Assembly: GCA_001899305.1 (NCBI GenBank)
Contig: MKWL01000020.1
Location: 1 to 64,000, forward strand
Source of the DNA: Thiobacillus sp. 0-1251
Lineage (GTDB): Bacteria > Pseudomonadota > Gammaproteobacteria > Burkholderiales > Thiobacillaceae
DNA length: 64,000 nt
Reading direction: 5' to 3'
In this document: positions 1 through 64,000 of the stretch, one piece after another
How the letters are laid out: each line of letters starts with the position of its first letter
Position numbering within the stretch: position 1 is the stretch's first letter
Notes under the pieces: model-generated
The model's database searches: none
What the model was told of the DNA's origin: nothing
Seen by the model: the letters and a program-made list of their open reading frames with translations, nothing else
Position numbers and translations under genes: made by a program

Positions 1-92
1 ACCACCCCTTCCCATCCCGAACAGGACGGTGAAACGCTCCCGCGCCAATGATAGTAGGCAACTCGCCTGTGAAAGTAGGTCATCGTCAGACT
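1..92 (+). rRNA. rrf: 5S ribosomal RNA, 3' part
   Basis: The window starts inside a 5S rRNA gene. The universally conserved CCATCCCGAAC stretch lies near base 11-22, and the 3' GAAAGTAGGTCATCGTCAGA segment ends near base 90. Roughly the first 20-25 bases of the gene are missing to the left. The exact 3' end is set by analogy with other proteobacterial 5S genes (1-3 bases uncertain). This is presumably the end of an rrn operon read rightward, followed by two hairpins. Confidence 0.95.
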
Positions 93-100
93 CCTTATTC

Positions 101-122
101 GTATCCCCCACCCGGGGGATAC
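101..122 (+). other. Perfect hairpin downstream of 5S rRNA
   Basis: GTATCCCCC (101-109) is the exact reverse complement of GGGGGATAC (114-122), leaving a four-base loop. It lies between the 5S 3' end and the T-rich terminator. It could assist termination or serve as an RNA-processing site at the end of the rrn transcript. It has no T tract of its own. Confidence 0.6.
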
Positions 123-125
123 CAC

Positions 126-157
126 AAAACCCCCTCAAATCTTGAGGGGGTTTTTTA
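126..157 (+). terminator. Rho-independent terminator of the rrn operon
   Basis: AAAACCCCCTCAA pairs with TTGAGGGGGTTTT around a three-base loop (ATC), and the 3' arm runs into a T tract ending near 157. This is a textbook intrinsic terminator about 35 bases after the 5S gene. It separates rRNA transcription from birA. Confidence 0.9.
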
Positions 158-200
158 TTGCACGGGAAATTGCCCAGGCAAGACATGTAAAATTGCCAAG

Positions 201-1196
201 GTGCATACCCGACCTCACAAAGCATTGTTCCGGCTGCTACGCCGCCTGTCCGATGGCCGTTTTCATTCAGGTCAGGCGTTGGCGGACGAATTCGGACTGT
301 CCCGCTCCAGTATCTTCAACATCCTCGCGCAAGCCGAGTCCATGGGTCTGACCGTGCATGCGGTACGTGGACGCGGATATCGCATGCCCGAGCCTGTGGA
401 ATGGCTGGATGGCGAGGTGGTCGCGCATCATCTAGGTACAGCGGCCGGCCATTATTCGATACACGTGCTGGATAGTGTCGACTCGACCAACACAGCCTTG
501 ATGGCCGCCGCCCTGGATGGTGCGGCAGACGGAACGTTGTTCTGTGCGGAGCATCAATATACCGGCAGGGGACGGCGTGGCCGCCAGTGGCATTCAGTCG
601 TAGGGGGCAGCCTCACGTTTTCGGTATTGTGGCGTTTCGAGTCCGGCTTGCAGTCGCTGGCGGGCCTGAGCCTGATCGTGGGACTCGCCATTGCGCGTGC
701 GGTGAACCGCCATAGTCGTCACATGGTCCGATTGAAATGGCCCAACGATATCCTGGTGGACTATCGCAAGCTGGCGGGGATTCTGGTCGAAGTACAGGGC
801 GACATGCACGGGGCCGCATTTGCCGTAGTCGGCGTCGGCTTGAATGTCAGGCTCAACGAGACACAACGCGACGCGGTCGACCAAGCCGTGGTCGATCTGG
901 CAGAAATGGAGGTGACGGTGGGACGCAATCAACTGCTGGCTGACTGCCTGCTGGAACTGCACACGGCATCAAGTGTATTTCGCCAACACGGCTTTGCGGC
1001 CTTGCGCGAGGATTGGCAGGCATTGGATGCCTATGCGGGCAGGGCAGTCGCGCTGGCGTTGCCGGATTCGCGCAGCGTTCAGGGGGTGGCATGCGGGGTC
1101 GACGAAACCGGCGCCTTTCTGCTGCGCGATGCGCAATCGAACTTGAGTCCTTACAGTGGTGGCGAAATCAGCTTGCGCCTGGATGGTACGCGATGA
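201..1196 (+). CDS. birA: Biotin-[acetyl-CoA-carboxylase] ligase / biotin repressor
   Basis: This enzyme activates biotin with ATP and attaches it to the biotin carboxyl carrier protein. Such two-domain forms also repress biotin synthesis. The reading frame is open from base 48, but that lies inside the 5S gene. The GTG at 201 (331 residues) places the start just before the helix-turn-helix domain (about residues 8-65); a TTG at 225 is an alternative. The catalytic domain shows GRGRRGR (122-128, biotinyl-adenylate loop), KWPND (179-183) and KLAGILVE (190-197), then an SH3-like C-terminus. Its stop overlaps the coaX start (ATGA), so the two are probably translationally coupled. The N-terminal HTH suggests a true bifunctional repressor, but no biotin operon is present here to test that. 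Confidence 0.93.
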   Translation: MHTRPHKALFRLLRRLSDGRFHSGQALADEFGLSRSSIFNILAQAESMGLTVHAVRGRGYRMPEPVEWLDGEVVAHHLGTAAGHYSIHVLDSVDSTNTALMAAALDGAADGTLFCAEHQYTGRGRRGRQWHSVVGGSLTFSVLWRFESGLQSLAGLSLIVGLAIARAVNRHSRHMVRLKWPNDILVDYRKLAGILVEVQGDMHGAAFAVVGVGLNVRLNETQRDAVDQAVVDLAEMEVTVGRNQLLADCLLELHTASSVFRQHGFAALREDWQALDAYAGRAVALALPDSRSVQGVACGVDETGAFLLRDAQSNLSPYSGGEISLRLDGTR

Positions 1197-1927
1197 GCGG
1201 GCGTCACTTATTGCTGGATGCCGGAAACTCACGCCTCAAATGGGCGGTGGTGGAGGATGGGCATTGGCATGCGACCGGCCAAAGCGATTATTCCGATTGG
1301 TCGGCTTTGAAGGCCCAACTGAAGGCGGACACTCGTTGTTTTGTCGCCAGCGTGGCAAGCCCTGAACACGAACGACAACTCGCCGTGCTTCTGGAGGCGG
1401 CCGGGCTCACCCCGGCCTGGTTGAGAGCCGAGACCCGTTTCGGGGATGTGAAAAATACCTATTCGAATCCGCACCAGTTGGGTGCGGATCGCTGGATGGG
1501 ATTGATCGCGGCTCGCCAGCGTACAGATGAGGCTGTACTGGTGGTGTCGGTCGGCACGGCAATGACCGTGGATGCGTTGTCGGGCGACGGAACATTTCTG
1601 GGTGGGGTGATCGTGCCCGGTGTCCATTTGATGCAGCAGGCATTGCGGCAAGGCACCGCACGGGTCGATGAGGTGGCGGGGGCCTGGCAGGCCTTTCCCA
1701 CCGCGACCGCCGACGCGGTGCAGAGCGGGATCGTGGCGGCGCTGTGTGGCGCCATTGCGCAACAGCATGCGCGCCTGACCGAGGTGGCCGGCATGGCGCC
1801 ACGCTGCCTGCTTACCGGAGGCGATGCCGAGAAGGTATTGTCTCACCTGAGAATCCCCGCCGAACATGTTCCCACATTGGTGCTGGAGGGAATCGACTGT
1901 GTTGCCCGAGGGACTGCCGCGCCATGA
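1193..1927 (+). CDS. coaX: Type III pantothenate kinase
   Basis: Catalyses ATP-dependent phosphorylation of pantothenate, the first step of coenzyme A synthesis, in the cytoplasm. The 244-residue product has the ASKHA-fold signatures of CoaX: DAGNS at 9-13 (phosphate 1), GADRW at 97-101, GTAMTVD at 121-127 (phosphate 2) and GG..VPG near 137-143. The length is usual for the family. The start ATG overlaps the birA stop by four bases and its own stop overlaps the next gene by four bases. birA-coaX-SPOR therefore form a tight operon, and birA-coaX pairing is common in betaproteobacteria. Confidence 0.95.
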   Translation: MSGRHLLLDAGNSRLKWAVVEDGHWHATGQSDYSDWSALKAQLKADTRCFVASVASPEHERQLAVLLEAAGLTPAWLRAETRFGDVKNTYSNPHQLGADRWMGLIAARQRTDEAVLVVSVGTAMTVDALSGDGTFLGGVIVPGVHLMQQALRQGTARVDEVAGAWQAFPTATADAVQSGIVAALCGAIAQQHARLTEVAGMAPRCLLTGGDAEKVLSHLRIPAEHVPTLVLEGIDCVARGTAAP

Positions 1928-2574
1928 AATGGATAGTCTGGACACTCTTGGCCGCCAATCTCGCGATGGCCGGATTCTTTATAGGACGTGAAAACTGGAC
2001 GCAGGCGGATGCCGGTCAGACGGCGTCGTTGAATGTGAATCGACTCAGCCTGCGAAGTCAGTCTGCGCCTGCGCCCAGGGAGGATGTATCGCCAGCCGAT
2101 ACCACGCCCCCAGCATTATGCGTGGAATGGCGGGGCTTGAATCGCGAGGAGTTCGCCCAGGTACGTCAGCAGCTCAAATCGTTGGCGGGCGAACGCGTGA
2201 TGTCGTTCACCGAAGTGCCGCTGAATACACGTCAGTGGGTGATTTTCCCGCCCTTGCCCAGTGCGGAATCGGCCGCGGCCAAATTGAGCGAACTGACAGC
2301 GGCGGGATTGACGGATGCATTTGTGGTCAAGGATGGCGATTGGCGCAATGCCATTTCGCTCGGCCTGTATGCCGACGCCGATGCGGCGCAGCGGCGTATC
2401 CTTGAAGTGGAAGGCAAAGGCGTACTCGGTACCCGTGTCGAGGTGCTGCCGCGCCAGGGGACGGACTTCTATTTTGTGATCCGTAGCGAAGATCCGGATA
2501 CGCTGAAAAGCCTGAGCGGAATCAAGCAGGCCTACCCGAACAGCCGGCAGTCGCGCGTAGCCTGTCCGTCATAA
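1924..2574 (+). CDS. SPOR-domain-like membrane protein
   Basis: The 216-residue product has an N-terminal hydrophobic segment (about residues 2-20, no clear cleavage site), a polar linker, and a C-terminal region (about 130-212) with the pattern of a SPOR fold: a valine-rich strand, an ISLGLY strand, a helix with alternating Ala, then RVEVLP and a final strand. SPOR domains bind denuded septal peptidoglycan. Here the assignment rests on pattern and on the common birA-coaX-SPOR order, so function is inferred. It starts within the coaX stop (ATGA). Its stop overlaps the convergent ubiA stop by six bases. Confidence 0.75.
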
Positions 2575-3438
2575 GCCCCGCTGCAGGAAGTGGAGCGCGA
2601 TGCCGCCGAAGACCGCGGCTCCGAACCAGGTGTTGTGCAGGAAGGCGCGGAAGCATTGCTTCGGCTCGCGCAGCCGGATCAATTTCATGTGATAGAGCGC
2701 GATTGCCGCTGCCACGGCAAGCCCGCCGTAGAACGCCATGCCCATTCCCCGCTGCCAGCCGACCCAGCCAAGCAGGCCCAGCGTCGCAACATAGCACAGC
2801 GCGATGGCGGCAAGATCGTAGCGGCCGAAAGTGATGGCCGAGGTCTTGATGCCGATCTTGAGGTCGTCTTCGCGGTCGACCAGCGCATATTCGGTGTCGT
2901 AGGCAACCGCCCAAAAAATATTGGCGCCCAGCAGGACCCAGGCTTCGAGCGGAACCTCGCCCCATAGCGCGGCGTAGCTCATCGGGATGCCGAAGCCGAA
3001 CGCGATGCCGAGATAGGCCTGGGGAATCGCGAAGAAGCGTTTGGTAAAGGGATAGCTGGCCGCCAGAAACAGTGCGACCACGGACAGTTTCAACACCAGC
3101 GTGTTGAGTGGCAGGATCAGCAGGAAAGCCAGCAGCGACAGACCGGCTGCCAACAGCAGGGCTTCTTTGGGCGACACCTTGCCGGCCGCCAGCGGGCGAT
3201 CGCGGGTACGCGCCACGTGCGGGTCGAAATCGCGATCGGCATAGTCGTTCATGACGCAGCCGGCCGAACGCATCAGCACGACGCCCATGACGAAAATCCA
3301 CAGGATCAGCCAGCTTGGGCTGCCGTTGCTGGCAAGCCATTGCGCCCACAGCGTCGGCCACATCAGCAGCAGGATGCCGATCGGCTTGTCGAGCCGCATC
3401 AGTTTTTCGTAATGGGACAGGCGTTCGGTCAGGGTCAT
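2569..3438 (-). CDS. ubiA: 4-hydroxybenzoate polyprenyltransferase
   Basis: Transfers the polyprenyl chain onto 4-hydroxybenzoate at the inner membrane, the second committed step of ubiquinone synthesis. The 289-residue protein is polytopic. It carries the two Asp-rich Mg2+-diphosphate motifs, NDYADRDFD at 64-72 and [12 protein letters not shown] at 181-192. I chose the ATG at 3438, which overlaps the ubiC stop (ATGA), rather than an upstream in-frame codon inside ubiC. The ubiC-ubiA order is classical, and coupling would deliver 4-hydroxybenzoate straight to UbiA. The 3' end runs six bases into the convergent SPOR-protein gene. Confidence 0.96.
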
Positions 3439-4019
3439 GGCGTGTCGATGGTGGGCAGAAAGACTTCGGTCACCAGGAGCGGATGGCGGTTGAGGCAGAA
3501 AATGGAGCGGCGCGCCCACAAGCTGCTGGCGGCCACCGCCTGCTGCCTGGCCGCAGCGCGAAAGAGCGGGTGGTCGTTCCGCACGCGGCGATAGGCCAGG
3601 GGCTGGCGTTCGATGCGATGGTCGCTGAACAGGGCTTCACCGAGCGAACGACTGCCGAGTCGCGTGATGCCGTTCCAGCCGCCGCGCAGGCCGGCGGACG
3701 GCAACACACTGTGGGCAAACACCACCGGCACGTCATTGCACAGCAGCAGGACTTCGCGTACATAGACGCGGGTGCCAGGCGCCACGCCAAGCAGCGCGTA
3801 TTCGTCGGCGTTGGCACGTGCCAGCCCGGTCTCGAGCGGCACCACGCGAAACGATGTACAGCGTGATTTCAGGCGTTGGGTCAGCGAACCGTGGTCGCTA
3901 AGCCAGGTGCGCAGCGAGCGCGGGAGCGAGAATGGGTGGGCAAGCCAGCCCTGCCGGGAATCGAGCACGGCGAACCGTTCATCATGTGGAAAGTCGGCAT
4001 TATGCCGCAGCGACGGCAT
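3435..4019 (-). CDS. ubiC: Chorismate pyruvate-lyase
   Basis: Removes pyruvate from chorismate to give 4-hydroxybenzoate, the entry step of ubiquinone synthesis. The 194-residue protein matches the usual UbiC length. The conserved Arg-Glu pair near residues 88-89 (VYVREV), the [10 protein letters not shown] segment (about 122-131) and the C-terminal TEVFLP Glu (about 185) correspond to the product-binding Arg and catalytic Glu of the family. It is followed with a four-base overlap by ubiA. Its start sits directly against the recG stop (TAG at 4020-4022), so recG-ubiC-ubiA are probably cotranscribed. Confidence 0.93.
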
Positions 4020-6056
4020 CTAGATCGACGTCAGTGCCTGCCGCTGGCCGATCCATCGCTCCATGTGGCGCGCAGCGATGTCGGGGTGGTGGGCCAGGCA
4101 GCGTTGCGCCAGATCGCGCGCGGCTTCCAGCAGCGCGACGTCGCGTTCCAGGTCGGCGAAGCGCAGCATCGGCAGGCCGCTCTGGCGGTGCCCGAGCAAT
4201 TCTCCTGGCCCGCGCAGCAGCAGGTCCTGGCGCGCGATCTCGAAGCCGTCGGTGAGCTCGAAAATGACCTTGAGCCGCGCGCGTGCCAGCTCCGACAGTG
4301 GCGTTTCGTACAGCAGCACGCATACCGATTCGCGGCTGCCGCGTCCGACCCGTCCGCGTAGCTGATGCAGTTGGGCGAGTCCCATGCGCTCGGCATGCTC
4401 GATCACCATCAGTGCGGCATTGGGCACGTCGACGCCGACTTCGATCACCGTGGTGGCCACCAGCAGGTCGATTGCGTGTGTCTGAAAAGCGGCCATCACG
4501 GCCTGCTTCTCGTCCGGTTTCAGCCGCCCGTGTACCAGGCCGATGCGCAGCTCCGGCAACTGTTCCGTCAACGTTTCATAGGTATCCTGCGCAGTCTGCA
4601 ACTGCAGCTTCTCCGACTCCTCGATCAGCGGACATACCCAGTAGGCCTGGCCACCGGCGAGACAGGCTTCGCGCACGCGCGCCAGCACGTCGTCGCGGCG
4701 CGCGGCACTCACTAATTTGGTGACGATAGGCGTGCGGCCCGGCGGCAGTTCGTCGACCACCGAGACATCGAGGTCGGCAAAGAAGCTCATCGCCAGCGTG
4801 CGCGGGATCGGCGTCGCGCTCATCATCAACTGGTGTGGTTCCGTACCCTTCTGCATCAGCGCCAGCCGCTGGCCGACGCCGAAACGATGCTGCTCGTCGA
4901 CCACCGCCACCCCCAGCCGCTGAAAACTGCCGGCTTCCTGGAACAGCGCGTGGGTGCCGAATGCGAGGTCGGCTTCGCCCGCGGCGATCGCCTGCCAGGC
5001 GGCAGTGCGTTCCGACTTGCGCTGGCTGCCCGATATCCAGGCGCAGCGCACGCCCAAGGGTGACAGGAGCGGCGCCAATTTGCGGAAATGCTGCTCGGCG
5101 AGGATCTCGGTCGGTGCCATGAAGGCGGCCTGGAAGCCGTTTTCGATCGCCTGCAGGCAGGCCAGTGCCGCCACCACGGTCTTGCCGCTGCCGACGTCGC
5201 CCTGCAACAGGCGGCGCATGGGATGCGGCTGTGCCAGATCGACGCTGATCTCCTGCCAGGTGCGCGCCTGTGCGGCAGTCAGCGCAAACGACAATGCGCG
5301 GGTGAACGCGCTCGTCAGGTGCTGACGCGCGGGCAAGGGGTGGGTCGCGCGCGAGGTACGCTGCTGGCGCGCGGTCGCCAGCGACAGCTGCTGTGCCAGC
5401 AGTTCGTCGAAGGCGAGCCGCTGCCAGGCGGGATGGCGACGCGATTCCAGATCGCTTACCGCACATTCGAGCGGCGGCTGGTGCAGCAGGCGGATGCTGG
5501 CTTCCAGTTCCGGCAGGTCAAGCTTTGCCAGCCAGTCGGCGGGCAGGGTATCCGCGATCGGTGCCGCCAGCGCCCGTTCGACCAGCTTGCGCAGCGTGGC
5601 CTGTCCGAGGCCGGCGGTGGTCGGGTAGACGGGCGTCAGTTGCGTCGGCAGGGGCGTGGCGTCGTCGGCCTTGGCGAAGCGCGGGTGTACCATCTCCAGC
5701 CCCAGGAATCCGCCGCGGACCTCGCCGTTGAAACGGAAACTCGCGCCCGGCTGGAACAGCTTGAGATGGCTGGGGTAGAAATTCAGGAAGCGGACGCCGA
5801 GCACGCCGCCGGCGTCCTCCACCGTCACCGTCAGCATGCGGCGCGGCCGGTAGGCGACGCTGGCCTCGCGCACCACCGCCTGCACCTGCGCCGTTTCGCC
5901 CGGCAACAGGTCGCGGATCGGTGTGATGCGGGTTTCGTCCTCCCAGCGCAACGGCAGGTGCAGTACCAGGTCGGCGTCGCGGGCGAGGCCCAGTTTGGCG
6001 AGTTTGGCAGCGAGGGCCGGACTGACCGGGAAGGAAAACGGCGAGGCCGTTTTCAA
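4020..6056 (-). CDS. recG: ATP-dependent DNA helicase RecG
   Basis: Branched-DNA translocase that regresses stalled replication forks and processes Holliday junctions. The 678-residue protein has the N-terminal wedge/OB domain (about 1-250, usual RecG architecture), then superfamily 2 motor domains. Walker A GDVGSGKT is at 286-293 and the DEQH box at 387-390, followed by SATPIPRT and a late GRVGRG motif VI. The start ATG at 6056 lies ten bases after the ridA stop. Length and motifs are complete, with no sign of damage. Confidence 0.97.
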   Translation of the reverse strand: MKTASPFSFPVSPALAAKLAKLGLARDADLVLHLPLRWEDETRITPIRDLLPGETAQVQAVVREASVAYRPRRMLTVTVEDAGGVLGVRFLNFYPSHLKLFQPGASFRFNGEVRGGFLGLEMVHPRFAKADDATPLPTQLTPVYPTTAGLGQATLRKLVERALAAPIADTLPADWLAKLDLPELEASIRLLHQPPLECAVSDLESRRHPAWQRLAFDELLAQQLSLATARQQRTSRATHPLPARQHLTSAFTRALSFALTAAQARTWQEISVDLAQPHPMRRLLQGDVGSGKTVVAALACLQAIENGFQAAFMAPTEILAEQHFRKLAPLLSPLGVRCAWISGSQRKSERTAAWQAIAAGEADLAFGTHALFQEAGSFQRLGVAVVDEQHRFGVGQRLALMQKGTEPHQLMMSATPIPRTLAMSFFADLDVSVVDELPPGRTPIVTKLVSAARRDDVLARVREACLAGGQAYWVCPLIEESEKLQLQTAQDTYETLTEQLPELRIGLVHGRLKPDEKQAVMAAFQTHAIDLLVATTVIEVGVDVPNAALMVIEHAERMGLAQLHQLRGRVGRGSRESVCVLLYETPLSELARARLKVIFELTDGFEIARQDLLLRGPGELLGHRQSGLPMLRFADLERDVALLEAARDLAQRCLAHHPDIAARHMERWIGQRQALTSI

Positions 6057-6065
6057 GGTGGCAAT

Positions 6066-6446
6066 TTAACCGGTCACCATCACGGCATCAGCCTCGACCA
6101 GCGCACCGCGCGGCAGGGCGGCCACGCCGACCGCGGCACGCGCCGGGTAGGGCTGGCTGAAGTAGCCGGCCATGATCTCGTTGACCTTGGGAAAATGGCC
6201 GAGGTCGGTGAGGAAGACGTTGAGCTTGACCACGTCGGCCAGCGAGCCGCCCGCCGCAGTAGCAACGGCGGCCAGATTTCTGAACACTTGGTGGATCTGC
6301 GCCTCGATGCCGTCGACCAGCTGCATCGAGACAGAATCGAGCCCGATCTGACCGGACATGTACACGGTGTGGTCGACGCGTACGGCCTGCGAGTAGGTGC
6401 CAATCGCGGCCGGTGCGTCGGCGGTCTGGATGATGCTTTTGTTCAT
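6066..6446 (-). CDS. ridA: RidA family 2-iminobutanoate/2-iminopropanoate deaminase
   Basis: Hydrolyses reactive enamine/imine intermediates released by PLP enzymes. The 126-residue protein has the YjgF/YER057c/UK114 pattern: GTYSQAV near 16-22, YMSGQIG near 29-35, and the conserved Arg in [15 protein letters not shown] (about 101-115). The ATG at 6446 gives the family's normal length; the open frame upstream inside spoT is a shadow. It lies 20 bases after the spoT stop. The spoT-ridA-recG order is common in proteobacteria, suggesting cotranscription with the stringent-response gene. Confidence 0.94.
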
Positions 6447-6466
6447 GCTGGATTCCTGGAGCCTGA

Positions 6467-8611
6467 TTATTGAGATTGTGCTGCGCGGCCGTCCTTCTTG
6501 CCCTTGATACGGAAAATCCGCACCACGTCGGGCAGTACGCGCAAGCCGCGCATGACGCGTGCGAGGTGCATGCGGTTTTCCACCTGCACGGTGAAGAACA
6601 GCACGGTATAGGGACTGCCGTCCTCCTCCTCCATCGCGACGTTGCCGATGTTGGAGCCGTGTTCGGCGATCGCCGCCGCGACCTTGGCCAGCACGCCGCG
6701 CTGGTTGCCGACGACGACCTTGATCGAGACGTCGAACATGTGGCCGGGTTCGGCTTCCCATTCGACATCCAGCCATTTGTCGGGATCGGTGCGGAAGGCG
6801 CGAATCGACGGGCAGTCGTGAGTATGGATGATGAGGCCGCGTTCCTTGTGGATGAAGCCGAGAATGGGGTCGCCGGGAATCGGGTGGCAGCATTGCGCCA
6901 GCTCGACCGCGATGCCTTCGGTGCCGCGGATGCTGATGGCATGGGGATGCGCCGGCTCGCCGGTTTTCTCGCCCTGCACGTGCAGCAACTGGTGCGCGAC
7001 CACCAGCGGCAATTTCCGGCCCAGGCCGATCCCGGCGAACAGTTCCTGCCGGTTTTGCAGGCCGTAGTCCTTGACCACACGCTCCCACACCGCTGGGTCG
7101 GGCGCGGTCGCCTCCGGGTTGAGCGCGGCAATGGCGTGGTTGAGCAGGCGCTCGCCCAGCGCCGCCGCCTCTTCCACGCGCGTGTTGCGCAGGTAGTTGC
7201 GGATGTGCGAGCGTGCCTTGCCGGTGACGACGAAATTGAGCCAGGCCGCATTGGGACTGGCGTTGGACGCCGTAAGAATCTCGACGTGGTCGCCGTTCCG
7301 GAGCTGGGTACGCAGCGGCATCAGCTCGTAGTTGATCTTCACCGCGATGCAGTGGCGGCCGACGTCGGTATGCACGGCAAAGGCGAAGTCCACCGCTGTG
7401 GCGCCGCGCGGCAGCGCCATGATCTTGCCCTTGGGGGTGAACACATAGACTTCGTCGGGGAACAGGTCGACTTTTATATGTTCCAGGAATTCGGGGGAGT
7501 CGCCGTGATCGGCCTGGATGTCGAGCAGCGACTGCAGCCATCGGTGGGTACGCGTCTGCACGTCGTTCAGCGCCGCGTCCGCCGACTTGTACATCCAGTG
7601 CGAGGCGACGCCCGACTCGGCCAGCCGGTTCATGTCGGTGGTGCGGATCTGGATCTCGATCGGCGTGCCGTTGGGGCCGAACAGGATGGAATGCAGCGAC
7701 TGGTAGCCGTTGGCCTTGGGAATCGCGATGTAGTCCTTGAACTTGCCGGGGATCGGCTTGTACAGCGCATGCAGGGCGCCCAGCGCCAGATAGCAGCTCG
7801 GCTGGTCGCGCACCACCACGCGGAAGCCGTAGATGTCGAACACCTCTGAGAAGGCCAGGTTCTTCTCCTGCATCTTGCGGTAGATGCTGTAGAGGTGCTT
7901 CTCGCGTCCCGTGATGGTGGCTTCGATTTTGCACTGATCGAGTTTTTCCTGCATCGCGAGCTTGACCTTCTCGACCAGCTCGCGGCGGTTGCCGCGCGCC
8001 GCTTTCACGGCCTTGGCCAGCACCTGGTAGCGATTGGGGTGGCTGTAGCGGAAACCGAGGTCTTCCAGCTCCTGGTAGACCGAGTGCAGACCCAGCCGAT
8101 TGGCGATCGGCGCGTAGATCTCAAGGGTTTCGGTGGCGATGCGGCGCCGTTTCTCGGCCGGCATTGCGCCCATGGTGTGCATGTTGTGCGTGCGGTCGGC
8201 CAGCTTGACCAGGATCACCCGCACGTCCTGCGCCATCGCCAGCAGCATCTTGCGGAAATTCTCCGCCTGCGCGTGCTGCTCGGAGGCGAAGGCGAGCTTG
8301 TCGAGCTTGGAGACCCCCTCGACCAGCAGCGCGACCGGCTTGCCGAAGCGCGCCTCGATTTCGCTTGCCGTGGCCGGCGTGTCTTCCACCACATCGTGCA
8401 GCAGCGCGGCGCACAGGGTCTGCGCGTCAAGATGCCAGCCGGCGAGGATGCCGGCGACGGCAAGCGGATGGGAGATGTAGGGTTCGCCGCTCTTGCGGAA
8501 CTGGCCTTCGTGGGCGCGGCGGCTGAATTCGTAGGCGTCTTCGATGGTCCCGACTTCGTCCGCCGGCAGGTAGGCCAGGTCCGGACGCAGCGATTCGAAC
8601 TCGTGCGTCAT
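6467..8611 (-). CDS. spoT: Bifunctional (p)ppGpp synthetase/hydrolase, SpoT type
   Basis: Makes and degrades the alarmone (p)ppGpp. The ATG at 8611 gives 714 residues starting just before the family's conserved N-terminus. A GTG at 8686 would extend it into rpoZ and is less likely. The HD hydrolase domain has LLHDVVEDT with His72-Asp73, so hydrolase activity is expected. The synthetase domain follows (YQSLHS near 320), then a TGS domain (about 385-445, [13 protein letters not shown] region) and a C-terminal ACT domain (about 635-710). It is downstream of rpoZ, as in E. coli, with a 46-base gap. Confidence 0.95.
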
Positions 8612-8657
8612 CGGCGGCGCGCGGCGTGCGTGCGCCGGTTGTCGTGCAGGCGAGGGA

Positions 8658-8861
8658 TCAGGCGCGGCCCCGGTTGAGGATCTCACGGCCGACCTTGCCC
8701 GCAGCGATTTCGCGCAATGCGGTGACGATGGGTTTGTCCTTCGATTCGACCATCGGTTGCGAGCCTTGCGCCAGCTGGCGGGCGCGGTAGGTCACGGCGA
8801 GCGTCAACTCGAAGCGGTTGGGGAACATCTCGATGCAGTCATCAACGGTAATGCGGGCCAT
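8658..8861 (-). CDS. rpoZ: RNA polymerase omega subunit
   Basis: Small subunit that helps fold and latch beta' in RNA polymerase and forms part of a ppGpp site. The 67-residue product begins MARITVDDC and carries the conserved [16 protein letters not shown] helix and [11 protein letters not shown] segment. It sits between gmk and spoT. This is the classical order and is functionally apt, because omega mediates ppGpp sensitivity. The first gene upstream (gmk) ends 28 bases away, so one transcript is likely. Confidence 0.95.
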
Positions 8862-8889
8862 ATGGATACTCCAGCTTCAGGGGTGGTAC

Positions 8890-10402
<1,513 letters not shown>

Positions 10403-10515
10403 GAAGGATAGTCAAACAGGTTATTGGGTGATTGAGAGTGGACCCGGCATGCAGCCGGTAGTGGATTTTGCCGGCTCAGCCAGCTAGAAATAGAAAAGAT
10501 AATAGACGTTCGATT

Positions 10516-11460
10516 ATGGCGACTCAACCCAATCAGGCACTTCCCAACGGATACCGGCTCAACGAATACACCATCGTGCGCAAGATCGGCGGGGGTGGCT
10601 TCAGCATGGTCTATCTGGCGCGCGACGATGCCAACCAGTCGGTGGCGATCAAGGAATACCTGCCAGGTGCGCTGGTATTGCGTACCGAAGGCTCGGTCAT
10701 CGTCCAGGCCAACTCGACCGAAAACAACAATATCTTCCGCCACGGCATGAAGTGCTTCTTCGAGGAAGGCCGGGCGCTGGCGCTGATCGACCATCCGAAT
10801 GTCGTGCGCGTGATCAACTTCTTCCGCGCCAACGACACCGTGTACATGGTGATGCGCTTCGAGCGTGGAAAAACGCTGCAGCAGCATATCCAGGCCAATC
10901 GCGGTTCCATCCGCGAAAGCTTCATCCGCCGCGTGTTCGCGCAGCTGCTGAACGGCCTGCGCGAGGTGCATACGCATAAATTGCTGCACCTCGACATCAA
11001 GCCATCCAACCTCTACATCCGCCTGGACGGTTCGCCGGTGCTGATCGACTTCGGCGCGGCGCGGCAGACGCTGACCCAGGAGGAAAGCAAGCTGCAGCCC
11101 ATGTACACGCCCGGCTTTGCCGCCCCCGAGCAATACCACAACCGCGAGCGGCTGGGGCCGTGGACCGACATCTACAGCGTCGGCGCCAGCCTGTATGCCT
11201 GCCTGGCCGGTTATCCGCCGCAGGCGGCCGACGCGCGGCTGCTCAACGACAAGCTGGTGCCGGCGACGGTGAACTGGCGCGGCGCCTATTCCGACCAGCT
11301 GCTGGAAACCGTCGATAGCTGCCTCAAGCTCAACTACATGGAGCGCCCGCAAAGCGTGTTCAGCCTGCAAAAAGTGCTGATGGACCGCACGGCCATGACG
11401 CCGCCCCGTTCTTCGTTGCTGAACAGCATCAAACGCTCACTGAATCGCGAATTGTTCTAA
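10516..11460 (+). CDS. Cytoplasmic Hanks-type serine/threonine protein kinase
   Basis: The 314-residue protein is essentially a lone kinase domain. It has the glycine loop GGGGFSMVY (25-33), VAIK lysine at 46, the catalytic loop HLDIKPSN (158-165, HLD replacing HRD but with Asp160 kept), the DFG motif (178-180) and APE (203-205). No membrane segment or extracellular sensor is present. The start ATG at 10516 follows a purine-rich leader. The gene is divergent from yicC and followed by a PP2C phosphatase, the usual partner that reverses its phosphorylation. Substrates are unknown. Confidence 0.9.
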   Translation: MATQPNQALPNGYRLNEYTIVRKIGGGGFSMVYLARDDANQSVAIKEYLPGALVLRTEGSVIVQANSTENNNIFRHGMKCFFEEGRALALIDHPNVVRVINFFRANDTVYMVMRFERGKTLQQHIQANRGSIRESFIRRVFAQLLNGLREVHTHKLLHLDIKPSNLYIRLDGSPVLIDFGAARQTLTQEESKLQPMYTPGFAAPEQYHNRERLGPWTDIYSVGASLYACLAGYPPQAADARLLNDKLVPATVNWRGAYSDQLLETVDSCLKLNYMERPQSVFSLQKVLMDRTAMTPPRSSLLNSIKRSLNRELF

Positions 11461-11470
11461 AGTATGGAAC

Positions 11471-11701
11471 CTGAAAACTTCAGCTGACCGCTTTAACCCG
11501 ATGGAATGCCGCATGGATATTGCTTCTTCAGCCTTCGCCAACGCTCGCCAGCCGGGTGAGTCCGCTGCGTGCCCGCTGGCACACCCAGCCGAGCGCCTGC
11601 TTTTGTCTCTCGTCGTTGCAGGCATGAGCCTGCCGCCTCCTCGCTTCGCAGCAGTCACTCGTCTGGACGCACCATCGGGCGCGCTCAACTGAGGTTTTCA
11701 G
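11471..11701. repeat. Inverted-repeat-bounded intergenic element (MITE-like)
   Basis: Nearly the entire gap between kinase and phosphatase genes is bounded by a 21-base imperfect inverted repeat. CTGAAAACTTCAGCTGACCGC at the left end (11471-11491) matches the reverse complement of 11681-11701 at 18 of 21 positions. No transposase and no convincing target duplication is seen. Short open frames inside it (11501-11692 on +, 11437-11688 on -) have no start signals and look like those often mis-annotated in intergenic repeats. It could be a non-autonomous element or a large RNA structure between the two genes. Confidence 0.5.
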
Positions 11702-11705
11702 ATTA

Positions 11706-12614
11706 ATGAAATTCACCATCTACCAGGCGTCGCGTCAGGGCGGGCGTAAAAACAATCAGGACCGGGTTGCCTATTCCTACAGCCGCGAGGCCCTGCTGAT
11801 GGTGGTGGCCGACGGCATGGGCGGCCACATGCACGGCGAGATCGCCGCGCAGATCGCGGTGCAGACGCTGACCGACCAGTTCCAGAAATTGGCCAAACCG
11901 CGCCTGGACGACCCGATGGCGTTCCTGGCCGACACCACTACGCGCGCGCATTTCGCCATCAACGATTACGCAGTCGAGCAGGACCTGCTGGAAATTCCCC
12001 ATACCACCCTTGTTGCCGCCGTGGTGCAGGACAACATGGCCTACTGGGCACACGTGGGCGATTCGCGCCTGTACCTGTTCAGCGACGGCAGCCTGCTCGC
12101 GCGCACCGAGGACCATACCGCCGTCGCCCAACTGGTGCGCGACGGCATCATCAGCGAGGAAGAGGCGGGCCATCATCCGGAGCGCAACAAGGTGTCCAAC
12201 TGCCTGGGCGGCTACATGACGCCGCAGGTGGAATGCAGCGCGCCGATCCCGCTGCACGACGCCGACACCATGCTGCTGTGTACCGACGGCATCTGGGGCA
12301 TGATCAGCATCCCGGAAGTGTCGGCGCTGCTGCATGCCTACACGCTGGAAGACGCAGTGCGCCACCTGATGGACCATGCCGAATTCCGCGGCGGCGAGCA
12401 CGGCGACAACCTCAGCCTCATCGCCATGACCTGGGGCGAGGCGCGCATGCCGAGCAAGGACTCCATTTCGACCCTGGCGTTGCCCGATGGCGGCGTCACC
12501 ACGCAGATCAACGCGATGCGCCCGCTGCATGGCACGCCAGCCGTGTCGGACGACGAGATCGAACGCGCCATCGCCGAAATCCAGCAGGCCATTCAGAAAA
12601 TCTCCGCCAAATAG
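11706..12614 (+). CDS. PP2C-type serine/threonine protein phosphatase
   Basis: Metal-dependent phosphatase that probably opposes the adjacent kinase. The 302-residue protein has the PPM signatures: NNQDR (16-20), ADGMGGH (35-41, first metal-binding Asp), a GDSRLYL strand (about 118-124), CTDGIW (metal-binding Asp) and GDNLSLI near 236. The last 60 residues form a tail beyond the catalytic fold with no recognised domain. A seven-base-pair hairpin without T tract (12616-12633) follows its stop. Confidence 0.9.
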   Translation: MKFTIYQASRQGGRKNNQDRVAYSYSREALLMVVADGMGGHMHGEIAAQIAVQTLTDQFQKLAKPRLDDPMAFLADTTTRAHFAINDYAVEQDLLEIPHTTLVAAVVQDNMAYWAHVGDSRLYLFSDGSLLARTEDHTAVAQLVRDGIISEEEAGHHPERNKVSNCLGGYMTPQVECSAPIPLHDADTMLLCTDGIWGMISIPEVSALLHAYTLEDAVRHLMDHAEFRGGEHGDNLSLIAMTWGEARMPSKDSISTLALPDGGVTTQINAMRPLHGTPAVSDDEIERAIAEIQQAIQKISAK

Positions 12615-12704
12615 GCGGCCACTGCGGTGGCCGGGCCGGCGTGACCAACGCGCCCGGCGGGCTTGACGCGGTAAAATCGCGTTTTCCATTTTGAACAGGC
12701 CACC

Positions 12705-13433
12705 ATGTCCGATCCGACCCGTCCCAGCGGACGCACGCCCGATGCGTTGCGCACGCTTTCGTTCACCCGCAAGTTCACCAAGCACGCCGAAGGCTCGGTG
12801 CTGGTTGCCATGGGCGATACCCGCGTGCTGTGCACCGCCAGCGTGCTTGACAAGATCCCGCCGCACAAGAAGGGCAGTGGCGAAGGCTGGGTCACCGCCG
12901 AATACGGCATGCTGCCGCGTTCCACCCACACCCGCACCGACCGCGAGGCCGCGCGCGGCAAACAGTCCGGCCGTACCCAGGAAATCCAGCGTCTGATCGG
13001 GCGCAGCCTGCGCGCCGTGGTCGACCTGAAAAAGCTCGGCGAGCGCACCCTGCACATCGACTGCGACGTGCTGCAGGCCGACGGCGGTACCCGCTGCGCG
13101 AGCATTTGCGGCGCCTATGTGGCCGTGGCCGACGCTATCGCCGGCCTGCTTGCTGACGGCAAACTGGTCGAGACACCGCTGACTGACAGCATCGCCGCCG
13201 TCTCGGTCGGCGTCTACCAGGGCCAGCCGGTGCTCGACCTGGATTACCTTGAAGATTCAGGCTGCGACACCGACATGAACGTGGTGATGACCGGCAGCGG
13301 CGGCATCGTCGAGGTGCAGGGCACGGCCGAGGGCGCGCCGTTCTCCCGTGCCGCGCTGGAGGCATTGCTCGATCTCGCTACCGCAGGCATTGGCCAGATT
13401 ACCGCAGCCCAACAGAAGGCACTGGCATCATGA
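12705..13433 (+). CDS. rph: Ribonuclease PH
   Basis: Phosphorolytic 3'-to-5' exoribonuclease that trims tRNA precursors. The 242-residue product has the family's N-terminus ([16 protein letters not shown]), the [17 protein letters not shown] catalytic segment, the Arg-rich [10 protein letters not shown] helix, and [12 protein letters not shown] with the phosphate-binding residues. It overlaps rdgB by four bases (ATGA), the common rph-rdgB arrangement. A TAAAAT hexamer at 12672-12677 may be a -10 element, but no good -35 is visible. Confidence 0.96.
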
Positions 13434-14020
13434 AGAAACTGATCATCGCCTCTGGCAATCCGGGCAAGTTGCGCGAAATTGCGCGCATCCTCGAACCGCT
13501 CGCAATCGAAGCGGCGCCGCAGTCCGATTTCGGCGTGCCCGAATGCCCCGAGCCGCACGTCACGTTTATTGAAAACTGCCTGGCCAAGGCGCGCCATGCC
13601 AGCGCGCACACGGGTCTGCCGGCGCTGGCGGACGACTCCGGTATCTGCGTCGAAGCGCTGAACGGCGCGCCCGGCGTGTATTCCGCACGCTATGCCGGCG
13701 AACCGAAGTCCGACGCGCGCAATAACGAAAAGCTCATCGCCGCCCTGCAGGGCCAGCCTAACCGCCGCGCCCATTACTATTGCGTGATGGTGCTGGTGCG
13801 CTATGCCGACGACCCCGAGCCGCTCATTGCCGAGGGGCGCTGGCATGGCGAGATCATCGACACGCCACGCGGCGAGAACGGCTTCGGCTACGACCCGTAT
13901 TTCCTGCTGCCCCAGTTTGGAAAAACCGGTGCCGAGCTCGGCGAAGACGAGAAGAACGCCATCTCGCATCGCGGCCAGGCCTTGCGCGAACTGGCCGACA
14001 AGCTGAAGCGGCTTGGCTGA
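13430..14020 (+). CDS. rdgB: dITP/XTP pyrophosphatase
   Basis: House-cleaning nucleotidase that hydrolyses non-canonical purine triphosphates (ITP, dITP, XTP) to keep them out of nucleic acids. The 196-residue Ham1/RdgB protein has the [10 protein letters not shown] substrate loop (7-16), the [14 protein letters not shown] helix with metal-binding Glu, [13 protein letters not shown], and [11 protein letters not shown] near the C-terminus, plus the final SHRGQAL motif. It is coupled to rph upstream and overlaps hemW by eight bases. Confidence 0.96.
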
Positions 14021-15191
14021 AACCGTCATCCGTTTATTCAACGGCGGCCTGACAACCCAGCCGCCGCTGTCGCTCTACATCCACCTGCCGTGGTGCGTGA
14101 AGAAGTGCCCGTATTGCGACTTCAACTCGCACGCTGCGCAGGCCCTGCCGGAAGCCGCCTACATCGACGCGTTGCTGCTCGACCTCGAACGCGCGCTGCC
14201 CGACATCTGGGGGCGAAAAATCCACACGGTGTTCTTCGGCGGCGGCACGCCCAGCCTGTTTTCTGCGGAGGGGATCGACCGTATCCTCACCGGCGTGCGC
14301 ACCCTGACGCAATTGATGCCCGGTGCGGAAATCACCCTGGAGGCCAATCCCGGCACGGTGGAGGCCGCCAAGTTCGCCGGTTTCCGCGAAGCGGGTGTAA
14401 CGCGCGTCTCGCTCGGCATCCAGAGCTTCAACCCGCGTCATCTGCGGGCGCTCGGACGCATTCACGACGACAGCGAGGCACGTCGCGCGGCCGAACTCGC
14501 CGCCACGCATTTCGACACCTTCAATCTCGACCTGATGTTCGCCCTGCCGGGGCAGACGCTGGCCGAGGCCGTGGCCGATATCGAGACTGCGCTGAGTTTC
14601 CAGCCGCCACATCTCTCTGCCTATCACCTCACGCTCGAACCCAATACGCCATTCGGTCACGCTGCGCCTCCCAACCTTCCGGACGACGACCTGGCCGCTG
14701 ACATGCAACTGGCGATCGAGGCACGGCTGGCCGAAGCGGGCATGCAGCACTACGAAACCTCGGCCTATGCGCGTGCCCATCACGCCAGTCGCCACAACCT
14801 GAATTACTGGCAGTTCGGCGACTACCTCGGCATCGGCGCCGGCGCCCATTCCAAGCTGAGCTTCCACGATCGCATCGTGCGGCAGATGCGCACCAAGCAT
14901 CCGCAGCAGTACATGGATGCCGTGAAGGCGGGTACCCAGATCGCCGACGCCCGCACGCTAACGCGCGATGATCTGCCGTTCGAGTTCATGATGAATGCGC
15001 TGCGCCTCACCGAGGGCGTGCCGGCCGCACTGTTCGAGGCGCGTACCGGGCTGCCGCTGATCGTCTGCACGGCAGCCCTCGAGCAGGCGCGAGGCCGTGG
15101 GCTGCTGGAAACCGATGCAAGCTGCCTCAAGCCGACCTTGCAGGGGCAACGGTTCCTGAACGATTTGCTGGCGTTGTTTCTGGCGGCTTAG
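14013..15191 (+). CDS. hemW: HemW-like radical SAM protein (heme chaperone)
   Basis: Radical SAM protein of the HemW (formerly oxygen-independent coproporphyrinogen oxidase-like) family, thought to bind heme and hand it to membrane proteins. The 392-residue product has the cluster motif C28-x3-C32-x2-C35 followed by DF, GGGTPS for SAM binding, and EANPGTVE. The HemW-type C-terminal domain ends in RFLNDLLALFL. The only suitable start is TTG at 14013, inside the rdgB 3' end, giving an eight-base overlap. The last Cys that marks true coproporphyrinogen dehydrogenases was not found, supporting HemW rather than HemN. Confidence 0.9.
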   Translation: MAETVIRLFNGGLTTQPPLSLYIHLPWCVKKCPYCDFNSHAAQALPEAAYIDALLLDLERALPDIWGRKIHTVFFGGGTPSLFSAEGIDRILTGVRTLTQLMPGAEITLEANPGTVEAAKFAGFREAGVTRVSLGIQSFNPRHLRALGRIHDDSEARRAAELAATHFDTFNLDLMFALPGQTLAEAVADIETALSFQPPHLSAYHLTLEPNTPFGHAAPPNLPDDDLAADMQLAIEARLAEAGMQHYETSAYARAHHASRHNLNYWQFGDYLGIGAGAHSKLSFHDRIVRQMRTKHPQQYMDAVKAGTQIADARTLTRDDLPFEFMMNALRLTEGVPAALFEARTGLPLIVCTAALEQARGRGLLETDASCLKPTLQGQRFLNDLLALFLAA

Positions 15192-15212
15192 TGGCAGACT
15201 TTCCCCTGTGAA

Positions 15213-17807
15213 TCAGGCGCCGGCGAGTTGATAACCGTTGCGGCCGGATTCCTTGACCGCATACATTGCCGTGTCGGCGCGCTTCATCAGGTCGCGGGCG
15301 CTGTCTTCGCCGTTGACAGGATGGATGGCGATACCGATGCTCGTCTCGATGGCGATCCGGTGGGCGCCGAGTTCGGCCGGGATACGAAAGGATTCGATGA
15401 TCTTCTCGGCCACCCGGGTGGCATCTTCGGGGTGGTGGATTTCGGTCAGGACGATGATGAATTCATCGCCGCCCTGGCGCGATACGATGTCGCCCTTCCG
15501 CACGCAGTTTCTCAGCCTTGTGGCTACCACCTTGAGCAATTGGTCCCCGATGTCGTGTCCCAGGTTGTCGTTGACCTGCTTGAACCGGTCGAGATCCAGG
15601 AACATCACCGCAAGCGATCTGCCGTAGCGTTTCGCCTGGATGAGCGCCCAGTCGAGTTTCTCCAGCAGAAACCGGCGGTTGGGAAGATCCGTCAGCGTGT
15701 CGTAATAGGCCAGCTGCTGCAGTTGCTCCTGGATCCGCATGCGCTCGGAGATGTCGCGGGACAAGACGATGAAGCGCCGGTCGGCAGGGCCGCCGCCCTG
15801 TTTTTTCGCGACGGAAAGTTCGAACCATTTCATGCCTTGCGGCAGATTGAGCGGCATGACCTTGCCGAAAGAACGACCCTTCTCATCCGCTTCCCGGATC
15901 GAGTCCATTGCCACCCTGGCTGAATCGGGCGGGAGCAGCTCGGTGAGCGTCTTGCCGAGCAGCACCTCCTTGGGGGCGGCGAGCAGTTCCGGCGTTTGCG
16001 CCCATATGTTGAGGTAGCGGCCGTCCTGATCGACTTCAAACAGCAGGTCCGGAATGGCATGAATGACGCCGTCGGTCAGTTCCAGCGCCTGCCTCAGGCG
16101 CTGATCGGATTGCTTGCGTTCCGAGATGTCCTCGATTTGTGCGATGAAGTGCAGGGGCTCGCCTTCGGCATCATGCAGCAGCGAGCCCGTAAGCTGAACC
16201 CACACGCTGTCACCGTTCTTCCGGGTGTAGCGTTTTTCCATCTTGTAGAACGGAATGTCGCCTGCGAGCAGTCGCCTCGCATTGTCGAGGTCGGATCCGA
16301 TGTCCTCCGGATGGGTGATTTCCTGGAACGTCAGCTTCTCGAGCTCATCCTTTTCATAGCCGACAATCTTGCAAAGTGATTGATTGACCTCGAGGAAATG
16401 TCCTTCCAGGGAGACGGTTGCCAGTCCAATCGGGGCGTGTTCCAGGATGTCCCGGATGTGGGCCTCGTTTTCCCTCAGCGCGCGCTCCATCTCCTTTCGC
16501 CGGGTGATGTCGCGCGACACGCCGCGATAGCCGACCAGATTTCCGGACGCATCCGTGAGCGGCAGCGCACTGGTCTCGACAATCACGATATGCCCGTCGC
16601 GATGGACCCGCTGGGTCTCGACCTGATCGAGCGGCGCGCGCAGTTCGGCACATGACAGGATGCGCTCGCTCTGGCTCCGCGCCTCTTCCAGAGGCATCAG
16701 GTCGAACGGCGTTTTTCCGATCAGTTCCTCCGGGCTGTAGCCAAAAAGCTCGCGGACCCTGGGGCTGACATAGGTGTAGTGGAAATTGGCGTCGGTTTCC
16801 CATATCCAGTCCACGGTGGTTTCCACCAGGTCGCGGAATCGTTCTTCGCTTTCATGCAGTGCCTGCGCCGTCCGTTTGCGCTCGGTGATGTCACGCAGGA
16901 TGCTGTAATAAGCCTCCTTGCCATCCAGTTCGATGATGATCGTGCTGATCTCCACGTGGATGATCGAACCGTTCTTGTGCACCTGGGCCGACTCGTATGT
17001 GGCATGCCCTTCGCGCTTCACGCGCGCCAGCCGGTGCGCTATTTGATCTGCGTGCTCCGGGGTGACGAATTCGTTCGCCCGACGTCCCAGCATGTCCTCC
17101 TTGGCATACCCCAGGCGTCTGTGCGCGATGTGGTTGAGGTCGAGGATCCGGCCGCCTTTGGATAGCAGCATCTTGGAGTCGGTTCCCGCCTCGAACAGCA
17201 GCCTGAATTGCTCCTCGCTTCGTTTCAAGGCATCGGTCTGTTGCCTGCGTTCGAGCACGATGCCGACGATGGACGCGGCAATTTCCATCAGCCGCTGCTG
17301 GAATGGGGTGGGCATCCGGGTTTCGAAGCCGCTCAGGGCGAAGGTACCCACGGCTTGTCTCCCCTTGGAAAAGATCGGGATCGACCAGCAGGATTGCAGA
17401 TTGAATTCCTCGGCCAGCGGTTTCAGCCCTTTCCATCTCGGATCGCTGAGCGTGTCTTCCACGTAGACGGGTTCCTGTCGATAGATGGCATTGCCGCAGG
17501 AACCGGATTCAGGGCCGGGGCGTAGGCCGTCGAGACGGGCAGCAATTTTCGGAGTCGCACTGGGGGCGGCATGGACATTGAGCACCCCTTTTTCGTCAAG
17601 CAGCATGATGGTGGCGATGGAACCCGGCACCATGCCTTCGCCGAGGCGGCAAATCTGGTTGCAAATCTCCCCTTCGTCGATCCCGAGCGCCACTTCCTCG
17701 AGGATGGCGCCCTGGAAGCGGATCAAGGTCTCCGCATCGTCCTGACTGGAAAGGCGGCTGTCGGCATGGGGGGTATCGGAGACATTTCCGTCTTTGCTTG
17801 GTGCCAT
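15213..17807 (-). CDS. GAF-PAS(x4)-GGDEF diguanylate cyclase
   Basis: Large cytoplasmic sensor that probably makes c-di-GMP. The 864 residues read as an N-terminal GAF domain (about 30-190), four PAS/PAC modules (about 200-312, 320-445, 450-570 and 575-690, several ending in the DITERK / DISERK linker pattern), and a GGDEF domain (about 700-860). The active site is intact (RQGGDEF), and an inhibitory-site RKGD lies five residues before it, so product inhibition is likely. There is no transmembrane segment and no EAL domain. The gene stands alone, convergent with hemW. The ligands of the sensory modules cannot be told from sequence. Confidence 0.92.
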   Translation of the reverse strand: MAPSKDGNVSDTPHADSRLSSQDDAETLIRFQGAILEEVALGIDEGEICNQICRLGEGMVPGSIATIMLLDEKGVLNVHAAPSATPKIAARLDGLRPGPESGSCGNAIYRQEPVYVEDTLSDPRWKGLKPLAEEFNLQSCWSIPIFSKGRQAVGTFALSGFETRMPTPFQQRLMEIAASIVGIVLERRQQTDALKRSEEQFRLLFEAGTDSKMLLSKGGRILDLNHIAHRRLGYAKEDMLGRRANEFVTPEHADQIAHRLARVKREGHATYESAQVHKNGSIIHVEISTIIIELDGKEAYYSILRDITERKRTAQALHESEERFRDLVETTVDWIWETDANFHYTYVSPRVRELFGYSPEELIGKTPFDLMPLEEARSQSERILSCAELRAPLDQVETQRVHRDGHIVIVETSALPLTDASGNLVGYRGVSRDITRRKEMERALRENEAHIRDILEHAPIGLATVSLEGHFLEVNQSLCKIVGYEKDELEKLTFQEITHPEDIGSDLDNARRLLAGDIPFYKMEKRYTRKNGDSVWVQLTGSLLHDAEGEPLHFIAQIEDISERKQSDQRLRQALELTDGVIHAIPDLLFEVDQDGRYLNIWAQTPELLAAPKEVLLGKTLTELLPPDSARVAMDSIREADEKGRSFGKVMPLNLPQGMKWFELSVAKKQGGGPADRRFIVLSRDISERMRIQEQLQQLAYYDTLTDLPNRRFLLEKLDWALIQAKRYGRSLAVMFLDLDRFKQVNDNLGHDIGDQLLKVVATRLRNCVRKGDIVSRQGGDEFIIVLTEIHHPEDATRVAEKIIESFRIPAELGAHRIAIETSIGIAIHPVNGEDSARDLMKRADTAMYAVKESGRNGYQLAGA

Positions 17808-17969
17808 GTGTCAAACCTTCTGAAAACTGTCTTGCGGCACGTTTGTGGCTGTTCTAATCAATGAGATTAGCCTACTTGGGTCGGCTTGCGTTCCTCTATG
17901 GCGTCCGGACGACTGCCAGGGTGCCGTTGCCATCCCGGTCGCGCAGCAAACAGGCCATGTCGTCGCTGC

Positions 17970-18692
17970 TCAGAACCGCTCATCGTCCCGTAAATAACGC
18001 CATTGCCCGGGCGGCAGCTTTCCCAACGGGATGCGGCCGAGGCGGATGCGTTTCATCGACAGCACCTCGAGGCCGGCGGTTTCGCACATAGATGCAATCT
18101 GCCCCGGCAAGGCGCCTTTCAGCGCGACTCGCAAGCGGGTTTCGCTTTGCCAGCTCACCTTGATTGCGGAAGGTACACAGCCATTGAAGGGAATGCCCCG
18201 GTTCAACCGCTTGAGCCCGTCGGAGGCAAGCTCGCCGGCGACTTCGACGATGACCTCGTGCTCCACGGTGGCGGCGTCAGCGGTCAGCTTGCGTGCGATG
18301 CGCCAGTCCTGGGTGAAGACGACGAGGCCGCTGGCGTCCGTCTCCAGGGGGGCGCACAGGGTCAGTTGGGCGAAATGCTTTTTCAGCGGCCGGATACCGG
18401 CGGTGTCTTCGGCCCACAAGGCGGCGGGCGTGAGCAGGCGTGCCGCGGATGGGTCGCCTGCTGCCACGTGATGGCCGGGTGGTTTGTGCAGCAGTATCGT
18501 GACGGGTTCGGTCTGCGTGAGATCGGCCTCGGGATCGATCTCGATGCGCTGTTCGGCGACGCGGAAATGCGGTTCCTCGACCACCACGCCGTCCACCCGA
18601 ACCCAGCCGCCTGCGATGACCAGCTCGGCTTCGCGGCGCGAGCAGCCGCGCAGTTCGGCGACACGTTTGGCGAGGCGGATGGGGTCGGTCAT
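17970..18692 (-). CDS. Divergent RsuA/RluB/RluF-family pseudouridine synthase
   Basis: The 240-residue protein has an N-terminal S4 RNA-binding domain (about 3-50; LRGCSRREAELVIAGGWVRVDG) and an RsuA-type catalytic fold beginning ILLHKPPG. The usual catalytic motif RLDxxTxGL reads PLETDASGL at 115-123. The Arg is replaced by Pro and the position of the catalytic Asp holds Glu117, with an Asp two residues later. It therefore belongs to a divergent subgroup, whose activity is uncertain. Members would modify rRNA (large subunit by RluB/RluF analogy). It is divergent from the dienelactone hydrolase gene. Confidence 0.8.
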   Translation of the reverse strand: MTDPIRLAKRVAELRGCSRREAELVIAGGWVRVDGVVVEEPHFRVAEQRIEIDPEADLTQTEPVTILLHKPPGHHVAAGDPSAARLLTPAALWAEDTAGIRPLKKHFAQLTLCAPLETDASGLVVFTQDWRIARKLTADAATVEHEVIVEVAGELASDGLKRLNRGIPFNGCVPSAIKVSWQSETRLRVALKGALPGQIASMCETAGLEVLSMKRIRLGRIPLGKLPPGQWRYLRDDERF

Positions 18693-18860
18693 GGTGGTGA
18701 GGGCGGGAGAGAGGACGCGAGTTTACCGCCATGTCTGCGCCTTCGACAGCGGCACAAGGCACCTATCCGGGCACGGTTGTTATTGCCGCGCTGTGCAGGG
18801 TATGCTTTTGGGCCGCACAACCCGGTCGCCTCGCGCGATCGATCAAACTGGAGACGCCCG

Positions 18861-19649
18861 ATGAAAACCGCACTTGCCCTGTCATTGTTGTTGTTCACTT
18901 CATCCGCCCTTGCTGCCGTGATCGGCAAGGATGTCAGCTACAAGGCGGGCGATACCGTCATGAAAGGCTTCCTGGCGTATGACGATGCCGTCAAGGCCAA
19001 GCGTGCCGGCGTGCTGGTGGTGCCGGAATGGTGGGGTGCAAACGACTACGCCCGCAAGCGGGCGCGCATGCTGGCGAACGAGGGGTATGTGGCGCTGGTC
19101 GTCGACATGTACGGCAATGGCCAGGTTGCCGACAATCCGCAGGATGCCGGGGCGCTGGCCGGCAACATCAACAAGAATCCACCCCTGGCCCTGAGCCGTT
19201 TCCAGGCGGCGGAACACTTCCTCGCCAAGCAGCCCAATGTGAAGAAAGGCGAGATTGCCGCGCTGGGCTACTGCTTCGGCGGGGGCGTGGTGCTCAACAT
19301 GGTGCGGGCCGGCGAACCCCTGAAAGCGGCGATCACCTATCACGGCATCTTGGCGACCGACGTATCGGTGAAGCCGGGCAGCATCAAGACCAAACTGCGC
19401 ATCTTCACCGGCGAGGCCGATCCGCTCGTGCCGCCCGAGCAGGTCGAGGCGTTCAGGGCGGAAATGGACAACGCCAAGGCCGACTACATGGTGGTGAGCT
19501 ATCCGGGCGCCAAGCATACTTTCACCAACCGCGAGGCGGACAGCTATGCCGCGCAGTTCGGTCTGCCCCTGAAATACGATCCGGCGGCGGACAAGGATTC
19601 CTGGACGCGGACACTTGAGTTCCTGCGGGCCACCCTCAACAATGACTGA
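18861..19649 (+). CDS. Exported dienelactone hydrolase family protein
   Basis: Alpha/beta hydrolase of the DLH family. The 262-residue product begins with a signal peptide (MKTALALSLLLFTSSALAA, cleavage probably after about residue 19), so it is likely periplasmic. Many DLH enzymes are cytoplasmic. The triad is visible: nucleophile Cys138 in GYCFGGG, Asp187 in GEADPLVP and His219 in GAKHTF. The ATG at 18861 is preceded by GGAGA. Its stop is overlapped by folE. The natural substrate is unknown, and no chlorocatechol genes are nearby. Confidence 0.88.
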   Translation: MKTALALSLLLFTSSALAAVIGKDVSYKAGDTVMKGFLAYDDAVKAKRAGVLVVPEWWGANDYARKRARMLANEGYVALVVDMYGNGQVADNPQDAGALAGNINKNPPLALSRFQAAEHFLAKQPNVKKGEIAALGYCFGGGVVLNMVRAGEPLKAAITYHGILATDVSVKPGSIKTKLRIFTGEADPLVPPEQVEAFRAEMDNAKADYMVVSYPGAKHTFTNREADSYAAQFGLPLKYDPAADKDSWTRTLEFLRATLNND

Positions 19650-20289
19650 GGCCTGCGACCACGACGATTGTCATGCACCCGCCGGCGGCGGCAGCCTCGG
19701 TATTCCGCAGGTCGGGGCATTCGACCCCGCGGCGTTCGAGCGGGCGGTGAACGCCATGCTCGTCGCCTGCGGCGTGGCGCCGGATTCGGTACACACCGGG
19801 CGCACGGCCGAACGGGTACGCGAACTGTGGCAGAAACGCCTGCTGGGCGGTTATTCGATTTCGCCCGCCGAGGCGCTGGGCGAGGGCTTCGCCGACGAGC
19901 GCGACGACATGGTGGTGGTGCGCGGCATCGCGGTGCATGGCGTATGCCCGCATCATCTGGTGCCGTTTCGCGGGGTGGCGCACGTGGCCTATATCCCGGG
20001 CGGACGGCTGCACGGCTTCGGCCGCATTGCACGCATGGTCGACGCCATCGGCCATCGCTTCACCTATCAGGAATGGATGACGCGCGACATCGCCGAGGCG
20101 CTGGTGACGCATGGCCGGGCCCAGGGCGCGGCGTGCATCGTCGAGGCCGAGCAACTGTGTCTGTTGCTGGGCGAGGATAGGCGCGGCGACGAGCGCGTCG
20201 TCACGCAGGCCTTCAGTGGCAGCTTCCGCAACAGTGACCAGCAGCGCAACGAGTTTCTGCGGGCCGTCGCGCAGCGGGAGTTGCGTTGA
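19642..20289 (+). CDS. folE: GTP cyclohydrolase I
   Basis: Converts GTP to 7,8-dihydroneopterin triphosphate, the first step of folate (and queuosine) synthesis. The 215-residue protein shows the zinc site: Cys102 with His104/His105 in GVCPHHLVPF, and the later Cys173 in VEAEQLC. GRLHGFGRIARMVD carries substrate-binding residues. The N-terminus has a short His/Cys-rich stretch (CDHDDCHA) that is unusual. Start ATG overlaps the dienelactone hydrolase stop by eight bases. Some motifs vary from the standard enzyme (CPHH for CEHH), so it may be a paralogue, but the active site looks complete. Confidence 0.88.
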   Translation: MTEACDHDDCHAPAGGGSLGIPQVGAFDPAAFERAVNAMLVACGVAPDSVHTGRTAERVRELWQKRLLGGYSISPAEALGEGFADERDDMVVVRGIAVHGVCPHHLVPFRGVAHVAYIPGGRLHGFGRIARMVDAIGHRFTYQEWMTRDIAEALVTHGRAQGAACIVEAEQLCLLLGEDRRGDERVVTQAFSGSFRNSDQQRNEFLRAVAQRELR

Positions 20290-20504
20290 GCGATGACGGG
20301 GGCCGTTCGGCACACGGCCTGCCGTTTACTGTGGATGGCAGGCCGTGGGCCGACGAAACGCCCGGCCGGATAGCGGGACGCCGCGCGAAGCCATGGCCTT
20401 CTTCATTGCCACAGCGTTTCGCGGCTGCCTCGCGCAGCTCGGCCGCTATCTGGATACGCTGAAATGCTGACGCCCGGCCACAAGAATCCTGGCAAGGAGT
20501 GACG

Positions 20505-20555
20505 ATGAAATTCGACCTGAAATGGGCGCCACCCACGGAGGCTACACCTACCTGA
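20505..20555 (+). CDS. Possible 16-codon upstream ORF coupled to the next gene
   Basis: An ATG at 20505 preceded by a strong AAGGAG ribosome site opens a 16-codon frame (MKFDLKWAPPTEATPT) whose TGA overlaps the ATG of the next gene (TGATG at 20553-20557). The following gene lacks a well-placed ribosome site of its own, so this could be a translational-coupling leader. Alternatively it is the remnant of a frameshifted N-terminus. The roughly 215 bases between folE and this ATG contain nothing else I recognise. Confidence 0.4.
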   Translation: MKFDLKWAPPTEATPT

Positions 20556-21031
20556 TGGCCAATCGGAACCCCGCGCTGCGTCCGCGCACCCTGATGCTGC
20601 CGCCCGCGCCCTATGCGGTCGCCGTGCTGGGCGGCTGGTGGCTGGATCGCCACCAGCTTTCGCTGCCACTGGACCTGGGCGCCGCCACGCGCCCGCTGGG
20701 CTGGCTTGCTGTCGCTCTCGGGCTGGCATTGTTCGGATGGACGCTTTGGACCTTTGCGCGGCACCGCACCACGGTCAACCCCTATGGCGGGGCATCGGCC
20801 CTGTGCACGGGCGGTCCGTTCCATTTCAGCCGCAATCCGATCTATCTGGGCGACTGGTTCATCCTGGCTGGCGTGTCGCTGCTGCTGGGCACGGTCTGGC
20901 CGCTCGTGTTCGCGCCCCTGATCTGGATCACGATTCGCTTCGGCGTGATCAGGCACGAAGAAGCCCACCTCGAAGCGAAATTCGGCGATGCCTACCGGGA
21001 CTACACAACCCGTGTCAGGCGTTGGATCTAA
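20555..21031 (+). CDS. Isoprenylcysteine carboxyl methyltransferase (ICMT)-like membrane protein
   Basis: The 158-residue protein has about four hydrophobic segments. Its C-terminal half has the pattern of ICMT/PEMT-family membrane methyltransferases: FHFSRNPIYLGDW near 85-98 and RHEEAHLEAKFGDAYRDYTTRVRRWI at the end, where family members bind S-adenosylmethionine. Bacterial members methylate small molecules or lipids. The substrate here is unknown, since bacteria lack prenylated CaaX proteins. The start at 20555 fits the coupling with the 16-codon ORF; an in-frame ATG at 20522 has no ribosome site. Confidence 0.8.
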   Translation: MANRNPALRPRTLMLPPAPYAVAVLGGWWLDRHQLSLPLDLGAATRPLGWLAVALGLALFGWTLWTFARHRTTVNPYGGASALCTGGPFHFSRNPIYLGDWFILAGVSLLLGTVWPLVFAPLIWITIRFGVIRHEEAHLEAKFGDAYRDYTTRVRRWI

Positions 21032-21210
21032 ACTGCGCCATGCGTCTGCCATGAGCATTCTGCATATGGTGGGGGGGGCGGATTCCCATCAACGGCTTCA
21101 AGGTCGAACGCGCCTTCTGAGCTGATGAACCGGGCCTGTCGCCCGGACTACAGCAAGACCCGGGCATGGCCGTTAACGATCGGTACGGACCATGCCACAG
21201 GAGTCTTGCC

Positions 21211-21564
21211 ATGAACATTACCCTGCATGACAAATCGCTGGAAATCCGCCTCACCGCGGCGGCGCAAAAGGCGCTCGCGCGACGCGACCGGCCGCTGGTG
21301 GCCGAGATGGAACTGCTGTTTTCCTGCCTGCTGCGCAAGCGCGTGTACTTTGGCGAGTCGCCGGAGCAGTCCACCCCCGTCAACGATCGCCTCTCGGTAC
21401 GCTTCAAGCCCATCATGACCCGGCGCTGCAGCGTGGCCGAGGGCGGCGCGGCACCCCCATCCGAGCGGTTCCCGCTCGAAAATCCGCGACCCTACGTGCC
21501 CAACTGGCTGGCGATCGACTACCGGCGGGGCCAGTGGGTCGGCGAATTCGGCTACGCCAGCTAA
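21211..21564 (+). CDS. Hypothetical protein, 117 residues
   Basis: No family recognised. The frame opens with ATG at 21211 behind CAGGAG at a good distance, and codon use looks like that of its neighbours, so it is probably a real gene. The protein has an Ala/Arg-rich N-terminal helix, two Cys (LLFSCLLRKRV, TRRCSVAE) and a C-terminal NWLAIDYRRGQWVGEFGYAS, with no signal peptide or membrane segment. A hairpin (CCGGGC/GCCCGG, 21130-21146) precedes it. It is likely a soluble cytoplasmic protein of unknown role. Confidence 0.65.
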   Translation: MNITLHDKSLEIRLTAAAQKALARRDRPLVAEMELLFSCLLRKRVYFGESPEQSTPVNDRLSVRFKPIMTRRCSVAEGGAAPPSERFPLENPRPYVPNWLAIDYRRGQWVGEFGYAS

Positions 21565-21643
21565 CGATTTTCCGTGGGCCTGTGGCGTCAGGTTGCGGAG
21601 GCCGGCAGAAAACACCCTGGCCAACCCCGGGCGCCCCGCTACT

Positions 21644-21670
21644 TAAAGTTTGCGTATCCGGGACCGATAC
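21644..21670 (+). promoter_or_regulatory. Sigma-28 (FliA)-type promoter
   Basis: TAAAGTTT (21644-21651), an 11-base spacer, then ACCGATAC (21663-21670). This is very close to the FliA consensus TAAAGTTT-N11-GCCGATAA. It points toward the membrane GGDEF gene that starts 117 bases further on, suggesting control with late flagellar and chemotaxis genes. The leader downstream contains no other convincing gene. Confidence 0.7.
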
Positions 21671-21786
21671 CGTTGTCTCAATAAGAACTGCATATGCGCG
21701 TGACGCTTTCCAGATGATGCTCCGGCCAGGCGAACAACCGATTGTTTGGGCTACAACGAGCCCAAGGCATACCCAGGCCCGCCGGT

Positions 21787-22887
21787 ATGAATAAGGTTGA
21801 CGACGCTTCGCCCTCCGCTCACCTCGAATTGGCGCAATGCCACATCCGGGTATTCGTCGCGCTGCCTATCCTGATCGGCTGGTATCTGTTCTGGTATATG
21901 CAGGCACGCAGTACCGAGGCCAATACCGGCTTGGCGGGCTTGTGCGTGTTCTATGCCTTCGCGCTGGCGCATTGGGCCCATGTGAAACGTTACCCCGGGT
22001 TCTATCCGCAGCGGCGGGTCGTGGCGATCGTGATGGACCAGCTGGGCTGTTTCATCGGGATGCTGCTGACCCGGGAGCTGGGGACGATCATCGTCTTTCT
22101 GAATCTCTGGATATCGCTGGGCAACGGAATCCGCTTCGGTGTGAAATGGATGGCCCTGTCGGCCACCCTCGCGACTATTGGGCTGATCGTCCTGAGCATG
22201 GTGTCGGATTACTGGAGCCAGCGCCCTATCTGGATCATCAGCCTGGTATTGCTCAATGCGGCGATCCCGGCCTATGTGGCGAGTCTGATCCGCGGTTTTC
22301 ACGACGGCCAGGCCAGGCTTGCCCAATACGCCGACCACATGGAGAGGATGGCCCTGAAGGATGGCCTGACCGGCTTGCCCAACCGGGCGGCATTGTTCGA
22401 TGAGTTCGAGAAGGCAAGCGCCCATGCCCGGCGCACGGGTTCGGCCATTGCCGTACTCTACTTCGACCTGGATGGGTTCAAGCAGGTCAACGACAGGCTC
22501 GGGCATGCGCAGGGTGACATGCTGCTCAAGGAAGCGGCCAACTGCGCGAGCGCCGTGCTGCGGGGCGAGGACGTTCTGGCCCGCCTGGGCGGAGATGAGT
22601 TCGTCGTCCTGTTGCGGGTGCATGATTCCGGCAAACGGGCCCGCAGGGTCGCGGAGAGAATCCGGCAATCCATTGCCTCCATCGGGGCGATCGACGGTAA
22701 TCCGGTCCATGTGACCGTCTCTGTCGGGATGGTGGTGGCGAGCGGCCTGGATGCGGATCGTCTGGGCGCCGAACGGATCGTCCACGAGGCCGACCTCAAT
22801 ATGTATGCGGCCAAGAAGGACGGCAAGAACCAGATCGTGCTGACCACGCTGTCGAGCGAAATCAGGCTGGCAGCCCGGCGGGCCTAA
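21787..22887 (+). CDS. Membrane-anchored GGDEF diguanylate cyclase
   Basis: The 366-residue protein has an N-terminal membrane domain of about five or six helices (roughly residues 15-175). This contains an LWISLGNGIRFG segment like that in RpfC-type sensor membrane domains. A GGDEF domain follows (about 195-360). The active site LGGDEF is intact, and RGED five residues upstream is a product-inhibition site. ATG at 21787 was chosen as the first start before the hydrophobic region. The upstream sigma-28-type promoter suggests coexpression with flagella, making it a candidate motility-linked c-di-GMP synthase. The stop overlaps the convergent tatD stop. Confidence 0.9.
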   Translation: MNKVDDASPSAHLELAQCHIRVFVALPILIGWYLFWYMQARSTEANTGLAGLCVFYAFALAHWAHVKRYPGFYPQRRVVAIVMDQLGCFIGMLLTRELGTIIVFLNLWISLGNGIRFGVKWMALSATLATIGLIVLSMVSDYWSQRPIWIISLVLLNAAIPAYVASLIRGFHDGQARLAQYADHMERMALKDGLTGLPNRAALFDEFEKASAHARRTGSAIAVLYFDLDGFKQVNDRLGHAQGDMLLKEAANCASAVLRGEDVLARLGGDEFVVLLRVHDSGKRARRVAERIRQSIASIGAIDGNPVHVTVSVGMVVASGLDADRLGAERIVHEADLNMYAAKKDGKNQIVLTTLSSEIRLAARRA

Positions 22888-23663
22888 ACCGGATCTTCCG
22901 CCAGGCCGAAGAGTGTCCGCGCGTTGCGGGTAGTGGTACGGGCCACGGCGATAATATCCAGTCCGCGCAGTTCGGCCAGGGTTTGCGCGATGCGTGGCAG
23001 TTCGCCCGGTGCGTTGCGTCCACGCCCGATCCACGCCGGCGGGATGTCGGGACTGTCGGTTTCCAGCACGATGGCGTCGAGCGGCAGATTGACCGCCAGT
23101 CGTCGCAGGTTGTTGGCACGGGGCCAGGTGAAGGCGCCGCCGAAGCCGAGCTTGAACCCCAGCTTGATGAATTCGTCCGCCTGCTGCGGACTGCCGTTGA
23201 AGGCGTGGGCGATGCCGCCGCGTACTTTGATTCTGCGCAGGTGCTTCAGCAGTTCGTCGTTGGCCTTGCGGCAGTGCAGCAACACGGGCAGGTCGTAGTC
23301 GCGTGCGATTTTCAGCTGTTCGACATAGAAGAATTCCTGCGTCGCATAGTCAAGGTCCCTGACAAATAGATCGAGGCCGATTTCGCCGACTGCCACCGGG
23401 CGCTGCGCCTCGATTTGCGCACGCAGATCGGCCAGGTGTTCCGGGCGGTGGATGCCGATGTACATGGGGTGCAGCCCCCATGCCGGCAGGCAGCCGGGAT
23501 AGCGCGCACAAACGGTGGCCACCGCGGCGAAATTGTCGCGGCTGATGGCCGGGACGACCTGGAGGCCGACTCCGGCAGCGGTGGCGTGCGCGTACACGGC
23601 GTCGCGATCGGCATCGAATTCGGCCGCATCGAGATGGCAGTGGGTGTCAATGAAAAACGGCAC
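22884..23663 (-). CDS. tatD: TatD family metal-dependent hydrolase
   Basis: Amidohydrolase-fold metalloenzyme. TatD relatives are 3'-5' DNA exonucleases and D-aminoacyl-tRNA deacylases. Metal ligands are visible in order: the HxH of DTHCHLD at the N-terminus, Glu in GEIGLD, His in LLHCRK, His in AHAF, and Asp in ETDSP. I chose the GTG at 23663 because homologues begin two to five residues before DxHxH. A GTG at 23696 would add 11 residues. The chosen start lies in the 3' arm of a strong hairpin, and neither start has a clear ribosome site. It follows the BI-1 gene on the same strand. Confidence 0.85.
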   Translation of the reverse strand: MPFFIDTHCHLDAAEFDADRDAVYAHATAAGVGLQVVPAISRDNFAAVATVCARYPGCLPAWGLHPMYIGIHRPEHLADLRAQIEAQRPVAVGEIGLDLFVRDLDYATQEFFYVEQLKIARDYDLPVLLHCRKANDELLKHLRRIKVRGGIAHAFNGSPQQADEFIKLGFKLGFGGAFTWPRANNLRRLAVNLPLDAIVLETDSPDIPPAWIGRGRNAPGELPRIAQTLAELRGLDIIAVARTTTRNARTLFGLAEDPV

Positions 23664-23683
23664 CGTAACAGGTGCCGTTTTTT
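23653..23683. terminator. Bidirectional hairpin terminator overlapping the tatD 5' end
   Basis: AAAAACGGCACC (23653-23664) is the perfect complement of GGTGCCGTTTTT (23671-23682) around a six-base loop. Both strands end the stem in a run of five or more T. On the minus strand it lies just after the BI-1 gene and coincides with the first codons of tatD, so tatD expression may depend on read-through or on unfolding by ribosomes. Confidence 0.7.
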
Positions 23684-23698
23684 CGAGGCCGTTCACGT

Positions 23699-24367
23699 TC
23701 AGTCGTTATTGGCGAAGCCCAGCAGGCTCAGCAGGCTGGTGAAGAGGTTGAAGATGGCCACGAACAGCGTGACGGTTGCCATGATGTAGTTGGTTTCGCC
23801 GCCGTGGATGATGTTGCTGGTCTCATACAGGATGAGGCCGGACATCAGCAGCACGAACATCGCAGACACCGCCAGCGACAGGCCGGGCATGTGGAAGAAG
23901 ATCGCCCCCAGGCCGGCGAGGAAGGCAACCAGGATGCCAACCATGAGGAAGCCGCCCATGAAGCTGAAATCCTTGCGGGTGGTCATCACGTAGGCCGACA
24001 GGGCAAGGAAGATTGCCGCGGTGCCGCCCATCGCCATCATCACCACCTGCGAGCCGTTGGGCATGGCCAGATAGGCGTTGAGAATGGGGCCGAGCGTGTA
24101 GCCCATGAAGCCGGTGAGGCCAAACACGAAGGCGATGCCGAGTCCGCTGTCGCGGAACTTGGTGGTGAGGAACAGCAGGCCGTAGTAGCCGACCAGCGTG
24201 AGGATGATGCCGGGATGCGGCAGGTTCAGCGCCATCGCCGCGCCTGCGGTTGCCGCGGAAAACGCCAGCGTCATCGCCAGCAGCATGTAGGTGTTCTTGA
24301 CGACCTTGTTGGTGGCCGATACGGCAGCAGACTGGCTGCGCCCCAGGGTAGTGACTTGCGGGTTCAT
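23699..24367 (-). CDS. Bax inhibitor-1 (YccA/YbhL) family membrane protein
   Basis: The 222-residue product has seven hydrophobic segments after an N-terminal 25-residue cytoplasmic tail, as in the BI-1/TMBIM family. Family hallmarks are visible: the GYTLGPILNAYL loop, SAMFVLLMSGLILYETSNIIHGGETNYI near the penultimate helix, and a C-terminal VAIFNLFTSLLSLLG. Known members act as pH-dependent Ca2+ leak channels, or in E. coli (YccA) modulate FtsH. The role here is inferred from family only. The start at 24367 has AGGAGCT upstream. Confidence 0.9.
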   Translation of the reverse strand: MNPQVTTLGRSQSAAVSATNKVVKNTYMLLAMTLAFSAATAGAAMALNLPHPGIILTLVGYYGLLFLTTKFRDSGLGIAFVFGLTGFMGYTLGPILNAYLAMPNGSQVVMMAMGGTAAIFLALSAYVMTTRKDFSFMGGFLMVGILVAFLAGLGAIFFHMPGLSLAVSAMFVLLMSGLILYETSNIIHGGETNYIMATVTLFVAIFNLFTSLLSLLGFANND

Positions 24368-24522
24368 CTAAGCTCCTCTACATATTTCGAAACAAGGTAC
24401 CCACTCTGAGTCGATCAGGCCGGTACGAGTTCCCGTGTGCGGCCGGGACGTGAAAGTGAGCATACCGTGATGCGGGGCCGATGACCACCCATATGCGAGT
24501 GGACGCTGGGCTTCAAAGAGCG

Positions 24523-25287
24523 TCATTCACCCGGCTTCGTGCCGCGCTGCAGCAGGTTCAACAACTCGACCGGCATCGGGAAGACGATGGTATTGGTCTT
24601 GTCGCCGGCGATGTTGGAAAGTGTCTGCAGATAGCGCAGCTGCATGGCCTGCGGCTTGGCGGCGAGAATTTCCGCGGCAGCAAGCAGTTTTTCCGATGCC
24701 TGCAGTTCGCCTTCCGCATGGATCACCTTGGCGCGCCGCTCGCGTTCGGCCTCGGCCTGTTTGGCGATCGCACGCACCATCGATTCATCGATGTCGACAT
24801 GCTTGATTTCGACGTTGGAGACCTTGATGCCCCAGGCGTCGGTCTGGGTGTCCAGTAATTGCTGGATATCCTGATTCAGACGTTCGCGCTCGGACAGCAT
24901 CTCGTCGAGTTCGTGCTTGCCCAGCACCGCCCGCAACGTGGTTTGCGCCAACTGGCTGGTCGCATTCATGAAATCCTCCACCTGCAGGATCGCCTTGGCC
25001 GAGTCGATGACACGGAAATACACCACCGCATTGACCTTGACCGAGACGTTGTCGCGCGAGATCACGTCCTGGCTTGGCACGTCGAATACGACGGTGCGCA
25101 GGTCGACCCGTACCATCTGCTGGATGCCGGGCAGGACGACCACCAGTCCCGGCCCCTTCACCTTCCAGAAACGCCCAAGCATGAACACCACGCCGCGCTC
25201 ATACTCGCGCAGGATGCGCAGGCTGGCGATTATCAGCACGATGATGACAAATACGAGGGTGAGGCCGCTGAATTCAAACATGCTCAT
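24523..25287 (-). CDS. Slipin / stomatin-like SPFH protein
   Basis: Membrane-associated scaffold protein of 254 residues. It has one N-terminal membrane anchor (about 5-22), an SPFH domain from about residue 25 ([14 protein letters not shown]) to 185 with [14 protein letters not shown]-type sequence, then a charged helix ([27 protein letters not shown]) typical of oligomerising slipins. It overlaps the NfeD gene by four bases. The slipin/NfeD (STOPP) pair is an ancient conserved operon, in which the protease cleaves the stomatin's C-terminus, here ending in a hydrophobic [12 protein letters not shown] stretch. Membrane quality control is inferred. Confidence 0.92.
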
Positions 25288-26615
25288 TCTCCTTGCCAGG
25301 GTTCGACATCGAGGATCAGGTCGTGTCGCGCGCGCACGCGGATCGCGCTGCCGCGTGGGAGGGGGGTCTTGCTGCGCACGCGCCAGTGCTCGCTGTGCAC
25401 GCGTGCCCAGCCTTCGTGTTCGATATCCTCCAGGGTGACACCCGTGGCGCCAACCAGTTCCTCGGCGCCGGTCACCACCGGCCGCCGGCGCGCGCGCAGC
25501 GCCATGCTCGCAACGAAGAAGCTGAACAGTGCGCTGGCCACCGCCACCGGAACGATCAGCATCCACGGCAGCCCGTAGCCGGGCAGATCGGTGTCGATCA
25601 GCATGACCGAGCCGATGACGAAGGCGGCGATGCCGCCCAGCCCAAGCGCGCCGAAGCTGGGCACGAACGCCTCCGAAATCATCAGCACGATGCCCAGCAG
25701 CATCAGGGCCAGCCCCGCATAGCTGATCGGCATGACCTGCATCGCAAACAGCCCGAGCAGCAGACAGATGCCGCCGACCACGCCGGGAAACAGCATGCCG
25801 GGGTTGGCGAATTCGTAGATCAGCCCGTAGATGCCGAGCAGCATCAGGATATAGGCAATGCCGGGGTCGCCGATCACGGCCAGCAGGCGGCTGCGCCAGT
25901 CGGGCATGACGCGCTCGACCTTGGCATGGACGGTATCCAGGGTGATCGTCCGATCGCCCAGCTTGACGCTGCGGCCGTTCAGTTGCCGCAGCAGATCGTC
26001 CAGATCCGTCGCCACCACGTCGATCACCTTCAATTTCAGCGCCTCCGACGCTGGCAGGCTGACCGCTTCGCGCACGGCGCGTTCGGCCCACTCGGCATTG
26101 CGCCCGCGCAACTCGGCCAGGCTGCGAATGTAGGCCGCGGCATCATGTACCACCTTGCGCATCTTGGCATCGCCCGGCGGCGCGTCGGCGGGTCTGGCTG
26201 CGTCGGGCTTGTCGCCAGCCGGCGCCAGCTCGACCGGTGTCGCGGCACCGAGGTTGGTGGCCGGCGCCATCGCAGCAATGTGGCTGGCATAGAGGATATA
26301 GGTGCCTGCGCTGGCGGCACGCGCGCCCTGGGGCGAGACATAGGTGGCCACAGGCACCGGCGAGGCGAGGATGGCCTTGATGATGTCGCGCATCGAGGTG
26401 TCCAGCCCGCCTGGCGTGTCCAGTTCGATCACGACCAGCTGGGCCCGGTCTGCGATCGCCTTGTCCAGGCCGCGTACCAGGTAGTCCGCGCTGGCCGGTC
26501 CGATCGCGCCCTGTACTGTCAACACGCGCACGGTGGTGGCGTTGGCGGAAAAAGGCAGCAGAATTAGACAACATGTCCACAGCGCAAAGCGCGACAGAGC
26601 GTGAAGCGGGTTCAT
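25284..26615 (-). CDS. NfeD family membrane-bound serine protease (ClpP class)
   Basis: The 443-residue full-length NfeD has a signal peptide (about 1-26), a periplasmic ClpP-like protease domain (about 30-225), about four to five membrane helices (about 240-370) and a C-terminal OB-fold NfeD domain (about 380-440, [18 protein letters not shown]). The nucleophile is Ser102 in ASAGTY, preceded by the DTPGG strand motif. Homologues cleave the C-terminus of the partner stomatin, which is encoded next with an ATGA overlap. A low-complexity Pro/Ala stretch (about 132-148) sits inside the protease domain. Confidence 0.93.
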
Positions 26616-26654
26616 CTTTCCACTGTAGACGTAATCCCGGACTCCGTCGTGCGC

Positions 26655-27989
26655 CTAGAGGTAGCGTATCCAGAGATACACGCTGCTTACCGCGATGCTT
26701 GCCAGCATGAGCGGAAACGCCATCAGCATGAAGGGCAGGAAGCGGACCGGCTGGCCGGCACGCTCGGCCATGCCGGCGACGACCAGATTCGCCGACGCCC
26801 CCACCAGGGTGCCGTTGCCGCCAAGGCAGGCGCCCAGCGACAGCGCCCACCACAGGATGTCGATCTGCTCCGGTGTGAACGCGTTGCCCATGCTCTGGAT
26901 CACCGGGATCATGGTGGCGACGAAGGGAATATTGTCGACGACGGCGGAGAGTACGGCCGAGACCCACAGGATGGTATAGGCGGTGGCGGTGAAGTTGCCG
27001 CCGGTCCACTCGACGATCTTGTGCGCCAGCAGTTCCAGCGCGCCTGCCTTCTCGATACCGGCCACCACCACGAACAGGCCGATGAAAAAGAAGATGGTGA
27101 TCCATTCGACCTCGCCGAAGGTGTGGTGGATGGCGTGCGACTGCTCTTCGGCTTTCTTGTCATAGACGCGGAGCAGCAGCAGCAGCGCGGCGCCGAACAT
27201 CGCAATGGTGCCCGGTTCCTGCCCGAGGGCATGCGCGAACACAAAACCCGCGATCACCAGCGCGATGACGAACAGCGCCTGCTTCAGCAGGCGCGCATCG
27301 GTAATGGATTCGCGTTCGTTGAACGCCATCACCAGGGCGCGGTCCTCCGGCGCGGCACGCAGCTTGCGTCCCCAGATGAAATAGATGGGGATCAGCGTCA
27401 GCGCCATGACGACGGCGGCGACGGGCCCCACGTTGATCAGGAAGTCGTTGAAGGTCAGCTTGGCCGCCGAACCGATCATGATGTTGGGCGGGTCGCCGAT
27501 CAGCGTCGCGGTACCGCCGATGTTGGAGGCGAAGATCACCGAGAACAGATAGGGATAGGGACCGATGCGCAGGGCATCGGTGATCAGCAGCGTCACCGGG
27601 GCGATCAGCAGCACGGTGGTGACGTTGTCCAGCAGCGCGGAGAACACGGCGGTCACGAGCGACAGCATGACCAGCAGGCCCCATGGGTCGGCCTTCACGA
27701 CCTTGGCGGCCTTGACCGCCACGTACTGGAACACGCCGCTTTTCTGTGTGATGGCGACGATGACCATCATGCCGGTGAGCAGGCTGATGGTGTTGAGGTC
27801 GATGCCGTGAAAGGCCTCGGCCTGGTTCAGCACGCCGGCGAACACCATCAATCCGGCTCCGAGCAGTGCGACCACCGAGCGGTTGATCTTCTCGGTGACG
27901 ATGACGGCGTAGGTCAGCACGAAGATGGCAAGCGACACCACAAGGGGCGACAAGCCGAAGAGGGTTTCGGCGGTTGCGGGATGTGTCAT
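26655..27989 (-). CDS. nhaD: NhaD/ArsB-type ion transporter (probable Na+/H+ antiporter)
   Basis: The 444-residue protein has 11-12 membrane helices of the ion transporter superfamily. Two inverted half motifs mark the re-entrant regions: GGTATLIGDPPNIM in the first half and GNGTLVGASANLV in the second, with LLDNVTT and VVDNIPFV preceding them. NhaD exports Na+ in exchange for H+; ArsB relatives export arsenite but need an ars context, which is absent. Neighbouring Kef-type and CBS genes favour cation homeostasis. The start lies one base after the CBS stop, so the two are cotranscribed. Confidence 0.82.
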   Translation of the reverse strand: MTHPATAETLFGLSPLVVSLAIFVLTYAVIVTEKINRSVVALLGAGLMVFAGVLNQAEAFHGIDLNTISLLTGMMVIVAITQKSGVFQYVAVKAAKVVKADPWGLLVMLSLVTAVFSALLDNVTTVLLIAPVTLLITDALRIGPYPYLFSVIFASNIGGTATLIGDPPNIMIGSAAKLTFNDFLINVGPVAAVVMALTLIPIYFIWGRKLRAAPEDRALVMAFNERESITDARLLKQALFVIALVIAGFVFAHALGQEPGTIAMFGAALLLLLRVYDKKAEEQSHAIHHTFGEVEWITIFFFIGLFVVVAGIEKAGALELLAHKIVEWTGGNFTATAYTILWVSAVLSAVVDNIPFVATMIPVIQSMGNAFTPEQIDILWWALSLGACLGGNGTLVGASANLVVAGMAERAGQPVRFLPFMLMAFPLMLASIAVSSVYLWIRYL

Positions 27990-27990
27990 G

Positions 27991-28449
27991 TCAGATTCCG
28001 ACCTGGGCGATCAGGTGCGCCAGCAGGGCGCGCCGCGACAGCATGCCCTTGAGCCTGCCGTCCGCTCCCAGAACCGGCAGCGGCGCGGCATGCCGATGCA
28101 GCAGCAGGGCGGCTTCCAGCAGCGGGGTGTCTTCATCCAGGGTCGGCAGGTCGAGCAGCTCCACATCGAGCACTCGCTTGGCCGCCAGTTCCTTGATGTG
28201 GGTTGCGATCAGCGCGGTTCCGTCGCCGACGAAGCGCAGGTCCTTCAGGCCGTGCTCGCCGCGCGCGCTGGCCGGCAGCAGTTCACCCAGGATGTCGTTG
28301 ATGTCCACCAACCCGGCCCATATGCCGCCATTGCAGACAGGCAGGTGGTTGACGCCCTTGTCCAGCATCAGGCGCAAGGCCTCCAGCAGGGACGTGTCCG
28401 GACGCAGGCAAACAGGTTCCGGAAGGAGTGGCACGGCGCGCAGGGTCAT
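27991..28449 (-). CDS. Two-CBS-domain protein
   Basis: The 152-residue protein consists of a pair of CBS repeats. The first (about 18-70) has MLDKGVNHLPV and GLVDINDI. The second (about 90-150) has LLHRHAAPLPVLGADGRLKGMLSRRALL. Such pairs bind adenine nucleotides and gate transporters or enzymes. It lies between a Kef-type and an NhaD-type antiporter gene with a one-base gap to the latter, so it may regulate either transporter. ATG at 28449 is preferred over an upstream in-frame ATG at 28542 that would overlap the antiporter gene. Confidence 0.82.
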   Translation of the reverse strand: MTLRAVPLLPEPVCLRPDTSLLEALRLMLDKGVNHLPVCNGGIWAGLVDINDILGELLPASARGEHGLKDLRFVGDGTALIATHIKELAAKRVLDVELLDLPTLDEDTPLLEAALLLHRHAAPLPVLGADGRLKGMLSRRALLAHLIAQVGI

Positions 28450-28513
28450 GGCAGGCGGCTTTCGTGGGTAAAGACCGCATTTTTGCAGATGCGCCGGGCT
28501 GACGGTAGCGCAT

Positions 28514-29746
28514 TCATGCCGCTGCGCCCGCGTGGCGACCATAGTAGGCCTTCAGCATGAAGGGCGGCGCAACCGTGGTGAGCGCGATGACGATCAGCAG
28601 CGCAGCATAGGTCTCGGCATCGAGGATGCCCTGGTTCAACCCCAGCTGCGCGAAGATCAGGCCAACCTCGCCGCGCGGAATCATCGACAGGCCGATGGCC
28701 ACCTGGCGGAAACGGCTTTCGCGGATGAAGAAGCCGGCGGCGAGTTTGCCGACGATGGCTACCACGATCAGGGCGCCGCCCAGCTGCCAGACGCGGGGCG
28801 AGCCCCAGTCCACCGTGTTGAGGTTGAGCGATACGCCGACCATCACGAAGAACAGCGGGGCGAAGGTGTGGATCAGCGGCCGCATCTGTTCTTCCAGCCG
28901 GTGCGCCAGTTGCGGGCTGGGTGCGAACCAGCGGTCGAGCGCCGGCATGCCGAGCCGGCTCATCACGTCGAAGCGGAAGTGTTGCGACAGCGCGATGCCT
29001 GCTGCGAAGCCGCCCATGATCAGCGGTGCGCCCACCGCATGCGCCAGCCAGGAAAACAGCAGGATCAATGCGAGCGCCATGGTGATGAGCAGGCCGGGGG
29101 TGGCCGAGCGCTGGTCGTAATGGTCGATGATCTGGCCGGCCAGCTTGGCGACCAGCGGCGACAGCAGCATGAACAGCACGATGAAGAGCGCGACCGTGCC
29201 GGTGGCCGCCAGCGAGACTTCGCGCTGCTCGGCGAACTGGTACAGGAAGGCCAGGGCGAGCACGCCGAGAATATCGTCCAGCACTGCCGCGCCGATCACG
29301 ATCTGCGCCTCGTCCGTGTGCCGCTTGCCGAGGTCGTCGAGCACCCGCACGGTGATGCCGATGCTGGTCGCGGTCAGCGTGCCGCCGATGAACAGTGCCA
29401 CCAGATTGTCGAGGCCGAAGCCCCAGCGGCAGACGGCATAGCCGAGCGCGAAAGGCAGGGCGAAGCCGATGACCGCCACGACGATGGGCTTGATGCCGGA
29501 CTTGGCCAAGCGGAACAGGTCGGTATCCATGCCGACCTCGAACAGCAGCAGGATGATGCCGATCTCCGCCAGCAGCTTCATGGTGTCGTCGGGCGAGATC
29601 CAGCCCAGCAGCGACGGACCGATCAACAGACCGGCCAGCAACTCGCCGATCACCGACGGGATGCCGTGGCGTCCCGCGATCTCGGAAAACAGCCGCGCGG
29701 CGATCAGGATGACGGCGAGGTACAGAAAGAATTGGTGGAGTTCCAT
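28514..29746 (-). CDS. CPA2/Kef-type cation:proton antiporter
   Basis: The 410-residue membrane protein has 12-13 helices and the CPA2 signatures: GIPSVIGELLAGLLIGPSLLG at the N-terminus, LFEVGMDTDL, GGTLTATSIGITVRVL with the TATS unwound helix, DDILGVLALA with the paired Asp, and SMIPRGEVGLIFA near the end. It stops after the transport domain and lacks a C-terminal TrkA-N domain. K+ or Na+ for H+ exchange is expected. The gene heads a same-strand run (Kef-type, CBS, NhaD, NfeD, slipin, BI-1, tatD). Confidence 0.9.
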   Translation of the reverse strand: MELHQFFLYLAVILIAARLFSEIAGRHGIPSVIGELLAGLLIGPSLLGWISPDDTMKLLAEIGIILLLFEVGMDTDLFRLAKSGIKPIVVAVIGFALPFALGYAVCRWGFGLDNLVALFIGGTLTATSIGITVRVLDDLGKRHTDEAQIVIGAAVLDDILGVLALAFLYQFAEQREVSLAATGTVALFIVLFMLLSPLVAKLAGQIIDHYDQRSATPGLLITMALALILLFSWLAHAVGAPLIMGGFAAGIALSQHFRFDVMSRLGMPALDRWFAPSPQLAHRLEEQMRPLIHTFAPLFFVMVGVSLNLNTVDWGSPRVWQLGGALIVVAIVGKLAAGFFIRESRFRQVAIGLSMIPRGEVGLIFAQLGLNQGILDAETYAALLIVIALTTVAPPFMLKAYYGRHAGAAA

Positions 29747-30069
29747 GGGGATGTCCTGTCGGGTAAGGGTTCAGCCGGCGTCAGGTTTGTTGTTGTGGGC
29801 ACTCAGGGCGACGCGCAGCGGGATTATCTTAACGTGCATGACAAGCGCAGGGTGAATTGGGCTTGCGTAGATAAATAATTTTGTGCAAACATAAAAAGGC
29901 AGCTCGCCCACCATCCAGTTCATGGCCAGGGGTGTCAGGGGACCTGCGCATCATCCTGCGATCCGGCTTGCCGGCAATCGCGCATCCGAATTTCCTTTCA
30001 GCGTGTCCGGCTCGAGTTTTCTCTGTCGATACGGCTGTCCTCATCGATTTGGCCTGGGAAAGGAATACG
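29747..30069. other. Intergenic region between divergent genes
   Basis: These 323 bases lie between the Kef-type antiporter gene (-) and the DUF481 gene (+). They are AT-richer near 29860-29900. No gene, strong hairpin or repeat is seen, and both promoters are presumably here. An open frame from 29881 continues into the DUF481 gene but has no ribosome site. Confidence 0.5.
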
Positions 30070-31080
30070 TTGAAGCACGACTGGAAAATTGTGGCGGTGG
30101 GTTGCCTGTTCACGCCCACTGCCCTGGCCGACACGGTCACGCTCCTCAATGGAGACCGCCTGAGCGGTCCCCTCGTTCGCCTGGAAACCAAAACCTTGTG
30201 GTTGAAAACCGCCTATGCAGGCACGCTCAAATTGCCATGGACCCAGGTGGACCAGATCGAAACCGACGCGCCGGTGCGGGTGCGCCTGGCCGACGGAACC
30301 GAACTGGACGGCCAATTACAGGCCGACCGCGCACGCCAAGTGCGCATCCGGATCGGCAGCCTGGCCGAGACTGCTCCATTGGCACTCGACCGCATCGACG
30401 CCATCAACCCGCCGCGGCAGAGCGACCGGACCGTATTGAGCGGACGCGCATCGCTGGGCGGCAACCTTGCGCGTGGCAATACCGATGCACAGGCCCTACA
30501 TCTGGACGGCGAACTGGTCGCGCGCAATGCCGGCCAGCGCGTGACGCTCGACGGCGAACTCAACGAGGCGGGGCAGGATGGCGTCGAGACTGCGTCGAAC
30601 TGGCGGGTGGGGATGAAATACGACCATTTCGCCAGCGAGCGCATCTATTACTATGCGAACACCCGCTTCGACCATGACGGGCAGGCCGGCCTCGATCTGC
30701 GCAGCACGCTGGGCGCAGGGGCCGGCCGCCAGTTATTCGAGCGCGACGATCTCAAGCTGTCGCTGGAAGGCGGCCTGAGCCTGGTGAACGAAGACTACGC
30801 CCACGCGGCCGACACCCGTTTTCCCAGTGCGAGATTCGGCGCCCGCTACGAGCAGACTGTCTGGCAGGGGCGCCTGAAGCTGTTCCACAACAGCGACCTG
30901 CTGTTGAGCCTGGAGTCGCTGGATGATTACCTCTACCAGAGTCGTACCGGGTTCCGGGTGCCAATGGGCAAGGGTTTCAGTCTGGGGACCCAGGTGAATT
31001 TCGATTACGACGCCGTGCCCGCTGCGGGCAAGGGCAGTGCCGACACGGCTCTGCTGTTCAAACTGGATTACACGATCTAG
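30070..31080 (+). CDS. DUF481 (YdiY-like) outer-membrane protein
   Basis: The 336-residue product starts with TTG at 30070 behind GGGAAAGGAA, the only start that gives a proper signal peptide (cleaved near LADT, residue 21). Residues about 22-110 form an SH3-like segment (VTLLNGDRLSGPL, KLPWTQVDQIE). From about 118 on, the sequence alternates in beta strands with many Tyr/Phe and ends DTALLFKLDYTI, as in DUF481 outer-membrane barrels such as E. coli YdiY. Its role (osmotic or salt stress in some family names) is unproven. It precedes the sucrose operon but has its own 72-base gap. Confidence 0.82.
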   Translation: MKHDWKIVAVGCLFTPTALADTVTLLNGDRLSGPLVRLETKTLWLKTAYAGTLKLPWTQVDQIETDAPVRVRLADGTELDGQLQADRARQVRIRIGSLAETAPLALDRIDAINPPRQSDRTVLSGRASLGGNLARGNTDAQALHLDGELVARNAGQRVTLDGELNEAGQDGVETASNWRVGMKYDHFASERIYYYANTRFDHDGQAGLDLRSTLGAGAGRQLFERDDLKLSLEGGLSLVNEDYAHAADTRFPSARFGARYEQTVWQGRLKLFHNSDLLLSLESLDDYLYQSRTGFRVPMGKGFSLGTQVNFDYDAVPAAGKGSADTALLFKLDYTI

Positions 31081-31096
31081 CCTGAGGAATCTTCGG

Positions 31097-31125
31097 TTGG
31101 CCAGTGTGTCAATAGAAACTATTGT
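31097..31125 (+). promoter_or_regulatory. Candidate promoter with dyad, sucrose operon
   Basis: TTGGCC (31097-31102) and TATTGT (31120-31125) are 17 bases apart, each matching four of six consensus bases. A perfect dyad CAATAG-AAA-CTATTG (31110-31124) overlaps the -10 element and could be an operator. The fructokinase ATG follows at 31153. Confidence 0.35.
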
Positions 31126-31152
31126 GCAATATGTTTTATGTGAGTGTTCATC

Positions 31153-32118
31153 ATGACGATGCCGAGTGAAGCGACAGCACCCCACGCTGCGGTCCGGGAG
31201 GACAGCCAGACTGTGATTGCCTTTGGCGAAACCCTGGTCGATCAGTTTCGCGACCGCAACGTGCTGGGCGGCGCGCCATTCAACGTGGCGTGTCATCTCG
31301 GCGCGCTGGGTGCGCACCCAGTATTGGTGACGCGGGCGGGCAAGGACGCGCTGGGCGATCAGCTGTTGCAGGCGATGGGCGAACGCGGCCTCGACATGCG
31401 CGGCGTGCAGCGCGATCCGGCGCGTCCGACCGGACGGGTCAAGGTGACCGAGACCGCTCGCGGCCATGCGTTCGACATTCTGTCCGACCAGGCCTACGAC
31501 CACATTCACGCCAGTCTGGCACGGATGGTAGGCCTGTCCTTACATCCGCAGATGGTCTACTTCGGCACACTGTCGCAGCGGGGTGATTCGCGCCGTGCGT
31601 TGCGTGAACTGCTTGCCACGGTCGATGCTTGCGCGTTTCTGGACGTCAACCTGCGCGACCCCTGGGTGGATGCCGACACCTTGCGCTGGTCCCTGCAGCA
31701 GGCCCGCGTGGTCAAGCTCAATGAGGACGAACTGGTTCGCATTGGCGATCTTTTTTCGCTCGATGGCGCCACGCCGCAAGCCCGAGCCGCCGTGCTGCTG
31801 TCGGGTTTCGACCTGCAGAGGCTGGTCGTGACCTGCGGCGCGGGGGGCGCCTGGACGCTCGATGCCGCCGGGCGTATCGAATCGGTGACCGGGACGCCGC
31901 TGAGCCAGGTGGTCGATACCGTGGGGGCGGGCGATGGCTTTGCCGCCGTGTTCATGCTCGGCATGTTGCGCGGCTGGCCTCTGGCCAAGCAGCTGGCGCG
32001 CGCCGATGCCTTCGCTCGCGCCTTGTGCGGCATACGTGGTGCGGTACCGGCCTCGCAGGATTTCTATCGTCCGTTCATACGCGACTGGCGGCTCGAATCT
32101 GAGGTGATGCGTGCGTGA
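31153..32118 (+). CDS. PfkB-family sugar kinase (fructokinase)
   Basis: Phosphorylates a sugar with ATP. Position in a sucrose operon makes fructose the likely substrate. The 321-residue protein has the ribokinase fold: IAFGETLVDQ and GGAPFNVACHLGALG near the N-terminus (substrate site) and the C-terminal signature DTVGAGDGFAA with the catalytic Asp. Three starts are close together (GTG 31144, ATG 31153, ATG 31159); I use the ATG at 31153. Its 3' end overlaps the sucrose-phosphate synthase gene by eight bases. It would feed fructose, released by sucrose synthase, back to fructose 6-phosphate. Confidence 0.9.
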   Translation: MTMPSEATAPHAAVREDSQTVIAFGETLVDQFRDRNVLGGAPFNVACHLGALGAHPVLVTRAGKDALGDQLLQAMGERGLDMRGVQRDPARPTGRVKVTETARGHAFDILSDQAYDHIHASLARMVGLSLHPQMVYFGTLSQRGDSRRALRELLATVDACAFLDVNLRDPWVDADTLRWSLQQARVVKLNEDELVRIGDLFSLDGATPQARAAVLLSGFDLQRLVVTCGAGGAWTLDAAGRIESVTGTPLSQVVDTVGAGDGFAAVFMLGMLRGWPLAKQLARADAFARALCGIRGAVPASQDFYRPFIRDWRLESEVMRA

Positions 32119-34273
32119 TATCTATGTGCTGATGCTGAGTGTGCACGGGCTGATGCGTGGACACGACCTGGAACTGGGGCGCGACGCCGATACCGGTGGC
32201 CAGACGCTCTACGTGATCGAACTGGCGCGGGCGCTGGGGCGCCATCCCCGGATCGAGCAGGTCGACGTGGTCACGCGCCTGGTCGACGATGCCTCGGTGT
32301 CGCCGGACTATGCGGTGCCGAGCGAAGCGCTGGGGGAGCGTGCGCGTCTGGTGCGGCTGCCCTGCGGGCCGAGGCGTTATCTGCGCAAGGAAAGCCTGTG
32401 GAGTCACCTCGATCAACTGGTCGACCGCATCCTCAGCTATCTGCGCCAGCAACCGCGCCTGCCCGATGTCATCCACAGCCACTATGCCGACGCCGGCTAC
32501 GTGGGCGTGCATCTGTCGCAGCTGCTGGGTGTTCCGCTGGTGCATACCGGCCACTCGCTCGGGCGCTGCAAGCGTCAGCGTTTGCTCGACCATGGCCGCA
32601 AGGCGCAGGCGATCGATCGCCAGTTCAATTTTGCGCGTCGTATCGCTGCCGAGGAGGAGGTGCTCGAACACGCCGCCCTGGTGGTCACCAGTACCGCGCA
32701 GGAAAGCAGCGAACAGTATGGCCTGTATGACAACCATCAGCCGGCACGGATCGTGGTGGTTCCGCCCGGCACCGATACGTCGCGTTTCGCGCCGCCCGGG
32801 CGTGCGCCGATTCCTCCCCATGTGCCGGCGCTGGTCGATCGCTTTTTCATGCAGCCGAAGAAGCCGCTCATCCTCGCCATCTGCCGTCCCGAAATGCGCA
32901 AGAACCTGGAACGGCTGGTGGCGGCCTATGGCGAATCGCCCGAGTTGCGCGCGCGCGCCAATCTCGCGATCGTGGCGGGCAACCGTGACGACATTCGCAA
33001 TCTGGATGAGGCCCAGGCGGATGTATTGAAGGGTTTGTTGCTCGACGTCGACCGCTACGACCTGTGGGGCAGCGTGGCGCTGCCCAAACAGCATCAGCCG
33101 GACGATATCCCAGCGCTCTACCGGTTGGCGGCACAACGCCGGGGTGTGTTCGTCAATCCGGCACTGACCGAGCCTTTTGGCCTGACCCTGATCGAAGCGG
33201 CAGCGAGCGGTCTGCCGGTGGTCGCCACCCGCGACGGCGGCCCCCCCGACATCATTGCGCATTGCGAAAACGGTGTGCTGGTCGATCCCCTCGACAGCAC
33301 GGACATCGCGCGCGGCCTGCTCGACGTGGTGTCGGACCCCCGTGCCTGGCAGCGCTATGCGCGGCGTGGCATCAGCGGTGTGGCACGTCACTACACCTGG
33401 GATGCCCATGTCGAGAAATACCTCAAGGCGGTCGACCGGGTGATCCGCCGTAGCCGCAAACAGGTACGGCGCGAACGCGAAGTGCATCGTCCAGCGGCCA
33501 GCCTCATGCCCTACGTGCGGCGCATGCTGGTCAGCGACATCGATAACACATTGCTGGGCGACCGCGCCGGTCTCGACGCCCTGATTCGCGTACTCCGCAC
33601 GCAGCCGCGCGGCTTCGGCTTCGGCGTGGCGACCGGGCGCCATCTGCCGAGTACGCTCGACGTGTTGCGGCAGTCGCGTGTCCCGCTGCCCGACGTACTG
33701 ATCACCGCAGTCGGCAGTGAAATCCATTATGGTCCCGAGATCCGCCCCGATAGCGGATGGCGCCGCCATATCCAGCACCTGTGGCGGCGCGATGCCGTGG
33801 CTTCGTTGTTCACAGGCCTGCCAGGGCTGACGCTGCAATCCGACGATCAGCAAAGTGAATTCAAACTGAGTTTCAACGCCGACCCGGATACGGCGCCGAC
33901 ATTGCGCGAACTCAAGGCACTTCTACGCCGGGCAGGGCTGCATGCCAACCTGATCCATTCGCACGATGTCTTCCTCGACGTGCTGCCGGTCCGCGCATCC
34001 AAGGGGCAGGCCATCCGTTATCTGGCCTATAAATGGGGATTGCCGTTGCGTGCCTTCCTGGTGGCGGGCGACTCCGGCAACGATCTGGAAATGCTGGTCG
34101 GGGACACGCAGGCCGTGGTGGTGTCCAACCATAGCGCCGAACTGGAAAAGCTGCGCGGGCTGGAACAGATCTATTTCGCCGAGACGCCCAGCGCATCCGG
34201 CATTCTCGAAGGCATGGCGCATTACGGGTTCGCCTGCAACCCGGCGCCGACGTTACAGCAGGAGGCGGCATGA
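32111..34273 (+). CDS. sps: Sucrose-phosphate synthase with C-terminal phosphatase domain
   Basis: Joins UDP- (or ADP-) glucose and fructose 6-phosphate into sucrose 6-phosphate. The 720-residue protein has a GT4 glycosyltransferase part (about 1-470; [15 protein letters not shown] at the donor/acceptor loop, [10 protein letters not shown], and the [16 protein letters not shown]-x7-E motif). A HAD-type domain follows (about 475-700), starting SDIDNT, the DxDxT motif of sucrose-phosphate phosphatase, with GDSGND near 655. The HAD motifs look intact, so one polypeptide may complete both steps. GTG start overlaps the kinase gene; the stop overlaps the sucrose synthase start (ATGA). Confidence 0.93.
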
Positions 34274-36657
34274 TCGACGCATTGAGAACCTGGACGACGG
34301 ATCATCGCGATCCGGTGGATGCCTTTCTGCGCCGCTGTTTCGCCGAGAACCGCGTGCTGCTGCTGCAAAGCGACCTGTGCCATGTGCTCGACACCCTGGC
34401 TGCGGAATCCGCCAGTTCGCTCGACGGCACGCCGCTGCAACAGGCTGTACGTCATTTCCAGGAAGGCGTGTTCCAGCACCCCTGGGCCTATTTCGCCTTG
34501 CGCGAAGGGGCGGGACGCTGGCGTTATCTGCGCATGCATCAGGAGCAACTGATGCCGGAAAGCGTGTCGGTGAGCGAATTCCTCGCGTCCAAGGAGTTGT
34601 TCGTGAAACCGCCGAACGACGGCGACAGCGTGCTGGAAATCGATTTCGAACCCTTCGGCCGCCATGTGCCGCGGCTGCAGGAAACGCGCTCGATCGGGCA
34701 GGGTGTGCTGCATCTCAACCGGCATCTGGCGAGCGCGATGTTCACCCGGCCCGAGGTGGGCCACGCGCGGATGCTGAACTTCCTGCGCATGCACTCGATC
34801 GACGGCCAGCAGCTGATGCTGGCGCCGCACCTCGGCGACGTGACTGCCTTGCGTGCCGCCTTGCGCGAGGCCATGCAGCAGCTCGAAGCGCGCGACCCCG
34901 ACACGCCGTGGGTCGACCTGGCGGCCGCGCTTGGCCGGCTGGGATTCGAGCCTGGCTGGGGTGCCACGGCGGCGCGGACGAGCGAAACCATGGGCCTGCT
35001 GGTCGATATCCTGGAAGCTCCGTCGCCCACCGCGCTGGAAGCGTTCCTGGCGCGCATCCCGATGATCTCGCGTCTGCTGATTTTGTCGCCGCACGGCTAT
35101 TTCGGCCAGGACAATGTGCTGGGGCGCCCCGACACCGGCGGTCAGGTCGTCTACATCCTCGACCAGGTACGCGCGCTGGAGCACGAGATGCGCGACCGCA
35201 TGGCGATCCAAGGTGTGCAGGTCGATCCGAAGATCGTCGTCGTGACCCGACTGATTCCCGAGTCGGACGGCACCACCTGCAACATGCCGCTGGAAAAAAT
35301 CCAGGGCACGGACCATGCCTGGATCGTGCGCGTGCCCTTCCATCATTCCAACGGTGAAATCGTGCGGCAATGGATTTCGCGTTTCGAAATCTGGCCCTAC
35401 CTGGAAGCCTTTTCGGTCCATGTCGAACGCGAGGCGCTCGCGCAGCTCGACGGACGGCCGGACCTCATCATCGGCAACTATTCCGACGGCAACCTGGTGG
35501 CCAGCCTGCTGTCGGAGCGGCTCGGCGTGACCCAGTGCAACATCGCCCATGCGCTGGAGCAGACCAAGTACCTGCACTCGGCGCTGTACTGGGAAGCCAA
35601 CGACGCGACCTATCACTTTGCCTGCCAGTACACGGCGGATCTGATCGGCATGAACCATGCCGACTTCATCATCACCAGCACCTACCAGGAAATCGCCGGC
35701 ACCGCACACAGCATCGGGCAGTACGAAAGCTACCGTGCGTATACCCTGCCGGGCTTGTACCGTGTCGTCAACGGCATCGACCTGTTCGATCCCAAGTTCA
35801 ACATCGTGTCGCCGGGCGCCGACGCCGGTATCTATTTCCCTTACACCGACACGGCGCGACGCCTGCATTCACTGATGCCCGAGATCGAGCGCCTGCTCTA
35901 TGCGCCCGACCCCGGGGTGCCCTATCGCGGCCAATTCGCTGATCCCGACAAGCCCTTGATCTTCACCATGGCGCGGCTCGACCGCATCAAGAACCTGACC
36001 GGCCTGACCGAATGGTTCGGTGCCTGCGAACGCTTGGCCGAAGCCGCCAATCTGGTCGTGGTCGGCGGCTACATCGATGCGGCGGCCTCGACCGACGAGG
36101 AGGAGAAGGCCGAGATCGCCCGCATGCATGCGCTGATGGACCAGTACCGGCTGGATGGACGGATGCGCTGGCTGGGCACTCGCCTTGACAAGAACCTGGC
36201 CGGCGAACTCTACCGCCATGTCGCCGACCGGCGTGGTGTATTTGTCCAGCCCGCATTGTTCGAAGCCTTCGGCCTCACGCTGATCGAAGCGATGGCCTCC
36301 GGCCTGCCGGTGTTCGCCACGCGCTACGGTGGGCCGCTCGAGATCATCCAGCACGGCGTGTCGGGTTTCCACATCGACCCCAACGAGGGCGCGGCCGCCG
36401 CCGAGGCGATCGCCGATTTCCTGCAGCAGTGTGCGGCCGATCCGACGCGCTGGCAGCGTATTTCAACCGGCTCCCTGGCGCGCGTGGCCGCCCGATACAC
36501 CTGGCAGTTGTACGCCGAACGCATGATGACGCTGTCGCGCATCTACGGTTTCTGGAAATTCGTCAGCAATCTGGAGCGCGGCGAAGTCAGCCGCTACCTG
36601 CAACTGTTTCATCATCTGCAATTTCGCCCGCTGGCGCGCGCAGTAGGAAAGGACTGA
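34270..36657 (+). CDS. sus: Sucrose synthase
   Basis: Reversible enzyme converting sucrose plus NDP to NDP-glucose and fructose. The 795 residues match the full length of plant, cyanobacterial and proteobacterial enzymes: an N-terminal regulatory region (about 1-270), then GT-B domains with [17 protein letters not shown] (about 290-306), HALEQTKY, and C-terminal [14 protein letters not shown] (E-x7-E). The start overlaps the upstream gene by four bases, so expression is coupled. Having both synthesis and cleavage enzymes in one operon suggests sucrose is a regulated internal osmolyte or carbon store, as reported for nitrifying and sulfur-oxidising betaproteobacteria. Confidence 0.96.
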
Positions 36658-36662
36658 ATGTC

Positions 36663-37577
36663 ATGCCCACGGATTATCTGAACACGGCAATCGGCTATCT
36701 AGGGGAATGGCGCGAACTGGTCGTGACCGCCCTGCATGTCCTCCTCATCCTGGGGCTGTCATGGCTGGTCTTGTGCGTCGCGCGCAAGGCCGTGGCGCGG
36801 TTGCGGCGGCACATGCAGCACGATGTCGACGATCCCGAACGGATCAAGCGGCTCAATACGCTGGAGCAGGTGTTTCGCTACATCATCCTGGTGGTCGTCA
36901 CGCTGGTCACCGCCATGCTGGTCCTGAGCGAGGTCGGCATCTCGATCGCGCCCATCCTGGCCGCCGCCGGCGTGCTGGGCATCGCCATCGGCTTTGGCGC
37001 GCAAAGCCTGGTCAAGGATTACTTCACCGGCCTGTTCCTGTTGCTGGAAAACCAGATACGCCAGGGCGACGTGGTGGAAGTGGCCGGCAAGGGCGGCCTG
37101 GTCGAGGAGATGACCCTGCGCTATATCCGCCTGCGCGATTACGAAGGCAGCGTGCATTACATCCCGAATGGACACGTCGATACCGTGACCAACCGCAGCC
37201 GCGGTTTCGCCTATGCTGTGATCGATGTCGGCGTCGCCTACCGTGAGGATGTCGACGAAATCTATGGCTTGATGCGTGAGGTGGCGACCGGGTTGCGCGC
37301 CGATCCGGAACTGGGCGGCAAGATTGTCGATGACCTTGAAATTGCCGGCGTCGACCAATGGGGGGATTCGGCCGTCGTGATCCGCTGTCGCTTCAAGGTG
37401 ATGCCGCTGGAGCAGTGGGGCGTACGGCGCGAATTCCTGTACCGCCTGAAAAAGGCGTTCGACGCCGCCGGCGTCGAGATTCCCTTCCCGCATCTCACCG
37501 TGTATGCCGGACAGAACAAGGACGGCAGCGCGCCGCCGCTGCGTCTGCTGCAGGAAGTGCCGGCAGCGACGTCCTGA
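36663..37577 (+). CDS. MscS-family mechanosensitive ion channel
   Basis: Opens under membrane tension to release solutes on osmotic downshift. The 304-residue protein has three membrane helices (about 18-40, 68-90, 95-125). The pore-lining third helix shows the Gly/Ala-rich GVLGIAIGFGAQSLVKDYFTGLF pattern, followed by the beta domain (GDVVEVAGKGGLVEEMTLRYIRLRDYEG) and alpha/beta C-terminus. It begins five bases after the sucrose synthase stop. Its place at the end of the sucrose operon fits a valve for a cell that accumulates sucrose as compatible solute. Confidence 0.93.
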   Translation: MPTDYLNTAIGYLGEWRELVVTALHVLLILGLSWLVLCVARKAVARLRRHMQHDVDDPERIKRLNTLEQVFRYIILVVVTLVTAMLVLSEVGISIAPILAAAGVLGIAIGFGAQSLVKDYFTGLFLLLENQIRQGDVVEVAGKGGLVEEMTLRYIRLRDYEGSVHYIPNGHVDTVTNRSRGFAYAVIDVGVAYREDVDEIYGLMREVATGLRADPELGGKIVDDLEIAGVDQWGDSAVVIRCRFKVMPLEQWGVRREFLYRLKKAFDAAGVEIPFPHLTVYAGQNKDGSAPPLRLLQEVPAATS

Positions 37578-37604
37578 GGCGCAACGGCTCGACGCGTGGA
37601 TTCG

Positions 37605-38501
37605 CTAGGCGGTATGGCCTGCAATCAGCACGTCGCTGCTGGAATGCGTCAGCACGTGCTGGGTGACGCTACCGAGCAGCAGTTCTTCCATTACCGATTG
37701 CCCATGTTTGCCCATCACGATCAGGTCGGCATCCATCGTCTGCTCGTGTTCCAGTATGCGTAACGTGGCGGCGCCATGCACGAATTGACGCGTCAGCTGC
37801 CGAGCCGGCACCCGTAGCCTGCCGATGAAAGCCTCCATCGCTTTCCGTGCGGCATCGCGCGCCTGAATCCGATATTCATGAATCTGCTGGTCATCGATTC
37901 CGGCGAGTTGGAATGTGCTCTCCCATTCCACCTCGAACGCATGCAGCAGCACGATGTCGGCGTCAGGTAGCCAGGCATGGGCGGCATGGATGGCGGCGGC
38001 GGCGTGATCGGAGAAATCGACGGGCGCGAGGATGCGCCGATAGTGTGCCTGCGGGCGTTGCTTGACTGCGAGCAACGGGCGGCGGGATTTGCGCAGGACG
38101 CGTTCGGTGGTGGAGCCGAGCAGTACCTCCACTACGAAATGTTTACCCCGTGCGCCCATCACCAGCAGGTCGGCCGGGCGCGTCTCGACAAGGTCGACCA
38201 GGGCGGCGGCCGCGGATCCCTGTGTCACGACGGTATCGATGCTGTACGTATGGTGTTCCGCCAGATGGGCAGCCAGTTCGTCCAGGCTTTTTCCTGCCTG
38301 GGCGAGCAGCTGCGTTTCCAGGGTGACGGCTTCGTCGGGCAGCATGCGGTGCAGTGCGTCGAGCGCCGATCCGCTGACGATATGCGCGAGGGTGAGGCCG
38401 GCCCCGGGACGCGTTTGCGCAAGCTGTGCGGCACGTTCCAGCGCATGGCGTGCAGGAGCGGAAAAGTCGGTGGCGGCAAGCAGGGTACGGGCCTGGGTCA
38501 T
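37605..38501 (-). CDS. Tandem universal stress protein (UspA family)
   Basis: The 298-residue protein is two fused UspA domains (about 1-147 and 152-298). Each ends in the nucleotide-binding pattern G-x2-G-x9-G(S/T): GARGKHFVVEVLLGSTTERV near 117-136 and GKHGQSVMEELLLGSVTQHV near 264-283. ATP-binding Usp proteins function in stress survival. The gene is convergent with the MscS gene (27 bases apart) and stands alone. The partner or signal is unknown. Confidence 0.92.
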   Translation of the reverse strand: MTQARTLLAATDFSAPARHALERAAQLAQTRPGAGLTLAHIVSGSALDALHRMLPDEAVTLETQLLAQAGKSLDELAAHLAEHHTYSIDTVVTQGSAAAALVDLVETRPADLLVMGARGKHFVVEVLLGSTTERVLRKSRRPLLAVKQRPQAHYRRILAPVDFSDHAAAAIHAAHAWLPDADIVLLHAFEVEWESTFQLAGIDDQQIHEYRIQARDAARKAMEAFIGRLRVPARQLTRQFVHGAATLRILEHEQTMDADLIVMGKHGQSVMEELLLGSVTQHVLTHSSSDVLIAGHTA

Positions 38502-38850
38502 GGCGACTCCTTGGTCGGAAACAGTGCGGCGATGGAAGCAAAGCAGGCCGTGCGCACGAAGGCATCGGGCTGGCCGTTGTCGTCTCGAGGCAAACCATCC
38601 CGCAAGCTGCCCTTGCTTTCCGGCAATGGTAGTTCATATTGCGCGGCGCGCCGGGCGACGCCCGGTGTCTCGACGATTGCAGGCAACCATCATGTTACCC
38701 TTTGGCTATGGACATCCATGTCCTGCCGATTCGGTGGCAGGCATGTTGCGGCATGCGGGATGCCCGGTATTGGCCCGGCCCGTTACCGCCAGGCAATCGG
38801 GAGTATTCGTTTCGAGGTGTCGCCGGATTCGAGGCTGCATCAAACGCGTT
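38502..38850. other. 349-base intergenic region with several hairpins
   Basis: No convincing gene. Three local inverted repeats are visible: CCGGGC-GAC-GCCCGG (38651-38665), GGACAT-CC-ATGTCC (38710-38723) and CTGCC/GGCAG (38723-38740). They lie in the leader of the downstream cation exchanger gene. I do not see the conserved cores of known metal riboswitches. It also holds the promoter of the divergent Usp gene. Confidence 0.4.
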
Positions 38851-39867
38851 ATGCAGGAAATCGCATTCATCTGGGCTTCGTTGTTCGCCTGTCTCGCCGT
38901 GATCGGCGTGGCGGGCGTGAGGCTTTCGCGCTATGGCGACATCATCGCCGAGAAAAGCGGACTCAGCCGCGGCTGGGTGGGCCTGATCCTGCTGGCCACG
39001 GTCACGTCGCTGCCGGAACTGGTCACCGGCCTGTCTTCGGTGACGATCGCCCAGGTGCCGGATATCGCCGTGGGCGACATCATGGGCAGCTGCGTGTTCA
39101 ACCTGCTCATCATCGTGCTGCTGGATTTCCTGTATCGCAAGGAATCCGTCTACACCCGTGCACGGCAGGGCAACGTGCTGTCCGCCGGCTACGGCATCGC
39201 ATTGATCGGTTTCGCCGGGTTCAATCTGCTGCTGTACCGTGCCGGAACCTTTCCTTCCCTTGGCCATGTCGGCCTCTATACGCCGGTCATCCTGTTGCTG
39301 TACCTGCTGGCCATGCGCTCGCTCTATCGGTATGAACAGGCGCAGGTCACCGAATACGTGGAAGATCGCGTCGAGATCCACCCCGAGATGACGCTGAAGC
39401 AGGCCGTCCAGGGCTATGCCCTGGCCTCGGTCGCGGTGGTGGCAGCCGGTGCGTGGCTGCCGTTCATCGCCAAGGACCTGGCCGTGGCCATGGCCTGGGA
39501 ACAGAGTTTCGTGGGGACGCTGTTCGTTGCGGCCGTCACCTCCGCACCCGAAGTCGTGGTCACGATCGCTGCGCTCCGCATCGGCGCAGTCGATCTGGCC
39601 ATCGGCAACCTGTTCGGCAGCAATCTGTTCAATATCGCCATTCTCGCCATTGACGATCTGGTCTACCTGCCCGGCCCGTTGCTGGCGCATGTGTCGATCA
39701 CCCATGCCACCTCGGCCTTCTCCGCCATGATGATGAGCGGGCTGGCCGTAGTCGGACTGGTGCTGCGGCCCGCTTCGCGCGTATTCCGCACAGTCAGCTG
39801 GATCAGCTTGCTGCTGCTGGTCATTTATCTGTTGAACACACTCTTCCTCTATTTGCATGGCGACTGA
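38851..39867 (+). CDS. Ca2+/Na+:cation antiporter (CaCA family)
   Basis: The 338-residue membrane protein has about ten helices in two homologous halves, each with a CaCA alpha-repeat: LATVTSLPELVTGLSS with IMGSCVFN in the first, and VAAVTSAPEVVVTIAA with NLFGSNLFN in the second. The paired acidic Glu residues bind Ca2+ in this family. The start ATG at 38851 precedes the first helix; the long open frame upstream is a shadow of the Usp gene. It overlaps the P-type ATPase gene by 11 bases, so the two Ca2+ pumps are probably made together. Confidence 0.88.
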   Translation: MQEIAFIWASLFACLAVIGVAGVRLSRYGDIIAEKSGLSRGWVGLILLATVTSLPELVTGLSSVTIAQVPDIAVGDIMGSCVFNLLIIVLLDFLYRKESVYTRARQGNVLSAGYGIALIGFAGFNLLLYRAGTFPSLGHVGLYTPVILLLYLLAMRSLYRYEQAQVTEYVEDRVEIHPEMTLKQAVQGYALASVAVVAAGAWLPFIAKDLAVAMAWEQSFVGTLFVAAVTSAPEVVVTIAALRIGAVDLAIGNLFGSNLFNIAILAIDDLVYLPGPLLAHVSITHATSAFSAMMMSGLAVVGLVLRPASRVFRTVSWISLLLLVIYLLNTLFLYLHGD

Positions 39868-42499
39868 TCGCGGCGAATCGGTCCGGCACTGGCATTGCCT
39901 CGACAGCGAGGCGGTCGCCGCACATCTCGACAGCGACCCGGACGTGGGATTGACTGCCGAAGCCGCCAAATCGCGGCTTGGCCGGGTAGGCCCCAACACC
40001 CTGTACGAAGCCGGCCGCCGCCATCCGCTCGCCATGCTGGCGTCGCAGTTCACCGACTTCATGATCCTGGTGCTGATCGCCGCGGCGGTGATCGCAGGTT
40101 TCATCGGCGAGCCACAGGACACCATCGCCATCGTGGTCATCGTGTTCCTTAACGGCATCATCGGTTTCGTCCAGGAATACCGCGCCGAGCGCGCGATGGC
40201 GGCCTTGAAGAAAATGGCCAGCCCGCAGGCGCGCGTCATCCGCGACGGACACCCCGCGCTGATTGACGCGACGGAGCTGGTGCCCGGCGACCTGGTTGAA
40301 CTCGAGGCCGGCAACATCGTGCCGGCCGACCTGCGCCTGATCGAACTGGCCTCGCTCAAGGTCGACGAATCCGCGCTCACCGGCGAGTCGCAGCCGGTCG
40401 ACAAGCGGCTCGTCCCGCTGCATGAAACCGACCTGCCGCTCGGCGACCGCCTCAATCTGGCGTACAAGGGAACGATCGCCACCTACGGGCGCGCGCGGGG
40501 GCTGGTGGTAGCCACCGGCATGCAGACGGAGCTGGGCAAGATCGCCGCGTTGCTGTCCGGGGAATCCGGCAAGACGCCGCTGCAAAAGCGCCTGGCGCGT
40601 TTCGGCCAGAGCCTGGCGCTGGTGGTGCTGGCGATCTGCGCCATCATCTTCGTGGCGGGTTGGCTGCGCGGCGAGCCGCCGCTGACGATGCTGCTCACCG
40701 CGGTCAGCCTGGCGGTCGCCGCCATCCCCGAGGCGCTGCCGGCGGTGGTGACCATCTCGCTCGCGCTGGGGGCGGCACGCATGGTGAAGCAGAACGCGCT
40801 GATCCGTCGTCTGCCCGCGGTGGAAACGCTCGGCTCGGTCACCACCATCTGCTCCGACAAGACCGGCACGCTCACGCAGAACCGCATGCAGGTCGATTGC
40901 GTGCTCGCGGGCGGCGAAACCCGCCCGGGCCTGCCCGGGGACGAATCGCCGCTGTGGCATGAACTGGGGCTCGCCATGGCGCTGTGCAACGATGCCGTGG
41001 CCAGTGGCGACGGCAAGCTGAGCGGCGATCCCACCGAAACCGCGCTGCTCGAAGCCGCACAGGCGGCCGGATTCAGCAAGCAGGAATGGCAGGTAACGCT
41101 GCCGCGCCTGGCCGAACTTCCCTTCGATTCCGATCGTGCGCGCATGAGCACGCTGCACCGCGAGGGCGAGGCGGTCCTGCTGCTGGTGAAGGGCGCGCCC
41201 GAAGGCGTGCTGGCGCTGTGTGCCGATCAACTGGGCGTTGGCGAAACCGTCGCCATCGATCAGGCCGCGCTGCATGACGAAGCCGAACGGCTGGCCGCGC
41301 AGGGCTTGCGCGTCCTGGCCTTCGCGCTGAAGCGGCTGCCGGATCTGCCAGCCACGCTCGATGCCGCCACGCTGGAAAGCGATCTGACCTTCATCGGGCT
41401 GGCCGGCCTGATCGACCCGCCGCGCCCCGAGGCGGCCGAATCGGTGGCCGCCTGCAAGGCCGCCGGCATCATCCCCGTGATGATTACCGGCGACCATCCC
41501 GCCACCGCGCGCGCCATCGCCCACCGGCTCGGCATCATCGACGACGGCGGCAAGGTGCTCACCGGCGGCAGGCTGGCGCGGCTGTCGCTGGCGGAATTCG
41601 AGCGCGAGGTGGAATCGGTACGGGTGTACGCCCGCATCAATCCGGAGCAGAAGATCAAGATCGTGCAGGCGCTGCAGGACAAGGGCGAGTTCGTCGCCAT
41701 GACCGGCGACGGCGTGAACGACGCGCCGGCGCTGAAGATGGCCGACATCGGCGTCGCGATGGGCAAGGGCGGCACCGACGTCGCGCGCGAGGCGGCAGCG
41801 ATGACGCTGCTCGACGACAACTTCGCCACCATCGTCCACGCGGTGCGCGAGGGGCGCCGCATCTTCGACAACATCCGCAAGTTCGTCAAATACACCATGA
41901 CGAGCAACTCGGGCGAGATCTGGACCATCTTCCTCGCGCCCTTTCTCGGCCTGCCGATCCCGCTGCTGCCGATCCACATTCTGTGGATCAACCTCGTCAC
42001 CGACGGCCTGCCGGGGCTCGCGCTCGCCGGCGAGCGCGCCGAACGCGACGTCATGCAGCGGCCGCCGCGACCGCCGAAAGAAAGCATCTTCGCTCATGGC
42101 ATGTGGCAACACATCCTGTGGGTGGGCCTGCTGATGGGCGGCGTGTCGCTGCTGACCCAGGCGTGGGCGATCCATGTCGGTACGGCGCACTGGCAGAGCA
42201 TGGTGTTCACCGTGCTCACGCTGTCGCAGCTGGGCCATGTGCTGGCGATCCGCTCCGAGCGCGAGTCGCTGTTCACCCTGGGGGCGCTCTCCAACGTACC
42301 GCTGGCCGGCGCGCTGCTGCTGACCTTCATCCTGCAGATGGCCGTGCTCTACGTGCCCTGGCTCAATCCCATCTTCAGGACCGCGCCGCTGAGCGCAGGC
42401 GAACTGGCGATGTGCCTGGGCCTGTCGTCGGTGGTGTTCGTCGGGGTGGAAATCGAGAAGGCGCTGGTGCGGCGCGGCTGGCTTTACGCCAGTCCGTAG
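39857..42499 (+). CDS. P-type (P2A) Ca2+-transporting ATPase
   Basis: ATP-driven cation exporter of 880 residues with ten membrane helices. Motifs: TGES (175-178, dephosphorylation), PEALP (291-295, ion site in helix 4), phosphorylated Asp334 in DKTGT (334-338), KGAPE (nucleotide binding), TGD and [11 protein letters not shown] hinge. The PEALP form and overall length match Ca2+ or Ca2+/Mn2+ pumps of the SERCA/PMR1-like group, a common bacterial type. It overlaps the upstream CaCA antiporter gene, giving a two-gene Ca2+ efflux operon. Exact ion specificity is inferred. Confidence 0.93.
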
Positions 42500-42507
42500 C
42501 CGAGGGG

Positions 42508-42981
42508 TCAGAGTTCAGACAAGGGCTTTTGCGCGTATTGCGTGTTGACTTCGCCCATGTGCGCGATCAGCGTCGCCAGATCCTGATTGAGGCGGGCCAA
42601 GGCGTCATCCGACAACTGTCCCAGGGCGTGCGTCAGGATGCCGGTCAGTGGCTGCGGCGCCTTCCCCAGTGCTTTTTCCCCGGCATCGGTGAGATACAGG
42701 CGTACTACGCGCTGGTCCACACTATTGCGTTCGCGCCGGATCAATCCTGATTTCTCGATCTTGTCGAGCAGATTGCTGGCCGTGGAAGCATGGATCGACA
42801 AGGCCTGTGCCAGTTCGGACACCTTCATGCCGGGCGTCTGGTGCAGCGCGGCCATGGCCCAGATCTGCGCTCCGCTGACGCCGCAGGCTTTTTCAACCGC
42901 CTGGAAATGCTGGCGCACGGCGCCGAAAATCACGCGAAACTGGCGCAGGGCTTCCCTGGCGGCGAGGGCGTTGGGGCTCAA
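42508..42981 (-). CDS. MarR-family transcriptional regulator
   Basis: The 157-residue winged helix-turn-helix protein has the usual MarR shape: dimerisation helices at both ends and a DNA-binding core (about 45-105; VSELAQALSIHASTASNLLDKIEKSGLI followed by the wing RRERNSVDQRVVRLYLTDAGE). MarR proteins usually repress their own or adjacent genes and release on ligand binding. The neighbours are glnE (45 bases upstream on the same strand) and the convergent ATPase, so its target is not evident. Confidence 0.9.
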   Translation of the reverse strand: MSPNALAAREALRQFRVIFGAVRQHFQAVEKACGVSGAQIWAMAALHQTPGMKVSELAQALSIHASTASNLLDKIEKSGLIRRERNSVDQRVVRLYLTDAGEKALGKAPQPLTGILTHALGQLSDDALARLNQDLATLIAHMGEVNTQYAQKPLSEL

Positions 42982-43026
42982 GATGCAATCTCCGGATACG
43001 GCAAAGTGCTAATCATCGCAGGAATT

Positions 43027-45720
43027 TCAGGCGGCCGTGTCCATCACCTGCGCCCACAGCGCCGTGACCGTGGCGCGTACGCTTTCCAGCGCAGCCGGCG
43101 GCACGCGGGCGTATTCCGCGCCGCTGAGCTTGATCGCGTGCTGTCGGCGGCGCAGTTCGCGATAGGCGTCGGCGGCAGCCTGGGCGAGGGGGGCGGGGAT
43201 CAGGCCGGCTGCACCGGCGCGCTGCAGCAGCGCGATATTGCCGACGTTGTCGGCGAGTTCGGGGTGGCCGGCGCTATGCCGCAGCACCAGATACTGCACG
43301 CAGAATTCGACGTCGACGATGCCGCCACGGTCGTGCTTGAGATCGAACAGGTCGGAATCGTTGACGTGGCCGGCGTGCATTTTCTCGCGCATCGCCAGTA
43401 CGTCCTCGCGTAGCTTGGCGGCATCGCGCGGGGCGCTCAGCACTTCACGACGCAGGCGCTCGAAGCTTGCGCCGATCATCGTGTCGCCGCAGACGAAGCG
43501 GGCGCGCGTCAGCGCCTGGTGCTCCCACACCCAGGCGTGTTGCAACTGGTAGTCGCGGAAGGCCTCGGTCGAGCTGACCAGCAGGCCGGAGGCGCCGTCC
43601 GGGCGCAAACGCAGGTCGGTTTCATACAGGATGCCGGTTGAAGTAAGCGTGCCGAGCCAGGTGTTGATGCGCTGCGCCAGCCGCGCGTAGATTTCCTGCG
43701 CGCGTTCGTCCGCATCGTCATAAAGGAACACCAGGTCGAGGTCGGAGGCGTAGCCGAGTTCCTTGCCGCCGAGCTTGCCGTAGCCGACGATGGCGAAGCG
43801 CGGCGTTTCGCGGTGGCGCGTCTTCAGGCCGGCCCAGCAGCGTGCCAGGGTTTCGTTCAACAGCGTGTCGGCAAGATAGGAGAGGTGGTCGGACAGCGCT
43901 TCCAGCGTCAGCCGCCCCGCCACATCCTGTGCGAGCAGATGCAGCGTCTGCACCTGCTTGAAGCGGCGCAGCGCATCCATCTGCGCCTCGGTGTCGCCAG
44001 GGTGGGCATCCAGTTCCTCGCGCAGCTGGGCGGCGAGCTGCGTCCAGTCGGGCGTGCTCATCAGGTGTTGCGGCGCGATCAGTTCGTCCAGCAGTTGCGG
44101 CTGCCGCGTGATCATCTGAGCAGCCCATGGGCTTGCCGCCAGCAGGCGTACCAGCTGGCGCAATGCCGCCGGATATTCGGCCAGCAGCGCGAGATACGTG
44201 GCGCGCCGGGAAACGGACTGGATGAGCGCGGCGAAGCGCTCCAGCGTGACCGCCGGGTCGGTCTGGCTGCCGATGACTTCGAGCGCTGGCGGCAGCAGGG
44301 CGTTGAGCCGGAGCTGCGTCGATTCGGGCAGCCGTGTGGTGTTCTGGCGCAAGGCGTCGAGCGTCGCCAGTACGCGCGGCGGGTCGTCGTAGCCGGCATT
44401 CTCCAGCAGCGCCTGGGTGGCGTCGGCGTCTGCGGTGCCGCAGCACACGGCGGTCAGCGGATGGCTGTTCTGGTCGGTCTGCGGTGCGGCGAATACCTGC
44501 TCGAAATGGCGCGTGACCTTATTCCGATGGCGGTCGAGCGCCGTCAGCATGGCCGTGTAATCGGGGAACCCCATCGCCTCGGCGAGCATGGCCTGCGATT
44601 CGGTATCGTCCGGCAGGAGCTGGGTTTGTGCGTCGTCGAGGTACTGGATGCGGTGTTCCAGCCGGCGCAGGAAATCGTAGGCGGCAGCGAGTTCCTGCTG
44701 CGCGTCGGCCGTCATCAGGCCGGTCTTCACCAGTGCGTCCAGCACGACCAATGTCGGTTGCTGCTGCAATGCAGCAATCTGGCCGCCGCGGATGAGCTGG
44801 AACACCTGCGCGGTGAATTCGATTTCGCGGATGCCACCCGGCCCCAGCTTGACGTTGTGCGCCATCTCGCGACGCGCGACCTCGCGACGGATCTGCACAT
44901 GCAGGTCGCGGATCGCGGCGAAGGCGCCGAAATCGAGGTATTTGCGGAACACGAAGGGCCGCACGATCTGCATCAGTTCGTCGTGTCGGCTGCCGGTGAG
45001 CGGGCGCGCCTTGATCCAGGCATAACGCTCCCACGGCCGCCCCTGCGCCACCAGGTAGTCTTCCAGCATCGCGTAGCCCATCGCGAACGGGCCGGATTCG
45101 CCCCACGGGCGCAGCCGCAGGTCGACACGGAAAACATAGCCGTCGGCGGTGTTCTCCCCCAGCGCGGCGGCGAGCTTGCGCCCCAGGCGGATGAAGAATT
45201 CGTGGTTGGAAAGCGGGCGGATCGAGGCGGACGGATCGTCGGCCGCGGTGTCGCCTTCCTCAGGGTAGAGATAGATGAGATCGATGTCGGACGACACGTT
45301 GAGCTCAAAGCCGCCGAGCTTGCCCATGCCGACCACGACCATCTGCTGTGGAATTCCGTTTTCGTCGCGCGGCTCGCCGTGGCGCGCGGCCAGTTCGGCG
45401 TGATGGAAATCGAGTGCGGCGGCAATGCACACCTCGGCCAGCGTGCTGTAGGTGGCCATCACCTCGGCGAGATCGGCCTGGTTCGCCAGATCGCGCGCGG
45501 TGACGATCAGCCATATCCGCTGGCGCAATTGCCGTAGGCGCTGGTGCAGGGCGGCCTCGTCGGCACAGGCAGGCTCGGCGAGAAAGGCCTGCATGGCCGC
45601 CCGGTCGAAGGCCTGGCCCAGCTGGCCTGCCACGGTTTCTGCCAGGTTCGGTTGAGCCGTCAGCAGGCGACGACCATAACGTGAACAGCGGGCAACGCGT
45701 TCAAGTGCAGGATGGCTCAT
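43027..45720 (-). CDS. glnE: Glutamine synthetase adenylyltransferase/deadenylyltransferase
   Basis: Controls glutamine synthetase by adding or removing AMP under PII control. The 897-residue protein has two nucleotidyltransferase domains. The N-terminal deadenylylation domain carries [20 protein letters not shown] (about 130-150) and the C-terminal adenylylation domain carries [22 protein letters not shown] (about 640-661), each followed by a helical GlnE/PII-uridylyltransferase-type domain. Both DxD active sites are intact, so both activities are expected. It is divergent from acs with a 53-base gap that must hold both promoters. Confidence 0.96.
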
Positions 45721-45773
45721 GGCTTGGATTAGAATCTGGGATTATCGCAACACTTTATCAGTGGAGAGACTGT

Positions 45774-47741
<1,968 letters not shown>

Positions 47742-47752
47742 GCAGACACCGA

Positions 47753-47771
47753 CCCTGCCGCATCGGCAGGG
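47753..47771 (+). terminator. Hairpin after acs
   Basis: CCCTGCCG (47753-47760), three-base loop, CGGCAGGG (47764-47771): a perfect eight-base-pair stem 12 bases after the acs stop. No T tract follows, so it is at best a weak or Rho-assisted terminator. Confidence 0.4.
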
Positions 47772-47850
47772 CCGGCCGCTTGCAGTCGCGTAGCCTTGGC
47801 CTATTTTTCAATTAAGGATTTGTTCATTCGATTAGCCCGAAAGGAATGTT

Positions 47851-48240
47851 ATGTCGCACTATCATGCAGTTGTCTGGCTCGATCACAACGAGGCGCGTGT
47901 CATGCACGTCAGCCCGGACGATGTCGAGAAATCAGTGGTCCATCCCGCCAACCCGCCGCGCCATCTTCAGCGCAAGCGCGGCTCGGTCAGCGGCAGTCGC
48001 CAGCCCGAGGACCAGCAGTACTACCACGATGTCGTGGAGGCCTTGAGCGGCGCCACGGAAATCCTGATCGTTGGACCGGGGCACGCCAAGCTCGAACTGA
48101 TCAAGCATATCCATGCACACGATCATGACCTCGTGAAAAAAGTCGTGGGCGTCGAAACCGTCGATCATCCCGGCGATGGACAACTTGTGGCCTTTGCCCG
48201 CAAGTATTTCGTGGCCAAGGACAGAATGCTGTCGCAGTAA
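47851..48240 (+). CDS. eRF1-domain-like small protein (so-called translational machinery protein)
   Basis: The 129-residue soluble protein matches a widespread proteobacterial family often labelled translational machinery protein. It begins with a short strand and WLDHNEARVMHV, has HH/HP-rich middle residues, then ILIVGPGHAKLELIKHI and the strongly conserved DHPGDGQLVAFARKYF. The fold resembles the third domain of eukaryotic release factor 1 / pelota. No function is established. A good AAAGGAA ribosome site precedes the ATG. It stands alone between acs and the riboswitch region. Confidence 0.8.
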   Translation: MSHYHAVVWLDHNEARVMHVSPDDVEKSVVHPANPPRHLQRKRGSVSGSRQPEDQQYYHDVVEALSGATEILIVGPGHAKLELIKHIHAHDHDLVKKVVGVETVDHPGDGQLVAFARKYFVAKDRMLSQ

Positions 48241-48410
48241 GGCCGTCGGGAAACGGTTTGTCGCGTCGTTCCAGGGCCCCCGAAAGGGGGCCTCGTCGTT
48301 CATGGGACAGGCTGTGGGCGACAGTTCTTCCCAACCGATTGATAAACCGGGGAATTGTTTTGGACGTCCGGCCTAAAGTCTGCCGATATTTCGTCGTTAC
48401 TGTAGATAAG
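48241..48410. other. Leader/promoter region upstream of the riboswitch
   Basis: No gene. A GGCCCCC-GAAA-GGGGGCC hairpin (48275-48292), with no T tract, may end the upstream transcript. A TAGATA hexamer at 48403-48408 is a possible -10 just before the aptamer. A GCCGATAT motif at 48382-48389 resembles a sigma-28 -10, but no properly spaced -35 is present. Confidence 0.4.
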
Positions 48411-48503
48411 TCGTACAAGGGCAAACCCGTCGCGAGGCGGGGACGCAAAGCTTCCGGTCTTGGTCGGTCTGCATCCGGGTCAAGATAGCGGGGCTGCCAG
48501 ATT
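48411..48503 (+). ncRNA. Cyclic di-GMP-I (GEMM-I) riboswitch aptamer
   Basis: The conserved core is present in order: AGGGCAAACC (48418-48427), a stem capped by a GCGA tetraloop of GNRA type, GGGGACGCAAAGC (48439-48451), CCGGTCT (48454-48460), a second variable stem, and ATAGCGGGGCTGCC (48485-48498). The last matches the Vibrio Vc2 AGGTAGCGGGGTTACC. The 3' side (CTGCCA, 48494-48499) can instead pair with TGGCAG (48513-48518), a likely switch between aptamer and expression platform. It precedes the small exported protein at 48564. Aptamer identification is firm; the sign of regulation is unknown. Confidence 0.9.
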
Positions 48504-48563
48504 TCAGATTGATGGCAGGCGTCGTTGCCCCGATTCAGGTGCAGTGTTGAACCAGGAGGCCCT

Positions 48564-48782
48564 ATGTCGCATCAATGCCCGTTCCCCGTCCGCTCCACCG
48601 ACAATCGCCGTTGCTACCGAACCGGCAGTGCGCCGGGATTCGTCCTGTGCCTGGCTGTGGTGGCCGCTCTCTCATGCTATGCCGGATTCAGCCATGCCGC
48701 GCCGTCCCACGCACTCCAGGCGGGGGTTTCCGGCGCTGTGCCCGCCTCCAGCCATCCTGCCGGACCGATCGCCGGCGGCTGA
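48564..48782 (+). CDS. Small exported protein controlled by c-di-GMP riboswitch
   Basis: A 72-residue protein with a strong ribosome site (AGGAGG at 48554-48559). It has a basic N-terminus, a hydrophobic core (about 24-41) and a probable signal-peptidase site near SHAA (44-46). The mature peptide would be about 26-28 residues of Ala, Gly, Pro and Ser with two His and no Cys. Three Cys lie upstream in the basic region and core. I recognise no family. It lies alone between the riboswitch and an intrinsic terminator, so the whole c-di-GMP-controlled unit encodes only this peptide. It might be a surface, matrix or signalling peptide, but nothing in the sequence proves any of these. Confidence 0.65.
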   Translation: MSHQCPFPVRSTDNRRCYRTGSAPGFVLCLAVVAALSCYAGFSHAAPSHALQAGVSGAVPASSHPAGPIAGG

Positions 48783-48821
48783 TGGCAGGCCGACCGCATA
48801 CGCTTTGCTCAGCAGAAGCCA

Positions 48822-48845
48822 GCGCCCCTCGGGGCGCTTTTTTTA
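48822..48845 (+). terminator. Rho-independent terminator of the riboswitch unit
   Basis: AGCGCCC / GGGCGCT stem (48822-48839) with a CTCG loop and a T run to about 48844. It ends the transcript of the small exported protein and touches the 3' end of the convergent FMN reductase gene. Confidence 0.85.
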
Positions 48846-49424
48846 TGGCTGGTCGGCCGAGCGCGCGAGCGCCGTCGTGGTTCTTACCAAATCCACCACC
48901 AGCGCGTGCAGCCGTGCAGGCGATTTCAGTGCCCCGTTCTCGGGGTCGAATGCGGTGTCGGCATGGGCCAGCGAGAACTGGCCGGGCAGCACCAGCACGC
49001 CCAGCGTGTTAAGGACCTGGCGCAGGTGGGGCAGCATGCGCATGCCGCCGAAGGTGCCGGGCGTGGCGGCCAGGATGGCGGCGACCTTGTTCTGGTAGGG
49101 GACCAGGCCCGATTCGCCCTGCCATTCGCGCGACACCCAGTCGAGCGTGTTTTTCAGCAGCGGCGGCATCGAGCTGTTGTATTCCGGGCTGGCGATCAGC
49201 AGGGCGTCGTGTTCCTTGAACAAGGCCTTCAGGCGCTGCGCATTGTCGGGCAGGCCGTCGCGCTCCTCGAGGTCGCCGTTGTAGAGCGGAAGCGGGTAAT
49301 CGGCCAGGTCGATCAGCGTGACGTCGCCGCCCGCGGCACGGGTCGCGTCCACCGCAACCCGGATGAGTTTCCGGTTCCAGGAATCGCGGCGGATGCTGCC
49401 GGAGAAAGCGAGAATCTTGGGCAT
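48843..49424 (-). CDS. NAD(P)H-dependent FMN reductase
   Basis: Flavodoxin-fold oxidoreductase of 193 residues. It has the FMN-phosphate loop GSIRRDSWNRKL near residues 9-20 and the ASPEYNSSMPPLLKNTLDW segment (about 78-96) typical of NADPH-dependent FMN/quinone/chromate reductases (YieF/ChrR/SsuE relatives). ATG at 49424 follows AAGGA; an upstream in-frame ATG at 49442 is weaker. The physiological substrate (quinone, chromate, azo compound or FMN) cannot be told. It is next to a pirin gene on the same strand, a common redox-stress pairing. Confidence 0.9.
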   Translation of the reverse strand: MPKILAFSGSIRRDSWNRKLIRVAVDATRAAGGDVTLIDLADYPLPLYNGDLEERDGLPDNAQRLKALFKEHDALLIASPEYNSSMPPLLKNTLDWVSREWQGESGLVPYQNKVAAILAATPGTFGGMRMLPHLRQVLNTLGVLVLPGQFSLAHADTAFDPENGALKSPARLHALVVDLVRTTTALARSADQP

Positions 49425-49493
49425 GACGTGTCCTTGCATCAAAAAGTGAGTGATTGTATCGGGGCCGGCCAGGGGGGTCGAAGCCCCAAAGGG

Positions 49494-50192
49494 TTAGGGA
49501 AGATCGAAGCTGATCAGTTCGCTGGGTTCCAGCGCCTCGATGTCGACCGCCGATTCGAAGCGGACCGCCACCGCATCCCCGGCTTCCAGCGGATAGCCCT
49601 GGACCTTGACCCGGCCGGTCGCGATATGCAGCCAGGCACGGCGCCCCGGCGCCACGTTCAGGGTGACGCGGTCGCCTGTCACCAACCGGCCCGCCTGGAT
49701 GGTGGCGTCCTGATGGATCGTCACCGAGCCGTCGCGGCCATCGTTCGAGGCGATCAGGCGAAGCTGGCCCTGCAGGCTTTCGGGGGCGAAGGCGATCTGT
49801 TCGTAGCCCGGCTCCAGGCCGTAGGCGTCCGGCTCGATCCAGATTTGCAACAGATGCACCGGTTCGCTGGCCGAGGCGTTGTATTCGCTGTGGGCGATGC
49901 CGTGCCCGGCGCGCATGCGCTGCAATTCTCCGGGACGGATCACGCCGCCGTTGCCGAGCGAGTCCTTGTGTTCGAGTGCGCCCGCCAGGACCCAGGTGAC
50001 GATTTCCATGTCCTGGTGGCTGTGCGTCGGGAAACCTGCGCCCGGTGCGATACGGTCGTCGTTGATCACGCGCAGGGGGCCGAAGCCCATCCAGTTGGGA
50101 TCGCGGTAGTTCGAAAACGAAAAGGTGTGGAAGCTGTCGAGCCAGCCATGATTGGCGTGGCCGCGTTCGGATGATTTGCGTACGGTCAGCAT
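49494..50192 (-). CDS. Pirin family protein (YhhW-like, quercetin 2,3-dioxygenase type)
   Basis: Bicupin protein of 232 residues. The N-terminal cupin holds the metal ligands in FPTHSHQDMEIVTWVLAG (two His and a Glu, about 54-71) and a further His in GHGIAHSEYN. The signature HANHGWLDSFHTFSFSNY at residues 12-29 marks the YhhW/pirin group, some of which oxidise quercetin. Biological role is uncertain. It is transcribed divergently from a LysR gene 112 bases away, which is a frequent pairing and suggests direct control. Confidence 0.92.
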   Translation of the reverse strand: MLTVRKSSERGHANHGWLDSFHTFSFSNYRDPNWMGFGPLRVINDDRIAPGAGFPTHSHQDMEIVTWVLAGALEHKDSLGNGGVIRPGELQRMRAGHGIAHSEYNASASEPVHLLQIWIEPDAYGLEPGYEQIAFAPESLQGQLRLIASNDGRDGSVTIHQDATIQAGRLVTGDRVTLNVAPGRRAWLHIATGRVKVQGYPLEAGDAVAVRFESAVDIEALEPSELISFDLP

Positions 50193-50274
50193 GATGTGTA
50201 CTCCTGTCGGTTGGATTGATGTTCAGGCGATGGGGTGACTATAGGCGTGGTTTTCCGCGAGTAAAACCGGCACA

Positions 50275-50303
50275 ATTCGATCAACTCATTCGAATGGTTC
50301 GAA
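50275..50303. promoter_or_regulatory. Repeated TTCGAA operator in the pirin-LysR intergenic region
   Basis: Three TTCGA(A/T) units occur within 29 bases: ATTCGAT (50275-50281), ATTCGAAT (50288-50295, palindromic) and TTCGAA (50298-50303). They end one base before the LysR start codon. Such clustered dyads in a divergent LysR intergenic region are likely the regulator's own binding site. Confidence 0.5.
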
Positions 50304-50304
50304 C

Positions 50305-51210
50305 ATGCCGCTGACCCTGGAGGCGCTGTCCATCCTCGACGCCATCGACCGCAAGGGTTCGTTCGCCCGCGCGGCCGAGGAACTGGGACGGGCGCCGTCC
50401 TCCCTGACCTACGCCGTGCAGCAGATCGAGGCCGAGCTCGATGCGCTGCTGTTCGACCGTTCCGGCCATCGCGCGCGCTTCACGCCGGCGGGGCGTCTGC
50501 TGCTGGAGGAAGGGCGAGCGCTGCTGGGTGCGGCGCATGCACTGGAGAACAAGACGCGGCAGGTGGCGGGTGGCTGGGAGCCGCAGTTCACGCTGGCGGT
50601 GGAAGGCATTCTCCCCGTCGCCCCGCTGCTGCCGGTGCTGGATGCGTTTTATCGCCAGGGCCGGTCGACCGAAATCAGGCTGCGCCACGAGGTGCTGGCC
50701 GGTAGTTGGGATGCCCTCGCGTCCGGCTGTGCCAACCTGGCGATCGCAGGCGGCGATGCGCCGGCCGGTAGTGGCATTCGCAGCCGGCCGCTGGGCAGTG
50801 TCGAATTCGTGTTCTGTGTGGCGCCGCAGCATCCGCTGGCGCGCCTCAATAAACCACTGACCCAGGCCGACCTCGTCGCGCACCGTGCGGTGGTGATCGC
50901 CGACACTGCGCGCAATCTGCCGCTGCGCAGCGCGGGCTGGCTGGCGCAACAGTCGCGTCTGACCGTGGCCGATCTGCCGGGCAAGCTGGCCGCCCAGCAG
51001 GCCGGGCTGGGCGTGGGCTCGCTGCCGCGCTGGCTGGCCGAACGTGAGGTGGCGGCCGGCCGTCTGGTACGTTGCGAGTGGGCGGGCGGCAATCCGCGCG
51101 AGACCCTGCACCTGGCCTGGCGCAGCGGCGAGGCGGGGCGGGCGCTCGACTGGTTCATGCGGGCGCTGGCGAAGCCCGATGTGTTTGCGGGGGTGATCGA
51201 TGCCGACTGA
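50305..51210 (+). CDS. LysR-family transcriptional regulator
   Basis: 301-residue regulator with an N-terminal winged HTH (about 3-62; GSFARAAEELGRAPSSLTYAVQQIEAEL) and a periplasmic-binding-protein-like effector domain (about 88-295). It resembles the group that controls the divergent pirin gene in many proteobacteria. The ligand is unknown. The TTCGAA repeats abut its ATG, so autoregulation is plausible. Its 3' end overlaps the Hsp15 gene by 11 bases. Confidence 0.92.
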   Translation: MPLTLEALSILDAIDRKGSFARAAEELGRAPSSLTYAVQQIEAELDALLFDRSGHRARFTPAGRLLLEEGRALLGAAHALENKTRQVAGGWEPQFTLAVEGILPVAPLLPVLDAFYRQGRSTEIRLRHEVLAGSWDALASGCANLAIAGGDAPAGSGIRSRPLGSVEFVFCVAPQHPLARLNKPLTQADLVAHRAVVIADTARNLPLRSAGWLAQQSRLTVADLPGKLAAQQAGLGVGSLPRWLAEREVAAGRLVRCEWAGGNPRETLHLAWRSGEAGRALDWFMRALAKPDVFAGVIDAD

Positions 51211-51598
51211 AAAAACGCCGCTCGACCGGATGCGGCTCGACAAATGGCTGTGGGCCGCGCGTTTCTTCAAGACCCGCAGCCTGGCCACCCAGGCGATCGA
51301 CAACGGGCGGGTGAAATTGAACGGCGAGCGGGTCAAACCCGCGCGCGACGTCAAACCCGGCGACCGGCTGGATCTCCATCTCGGCGAGATCGACTGGACA
51401 TTGACGGTCCGGGCGCTGGCCATGCAGCGCGGGCCGGCGCCAGTGGCGCAGGCGCTCTACCAGGAGGACCCCGCCAGCCAGGCGCGCCGCCAGCGGCAGG
51501 CCGACGACCGCAAGCTGGCGACCAATCCGGCCGCCACCATCAAGGGACGGCCCACCAAGCGCGACCGGCGGCAGATTCATCGTTTCACGGACGAATGA
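51200..51598 (+). CDS. hslR: Heat shock protein 15 (S4-domain ribosome-associated protein)
   Basis: Binds 50S subunits that carry a stalled nascent chain. The 132-residue product has a single S4 domain (about 10-65; MRLDKWLWAARFFKTRSLATQAIDNGRVKLNGERVKPARDVKPGD), followed by a basic tail (RRQRQADDRKL, KGRPTKRDRRQIHRF) like E. coli Hsp15. It overlaps the end of the LysR gene by 11 bases, so the two are coupled, though no functional link is obvious. Confidence 0.93.
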   Translation: MPTEKTPLDRMRLDKWLWAARFFKTRSLATQAIDNGRVKLNGERVKPARDVKPGDRLDLHLGEIDWTLTVRALAMQRGPAPVAQALYQEDPASQARRQRQADDRKLATNPAATIKGRPTKRDRRQIHRFTDE

Positions 51599-51618
51599 AA
51601 CCCGGAATTTACCGGGTT
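51599..51618 (+). terminator. Hairpin after hslR
   Basis: AACCCGG (51599-51605), loop AATTTA, CCGGGTT (51612-51618): a perfect seven-base-pair stem immediately after the stop codon. It is followed by GTTG rather than a T run, so it is a modest terminator at best. Confidence 0.45.
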
Positions 51619-51678
51619 GTTGCCGCCGCAAAACACGGCTAAGCGCATAGAATCAGCGGGTCCGAGAACCGTATTTTT

Positions 51679-54600
51679 ATGACCGTTTCCCCCGCCTTGT
51701 CCCTGTTCCTGCGCCGCGCCTCGCGCTGGCTGGCAGCGCTGACGGCATTGGCCGCCGCGGGCTTTGCGACGGCGGTGGCCTTGATGTTCTTCTGGGTGTT
51801 GCCGAACATTTCAACGCACCGCGATACGGTTGCCGATCTCATGTCGCGCGCGCTGGGGCAACGCGTGACGCTGGAAGCGGTGTCGGGCGTATGGCAGCAG
51901 GCGCGTCCGGAATTCCGTCTGCGCGGCGTGCGTCTGTACGACCAGCAGGGCCATCCGGCGCTCTATCTGCCCGAACTGGAGGCAGCGTTTGCCTGGCGTT
52001 CGCTGCTGTTCCTGGAGCCGCGTTTCACGCGCATCGAATTGCAAGGCCTGGTGCTCGGGGTGCGGCGCGCGCGCGACGGTCATTTCTACGTCGGCGGCAT
52101 CCCGATCAACCCGGCTGCGCCGGACAGCGGATTTTCGAGCTGGCTGCTGCGGCAGGGACAGGTCCATGCCGGCAGCGCCACACTCACCTGGATAGACGAA
52201 GTGCGCGATGCGCCGCCGCTTACTCTGACGGCGGTCGATTTCACACTGACCAATGTGCGCTGGTCGCATCGTCTGCAATTGCGCGCCATTCCCCCGGCCA
52301 GCCTGGCGCGCCCGGTGCAGATCGTGGCGAAGCTGCATGCGCGCCAGGTGGACGACCTCAAGAGCTGGAACGGGACAGTCGATGCGAACGTGGCAGGGGT
52401 GTCGTTTTCGCGCCTTGCCGCCTGGCTGGCGCTGCCGTACCAACCGCAGCAGGGTCGGGGCGCACTGAACATGCAGTTCGAAGTGGCGCGCGGTGCGCTG
52501 GCCGGCGTGACGGCCGGACTCGAACTGCATGACATCGAGATGAAGTTGGGTGACGATCTGCCACCGGTACGGCTGGCGCAGGTACGCGGCCAGACCCAGT
52601 GGCAGCACGGTCCGGACGGGTACCGCGTGGCCTTCGACAATCTGCGCGTGGCGCGCCCGGGCACGGCCCTCGGCGCGCCGTTCAATGCGGGCCTGTCGTG
52701 GGGCGGTACGTCGCACGAAATCACGGCCCAGGCGTTCAGCCTGGGCGGCTGGCAATCGCTGCTGCCGAGCCTGCCGATGGATGCGGCCTTGCGCGCGCGC
52801 CTGCAAGCCCTGCAGCCGCAAGGCCGCTTCGACCTGTTGCGGTTCGGCTGGACGGGCGCGCAGCCGGGGCTGGACAATTTCACCATGACGGCCCGCTTCA
52901 GTGGTCTGGGCGTGTCCGCGATCGACAACCAGCCCGGCTTGTCCAACCTGAGCGGCCATATCGAGGGCGATGCGCGCGCAGGCGTGTTCGAGATCGATTC
53001 GCAGCAGATGACGTTAGGCCTGCCCGACCTCTTCCGCGAACCTTCGTTCGCGATCGACAGCCTACATGCGCGCGGCAAATGGCAGAAGACGCCACGCGGC
53101 CGCCGCCTCACACTGGACGACATGGTCTTTTCCAATCCGGACATGGCCGGGTCGGCGAAGGGCTACTACGAACTGATCCCCGGCCAGCGCGGTCTCATCG
53201 ACCTGACGGCGCATCTGAGTCGCGCCGACGGTACGGCGGTGTACCGCTACCTGCCGAAGCATATTGGCGACCATACGGTCGAATGGGTCAAGCGGGGTGT
53301 CGTGGCTGGGCGTTCGGATGACGTGCAGTTGAACCTGAAAGGCGACCTGATGCGTTTCCCTTTCGATTCGGGCGATGGCGTGTTCCAGGTCGACGCACAG
53401 GTGAAGGATGCGGTGATCGACTACGTGCCGGGCTGGCCGCGTATCGAAGGCATCCAGGGGCGATTGCTGTTTCAGGGCCGGATGATGGAAGTGACCTCGA
53501 GCCAGGCGCGGATATACGGCGTGGCCCTGGCGCCGGTGAAAGCCGTGATCCCGGATCTGTTGCATCACGACGAACAATTGCATATCGACGGCCAGGCCAA
53601 CGGTCCGATCCAGGATTTCATCCGCTTTGCCAATACCAGCCCGGTCGGCGGGCGACTGCACGGTTTCACGGCCGCACTGGACGGCAGCGGGCCGATGAAA
53701 CTCGCCTTGAGTCTGCAGGTGCCGCTGCGTCGCAGCCACGATACGACGCTGGTCGGTCGCTTGTCGTTCCTGGGCGATACGCTGTTGCCGCCTGGCCTGC
53801 CGCGGCTCGACCAGGCGCGCGGCGATATCGATTTCACCGGGAACAGCCTGGCCGCCAAGAACATCACAGCGCAGTTTCTCGGCGGCCCGCTGCGCCTCGA
53901 CACGCAAACCCGATCCGGCCAGGTCCAGATCCTGGCGCAGGGACGCGCCACTGCAGCAGGCCTGACATCGTGGCTGGGAACAGCCTGGAAGGATCAAGTG
54001 TCGGGGCAGACAGCCTGGCGTGGGCAGATCGACCTGGAACCGACGGGCGAGCGCGTTCGCATCGAGTCCGATCTGACGGGGCTGGGCAGCAGCCTGCCGG
54101 CGCCGCTGGCCAAGACGGCCACACAGCCGTTGCCGCTGGTGGTGACCAGCCAGCCGCAAGCCAACGGTCAATTGCACGACGTACAACTCGACAGGATCGT
54201 GGGGGCGGTCTGGCGCAGTACCGCCGAAGGGCAATTCGACCGGGGCGAGATCCGCTTCGGCGGACGTGCCGTGATGCCCGGCGAGCCGGGGTTGCGCCTG
54301 GCTGGCAACGGACGCGGCCTGGATATTTCGGGCTGGATGGATCTGCTGCCTGGCGGCGAAAGCGGCGAACCCTTGTCGTTGTCGGCGATCGACCTGGGTT
54401 TTGATGCGCTCGACCTGATGGGGCGGCGCTACCAGGATGTTCGCCTGCAAGGGCGCAACCGTAGCGGGTTGTTGCGCGCCCAGGTGAGCGGCACCGGCTT
54501 GAATGGCGTGCTGACCTACCGGCCGGCGGGCAATCAACCCGCGCGGATCTCGGCGCAGTTCAGGCAGTTGACCATTCCGGCCCGATTGCCGGCTGCCGGG

Positions 54601-55467
54601 CCGGAAACCGGCAGCAACATGAAGGCATCGGACTTCCCGGTGCTGGATCTGACGGTGGAGGATTTCCGGTTGCAGGATCATGCGCTGGGGCGGCTGGAAG
54701 CCATGGCGCACGGTACGCCGCAAGGACTGGTGATCGACAACCTGCAACTGACGCACCCTGACAGTGTGTTCCGTATGAGCGGCCTGTGGCGTGACAGCGG
54801 CCCGGGCGAAACCCGGGCCGACCTGAGCCTGAATGTGTCCGATGCGGGCAAGCTGCTGGCGCGTTTCGGCTATCCCGATACGCTCAAACGCGGGACCGCG
54901 GAGATTCAGGGCAGTGCCACCTGGGAAGGCTCGCCTGCGGATTTCGCGCTGGCCACGCTGGCCGGCCAGCTCGACTTCAAGGCCAAGGGGGGACAGTTCC
55001 TCAAGATCGATCCCGGGGCCGGGAAACTGCTCGGCGTGCTGAGCCTGCAATCGCTGCCGCGCCGGCTGAACTTCGATTTCCGTGATATCTTCAATGAAGG
55101 CTATGCCTTCGACGACATCGGCGCCACGCTGCGCATTGCGCGCGGCGTGGTCTACAGCGACGACTTCAAGATGCGCGGACCGGCCGCCAAGGTCAACATG
55201 TCCGGCCTGGCCGACCTCAACCAGGAAACCGTGCAGTTGCGGGTGAAAGTGATTCCGAAGCTGTCCGAAGGCGTGGCCGTGGCCGGTGCCCTGCTTGGCG
55301 GACCGCTGGCCGGCGTGGGGGCGCTGGCCGCGCAGAAACTGCTGCGCGATCCGATCGAGGAAGTCATCAGCCAGGAATACATGGTGACCGGCGCGTGGCA
55401 GGCCCCCGATGTCCAGCGGCTGTCCAAAGCGAAGGCCAAACCTGATAATCAAGTGACTGAACCCTGA
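51679..55467 (+). CDS. yhdP: YhdP-family AsmA-like protein
   Basis: Very large envelope protein of 1262 residues, the usual length for the YhdP (TIGR02099) family. One N-terminal membrane anchor (about residues 16-40) is followed by a long periplasmic repeated beta-groove region (DUF3971-like, to about 800) and a C-terminal AsmA-like domain (about 960-1250). The last part has KGGQFLKIDPGAGKLLGVLSLQSLPRRLNFDFRD, the family's most conserved stretch. AsmA-like bridges of this type move phospholipids between inner and outer membranes. It stands upstream of a nitrilase and tldD, an order conserved in many beta- and gammaproteobacteria. Confidence 0.93.
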   Translation: MTVSPALSLFLRRASRWLAALTALAAAGFATAVALMFFWVLPNISTHRDTVADLMSRALGQRVTLEAVSGVWQQARPEFRLRGVRLYDQQGHPALYLPELEAAFAWRSLLFLEPRFTRIELQGLVLGVRRARDGHFYVGGIPINPAAPDSGFSSWLLRQGQVHAGSATLTWIDEVRDAPPLTLTAVDFTLTNVRWSHRLQLRAIPPASLARPVQIVAKLHARQVDDLKSWNGTVDANVAGVSFSRLAAWLALPYQPQQGRGALNMQFEVARGALAGVTAGLELHDIEMKLGDDLPPVRLAQVRGQTQWQHGPDGYRVAFDNLRVARPGTALGAPFNAGLSWGGTSHEITAQAFSLGGWQSLLPSLPMDAALRARLQALQPQGRFDLLRFGWTGAQPGLDNFTMTARFSGLGVSAIDNQPGLSNLSGHIEGDARAGVFEIDSQQMTLGLPDLFREPSFAIDSLHARGKWQKTPRGRRLTLDDMVFSNPDMAGSAKGYYELIPGQRGLIDLTAHLSRADGTAVYRYLPKHIGDHTVEWVKRGVVAGRSDDVQLNLKGDLMRFPFDSGDGVFQVDAQVKDAVIDYVPGWPRIEGIQGRLLFQGRMMEVTSSQARIYGVALAPVKAVIPDLLHHDEQLHIDGQANGPIQDFIRFANTSPVGGRLHGFTAALDGSGPMKLALSLQVPLRRSHDTTLVGRLSFLGDTLLPPGLPRLDQARGDIDFTGNSLAAKNITAQFLGGPLRLDTQTRSGQVQILAQGRATAAGLTSWLGTAWKDQVSGQTAWRGQIDLEPTGERVRIESDLTGLGSSLPAPLAKTATQPLPLVVTSQPQANGQLHDVQLDRIVGAVWRSTAEGQFDRGEIRFGGRAVMPGEPGLRLAGNGRGLDISGWMDLLPGGESGEPLSLSAIDLGFDALDLMGRRYQDVRLQGRNRSGLLRAQVSGTGLNGVLTYRPAGNQPARISAQFRQLTIPARLPAAGPETGSNMKASDFPVLDLTVEDFRLQDHALGRLEAMAHGTPQGLVIDNLQLTHPDSVFRMSGLWRDSGPGETRADLSLNVSDAGKLLARFGYPDTLKRGTAEIQGSATWEGSPADFALATLAGQLDFKAKGGQFLKIDPGAGKLLGVLSLQSLPRRLNFDFRDIFNEGYAFDDIGATLRIARGVVYSDDFKMRGPAAKVNMSGLADLNQETVQLRVKVIPKLSEGVAVAGALLGGPLAGVGALAAQKLLRDPIEEVISQEYMVTGAWQAPDVQRLSKAKAKPDNQVTEP

Positions 55468-55482
55468 TTGTGGAATCCGACC

Positions 55483-56448
55483 ATGCCAACAAAAAAACCC
55501 GTTAAAACCACCGTTGCCCGTTCCCGTGGGGCGCAAGTCAAGAAACCGGCCCCGCAGGCGGGCACCGTGCGCGTGGCGGCCATCCAGATGGCGTCGGGCC
55601 CGAATGTGTCTGCCAACCTGGCCGAGGCCGAACGTCTCATCGAGCTGGCCGTCGAGGCGGGCGCGCGCATGATCGTGCTGCCGGAATTCTTCTGCATCAT
55701 GGGAATGAAGGACGCCGATGTGGTGAAGGTGCGCGAGGCCGAAGGTCACGGCCCGATCCAGGCCTTCCTCGCGCGTACGGCGAAGAAACACCATGTCTGG
55801 CTGGTCGGCGGCTCGGTGCCGCTGGAGGCCAGCACGGCGAACAAGGTGCGCAACAGCTGCCTGGTCTACGACGAGCGCGGCAAGCTGGTGGCACGCTACG
55901 ACAAGATCCACCTCTTCGGCCTCGATCTCGGCAACGAGCACTACCAGGAAGCCAAGCTGATCGAGCCGGGCGACAGGGTCGTCGTCATCAACAGTCCGTT
56001 CGGCCGCATCGGCCTGTCGGTCTGCTACGACCTGCGCTTCCCCGAACTGTACCGCGCCATGCCGGACGTCGACATCATCGTGGTGCCGTCGGCCTTCACC
56101 GCCACCACCGGACGCGCGCATTTCGAGACCCTGATCCGCGCGCGCGCGATCGAAAACCTCGCCTACGTGATCGCGCCGGCGCAGGGCGGTTATCACCTGT
56201 CCGGCCGCGAAACCCACGGCGACAGCATGATCGTCGACCCGTGGGGTGTGGTGCTCGACCGCCTGCCCCGCGGTTCCGGCGTCGTCATCGCCAATCTCAA
56301 CCCTGCCTACCAGGCCAGCCTGCGCAAGAGTCTGCCCGCGCTCAAGCACCGCTTCATCCAGTGCCAGCAAATCGAAGTCGATGTGGTGGAACGCCGGGTG
56401 CCGGCCAAGCGCTTGTCCCCGACCGGGGGCGAGCCTGTCGCCAAATAA
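55483..56448 (+). CDS. Nitrilase-superfamily carbon-nitrogen hydrolase (omega-amidase/Nit1 type)
   Basis: Amidase of 321 residues with the Glu-Lys-Cys triad: Glu68 in VLPEFF, Lys141 in YDKIHLF and Cys181 in [12 protein letters not shown]. The C-terminal half resembles Nit1-type amidases that hydrolyse deaminated glutathione. Compared with typical members it carries an N-terminal extension of about 25 residues rich in Lys, Pro and Arg ([14 protein letters not shown]), whose role is unknown. ATG at 55483 is preferred over a TTG at 55468. The gene is 14 bases from tldD. Confidence 0.9.
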
Positions 56449-56462
56449 TTCAGGACACCATC

Positions 56463-57935
56463 ATGAACCCAACCGACGCCTTCGTACCCATCCAGACCGC
56501 CGAGCAACTGTTCCAGTCCGCCGAGGCCACGCTGCTGACGCCAAACGGACTCGACGCCGACAAGCTCGCGCCGGTCTTCGGCCGGCTGCTGACACACGAC
56601 GTCGACTACGCCGATCTCTATTTCCAGTACTCGCGTTCCGAAGGCTGGAGCCTGGAAGAAGGCCAGGTCAAATCCGGCAGCTTCAACATCGACCAGGGCG
56701 TCGGCGTGCGCGCGATCTCGGGCGAGAAGACCGCGTTCGCCTATTCCGATGACATCAGCCTCGATGCGCTGGGTGCCGCCGCCGACGCCACCCGCGCGAT
56801 TGCGCGTGCAGGACAGAACCGCAGCTTCGGCATGGTGCAGCGCGGTGAAGGGCGCGTGCTGTACAACGCCGTCGATCCGCTGGTCTCGCTGGCCGATGCC
56901 GACAAGGTCGCGCTGCTGGAGCGCCTGGAGAAAAAAGCGCGCGCCATGGACCCGCGCGTGATCCAGGTGATGGCGAGCCTCGCCTCCGAATACGAAGTCA
57001 TCTTCATCGCGCGCTCCGACGGCCATCTTGCCGCCGACGTGCGCCCGCTGGTGCGCCTGTCGCTGCAGGTCATCGCCGAGCAGGACGGCCGTCGCGAGCA
57101 GGGCTCAGGCGGCGGCGGCGGCCGCTTCGATTACAGCTACTTCACCGACGACATCCTCGAAAAATACGCGCGCCAGGCCGTGCACCAGGCCATGGTCAAC
57201 CTCGACGCGCGGCCCGCGCCCGCCGGCAGCATGACCGTCGTGCTCGGTTCCGGCTGGCCCGGCATCCTGCTGCACGAAGCCATCGGCCACGGCCTCGAAG
57301 GCGACTTCAACCGCAAGGGCAGCTCCGCGTTTTCCGGCCGGATTGGTGAAAGAGTGGCGGCGCCCGGCGTCACTGTCATCGACGACGGCACCATCCCGCT
57401 GCGCCGCGGCTCGCTCAACGTCGACGACGAAGGCAACCCCACCCAGCGCACCGTGCTGATCGAGGACGGCATCCTCACCGGCTACATGCAGGACATGATG
57501 AACGCGCGCCTCATGAACATGAAGCCCACCAGCAACGCCCGCCGCGAGTCCTACGCGCACCTGACCATGCCACGCATGACCAACACCCTCATGCTCGGCG
57601 GCGACAAGCATCCCCACGAAATCATCGCCTCAGTGAAGAACGGCCTCTACGCCGTCAACTTCGGCGGCGGCCAGGTCGACATCACCAGCGGCAAATTCGT
57701 CTTCTCCGCCGCCGAGGCCTACATGATCGAGGACGGCAAGATCACCTACCCGGTGAAGGGCGCTACCCTCATCGGCAACGGCCCCGACGCACTCACGCGT
57801 GTGAGCATGATCGGCAACGATATGGAGATGGATTCGGGCGTGGGGACGTGTGGAAAAGAAGGGCAGAGCGTGCCGGTCGGCGTGGGACAGCCGACGCTGC
57901 GGATCGATGGGCTGACGGTGGGCGGAACGGCGTAA
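56463..57935 (+). CDS. tldD: Metalloprotease TldD
   Basis: Works with PmbA (TldE) to degrade unfolded peptides, mature microcins and the CcdA antitoxin. The 490-residue protein carries the zinc motif HEAIGH at 271-276 (HExxxH) and the conserved C-terminal part ([26 protein letters not shown]) that contacts PmbA. ATG at 56463 opens just after the amidase stop. The partner pmbA is not in the window. YhdP-amidase-TldD order is typical, suggesting coexpression. Confidence 0.96.
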
Positions 57936-57963
57936 GGTCAGCCTGCGGAACGGCGGCGTCTAC

Positions 57964-58506
57964 GTGTCTGTATTGGGAAAGGCGTCTGAATCAACTGACA
58001 TGCTATTGCAGGCTCTCGCTGAGAGTGACGAGCACCGCAGGCTAGGACGTGCTGAGCGCATCCTTTGGGTGTCGGCACTTTGCCCGCAAATAGGCGCAGT
58101 ATTCGGCCCCCTCGATACCATGAGCATCCTCAATGAAGCGCGTGAGTGCTTCATTGAGGGCCACTACATTGCAACGGTGCTACTTGCAATGGCATTTGTA
58201 GAGCACACCGTCATGGATGAATTGGCCGATAGCGGGCTTGGGAGACCCGGGAAATTTTCTCTTGCGTTAGATGCGGCGGCGAAGAAACAACTCTTCCCAG
58301 ACGAACTCCTCTCGCGAACCAGAAACCTTAGCCTAATTCGAAATGCGTTTACTCATCGAAAGCGATCAGATAACCCCGATAATTTTGGATATCGCTTTCA
58401 ACGCAGAGGGGTGCATCCAGCAAAAATCCTGGAAGAAGATGCGAAGCAGTTTCTTGCGCTTATGTATGAATACTTTCGATGCACGCTTAAGGAACTCCGC
58501 GAGTAG
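57964..58506 (+). CDS. HEPN-like protein of unknown function
   Basis: 180-residue mostly helical protein starting with GTG, with markedly lower GC than neighbours and different codon use. A C-terminal half-motif RNAFTH (R126 to H131, R-x4-H) sits in a helix after NLSLI, as in HEPN RNases. The sequence AMAFVEHTVMDEL in the preceding helix also recalls HEPN-type proteins. I cannot assign it to a named family. If active it would cut RNA as toxin or defence protein; a partner antitoxin or nucleotidyltransferase is not visible. It lies between tldD and a repeat-filled gap, which fits recent acquisition. Confidence 0.5.
   Translation: MSVLGKASESTDMLLQALAESDEHRRLGRAERILWVSALCPQIGAVFGPLDTMSILNEARECFIEGHYIATVLLAMAFVEHTVMDELADSGLGRPGKFSLALDAAAKKQLFPDELLSRTRNLSLIRNAFTHRKRSDNPDNFGYRFQRRGVHPAKILEEDAKQFLALMYEYFRCTLKELRE
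58128..58159. repeat. 12-bp perfect hairpin inside the HEPN-like gene
   Basis: CCTCAATGAAGC (58128-58139) is the exact reverse complement of GCTTCATTGAGG (58148-58159), with an eight-base loop. It lies within coding sequence (codons about 56-65). A 12-bp perfect stem in coding DNA is unusual and might reduce translation or be a protein-binding dyad; chance is also possible. Confidence 0.6.
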
Positions 58507-58976
58507 TTAATTAGCCCGAGTAGGGCGCAATAGCTGAAGGGTATTGCGCCAGATGTGAGTCCCAACACAAACGTTCAAACCATCCAGTCATTACCACCCT
58601 GGTTTTGACGTTCTTCCCCTTACAGACCCGCCGGAAATCAAGCCTGTCGGGCGGATCAGCGGCGAAGGTGTTTGAGCCCCGCCCACAAAAAACCAAATCA
58701 AAAACAGCAAGGCGGGGCGAGTTCTTCGCCGCCCGTCCGGTGGGCTCGATTTTCGGGGTTTCGGGGATGTCGGGGTCGCCTTCTTTGGGTTACTTTTCTT
58801 GGCGAGACAAGAAAAGTGACTAGCTGCCGGGCTACCCCCGGCCAAGGGTCGGTGGTTTAGCGAAATCCGGCACTACTATTGACTGCCCTTCGACAGGCTC
58901 AGGGCGAACGGTGCTGAGGAAGGTGGGGCATGCTTCGGCAAACCTGGCGCGACCGGCGCAGTGCATGGTCGATCTC
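58507..58976. repeat. Repeat-rich intergenic region
   Basis: These 470 bases hold no convincing gene. Two repeats can be seen. One is ACTTTTCTTG-GCGAGA-CAAGAAAAGT (58792-58817), a 10-bp perfect inverted repeat followed by a GCCGGG/CCCGGC stem. The other is GCCCT-TCGACAGGCTC-AGGGC (58885-58905), a dyad seen in many proteobacterial intergenic regions. A minus-strand open frame (58591-58845) over this sequence looks like the spurious ORFs often annotated on such repeats. I recall both sequence types as dispersed elements, not verified here. Confidence 0.6.
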
Positions 58977-61900
58977 TCAGGCCAGCGTCTCCAGCGGCCT
59001 CGGCTCCCCGATCAGATACCCCTGCACGCAATCCACCCCCATCTCCGCCAGCTTCGCCAACGCCTCCTCGTTCTCGACAAATCCCGCCACCGTCCTGATC
59101 CCGAGGAAGCTGCCTGTTTCAAGAATCGAGCGCACCAGCGCCTCGTCGATCATGCTGGTGCCGATTTCGCGCACCAGCGCACGGTCGATCTTCAGGTAAT
59201 CCAGCTTCATGCTCTTCAGGCTGGTGTAGGAGCTGTTGCCGGCGCCAAACTCGTCCAGCGTGAAGCGGCAACCGTGGCGCTGCAGCTGGCGCATGAACAG
59301 CTGGGTCTGCGCGTGGCCCTCGACGGCGTCGGCTTCGCTGATCTCGAAGATGAGCTTGTCGCCGGGGAGGTCGCCGCGCGCCAGTTCGGCCTGCAGGTAT
59401 TTCAGGAACAGCGGATTGGTGACCGATTGTCCGGACAGATTGATCGACAGGCCGCCGATCCGGGCGAGCGTGTCGCTGTGCGCACGCATCCACTGCAGGA
59501 CATGACGTACCACCCAGCGGTCGATCTCGGTGATGCGCTGCAGGCGTTCGGCCACGGCAATCAGGTCGCGCGTGGCGATGCTGCGTTCGCCTTCCGCGGT
59601 GGGATGCAACAGGACTTCGTAATACAGCGGGGTCCGCGCGGCATCGGCCGCGGCGGCCACCGGCTGGCAGTTGAGGCTGAGCTGGTTGCTGGCGAGGATG
59701 GCGGTCAGCTCATGCGCCCATTCGGCCAGCGCCAGCACGCCGCTCTCGTCGGCTTCGCTGTCATATTGGACGACGGACATGTCCGACTCGCGCGCGCGTG
59801 CGCAGGCGGCATTGGCGTTGTCGTAGTAGACCTCGGGGGTGATGCAGTCGCGCGCCCAGGCCAAGCCGGCCGCAGGCTGCACGCGGTAGCGGGTGCCGTT
59901 GATTTCCTGGGGGTGGGCGGTCAGGGCGTGCAGCAGGGCTTCGGTCTGCGCCTGGGCCGAAGCCTGGCCGGCCGCCTCGATCCAGAATGCGATGCCGGAT
60001 TCGCCGGAGCGTGCAAGCAGCGCATTGGGCGGCAACAGCGTGGGCATGATCTGGGCGTAATCGCGCAGGATGGGCGTGCGGATCTCGACGCCGGCGGTTT
60101 CGCCCGTGGGCTTGCTGATGTCGAACTGGATCACGCCGATGGCGTAGCCGCTGTCGGCCGTCTGGCTGCGCAGCCAGTTGCGGCGGATGGAACGGAAGAA
60201 GCTCTTGCGATTGGCGAGTCCGGTGGCGGGATCGTGGGACGCCTGCCACAGCAGGTCGCGCTGCATTTTCTGGATCATCGCGCTGTAGGAACGATCCATC
60301 AGCGGCAGTTCCAGATCCTCGGTCCACTGCGCTTCGCCGTCTTCCAGGGACTGCAGCAGGTCCTGGCGCTTGAGGTCGAGCTTCTTGATGCCGCGGTAAT
60401 TGGCGAAGACATACACCGGCGGCTGGTCGCCGATCCAGATCAGGTTGAGCGGGGCGTCGAGCGATTTGAACTGCAGCCAGTCGCCGACGCGCAGGCGTTC
60501 GGCCAGGTTGTCCTGCGCCTCGGAGAGCGGCTCGCTGGCCGCATCGTCAAGGCGGGCGGCGACCGAGGTGCGCTGATGTTGCGATTTGCCTTCGTCGAGC
60601 AGGGCGGCGGCAAGTTGATCGACGATGCGGTCCTGGGCGAATTTGTCGGCGCAGACCTGGGTCAGGGCCTGGTCGATCTGCTGCAGCAGGGCCTGGATCT
60701 GGGTGGTCGTGGGCGGCTCGGTCGGGTCCGCATCCAGCCAGGTACACAGCTGCTGCAATACCTGCCAGGCCTCGCGTGCTTCGTCGCTGTCGACGCCGTG
60801 GCGCATCTCGGCGATCAGCAGCACATTGCGCCAGCCGCCGTTCAGCAGTTCGATGACGGCATTCGGCACCGCCCGCTCGTTCTCCAACCGCTTCAGCAGA
60901 TCGCGCAGGATGCGCTGTTTGACAACCTCGGCGCGCTGGCGGCCCTCGCACATTTCCTGCAGGCGGAACACGCGCGCGGCACGCTCGTGCAGCAGCGGCT
61001 TGACCACGCGTTCCAGCTGGGTGCGCGCTTCCTCGAACACCCCCGGATTCTTGTCGGCCTCGGCGTTGATACGATCGGTCCAACGGCTCATCAGCCGTAG
61101 CAGACGCGCATCCGTGATCTTGCCGTCGTCGCCGGCCACCATGCTGATGCGGTCGAGGGTGTTCAGTACCTTGTGTGCCGGGTGGGCAGGCGAGGCGAGG
61201 AATTCCGGATCGGCCATCGCCAGCTTGATGAGGCTGGTTTCCAGTTGCTGGAAAAACGGCCGCATGCCTTCGCTGACCGATTTCTCGGCATGCATGGTGT
61301 CGAACAGTGCGCCGAACATGTCGACCGAACGCTGCATTTCATGGGTGACGGCCGGCGGCAAGGCACCGGCGGCGGCCAGACGCTGCAGCACCGGGGAGTG
61401 GGCGATGCCGGATGTGCCGGGCATCATGGTCTGGCCGGCTGCGCCGCCGCCAGCGCCCGCAGCAGCCGGCATTCCCTGGGGTTGCGGGGCATAACCCGGC
61501 ATGGCGCCGCCTGCGGCGGGGGCGCCCGTTGCGCCCGTAGCAGGGGCGGCGCCAGGCGCAGGCGGCTGGCCGCGGAAAAAGTCCAGCAGCGAGCCGGCCA
61601 GGCGGTTGAGCGTGCCGCGCGGCTGGGCGGGAGGCGACGATGCCTGACCCTCAGGCTGCGCCGGGTGCGATGCGTCGTCGCTGGCCGGGGCGGCGGCGTG
61701 CTGTGGTGACACGGCAGGTTTATGGCGCTCGACCTCGGCCTGCGAAACGGGCAACAGGGCCAGCAGTTCGGCATACAACGGCGCCAGCAGTTCGGTCAGC
61801 ACATCGCGCAGCGTGGCGTAGGCGACCTGGCGCGCCTTGGCCAGCACCGGCACGTCCTGCAATGCGCCACGATAGGCATGGCCGATGACCGCCGGACCGA

Positions 61901-62729
61901 AGGGGTTGTTGTTGTGATCGCAGGCGAAACCGAACAGTTGGCCGATGCGGGGCTCGATGTCCGAAAGCTGTTCGCGGAATTGTTCTTCCAGCTTGTTGGC
62001 CTCGCTCGAAGTGGCAAGCCAGTCTTCGAAATCCAGTTCGTCGACCAGCGCCAATCCGCCGTCCGTCGAGTCGCGGGTGGCCTGGGTCTGGACCGGCCGC
62101 GCCTGTTTGAGCGCATCGAGTACGCCTTGCACAAATCGGGTCTGCACGGCCGGGCCGTGATTGGCGAATTCATGCACGGCGCTCAGCAGGCCGCTGTGTT
62201 CGGCAATGCCGGATGCCTGCACGGCTGCGGCGCTCAGTTTGTCGCCCAGTACACGCATGATCTGGTCGTGCACCTGGAACAGGGTCTCGCTCAGCAGGGT
62301 GGTACTGGCTTCGCGCAAATGGGGATGGGCAGCGGAGGTCGGCAGGGCGGCCAGTTTTTGCCGGTGTCCCGCCATGCGCAGCCTTTGCAGCGCACGCAGC
62401 GCATCGACGGGTTGCCGGGCGAACGCCACCCCGACCCCGAGCGGACTCAGACGCTTGAGCTGCGCAGGCACCCGGAAGGTCTGGGCCGCACTGAGCGACA
62501 CAGGGGTGAAGACGATTTCTACCGCAGCATCGGCGCGCTTGGCCAAAGCGGTGATCGCCGCTTCCGGGTTGGTGAACTTGAGAAACAGGCCGCCCTGGCA
62601 GAAATCGCGAATCTCGCAGGCGATTTCCGTGTATCCCGGTTGCGTGATAATGGCGGCCTGTGAAACCTGGAAGCGCCGGTCGCGCCGCAATTCCTGGCCG
62701 GTATGTTGGTTATCTGTCGCGTTAGCCAT
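58977..62729 (-). CDS. PilZ-DUF1631-GGDEF-like-EAL protein
   Basis: A 1250-residue cytoplasmic c-di-GMP-linked protein. It has an N-terminal PilZ-like domain (about 15-125), the large DUF1631 region (about 130-770, including a Pro/Ala/Gly-rich insert around 350-445), a GGDEF-like part lacking the GGDEF motif (about 855-1010) and an EAL domain (about 1010-1248). In the EAL domain the first motif reads EVLL rather than EALxR. The Asn of INLSGQ, the Glu of FEISE, the Asp-Glu of LDEFG and the Lys of LKIDR are present, so it may still cleave c-di-GMP or only bind it. ATG at 62729 is used; GTG at 62738 is an alternative. No signal peptide. Confidence 0.88.
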   Translation of the reverse strand: MANATDNQHTGQELRRDRRFQVSQAAIITQPGYTEIACEIRDFCQGGLFLKFTNPEAAITALAKRADAAVEIVFTPVSLSAAQTFRVPAQLKRLSPLGVGVAFARQPVDALRALQRLRMAGHRQKLAALPTSAAHPHLREASTTLLSETLFQVHDQIMRVLGDKLSAAAVQASGIAEHSGLLSAVHEFANHGPAVQTRFVQGVLDALKQARPVQTQATRDSTDGGLALVDELDFEDWLATSSEANKLEEQFREQLSDIEPRIGQLFGFACDHNNNPFGPAVIGHAYRGALQDVPVLAKARQVAYATLRDVLTELLAPLYAELLALLPVSQAEVERHKPAVSPQHAAAPASDDASHPAQPEGQASSPPAQPRGTLNRLAGSLLDFFRGQPPAPGAAPATGATGAPAAGGAMPGYAPQPQGMPAAAGAGGGAAGQTMMPGTSGIAHSPVLQRLAAAGALPPAVTHEMQRSVDMFGALFDTMHAEKSVSEGMRPFFQQLETSLIKLAMADPEFLASPAHPAHKVLNTLDRISMVAGDDGKITDARLLRLMSRWTDRINAEADKNPGVFEEARTQLERVVKPLLHERAARVFRLQEMCEGRQRAEVVKQRILRDLLKRLENERAVPNAVIELLNGGWRNVLLIAEMRHGVDSDEAREAWQVLQQLCTWLDADPTEPPTTTQIQALLQQIDQALTQVCADKFAQDRIVDQLAAALLDEGKSQHQRTSVAARLDDAASEPLSEAQDNLAERLRVGDWLQFKSLDAPLNLIWIGDQPPVYVFANYRGIKKLDLKRQDLLQSLEDGEAQWTEDLELPLMDRSYSAMIQKMQRDLLWQASHDPATGLANRKSFFRSIRRNWLRSQTADSGYAIGVIQFDISKPTGETAGVEIRTPILRDYAQIMPTLLPPNALLARSGESGIAFWIEAAGQASAQAQTEALLHALTAHPQEINGTRYRVQPAAGLAWARDCITPEVYYDNANAACARARESDMSVVQYDSEADESGVLALAEWAHELTAILASNQLSLNCQPVAAAADAARTPLYYEVLLHPTAEGERSIATRDLIAVAERLQRITEIDRWVVRHVLQWMRAHSDTLARIGGLSINLSGQSVTNPLFLKYLQAELARGDLPGDKLIFEISEADAVEGHAQTQLFMRQLQRHGCRFTLDEFGAGNSSYTSLKSMKLDYLKIDRALVREIGTSMIDEALVRSILETGSFLGIRTVAGFVENEEALAKLAEMGVDCVQGYLIGEPRPLETLA

Positions 62730-62864
62730 CGTTTCCACACTTTCCCTTGGTTTTTCCCCACCTGCTCAATACAACGGCCCGGTCGTGCTGTCCAGCTCAG
62801 GGCGACGCCGGCCGGGCTGGAAGTCACTTGGCGGACTCCGCCTGATTTTGGTAGACTCCCATGC

Positions 62865-62933
62865 ATGAATTGTGCCGCAAAGTTCTTTTTTAGCCGCTTT
62901 TATCCCACGCCGCAGGCGGTCGGGAGGCGCTGA
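62865..62933 (+). CDS. Leader peptide of Phe/Tyr attenuator (22 codons)
   Basis: MNCAAKFFFSRFY begins this 22-residue peptide, which has four Phe codons and one Tyr codon within the seven codons at 62883-62903, and ends at TGA 62931-62933. It is followed 23 bases later by an intrinsic terminator in front of the DAHP synthase gene. Such clustered codons are the hallmark of ribosome-mediated attenuation (compare the Phe-rich leader of enterobacterial pheA). No clear Shine-Dalgarno is seen; an overlapping ATG at 62861 is in another frame. Too short for ordinary gene finders. Confidence 0.75.
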   Translation: MNCAAKFFFSRFYPTPQAVGRR

Positions 62934-62984
62934 GACGAGCAGCAACGCCTTGACGAAACCGCCAGCCCGCTGGCGGTTTTTTTG
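62908..62984 (+). promoter_or_regulatory. Transcription attenuator: antiterminator and terminator stems
   Basis: Four segments can pair in alternative ways. Segment 1, CGCC (62908-62911), pairs with 2, GGCGGT (62915-62920). Segment 2 pairs instead with 3, ACCGCC (62958-62963), enclosing a second stem AGGCGCTG/CAG-CGCCT (62925-62950). Segment 3, as AAACCGCCAG (62956-62965), pairs with 4, CTGGCGGTTT (62970-62979), a perfect 10-bp stem with a four-base loop and a T run to about 62984: the terminator. A ribosome stalled at the Phe/Tyr codons would cover segment 1 and favour read-through. Confidence 0.75.
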
Positions 62985-63026
62985 TTTAAGCCGCCGCGAT
63001 CGAAGCACACCAACCGGAGCCTGAAC

Positions 63027-64000
63027 ATGTCTGCCACCCGAACCGACGATACCCGCATCGAGCAAAGCGGCGAACTGCTCGCCCCGATGCAGGTCATGCG
63101 CGAACTGCGCGCCAACGAAACCGTACTGGCCCATGTGGCCCATGCGCGCAGCGCCATCCACGACGTGCTGCGCGGGGCGGACGACCGCATGTTCATCGTC
63201 GTCGGCCCCTGTTCCATCCACGATCCGGCCGCCGCGCTCGATTATGCGCGCAAGCTGAAGCCGCTGGCCGACGAATTGGCGCACGAGCTCATCATCGTGA
63301 TGCGCGTGTATTTCGAAAAGCCGCGCACCACCGTGGGCTGGAAAGGGCTGATCAACGATCCTCACCTGGACGAGAGTTTCGACATCAACGAAGGCCTGCG
63401 CCTGGCGCGCAAACTACTGCTGGAAGTCAACGAGATCGGCCTGCCGTGCGCGACCGAGTTCCTCGACCTGATTTCGCCGCAATATATCGCCGATCTGGTG
63501 AGCTGGGGGGCCATCGGCGCACGCACCACCGAATCGCAGTCGCATCGCCAGTTGGCGTCCGGCCTGTCGTGTCCGGTCGGCTTCAAGAACGGCACCGACG
63601 GCAGCCTGCGCATCGCGGTCGATGCGATCAAGGCGGCGGCAGCGCGCCACCATTTCATTTCCATCACCAAGTCGGGTCATGTCGGCGTGTTCAGCACCTC
63701 GGGCAACGAGGATACGCACGTGATCCTGCGCGGCGGCAAGACGCCCAATTACGATGCGGCCAGCGTCCATCTGGCATGCGGCGAGCTGGCGTCGGCGGGC
63801 TTGCGCCAGCAGTTGATGATCGATTTCTCGCATGCCAATTCGAGCAAGCAGTTCCAGCGCCAGATGGACGTCGGGGCCGACGTGGCGGCGCAGGTGGCGG
63901 GCGGCGACACCCGCATCATCGGCGCGATGATCGAAAGCCACTTGAACGCGGGGCGTCAGGATATGGTCGCCGGCCAGCCGCTGGAATACGCCAAGTCGAT
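63027..64000 (+). CDS. aroG: 3-deoxy-7-phosphoheptulonate (DAHP) synthase, partial
   Basis: First enzyme of the shikimate pathway: condenses erythrose 4-phosphate and phosphoenolpyruvate. The 324 codons visible (3' end beyond the window) show a class I AroF/G/H enzyme: GPCSIHD with catalytic residues, MRVYFEKPRTTVGWKGLINDP, ARTTESQSHRQLASGLS, GFKNGTDG and DFSHANSSK. The N-terminal extension with RIEQSGEL is the part that carries feedback sensitivity in these enzymes. ATG at 63027 follows CCGGAGCC. The Phe/Tyr leader and attenuator just upstream suggest end-product control at transcription. No stop appears before base 64000. Confidence 0.95.
   Translation, partial: MSATRTDDTRIEQSGELLAPMQVMRELRANETVLAHVAHARSAIHDVLRGADDRMFIVVGPCSIHDPAAALDYARKLKPLADELAHELIIVMRVYFEKPRTTVGWKGLINDPHLDESFDINEGLRLARKLLLEVNEIGLPCATEFLDLISPQYIADLVSWGAIGARTTESQSHRQLASGLSCPVGFKNGTDGSLRIAVDAIKAAAARHHFISITKSGHVGVFSTSGNEDTHVILRGGKTPNYDAASVHLACGELASAGLRQQLMIDFSHANSSKQFQRQMDVGADVAAQVAGGDTRIIGAMIESHLNAGRQDMVAGQPLEYAKS

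Follow-up and report, generated by a model that had tools for sequence, protein, structure and literature searches.

The described systems closest to the locus considered here are the c-di-GMP-I (GEMM-I) riboswitches, the S8 subtilases and the extended signal peptides of autotransporters. Some relatives of the c-di-GMP-I class sense c-AMP-GMP (PMC7266159). The C. difficile protease ZmpI/PPEP-1, which frees surface proteins, is under the negative control of a class I riboswitch (PMC6366702). The full-length form of the Thiobacillus gene described below is alike in placing a class I riboswitch before a secreted protease (PMC6366702); however, ZmpI/PPEP-1 is a metalloprotease, whereas the Thiobacillus long form is a subtilase and the version in the window (the whole 64,000-nucleotide stretch of Thiobacillus DNA analyzed) has no protease at all. 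With the S8 subtilases (PF00082, PF22148), the window ORF has in common an N-terminus of ~47 aa and its genomic place, but neither prodomain nor catalytic domain. Autotransporters can carry an extended signal peptide region (ESPR), and the Thiobacillus leader resembles it in that a long conserved n-region comes ahead of the hydrophobic core and that different mature proteins follow, namely S8 subtilases and, elsewhere in the genomes of G016 and G008, a protein of 274–277 aa. Unlike an ESPR, the leader in Thiobacillus also stands alone, and the likeness noted here is one of layout.

Relative to the riboswitches modeled by RF01051 and RF03167, the window aptamer is alike in score, binding-core blocks and covarying stems; the aptamer itself shows no difference, and it is the target gene that is unusual. 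Our search of the open-licence literature found no report of an aptamer joined to a leader-only unit. The kind of riboswitch is already known; what is new is that the leader has been kept by itself. We consider it fairly probable, from comparative sequence analysis, that the leader-only ORF specifies a functional, selected leader under c-di-GMP-I control, which would most likely be a small inner-membrane microprotein.

The riboswitch and its control region

The aptamer occupies 48411–48502 on the forward strand, where the original prediction had recognized a c-di-GMP-I aptamer and proposed a covariance-model search. That search bears it out with both Rfam models, at 63.5 bits for RF01051 (cut-off 35) and 61.8 bits for RF03167 (c-di-GMP-I-GGC; cut-off 59), and the stems covary in relatives: genus-wide, across 28 distinct same-locus aptamers, 96.0% of stem cells are paired, and both-side changes occur in 7 of the 18 stem pairs as against 1.2 in shuffles. 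By these measures, the window riboswitch is an ordinary member of its class. RF03167 is present in 53/56 genus genomes (E<=0.001), above the cut-off in 44, and extends across the family to 105/117 genomes and 11/12 genera. In the aptamers of G024 and G019 (L069, L070), one stem pair has changed from C-G to U-A with compensation, and one A of the otherwise conserved CAAAG is replaced by U; these are possibly altered aptamers.

With either model, the aptamer is matched twice in the window genome (3.66 Mb, 24 contigs). The second match has a DUF1631 gene on each side (PF07793; E 3.5e-78 for the upstream gene and 1.1e-174 for the downstream one). The earlier statement that only a tiny exported peptide is controlled fits the window transcript; the other aptamer of the genome precedes a DUF1631 gene. 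A survey of aptamer neighbors in the genus covered the loci of 96 out of 99 aptamer places, and the commonest RF03167 partner in Thiobacillus is a DUF1631 gene (45 loci); our literature search for DUF1631 in connection with c-di-GMP found nothing. At one locus (L005:3423–8066, minus strand), the aptamer lies between two DUF1631 genes with a sigma28-like motif upstream. Five genus aptamers (L140, L147, L144, L135 and L152) precede a gene of ~99 aa that is DUF1540-like, an assignment made from one of the five proteins (PF07561, 8e-08).

Ahead of the aptamer lies a conserved block. In the clade of the four closest genomes (G000, G030, G001 and G055, to all of which the ORF end is common), 0 of the 30 columns of 48372–48401 are variable, compared with 47 of 130 in the upstream spacer. 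The block ends ~10 nt 5′ of the aptamer and contains, at 48374–48400 (+), the sigma28-like promoter candidate TAAAGTCT-N11-GTCGTTAC; of the 30 loci where an aptamer accompanies the leader gene, 21 match a regular expression for the motif 35–39 nt upstream of the aptamer. The consensus of sigma28 (FliA) is TAAAGTTT-N11-GCCGATAA, to which the window candidate is a partial match, its −10 part included. The DUF1631 aptamers have a better sigma28 match, for example TCAAGTTT-N11-GCCGATA, situated 71–75 nt upstream in 39 of 45. Two FliA-type sigma factors score above cut-off in the window genome, which also has flagellin-domain matches and 51 GGDEF matches; a search for the sigma28-like motif gave no match at its flagellin loci, and a scan of 48240–48900 for sigma70-type promoters found none. 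A sigma28-type promoter at 48374–48400 would place the transcription start at the 5′ edge of the aptamer, and the leader unit may depend on sigma28.

At the other end of the unit, an intrinsic terminator-like hairpin (48821–48838) with its T-run reaches to 48845 on the forward strand. It is the single such site in 48240–48900, and since shuffles of the region average 0.5 sites (sd 0.9), the hairpin alone is not beyond chance; its variable columns in the clade of four number 4 of 26, versus 24 of 47 just upstream. The anatomy of aptamer, single ORF and terminator-like hairpin bears out the predicted one-gene transcript, with each element at the place and of the description first given for it.

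How such an aptamer might switch is less clear-cut. The helix originally proposed would join CTGCCA (48494–48499) on the aptamer's 3′ side to TGGCAG (48513–48518), a span of 48494–48518 on the plus strand. Both sequences are present, but their pairing is not clearly above shuffles: the aptamer 3′ strand pairs with the downstream stretch at p=0.11 in the window and at p<0.1 in 6 of the 31 aptamer-bearing leaders scored (G022, G050 and G044 left out), with a mean pairing energy of −11.5 versus −10.3 for shuffled platforms. As the minimum free energy structure predicted for the window leader does not exceed shuffles in stability (z −0.28), we take no mechanism from it. A pairing of the Shine–Dalgarno sequence with the aptamer P2 strand, noticed by eye, was dropped, the letters of both differing at other loci.

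The leader with and without a protease

The ORF of 72 aa runs on the forward strand from an ATG at 48564 to a stop at 48780–48782, preceded by a Shine–Dalgarno-like AGGAGG (48554–48559). Its first 47 codons (48564–48704) make up the conserved leader, which consists of the n-region, a hydrophobic core at residues 25–43 and an A-x-A site, in agreement with the signal-peptide-like core expected of the small ORF; codons 48–72 (48705–48779) are an unconserved tail, the supposed mature peptide. The 72-aa ORF has no Pfam or NCBIfam match, and neither a prodomain nor an S8 catalytic domain. The ORFs serving as synteny markers are 45681–47741 (+) upstream, which we take to be acetyl-CoA synthetase-like (acs), and the convergent 48843–49442 (−) downstream, presumably FMN-reductase-like (fmnred). 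At the far end of the window, positions 1–91 match a 5S rRNA (43.8 bits) that is truncated at the window's 5′ edge.

Relatives of the ORF occur in 39 of the 56 genus genomes (E<=0.01), three of them weak with internal stops. Those three (G003, G027 and G015; E 0.001–0.006) were left out of the locus comparison, which comprises 36 genomes; G021, G047 and G051, in which fmnred either gave no match or falls at the end of a contig, lie outside it as well. The gene order glnE–acs–(host-attachment-like)–aptamer–X–fmnred–pirin–lysR holds in nearly all 36, as far as the contigs reach. What, then, is X? In 13 of the 36 it is a long protein of 605–617 aa (truncated at the contig end in G043 and in G041) that begins with the ~47-aa N-terminus of the window ORF. 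One of these, L084, is a subtilase with a fervidolysin-type prodomain and Ig-like domains (PF00082 1e-52, PF22148, PF17957), and the exact D, H and S motifs are found in 13 of 14 long sequences, G418 from another family included; G039 is without the exact D motif, and the leader of the G038 long form is divergent. In 19 of the 36, the window's included, there is a leader-only ORF of 44–84 aa, and three genomes (G009, G010 and G038) have both forms. Four more have a broken protease, with remnants after the leader (G014, G045, G050 and G044), and G048 has lost the start. The tails vary in length and sequence among lineages. The small ORF thus recurs in related genomes, as the original prediction had envisaged; because its N-terminus also heads a subtilase at the same syntenic place, an unrelated family is not supported.

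Beside the riboswitch-controlled subtilase of G009, G010, G038 and G039 stands a PEP-CTERM-like gene (L073:8479–9327; L095:3921–4769, minus strand; L088:6036–6740); of these proteins, the one from G009 (L073) was run against Pfam. Subtilase and PEP-CTERM-like neighbor may possibly form a protease–substrate pair. In G009 and G010, the short copy follows the PEP-CTERM gene and lacks its own aptamer.

An aptamer match accompanies 13/13 long forms and 12/19 leader-only ORFs, a tally of related genomes given without a statistical test. The aptamer is deleted or degenerate, below the cut-offs, in G040, G028, G031 and G022, all of which keep the promoter-like block and the leader; the leader-only ORF of G035 also has no aptamer match. 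The aptamer is the less fixed part of the unit. The unit as a whole is dispensable, since at the fmnred locus of 17 further genus genomes we found neither leader nor aptamer motif; the same was true of G008 and G016, and a host-attachment-like gene is nearby in 15 of these 19 loci, although some of the stretches are short. That the gene decays in some lineages follows from the four genomes with protease remnants and the lost start of G048. On a midpoint-rooted tree of the flanking proteins, Fitch parsimony gives 8 changes with the leader-only form at the root, and counting losses only yields 11 short clades, G048 among them; deep support in this tree is weak, and either the protease or the leader-only form may have come first.

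Outside the genus, a leader profile search reaches 38/117 family genomes and 2/12 genera. In the same place, between acs and fmnred, two sister-genus genomes (G112 and G113) have both an aptamer (65.8 and 61.4 bits) and a leader-only ORF (73 and 66 aa), with an upstream element that looks similar by eye. In an order-wide search with leader profile A3, 25 of 399 genomes matched at E<=0.01. Three of these are Thiobacillus; a convincing match is G418 (E 4.4e-15), which has the upstream element, an aptamer (64.5 bits), the leader and a subtilase; and the other 21 are at E 5.4e-4 or weaker.

We also looked over 40 aptamer loci from other genera, part of the family's aptamers, and recognized no further leader-only ORF among them. 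By eye, 13 of these aptamers precede DUF1631-like genes and six possibly shortened ones, three precede PilV-like prepilins and four precede large proteins with an LEPRLLMSADF motif (L289, L295, L308, L290, L292, L294 and L296 for the last two groups); the rest are mostly followed by other, partly secreted, proteins. At L311, the aptamer of another genus precedes a subtilase (PF00082 1.5e-45) with another signal peptide.

Selection on leader and tail

Substitutions in the clade of four, taken as simple counts without a tree model and small in number (10 leader changes), amount to 2 nonsynonymous and 8 synonymous in codons 1–47 (p=0.0014 against a neutral share of 0.706) and to 17 and 8 in codons 48–72 (p=1.0), a difference between leader and tail with a Fisher value of 0.022. 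In the pair G024/G019 the ratios are 3:9 for the leader and 5:4 for the tail, and in G009/G010 they are 5:6 and 6:4, the latter leader pair alone being unconvincing; pooled with both pairs, leaders stand at 10:23 (p=8e-7) and tails at 28:16 (p=0.14; Fisher 0.0056). Variable columns in the clade of four are distributed in the same region as 7/92 in the aptamer, 0/9 in the gap to the aptamer, 7/48 in the platform, 1/13 in the Shine–Dalgarno segment, 9/141 in codons 1–47 and 22/78 in tail plus stop. Pairwise w of the leaders has a median of 0.15 over 135 short-ORF pairs and 0.24 over 68 long-form pairs, some of the divergence possibly predating truncation. On these counts, the leader is constrained and the exported tail is neutral-like.

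This contrast bears directly on the product first proposed, a peptide that is secreted or displayed at the surface and whose mature part works extracellularly. The signal-peptide-like core and the A-x-A site speak for it, but a functional secreted peptide is not supported, because the mature part drifts as if neutral while the leader is held, and the tail differs among lineages in length as well as sequence; we now regard this product as very improbable.

Could it be the RNA itself that matters, or the translation of the leader as a process, as in a regulatory leader or small RNA? The transcript is short and closes with a terminator-like hairpin, and an GATTCAGG element recurs 5′ of the start codon in many relatives, both of which would suit such a role. 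However, leader dS is mostly near or above that of the flanking genes, although lower in some comparisons (e.g., G000/G030, 0.06 vs 0.18–0.33); since it is not generally depressed, constraint appears to act on amino acids. Together with the third-position location of 7 of the 9 variable leader columns and the convergent orientation of the downstream gene, this leaves an RNA-level role with only a slight chance.

A stronger competitor is decay, in which deletion of the protease domain would have left the riboswitch and the gene's 5′ end as a functionless, decaying remnant. The protease remnants of four genomes, the lost start of G048, the absence of an aptamer at 7/19 leader-only ORFs as opposed to 0/13 long forms and the unconstrained tail are all as decay would have them. 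It is harder to reconcile with a leader that is constrained after a truncation shared by the clade, with an invariant promoter-like block and with a leader-only form in the sister genus too, and we hold it unlikely, if well worth considering.

The leader as a possible stand-alone unit

The reading of the locus as a selected leader draws on the occurrence of one N-terminus on S8 subtilases (13/36), on 19 leader-only ORFs and on two in the sister genus, on the constraint over codons 1–47, and on the four genomes that have lost a recognizable aptamer and kept promoter-like block and leader. The locus would then be a Thiobacillus unit under a c-di-GMP-I riboswitch, whose transcription probably begins at the sigma28-like promoter. 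In the species group of the window, the gene would be reduced to its leader, a long n-region and one hydrophobic helix; the same segment would export a fervidolysin-like subtilase in sister species, and the stretch after the signal-peptidase-like site would be filler. The leader-only unit may be expressed in motile cells and modulated by c-di-GMP. Sequence comparison establishes what the aptamer is, the synteny, the N-terminus common to ORF and protease, the constraint that covers codons 1–47 and spares 48–72, and the invariance of the promoter-like block; sigma28 dependence, ligand binding, the direction of control, membrane insertion and a function of the leader product are inferred. As for the fuller picture of the leader as a gene in its own right, joined to a riboswitch and a flagellar-type promoter, selected while its tail drifts and alternating at one locus with a protease form, we see the chances as evenly balanced.

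If this is true, a signal peptide can persist after its exported protein is gone, or arise before it, and be selected as a stand-alone membrane microprotein, and a c-di-GMP riboswitch unit can gain or lose its effector domain while the control region in front stays as it was. The full-length form would offer a testable parallel, in sulfur-oxidizing bacteria, to the protease-and-adhesin arrangement of C. difficile.
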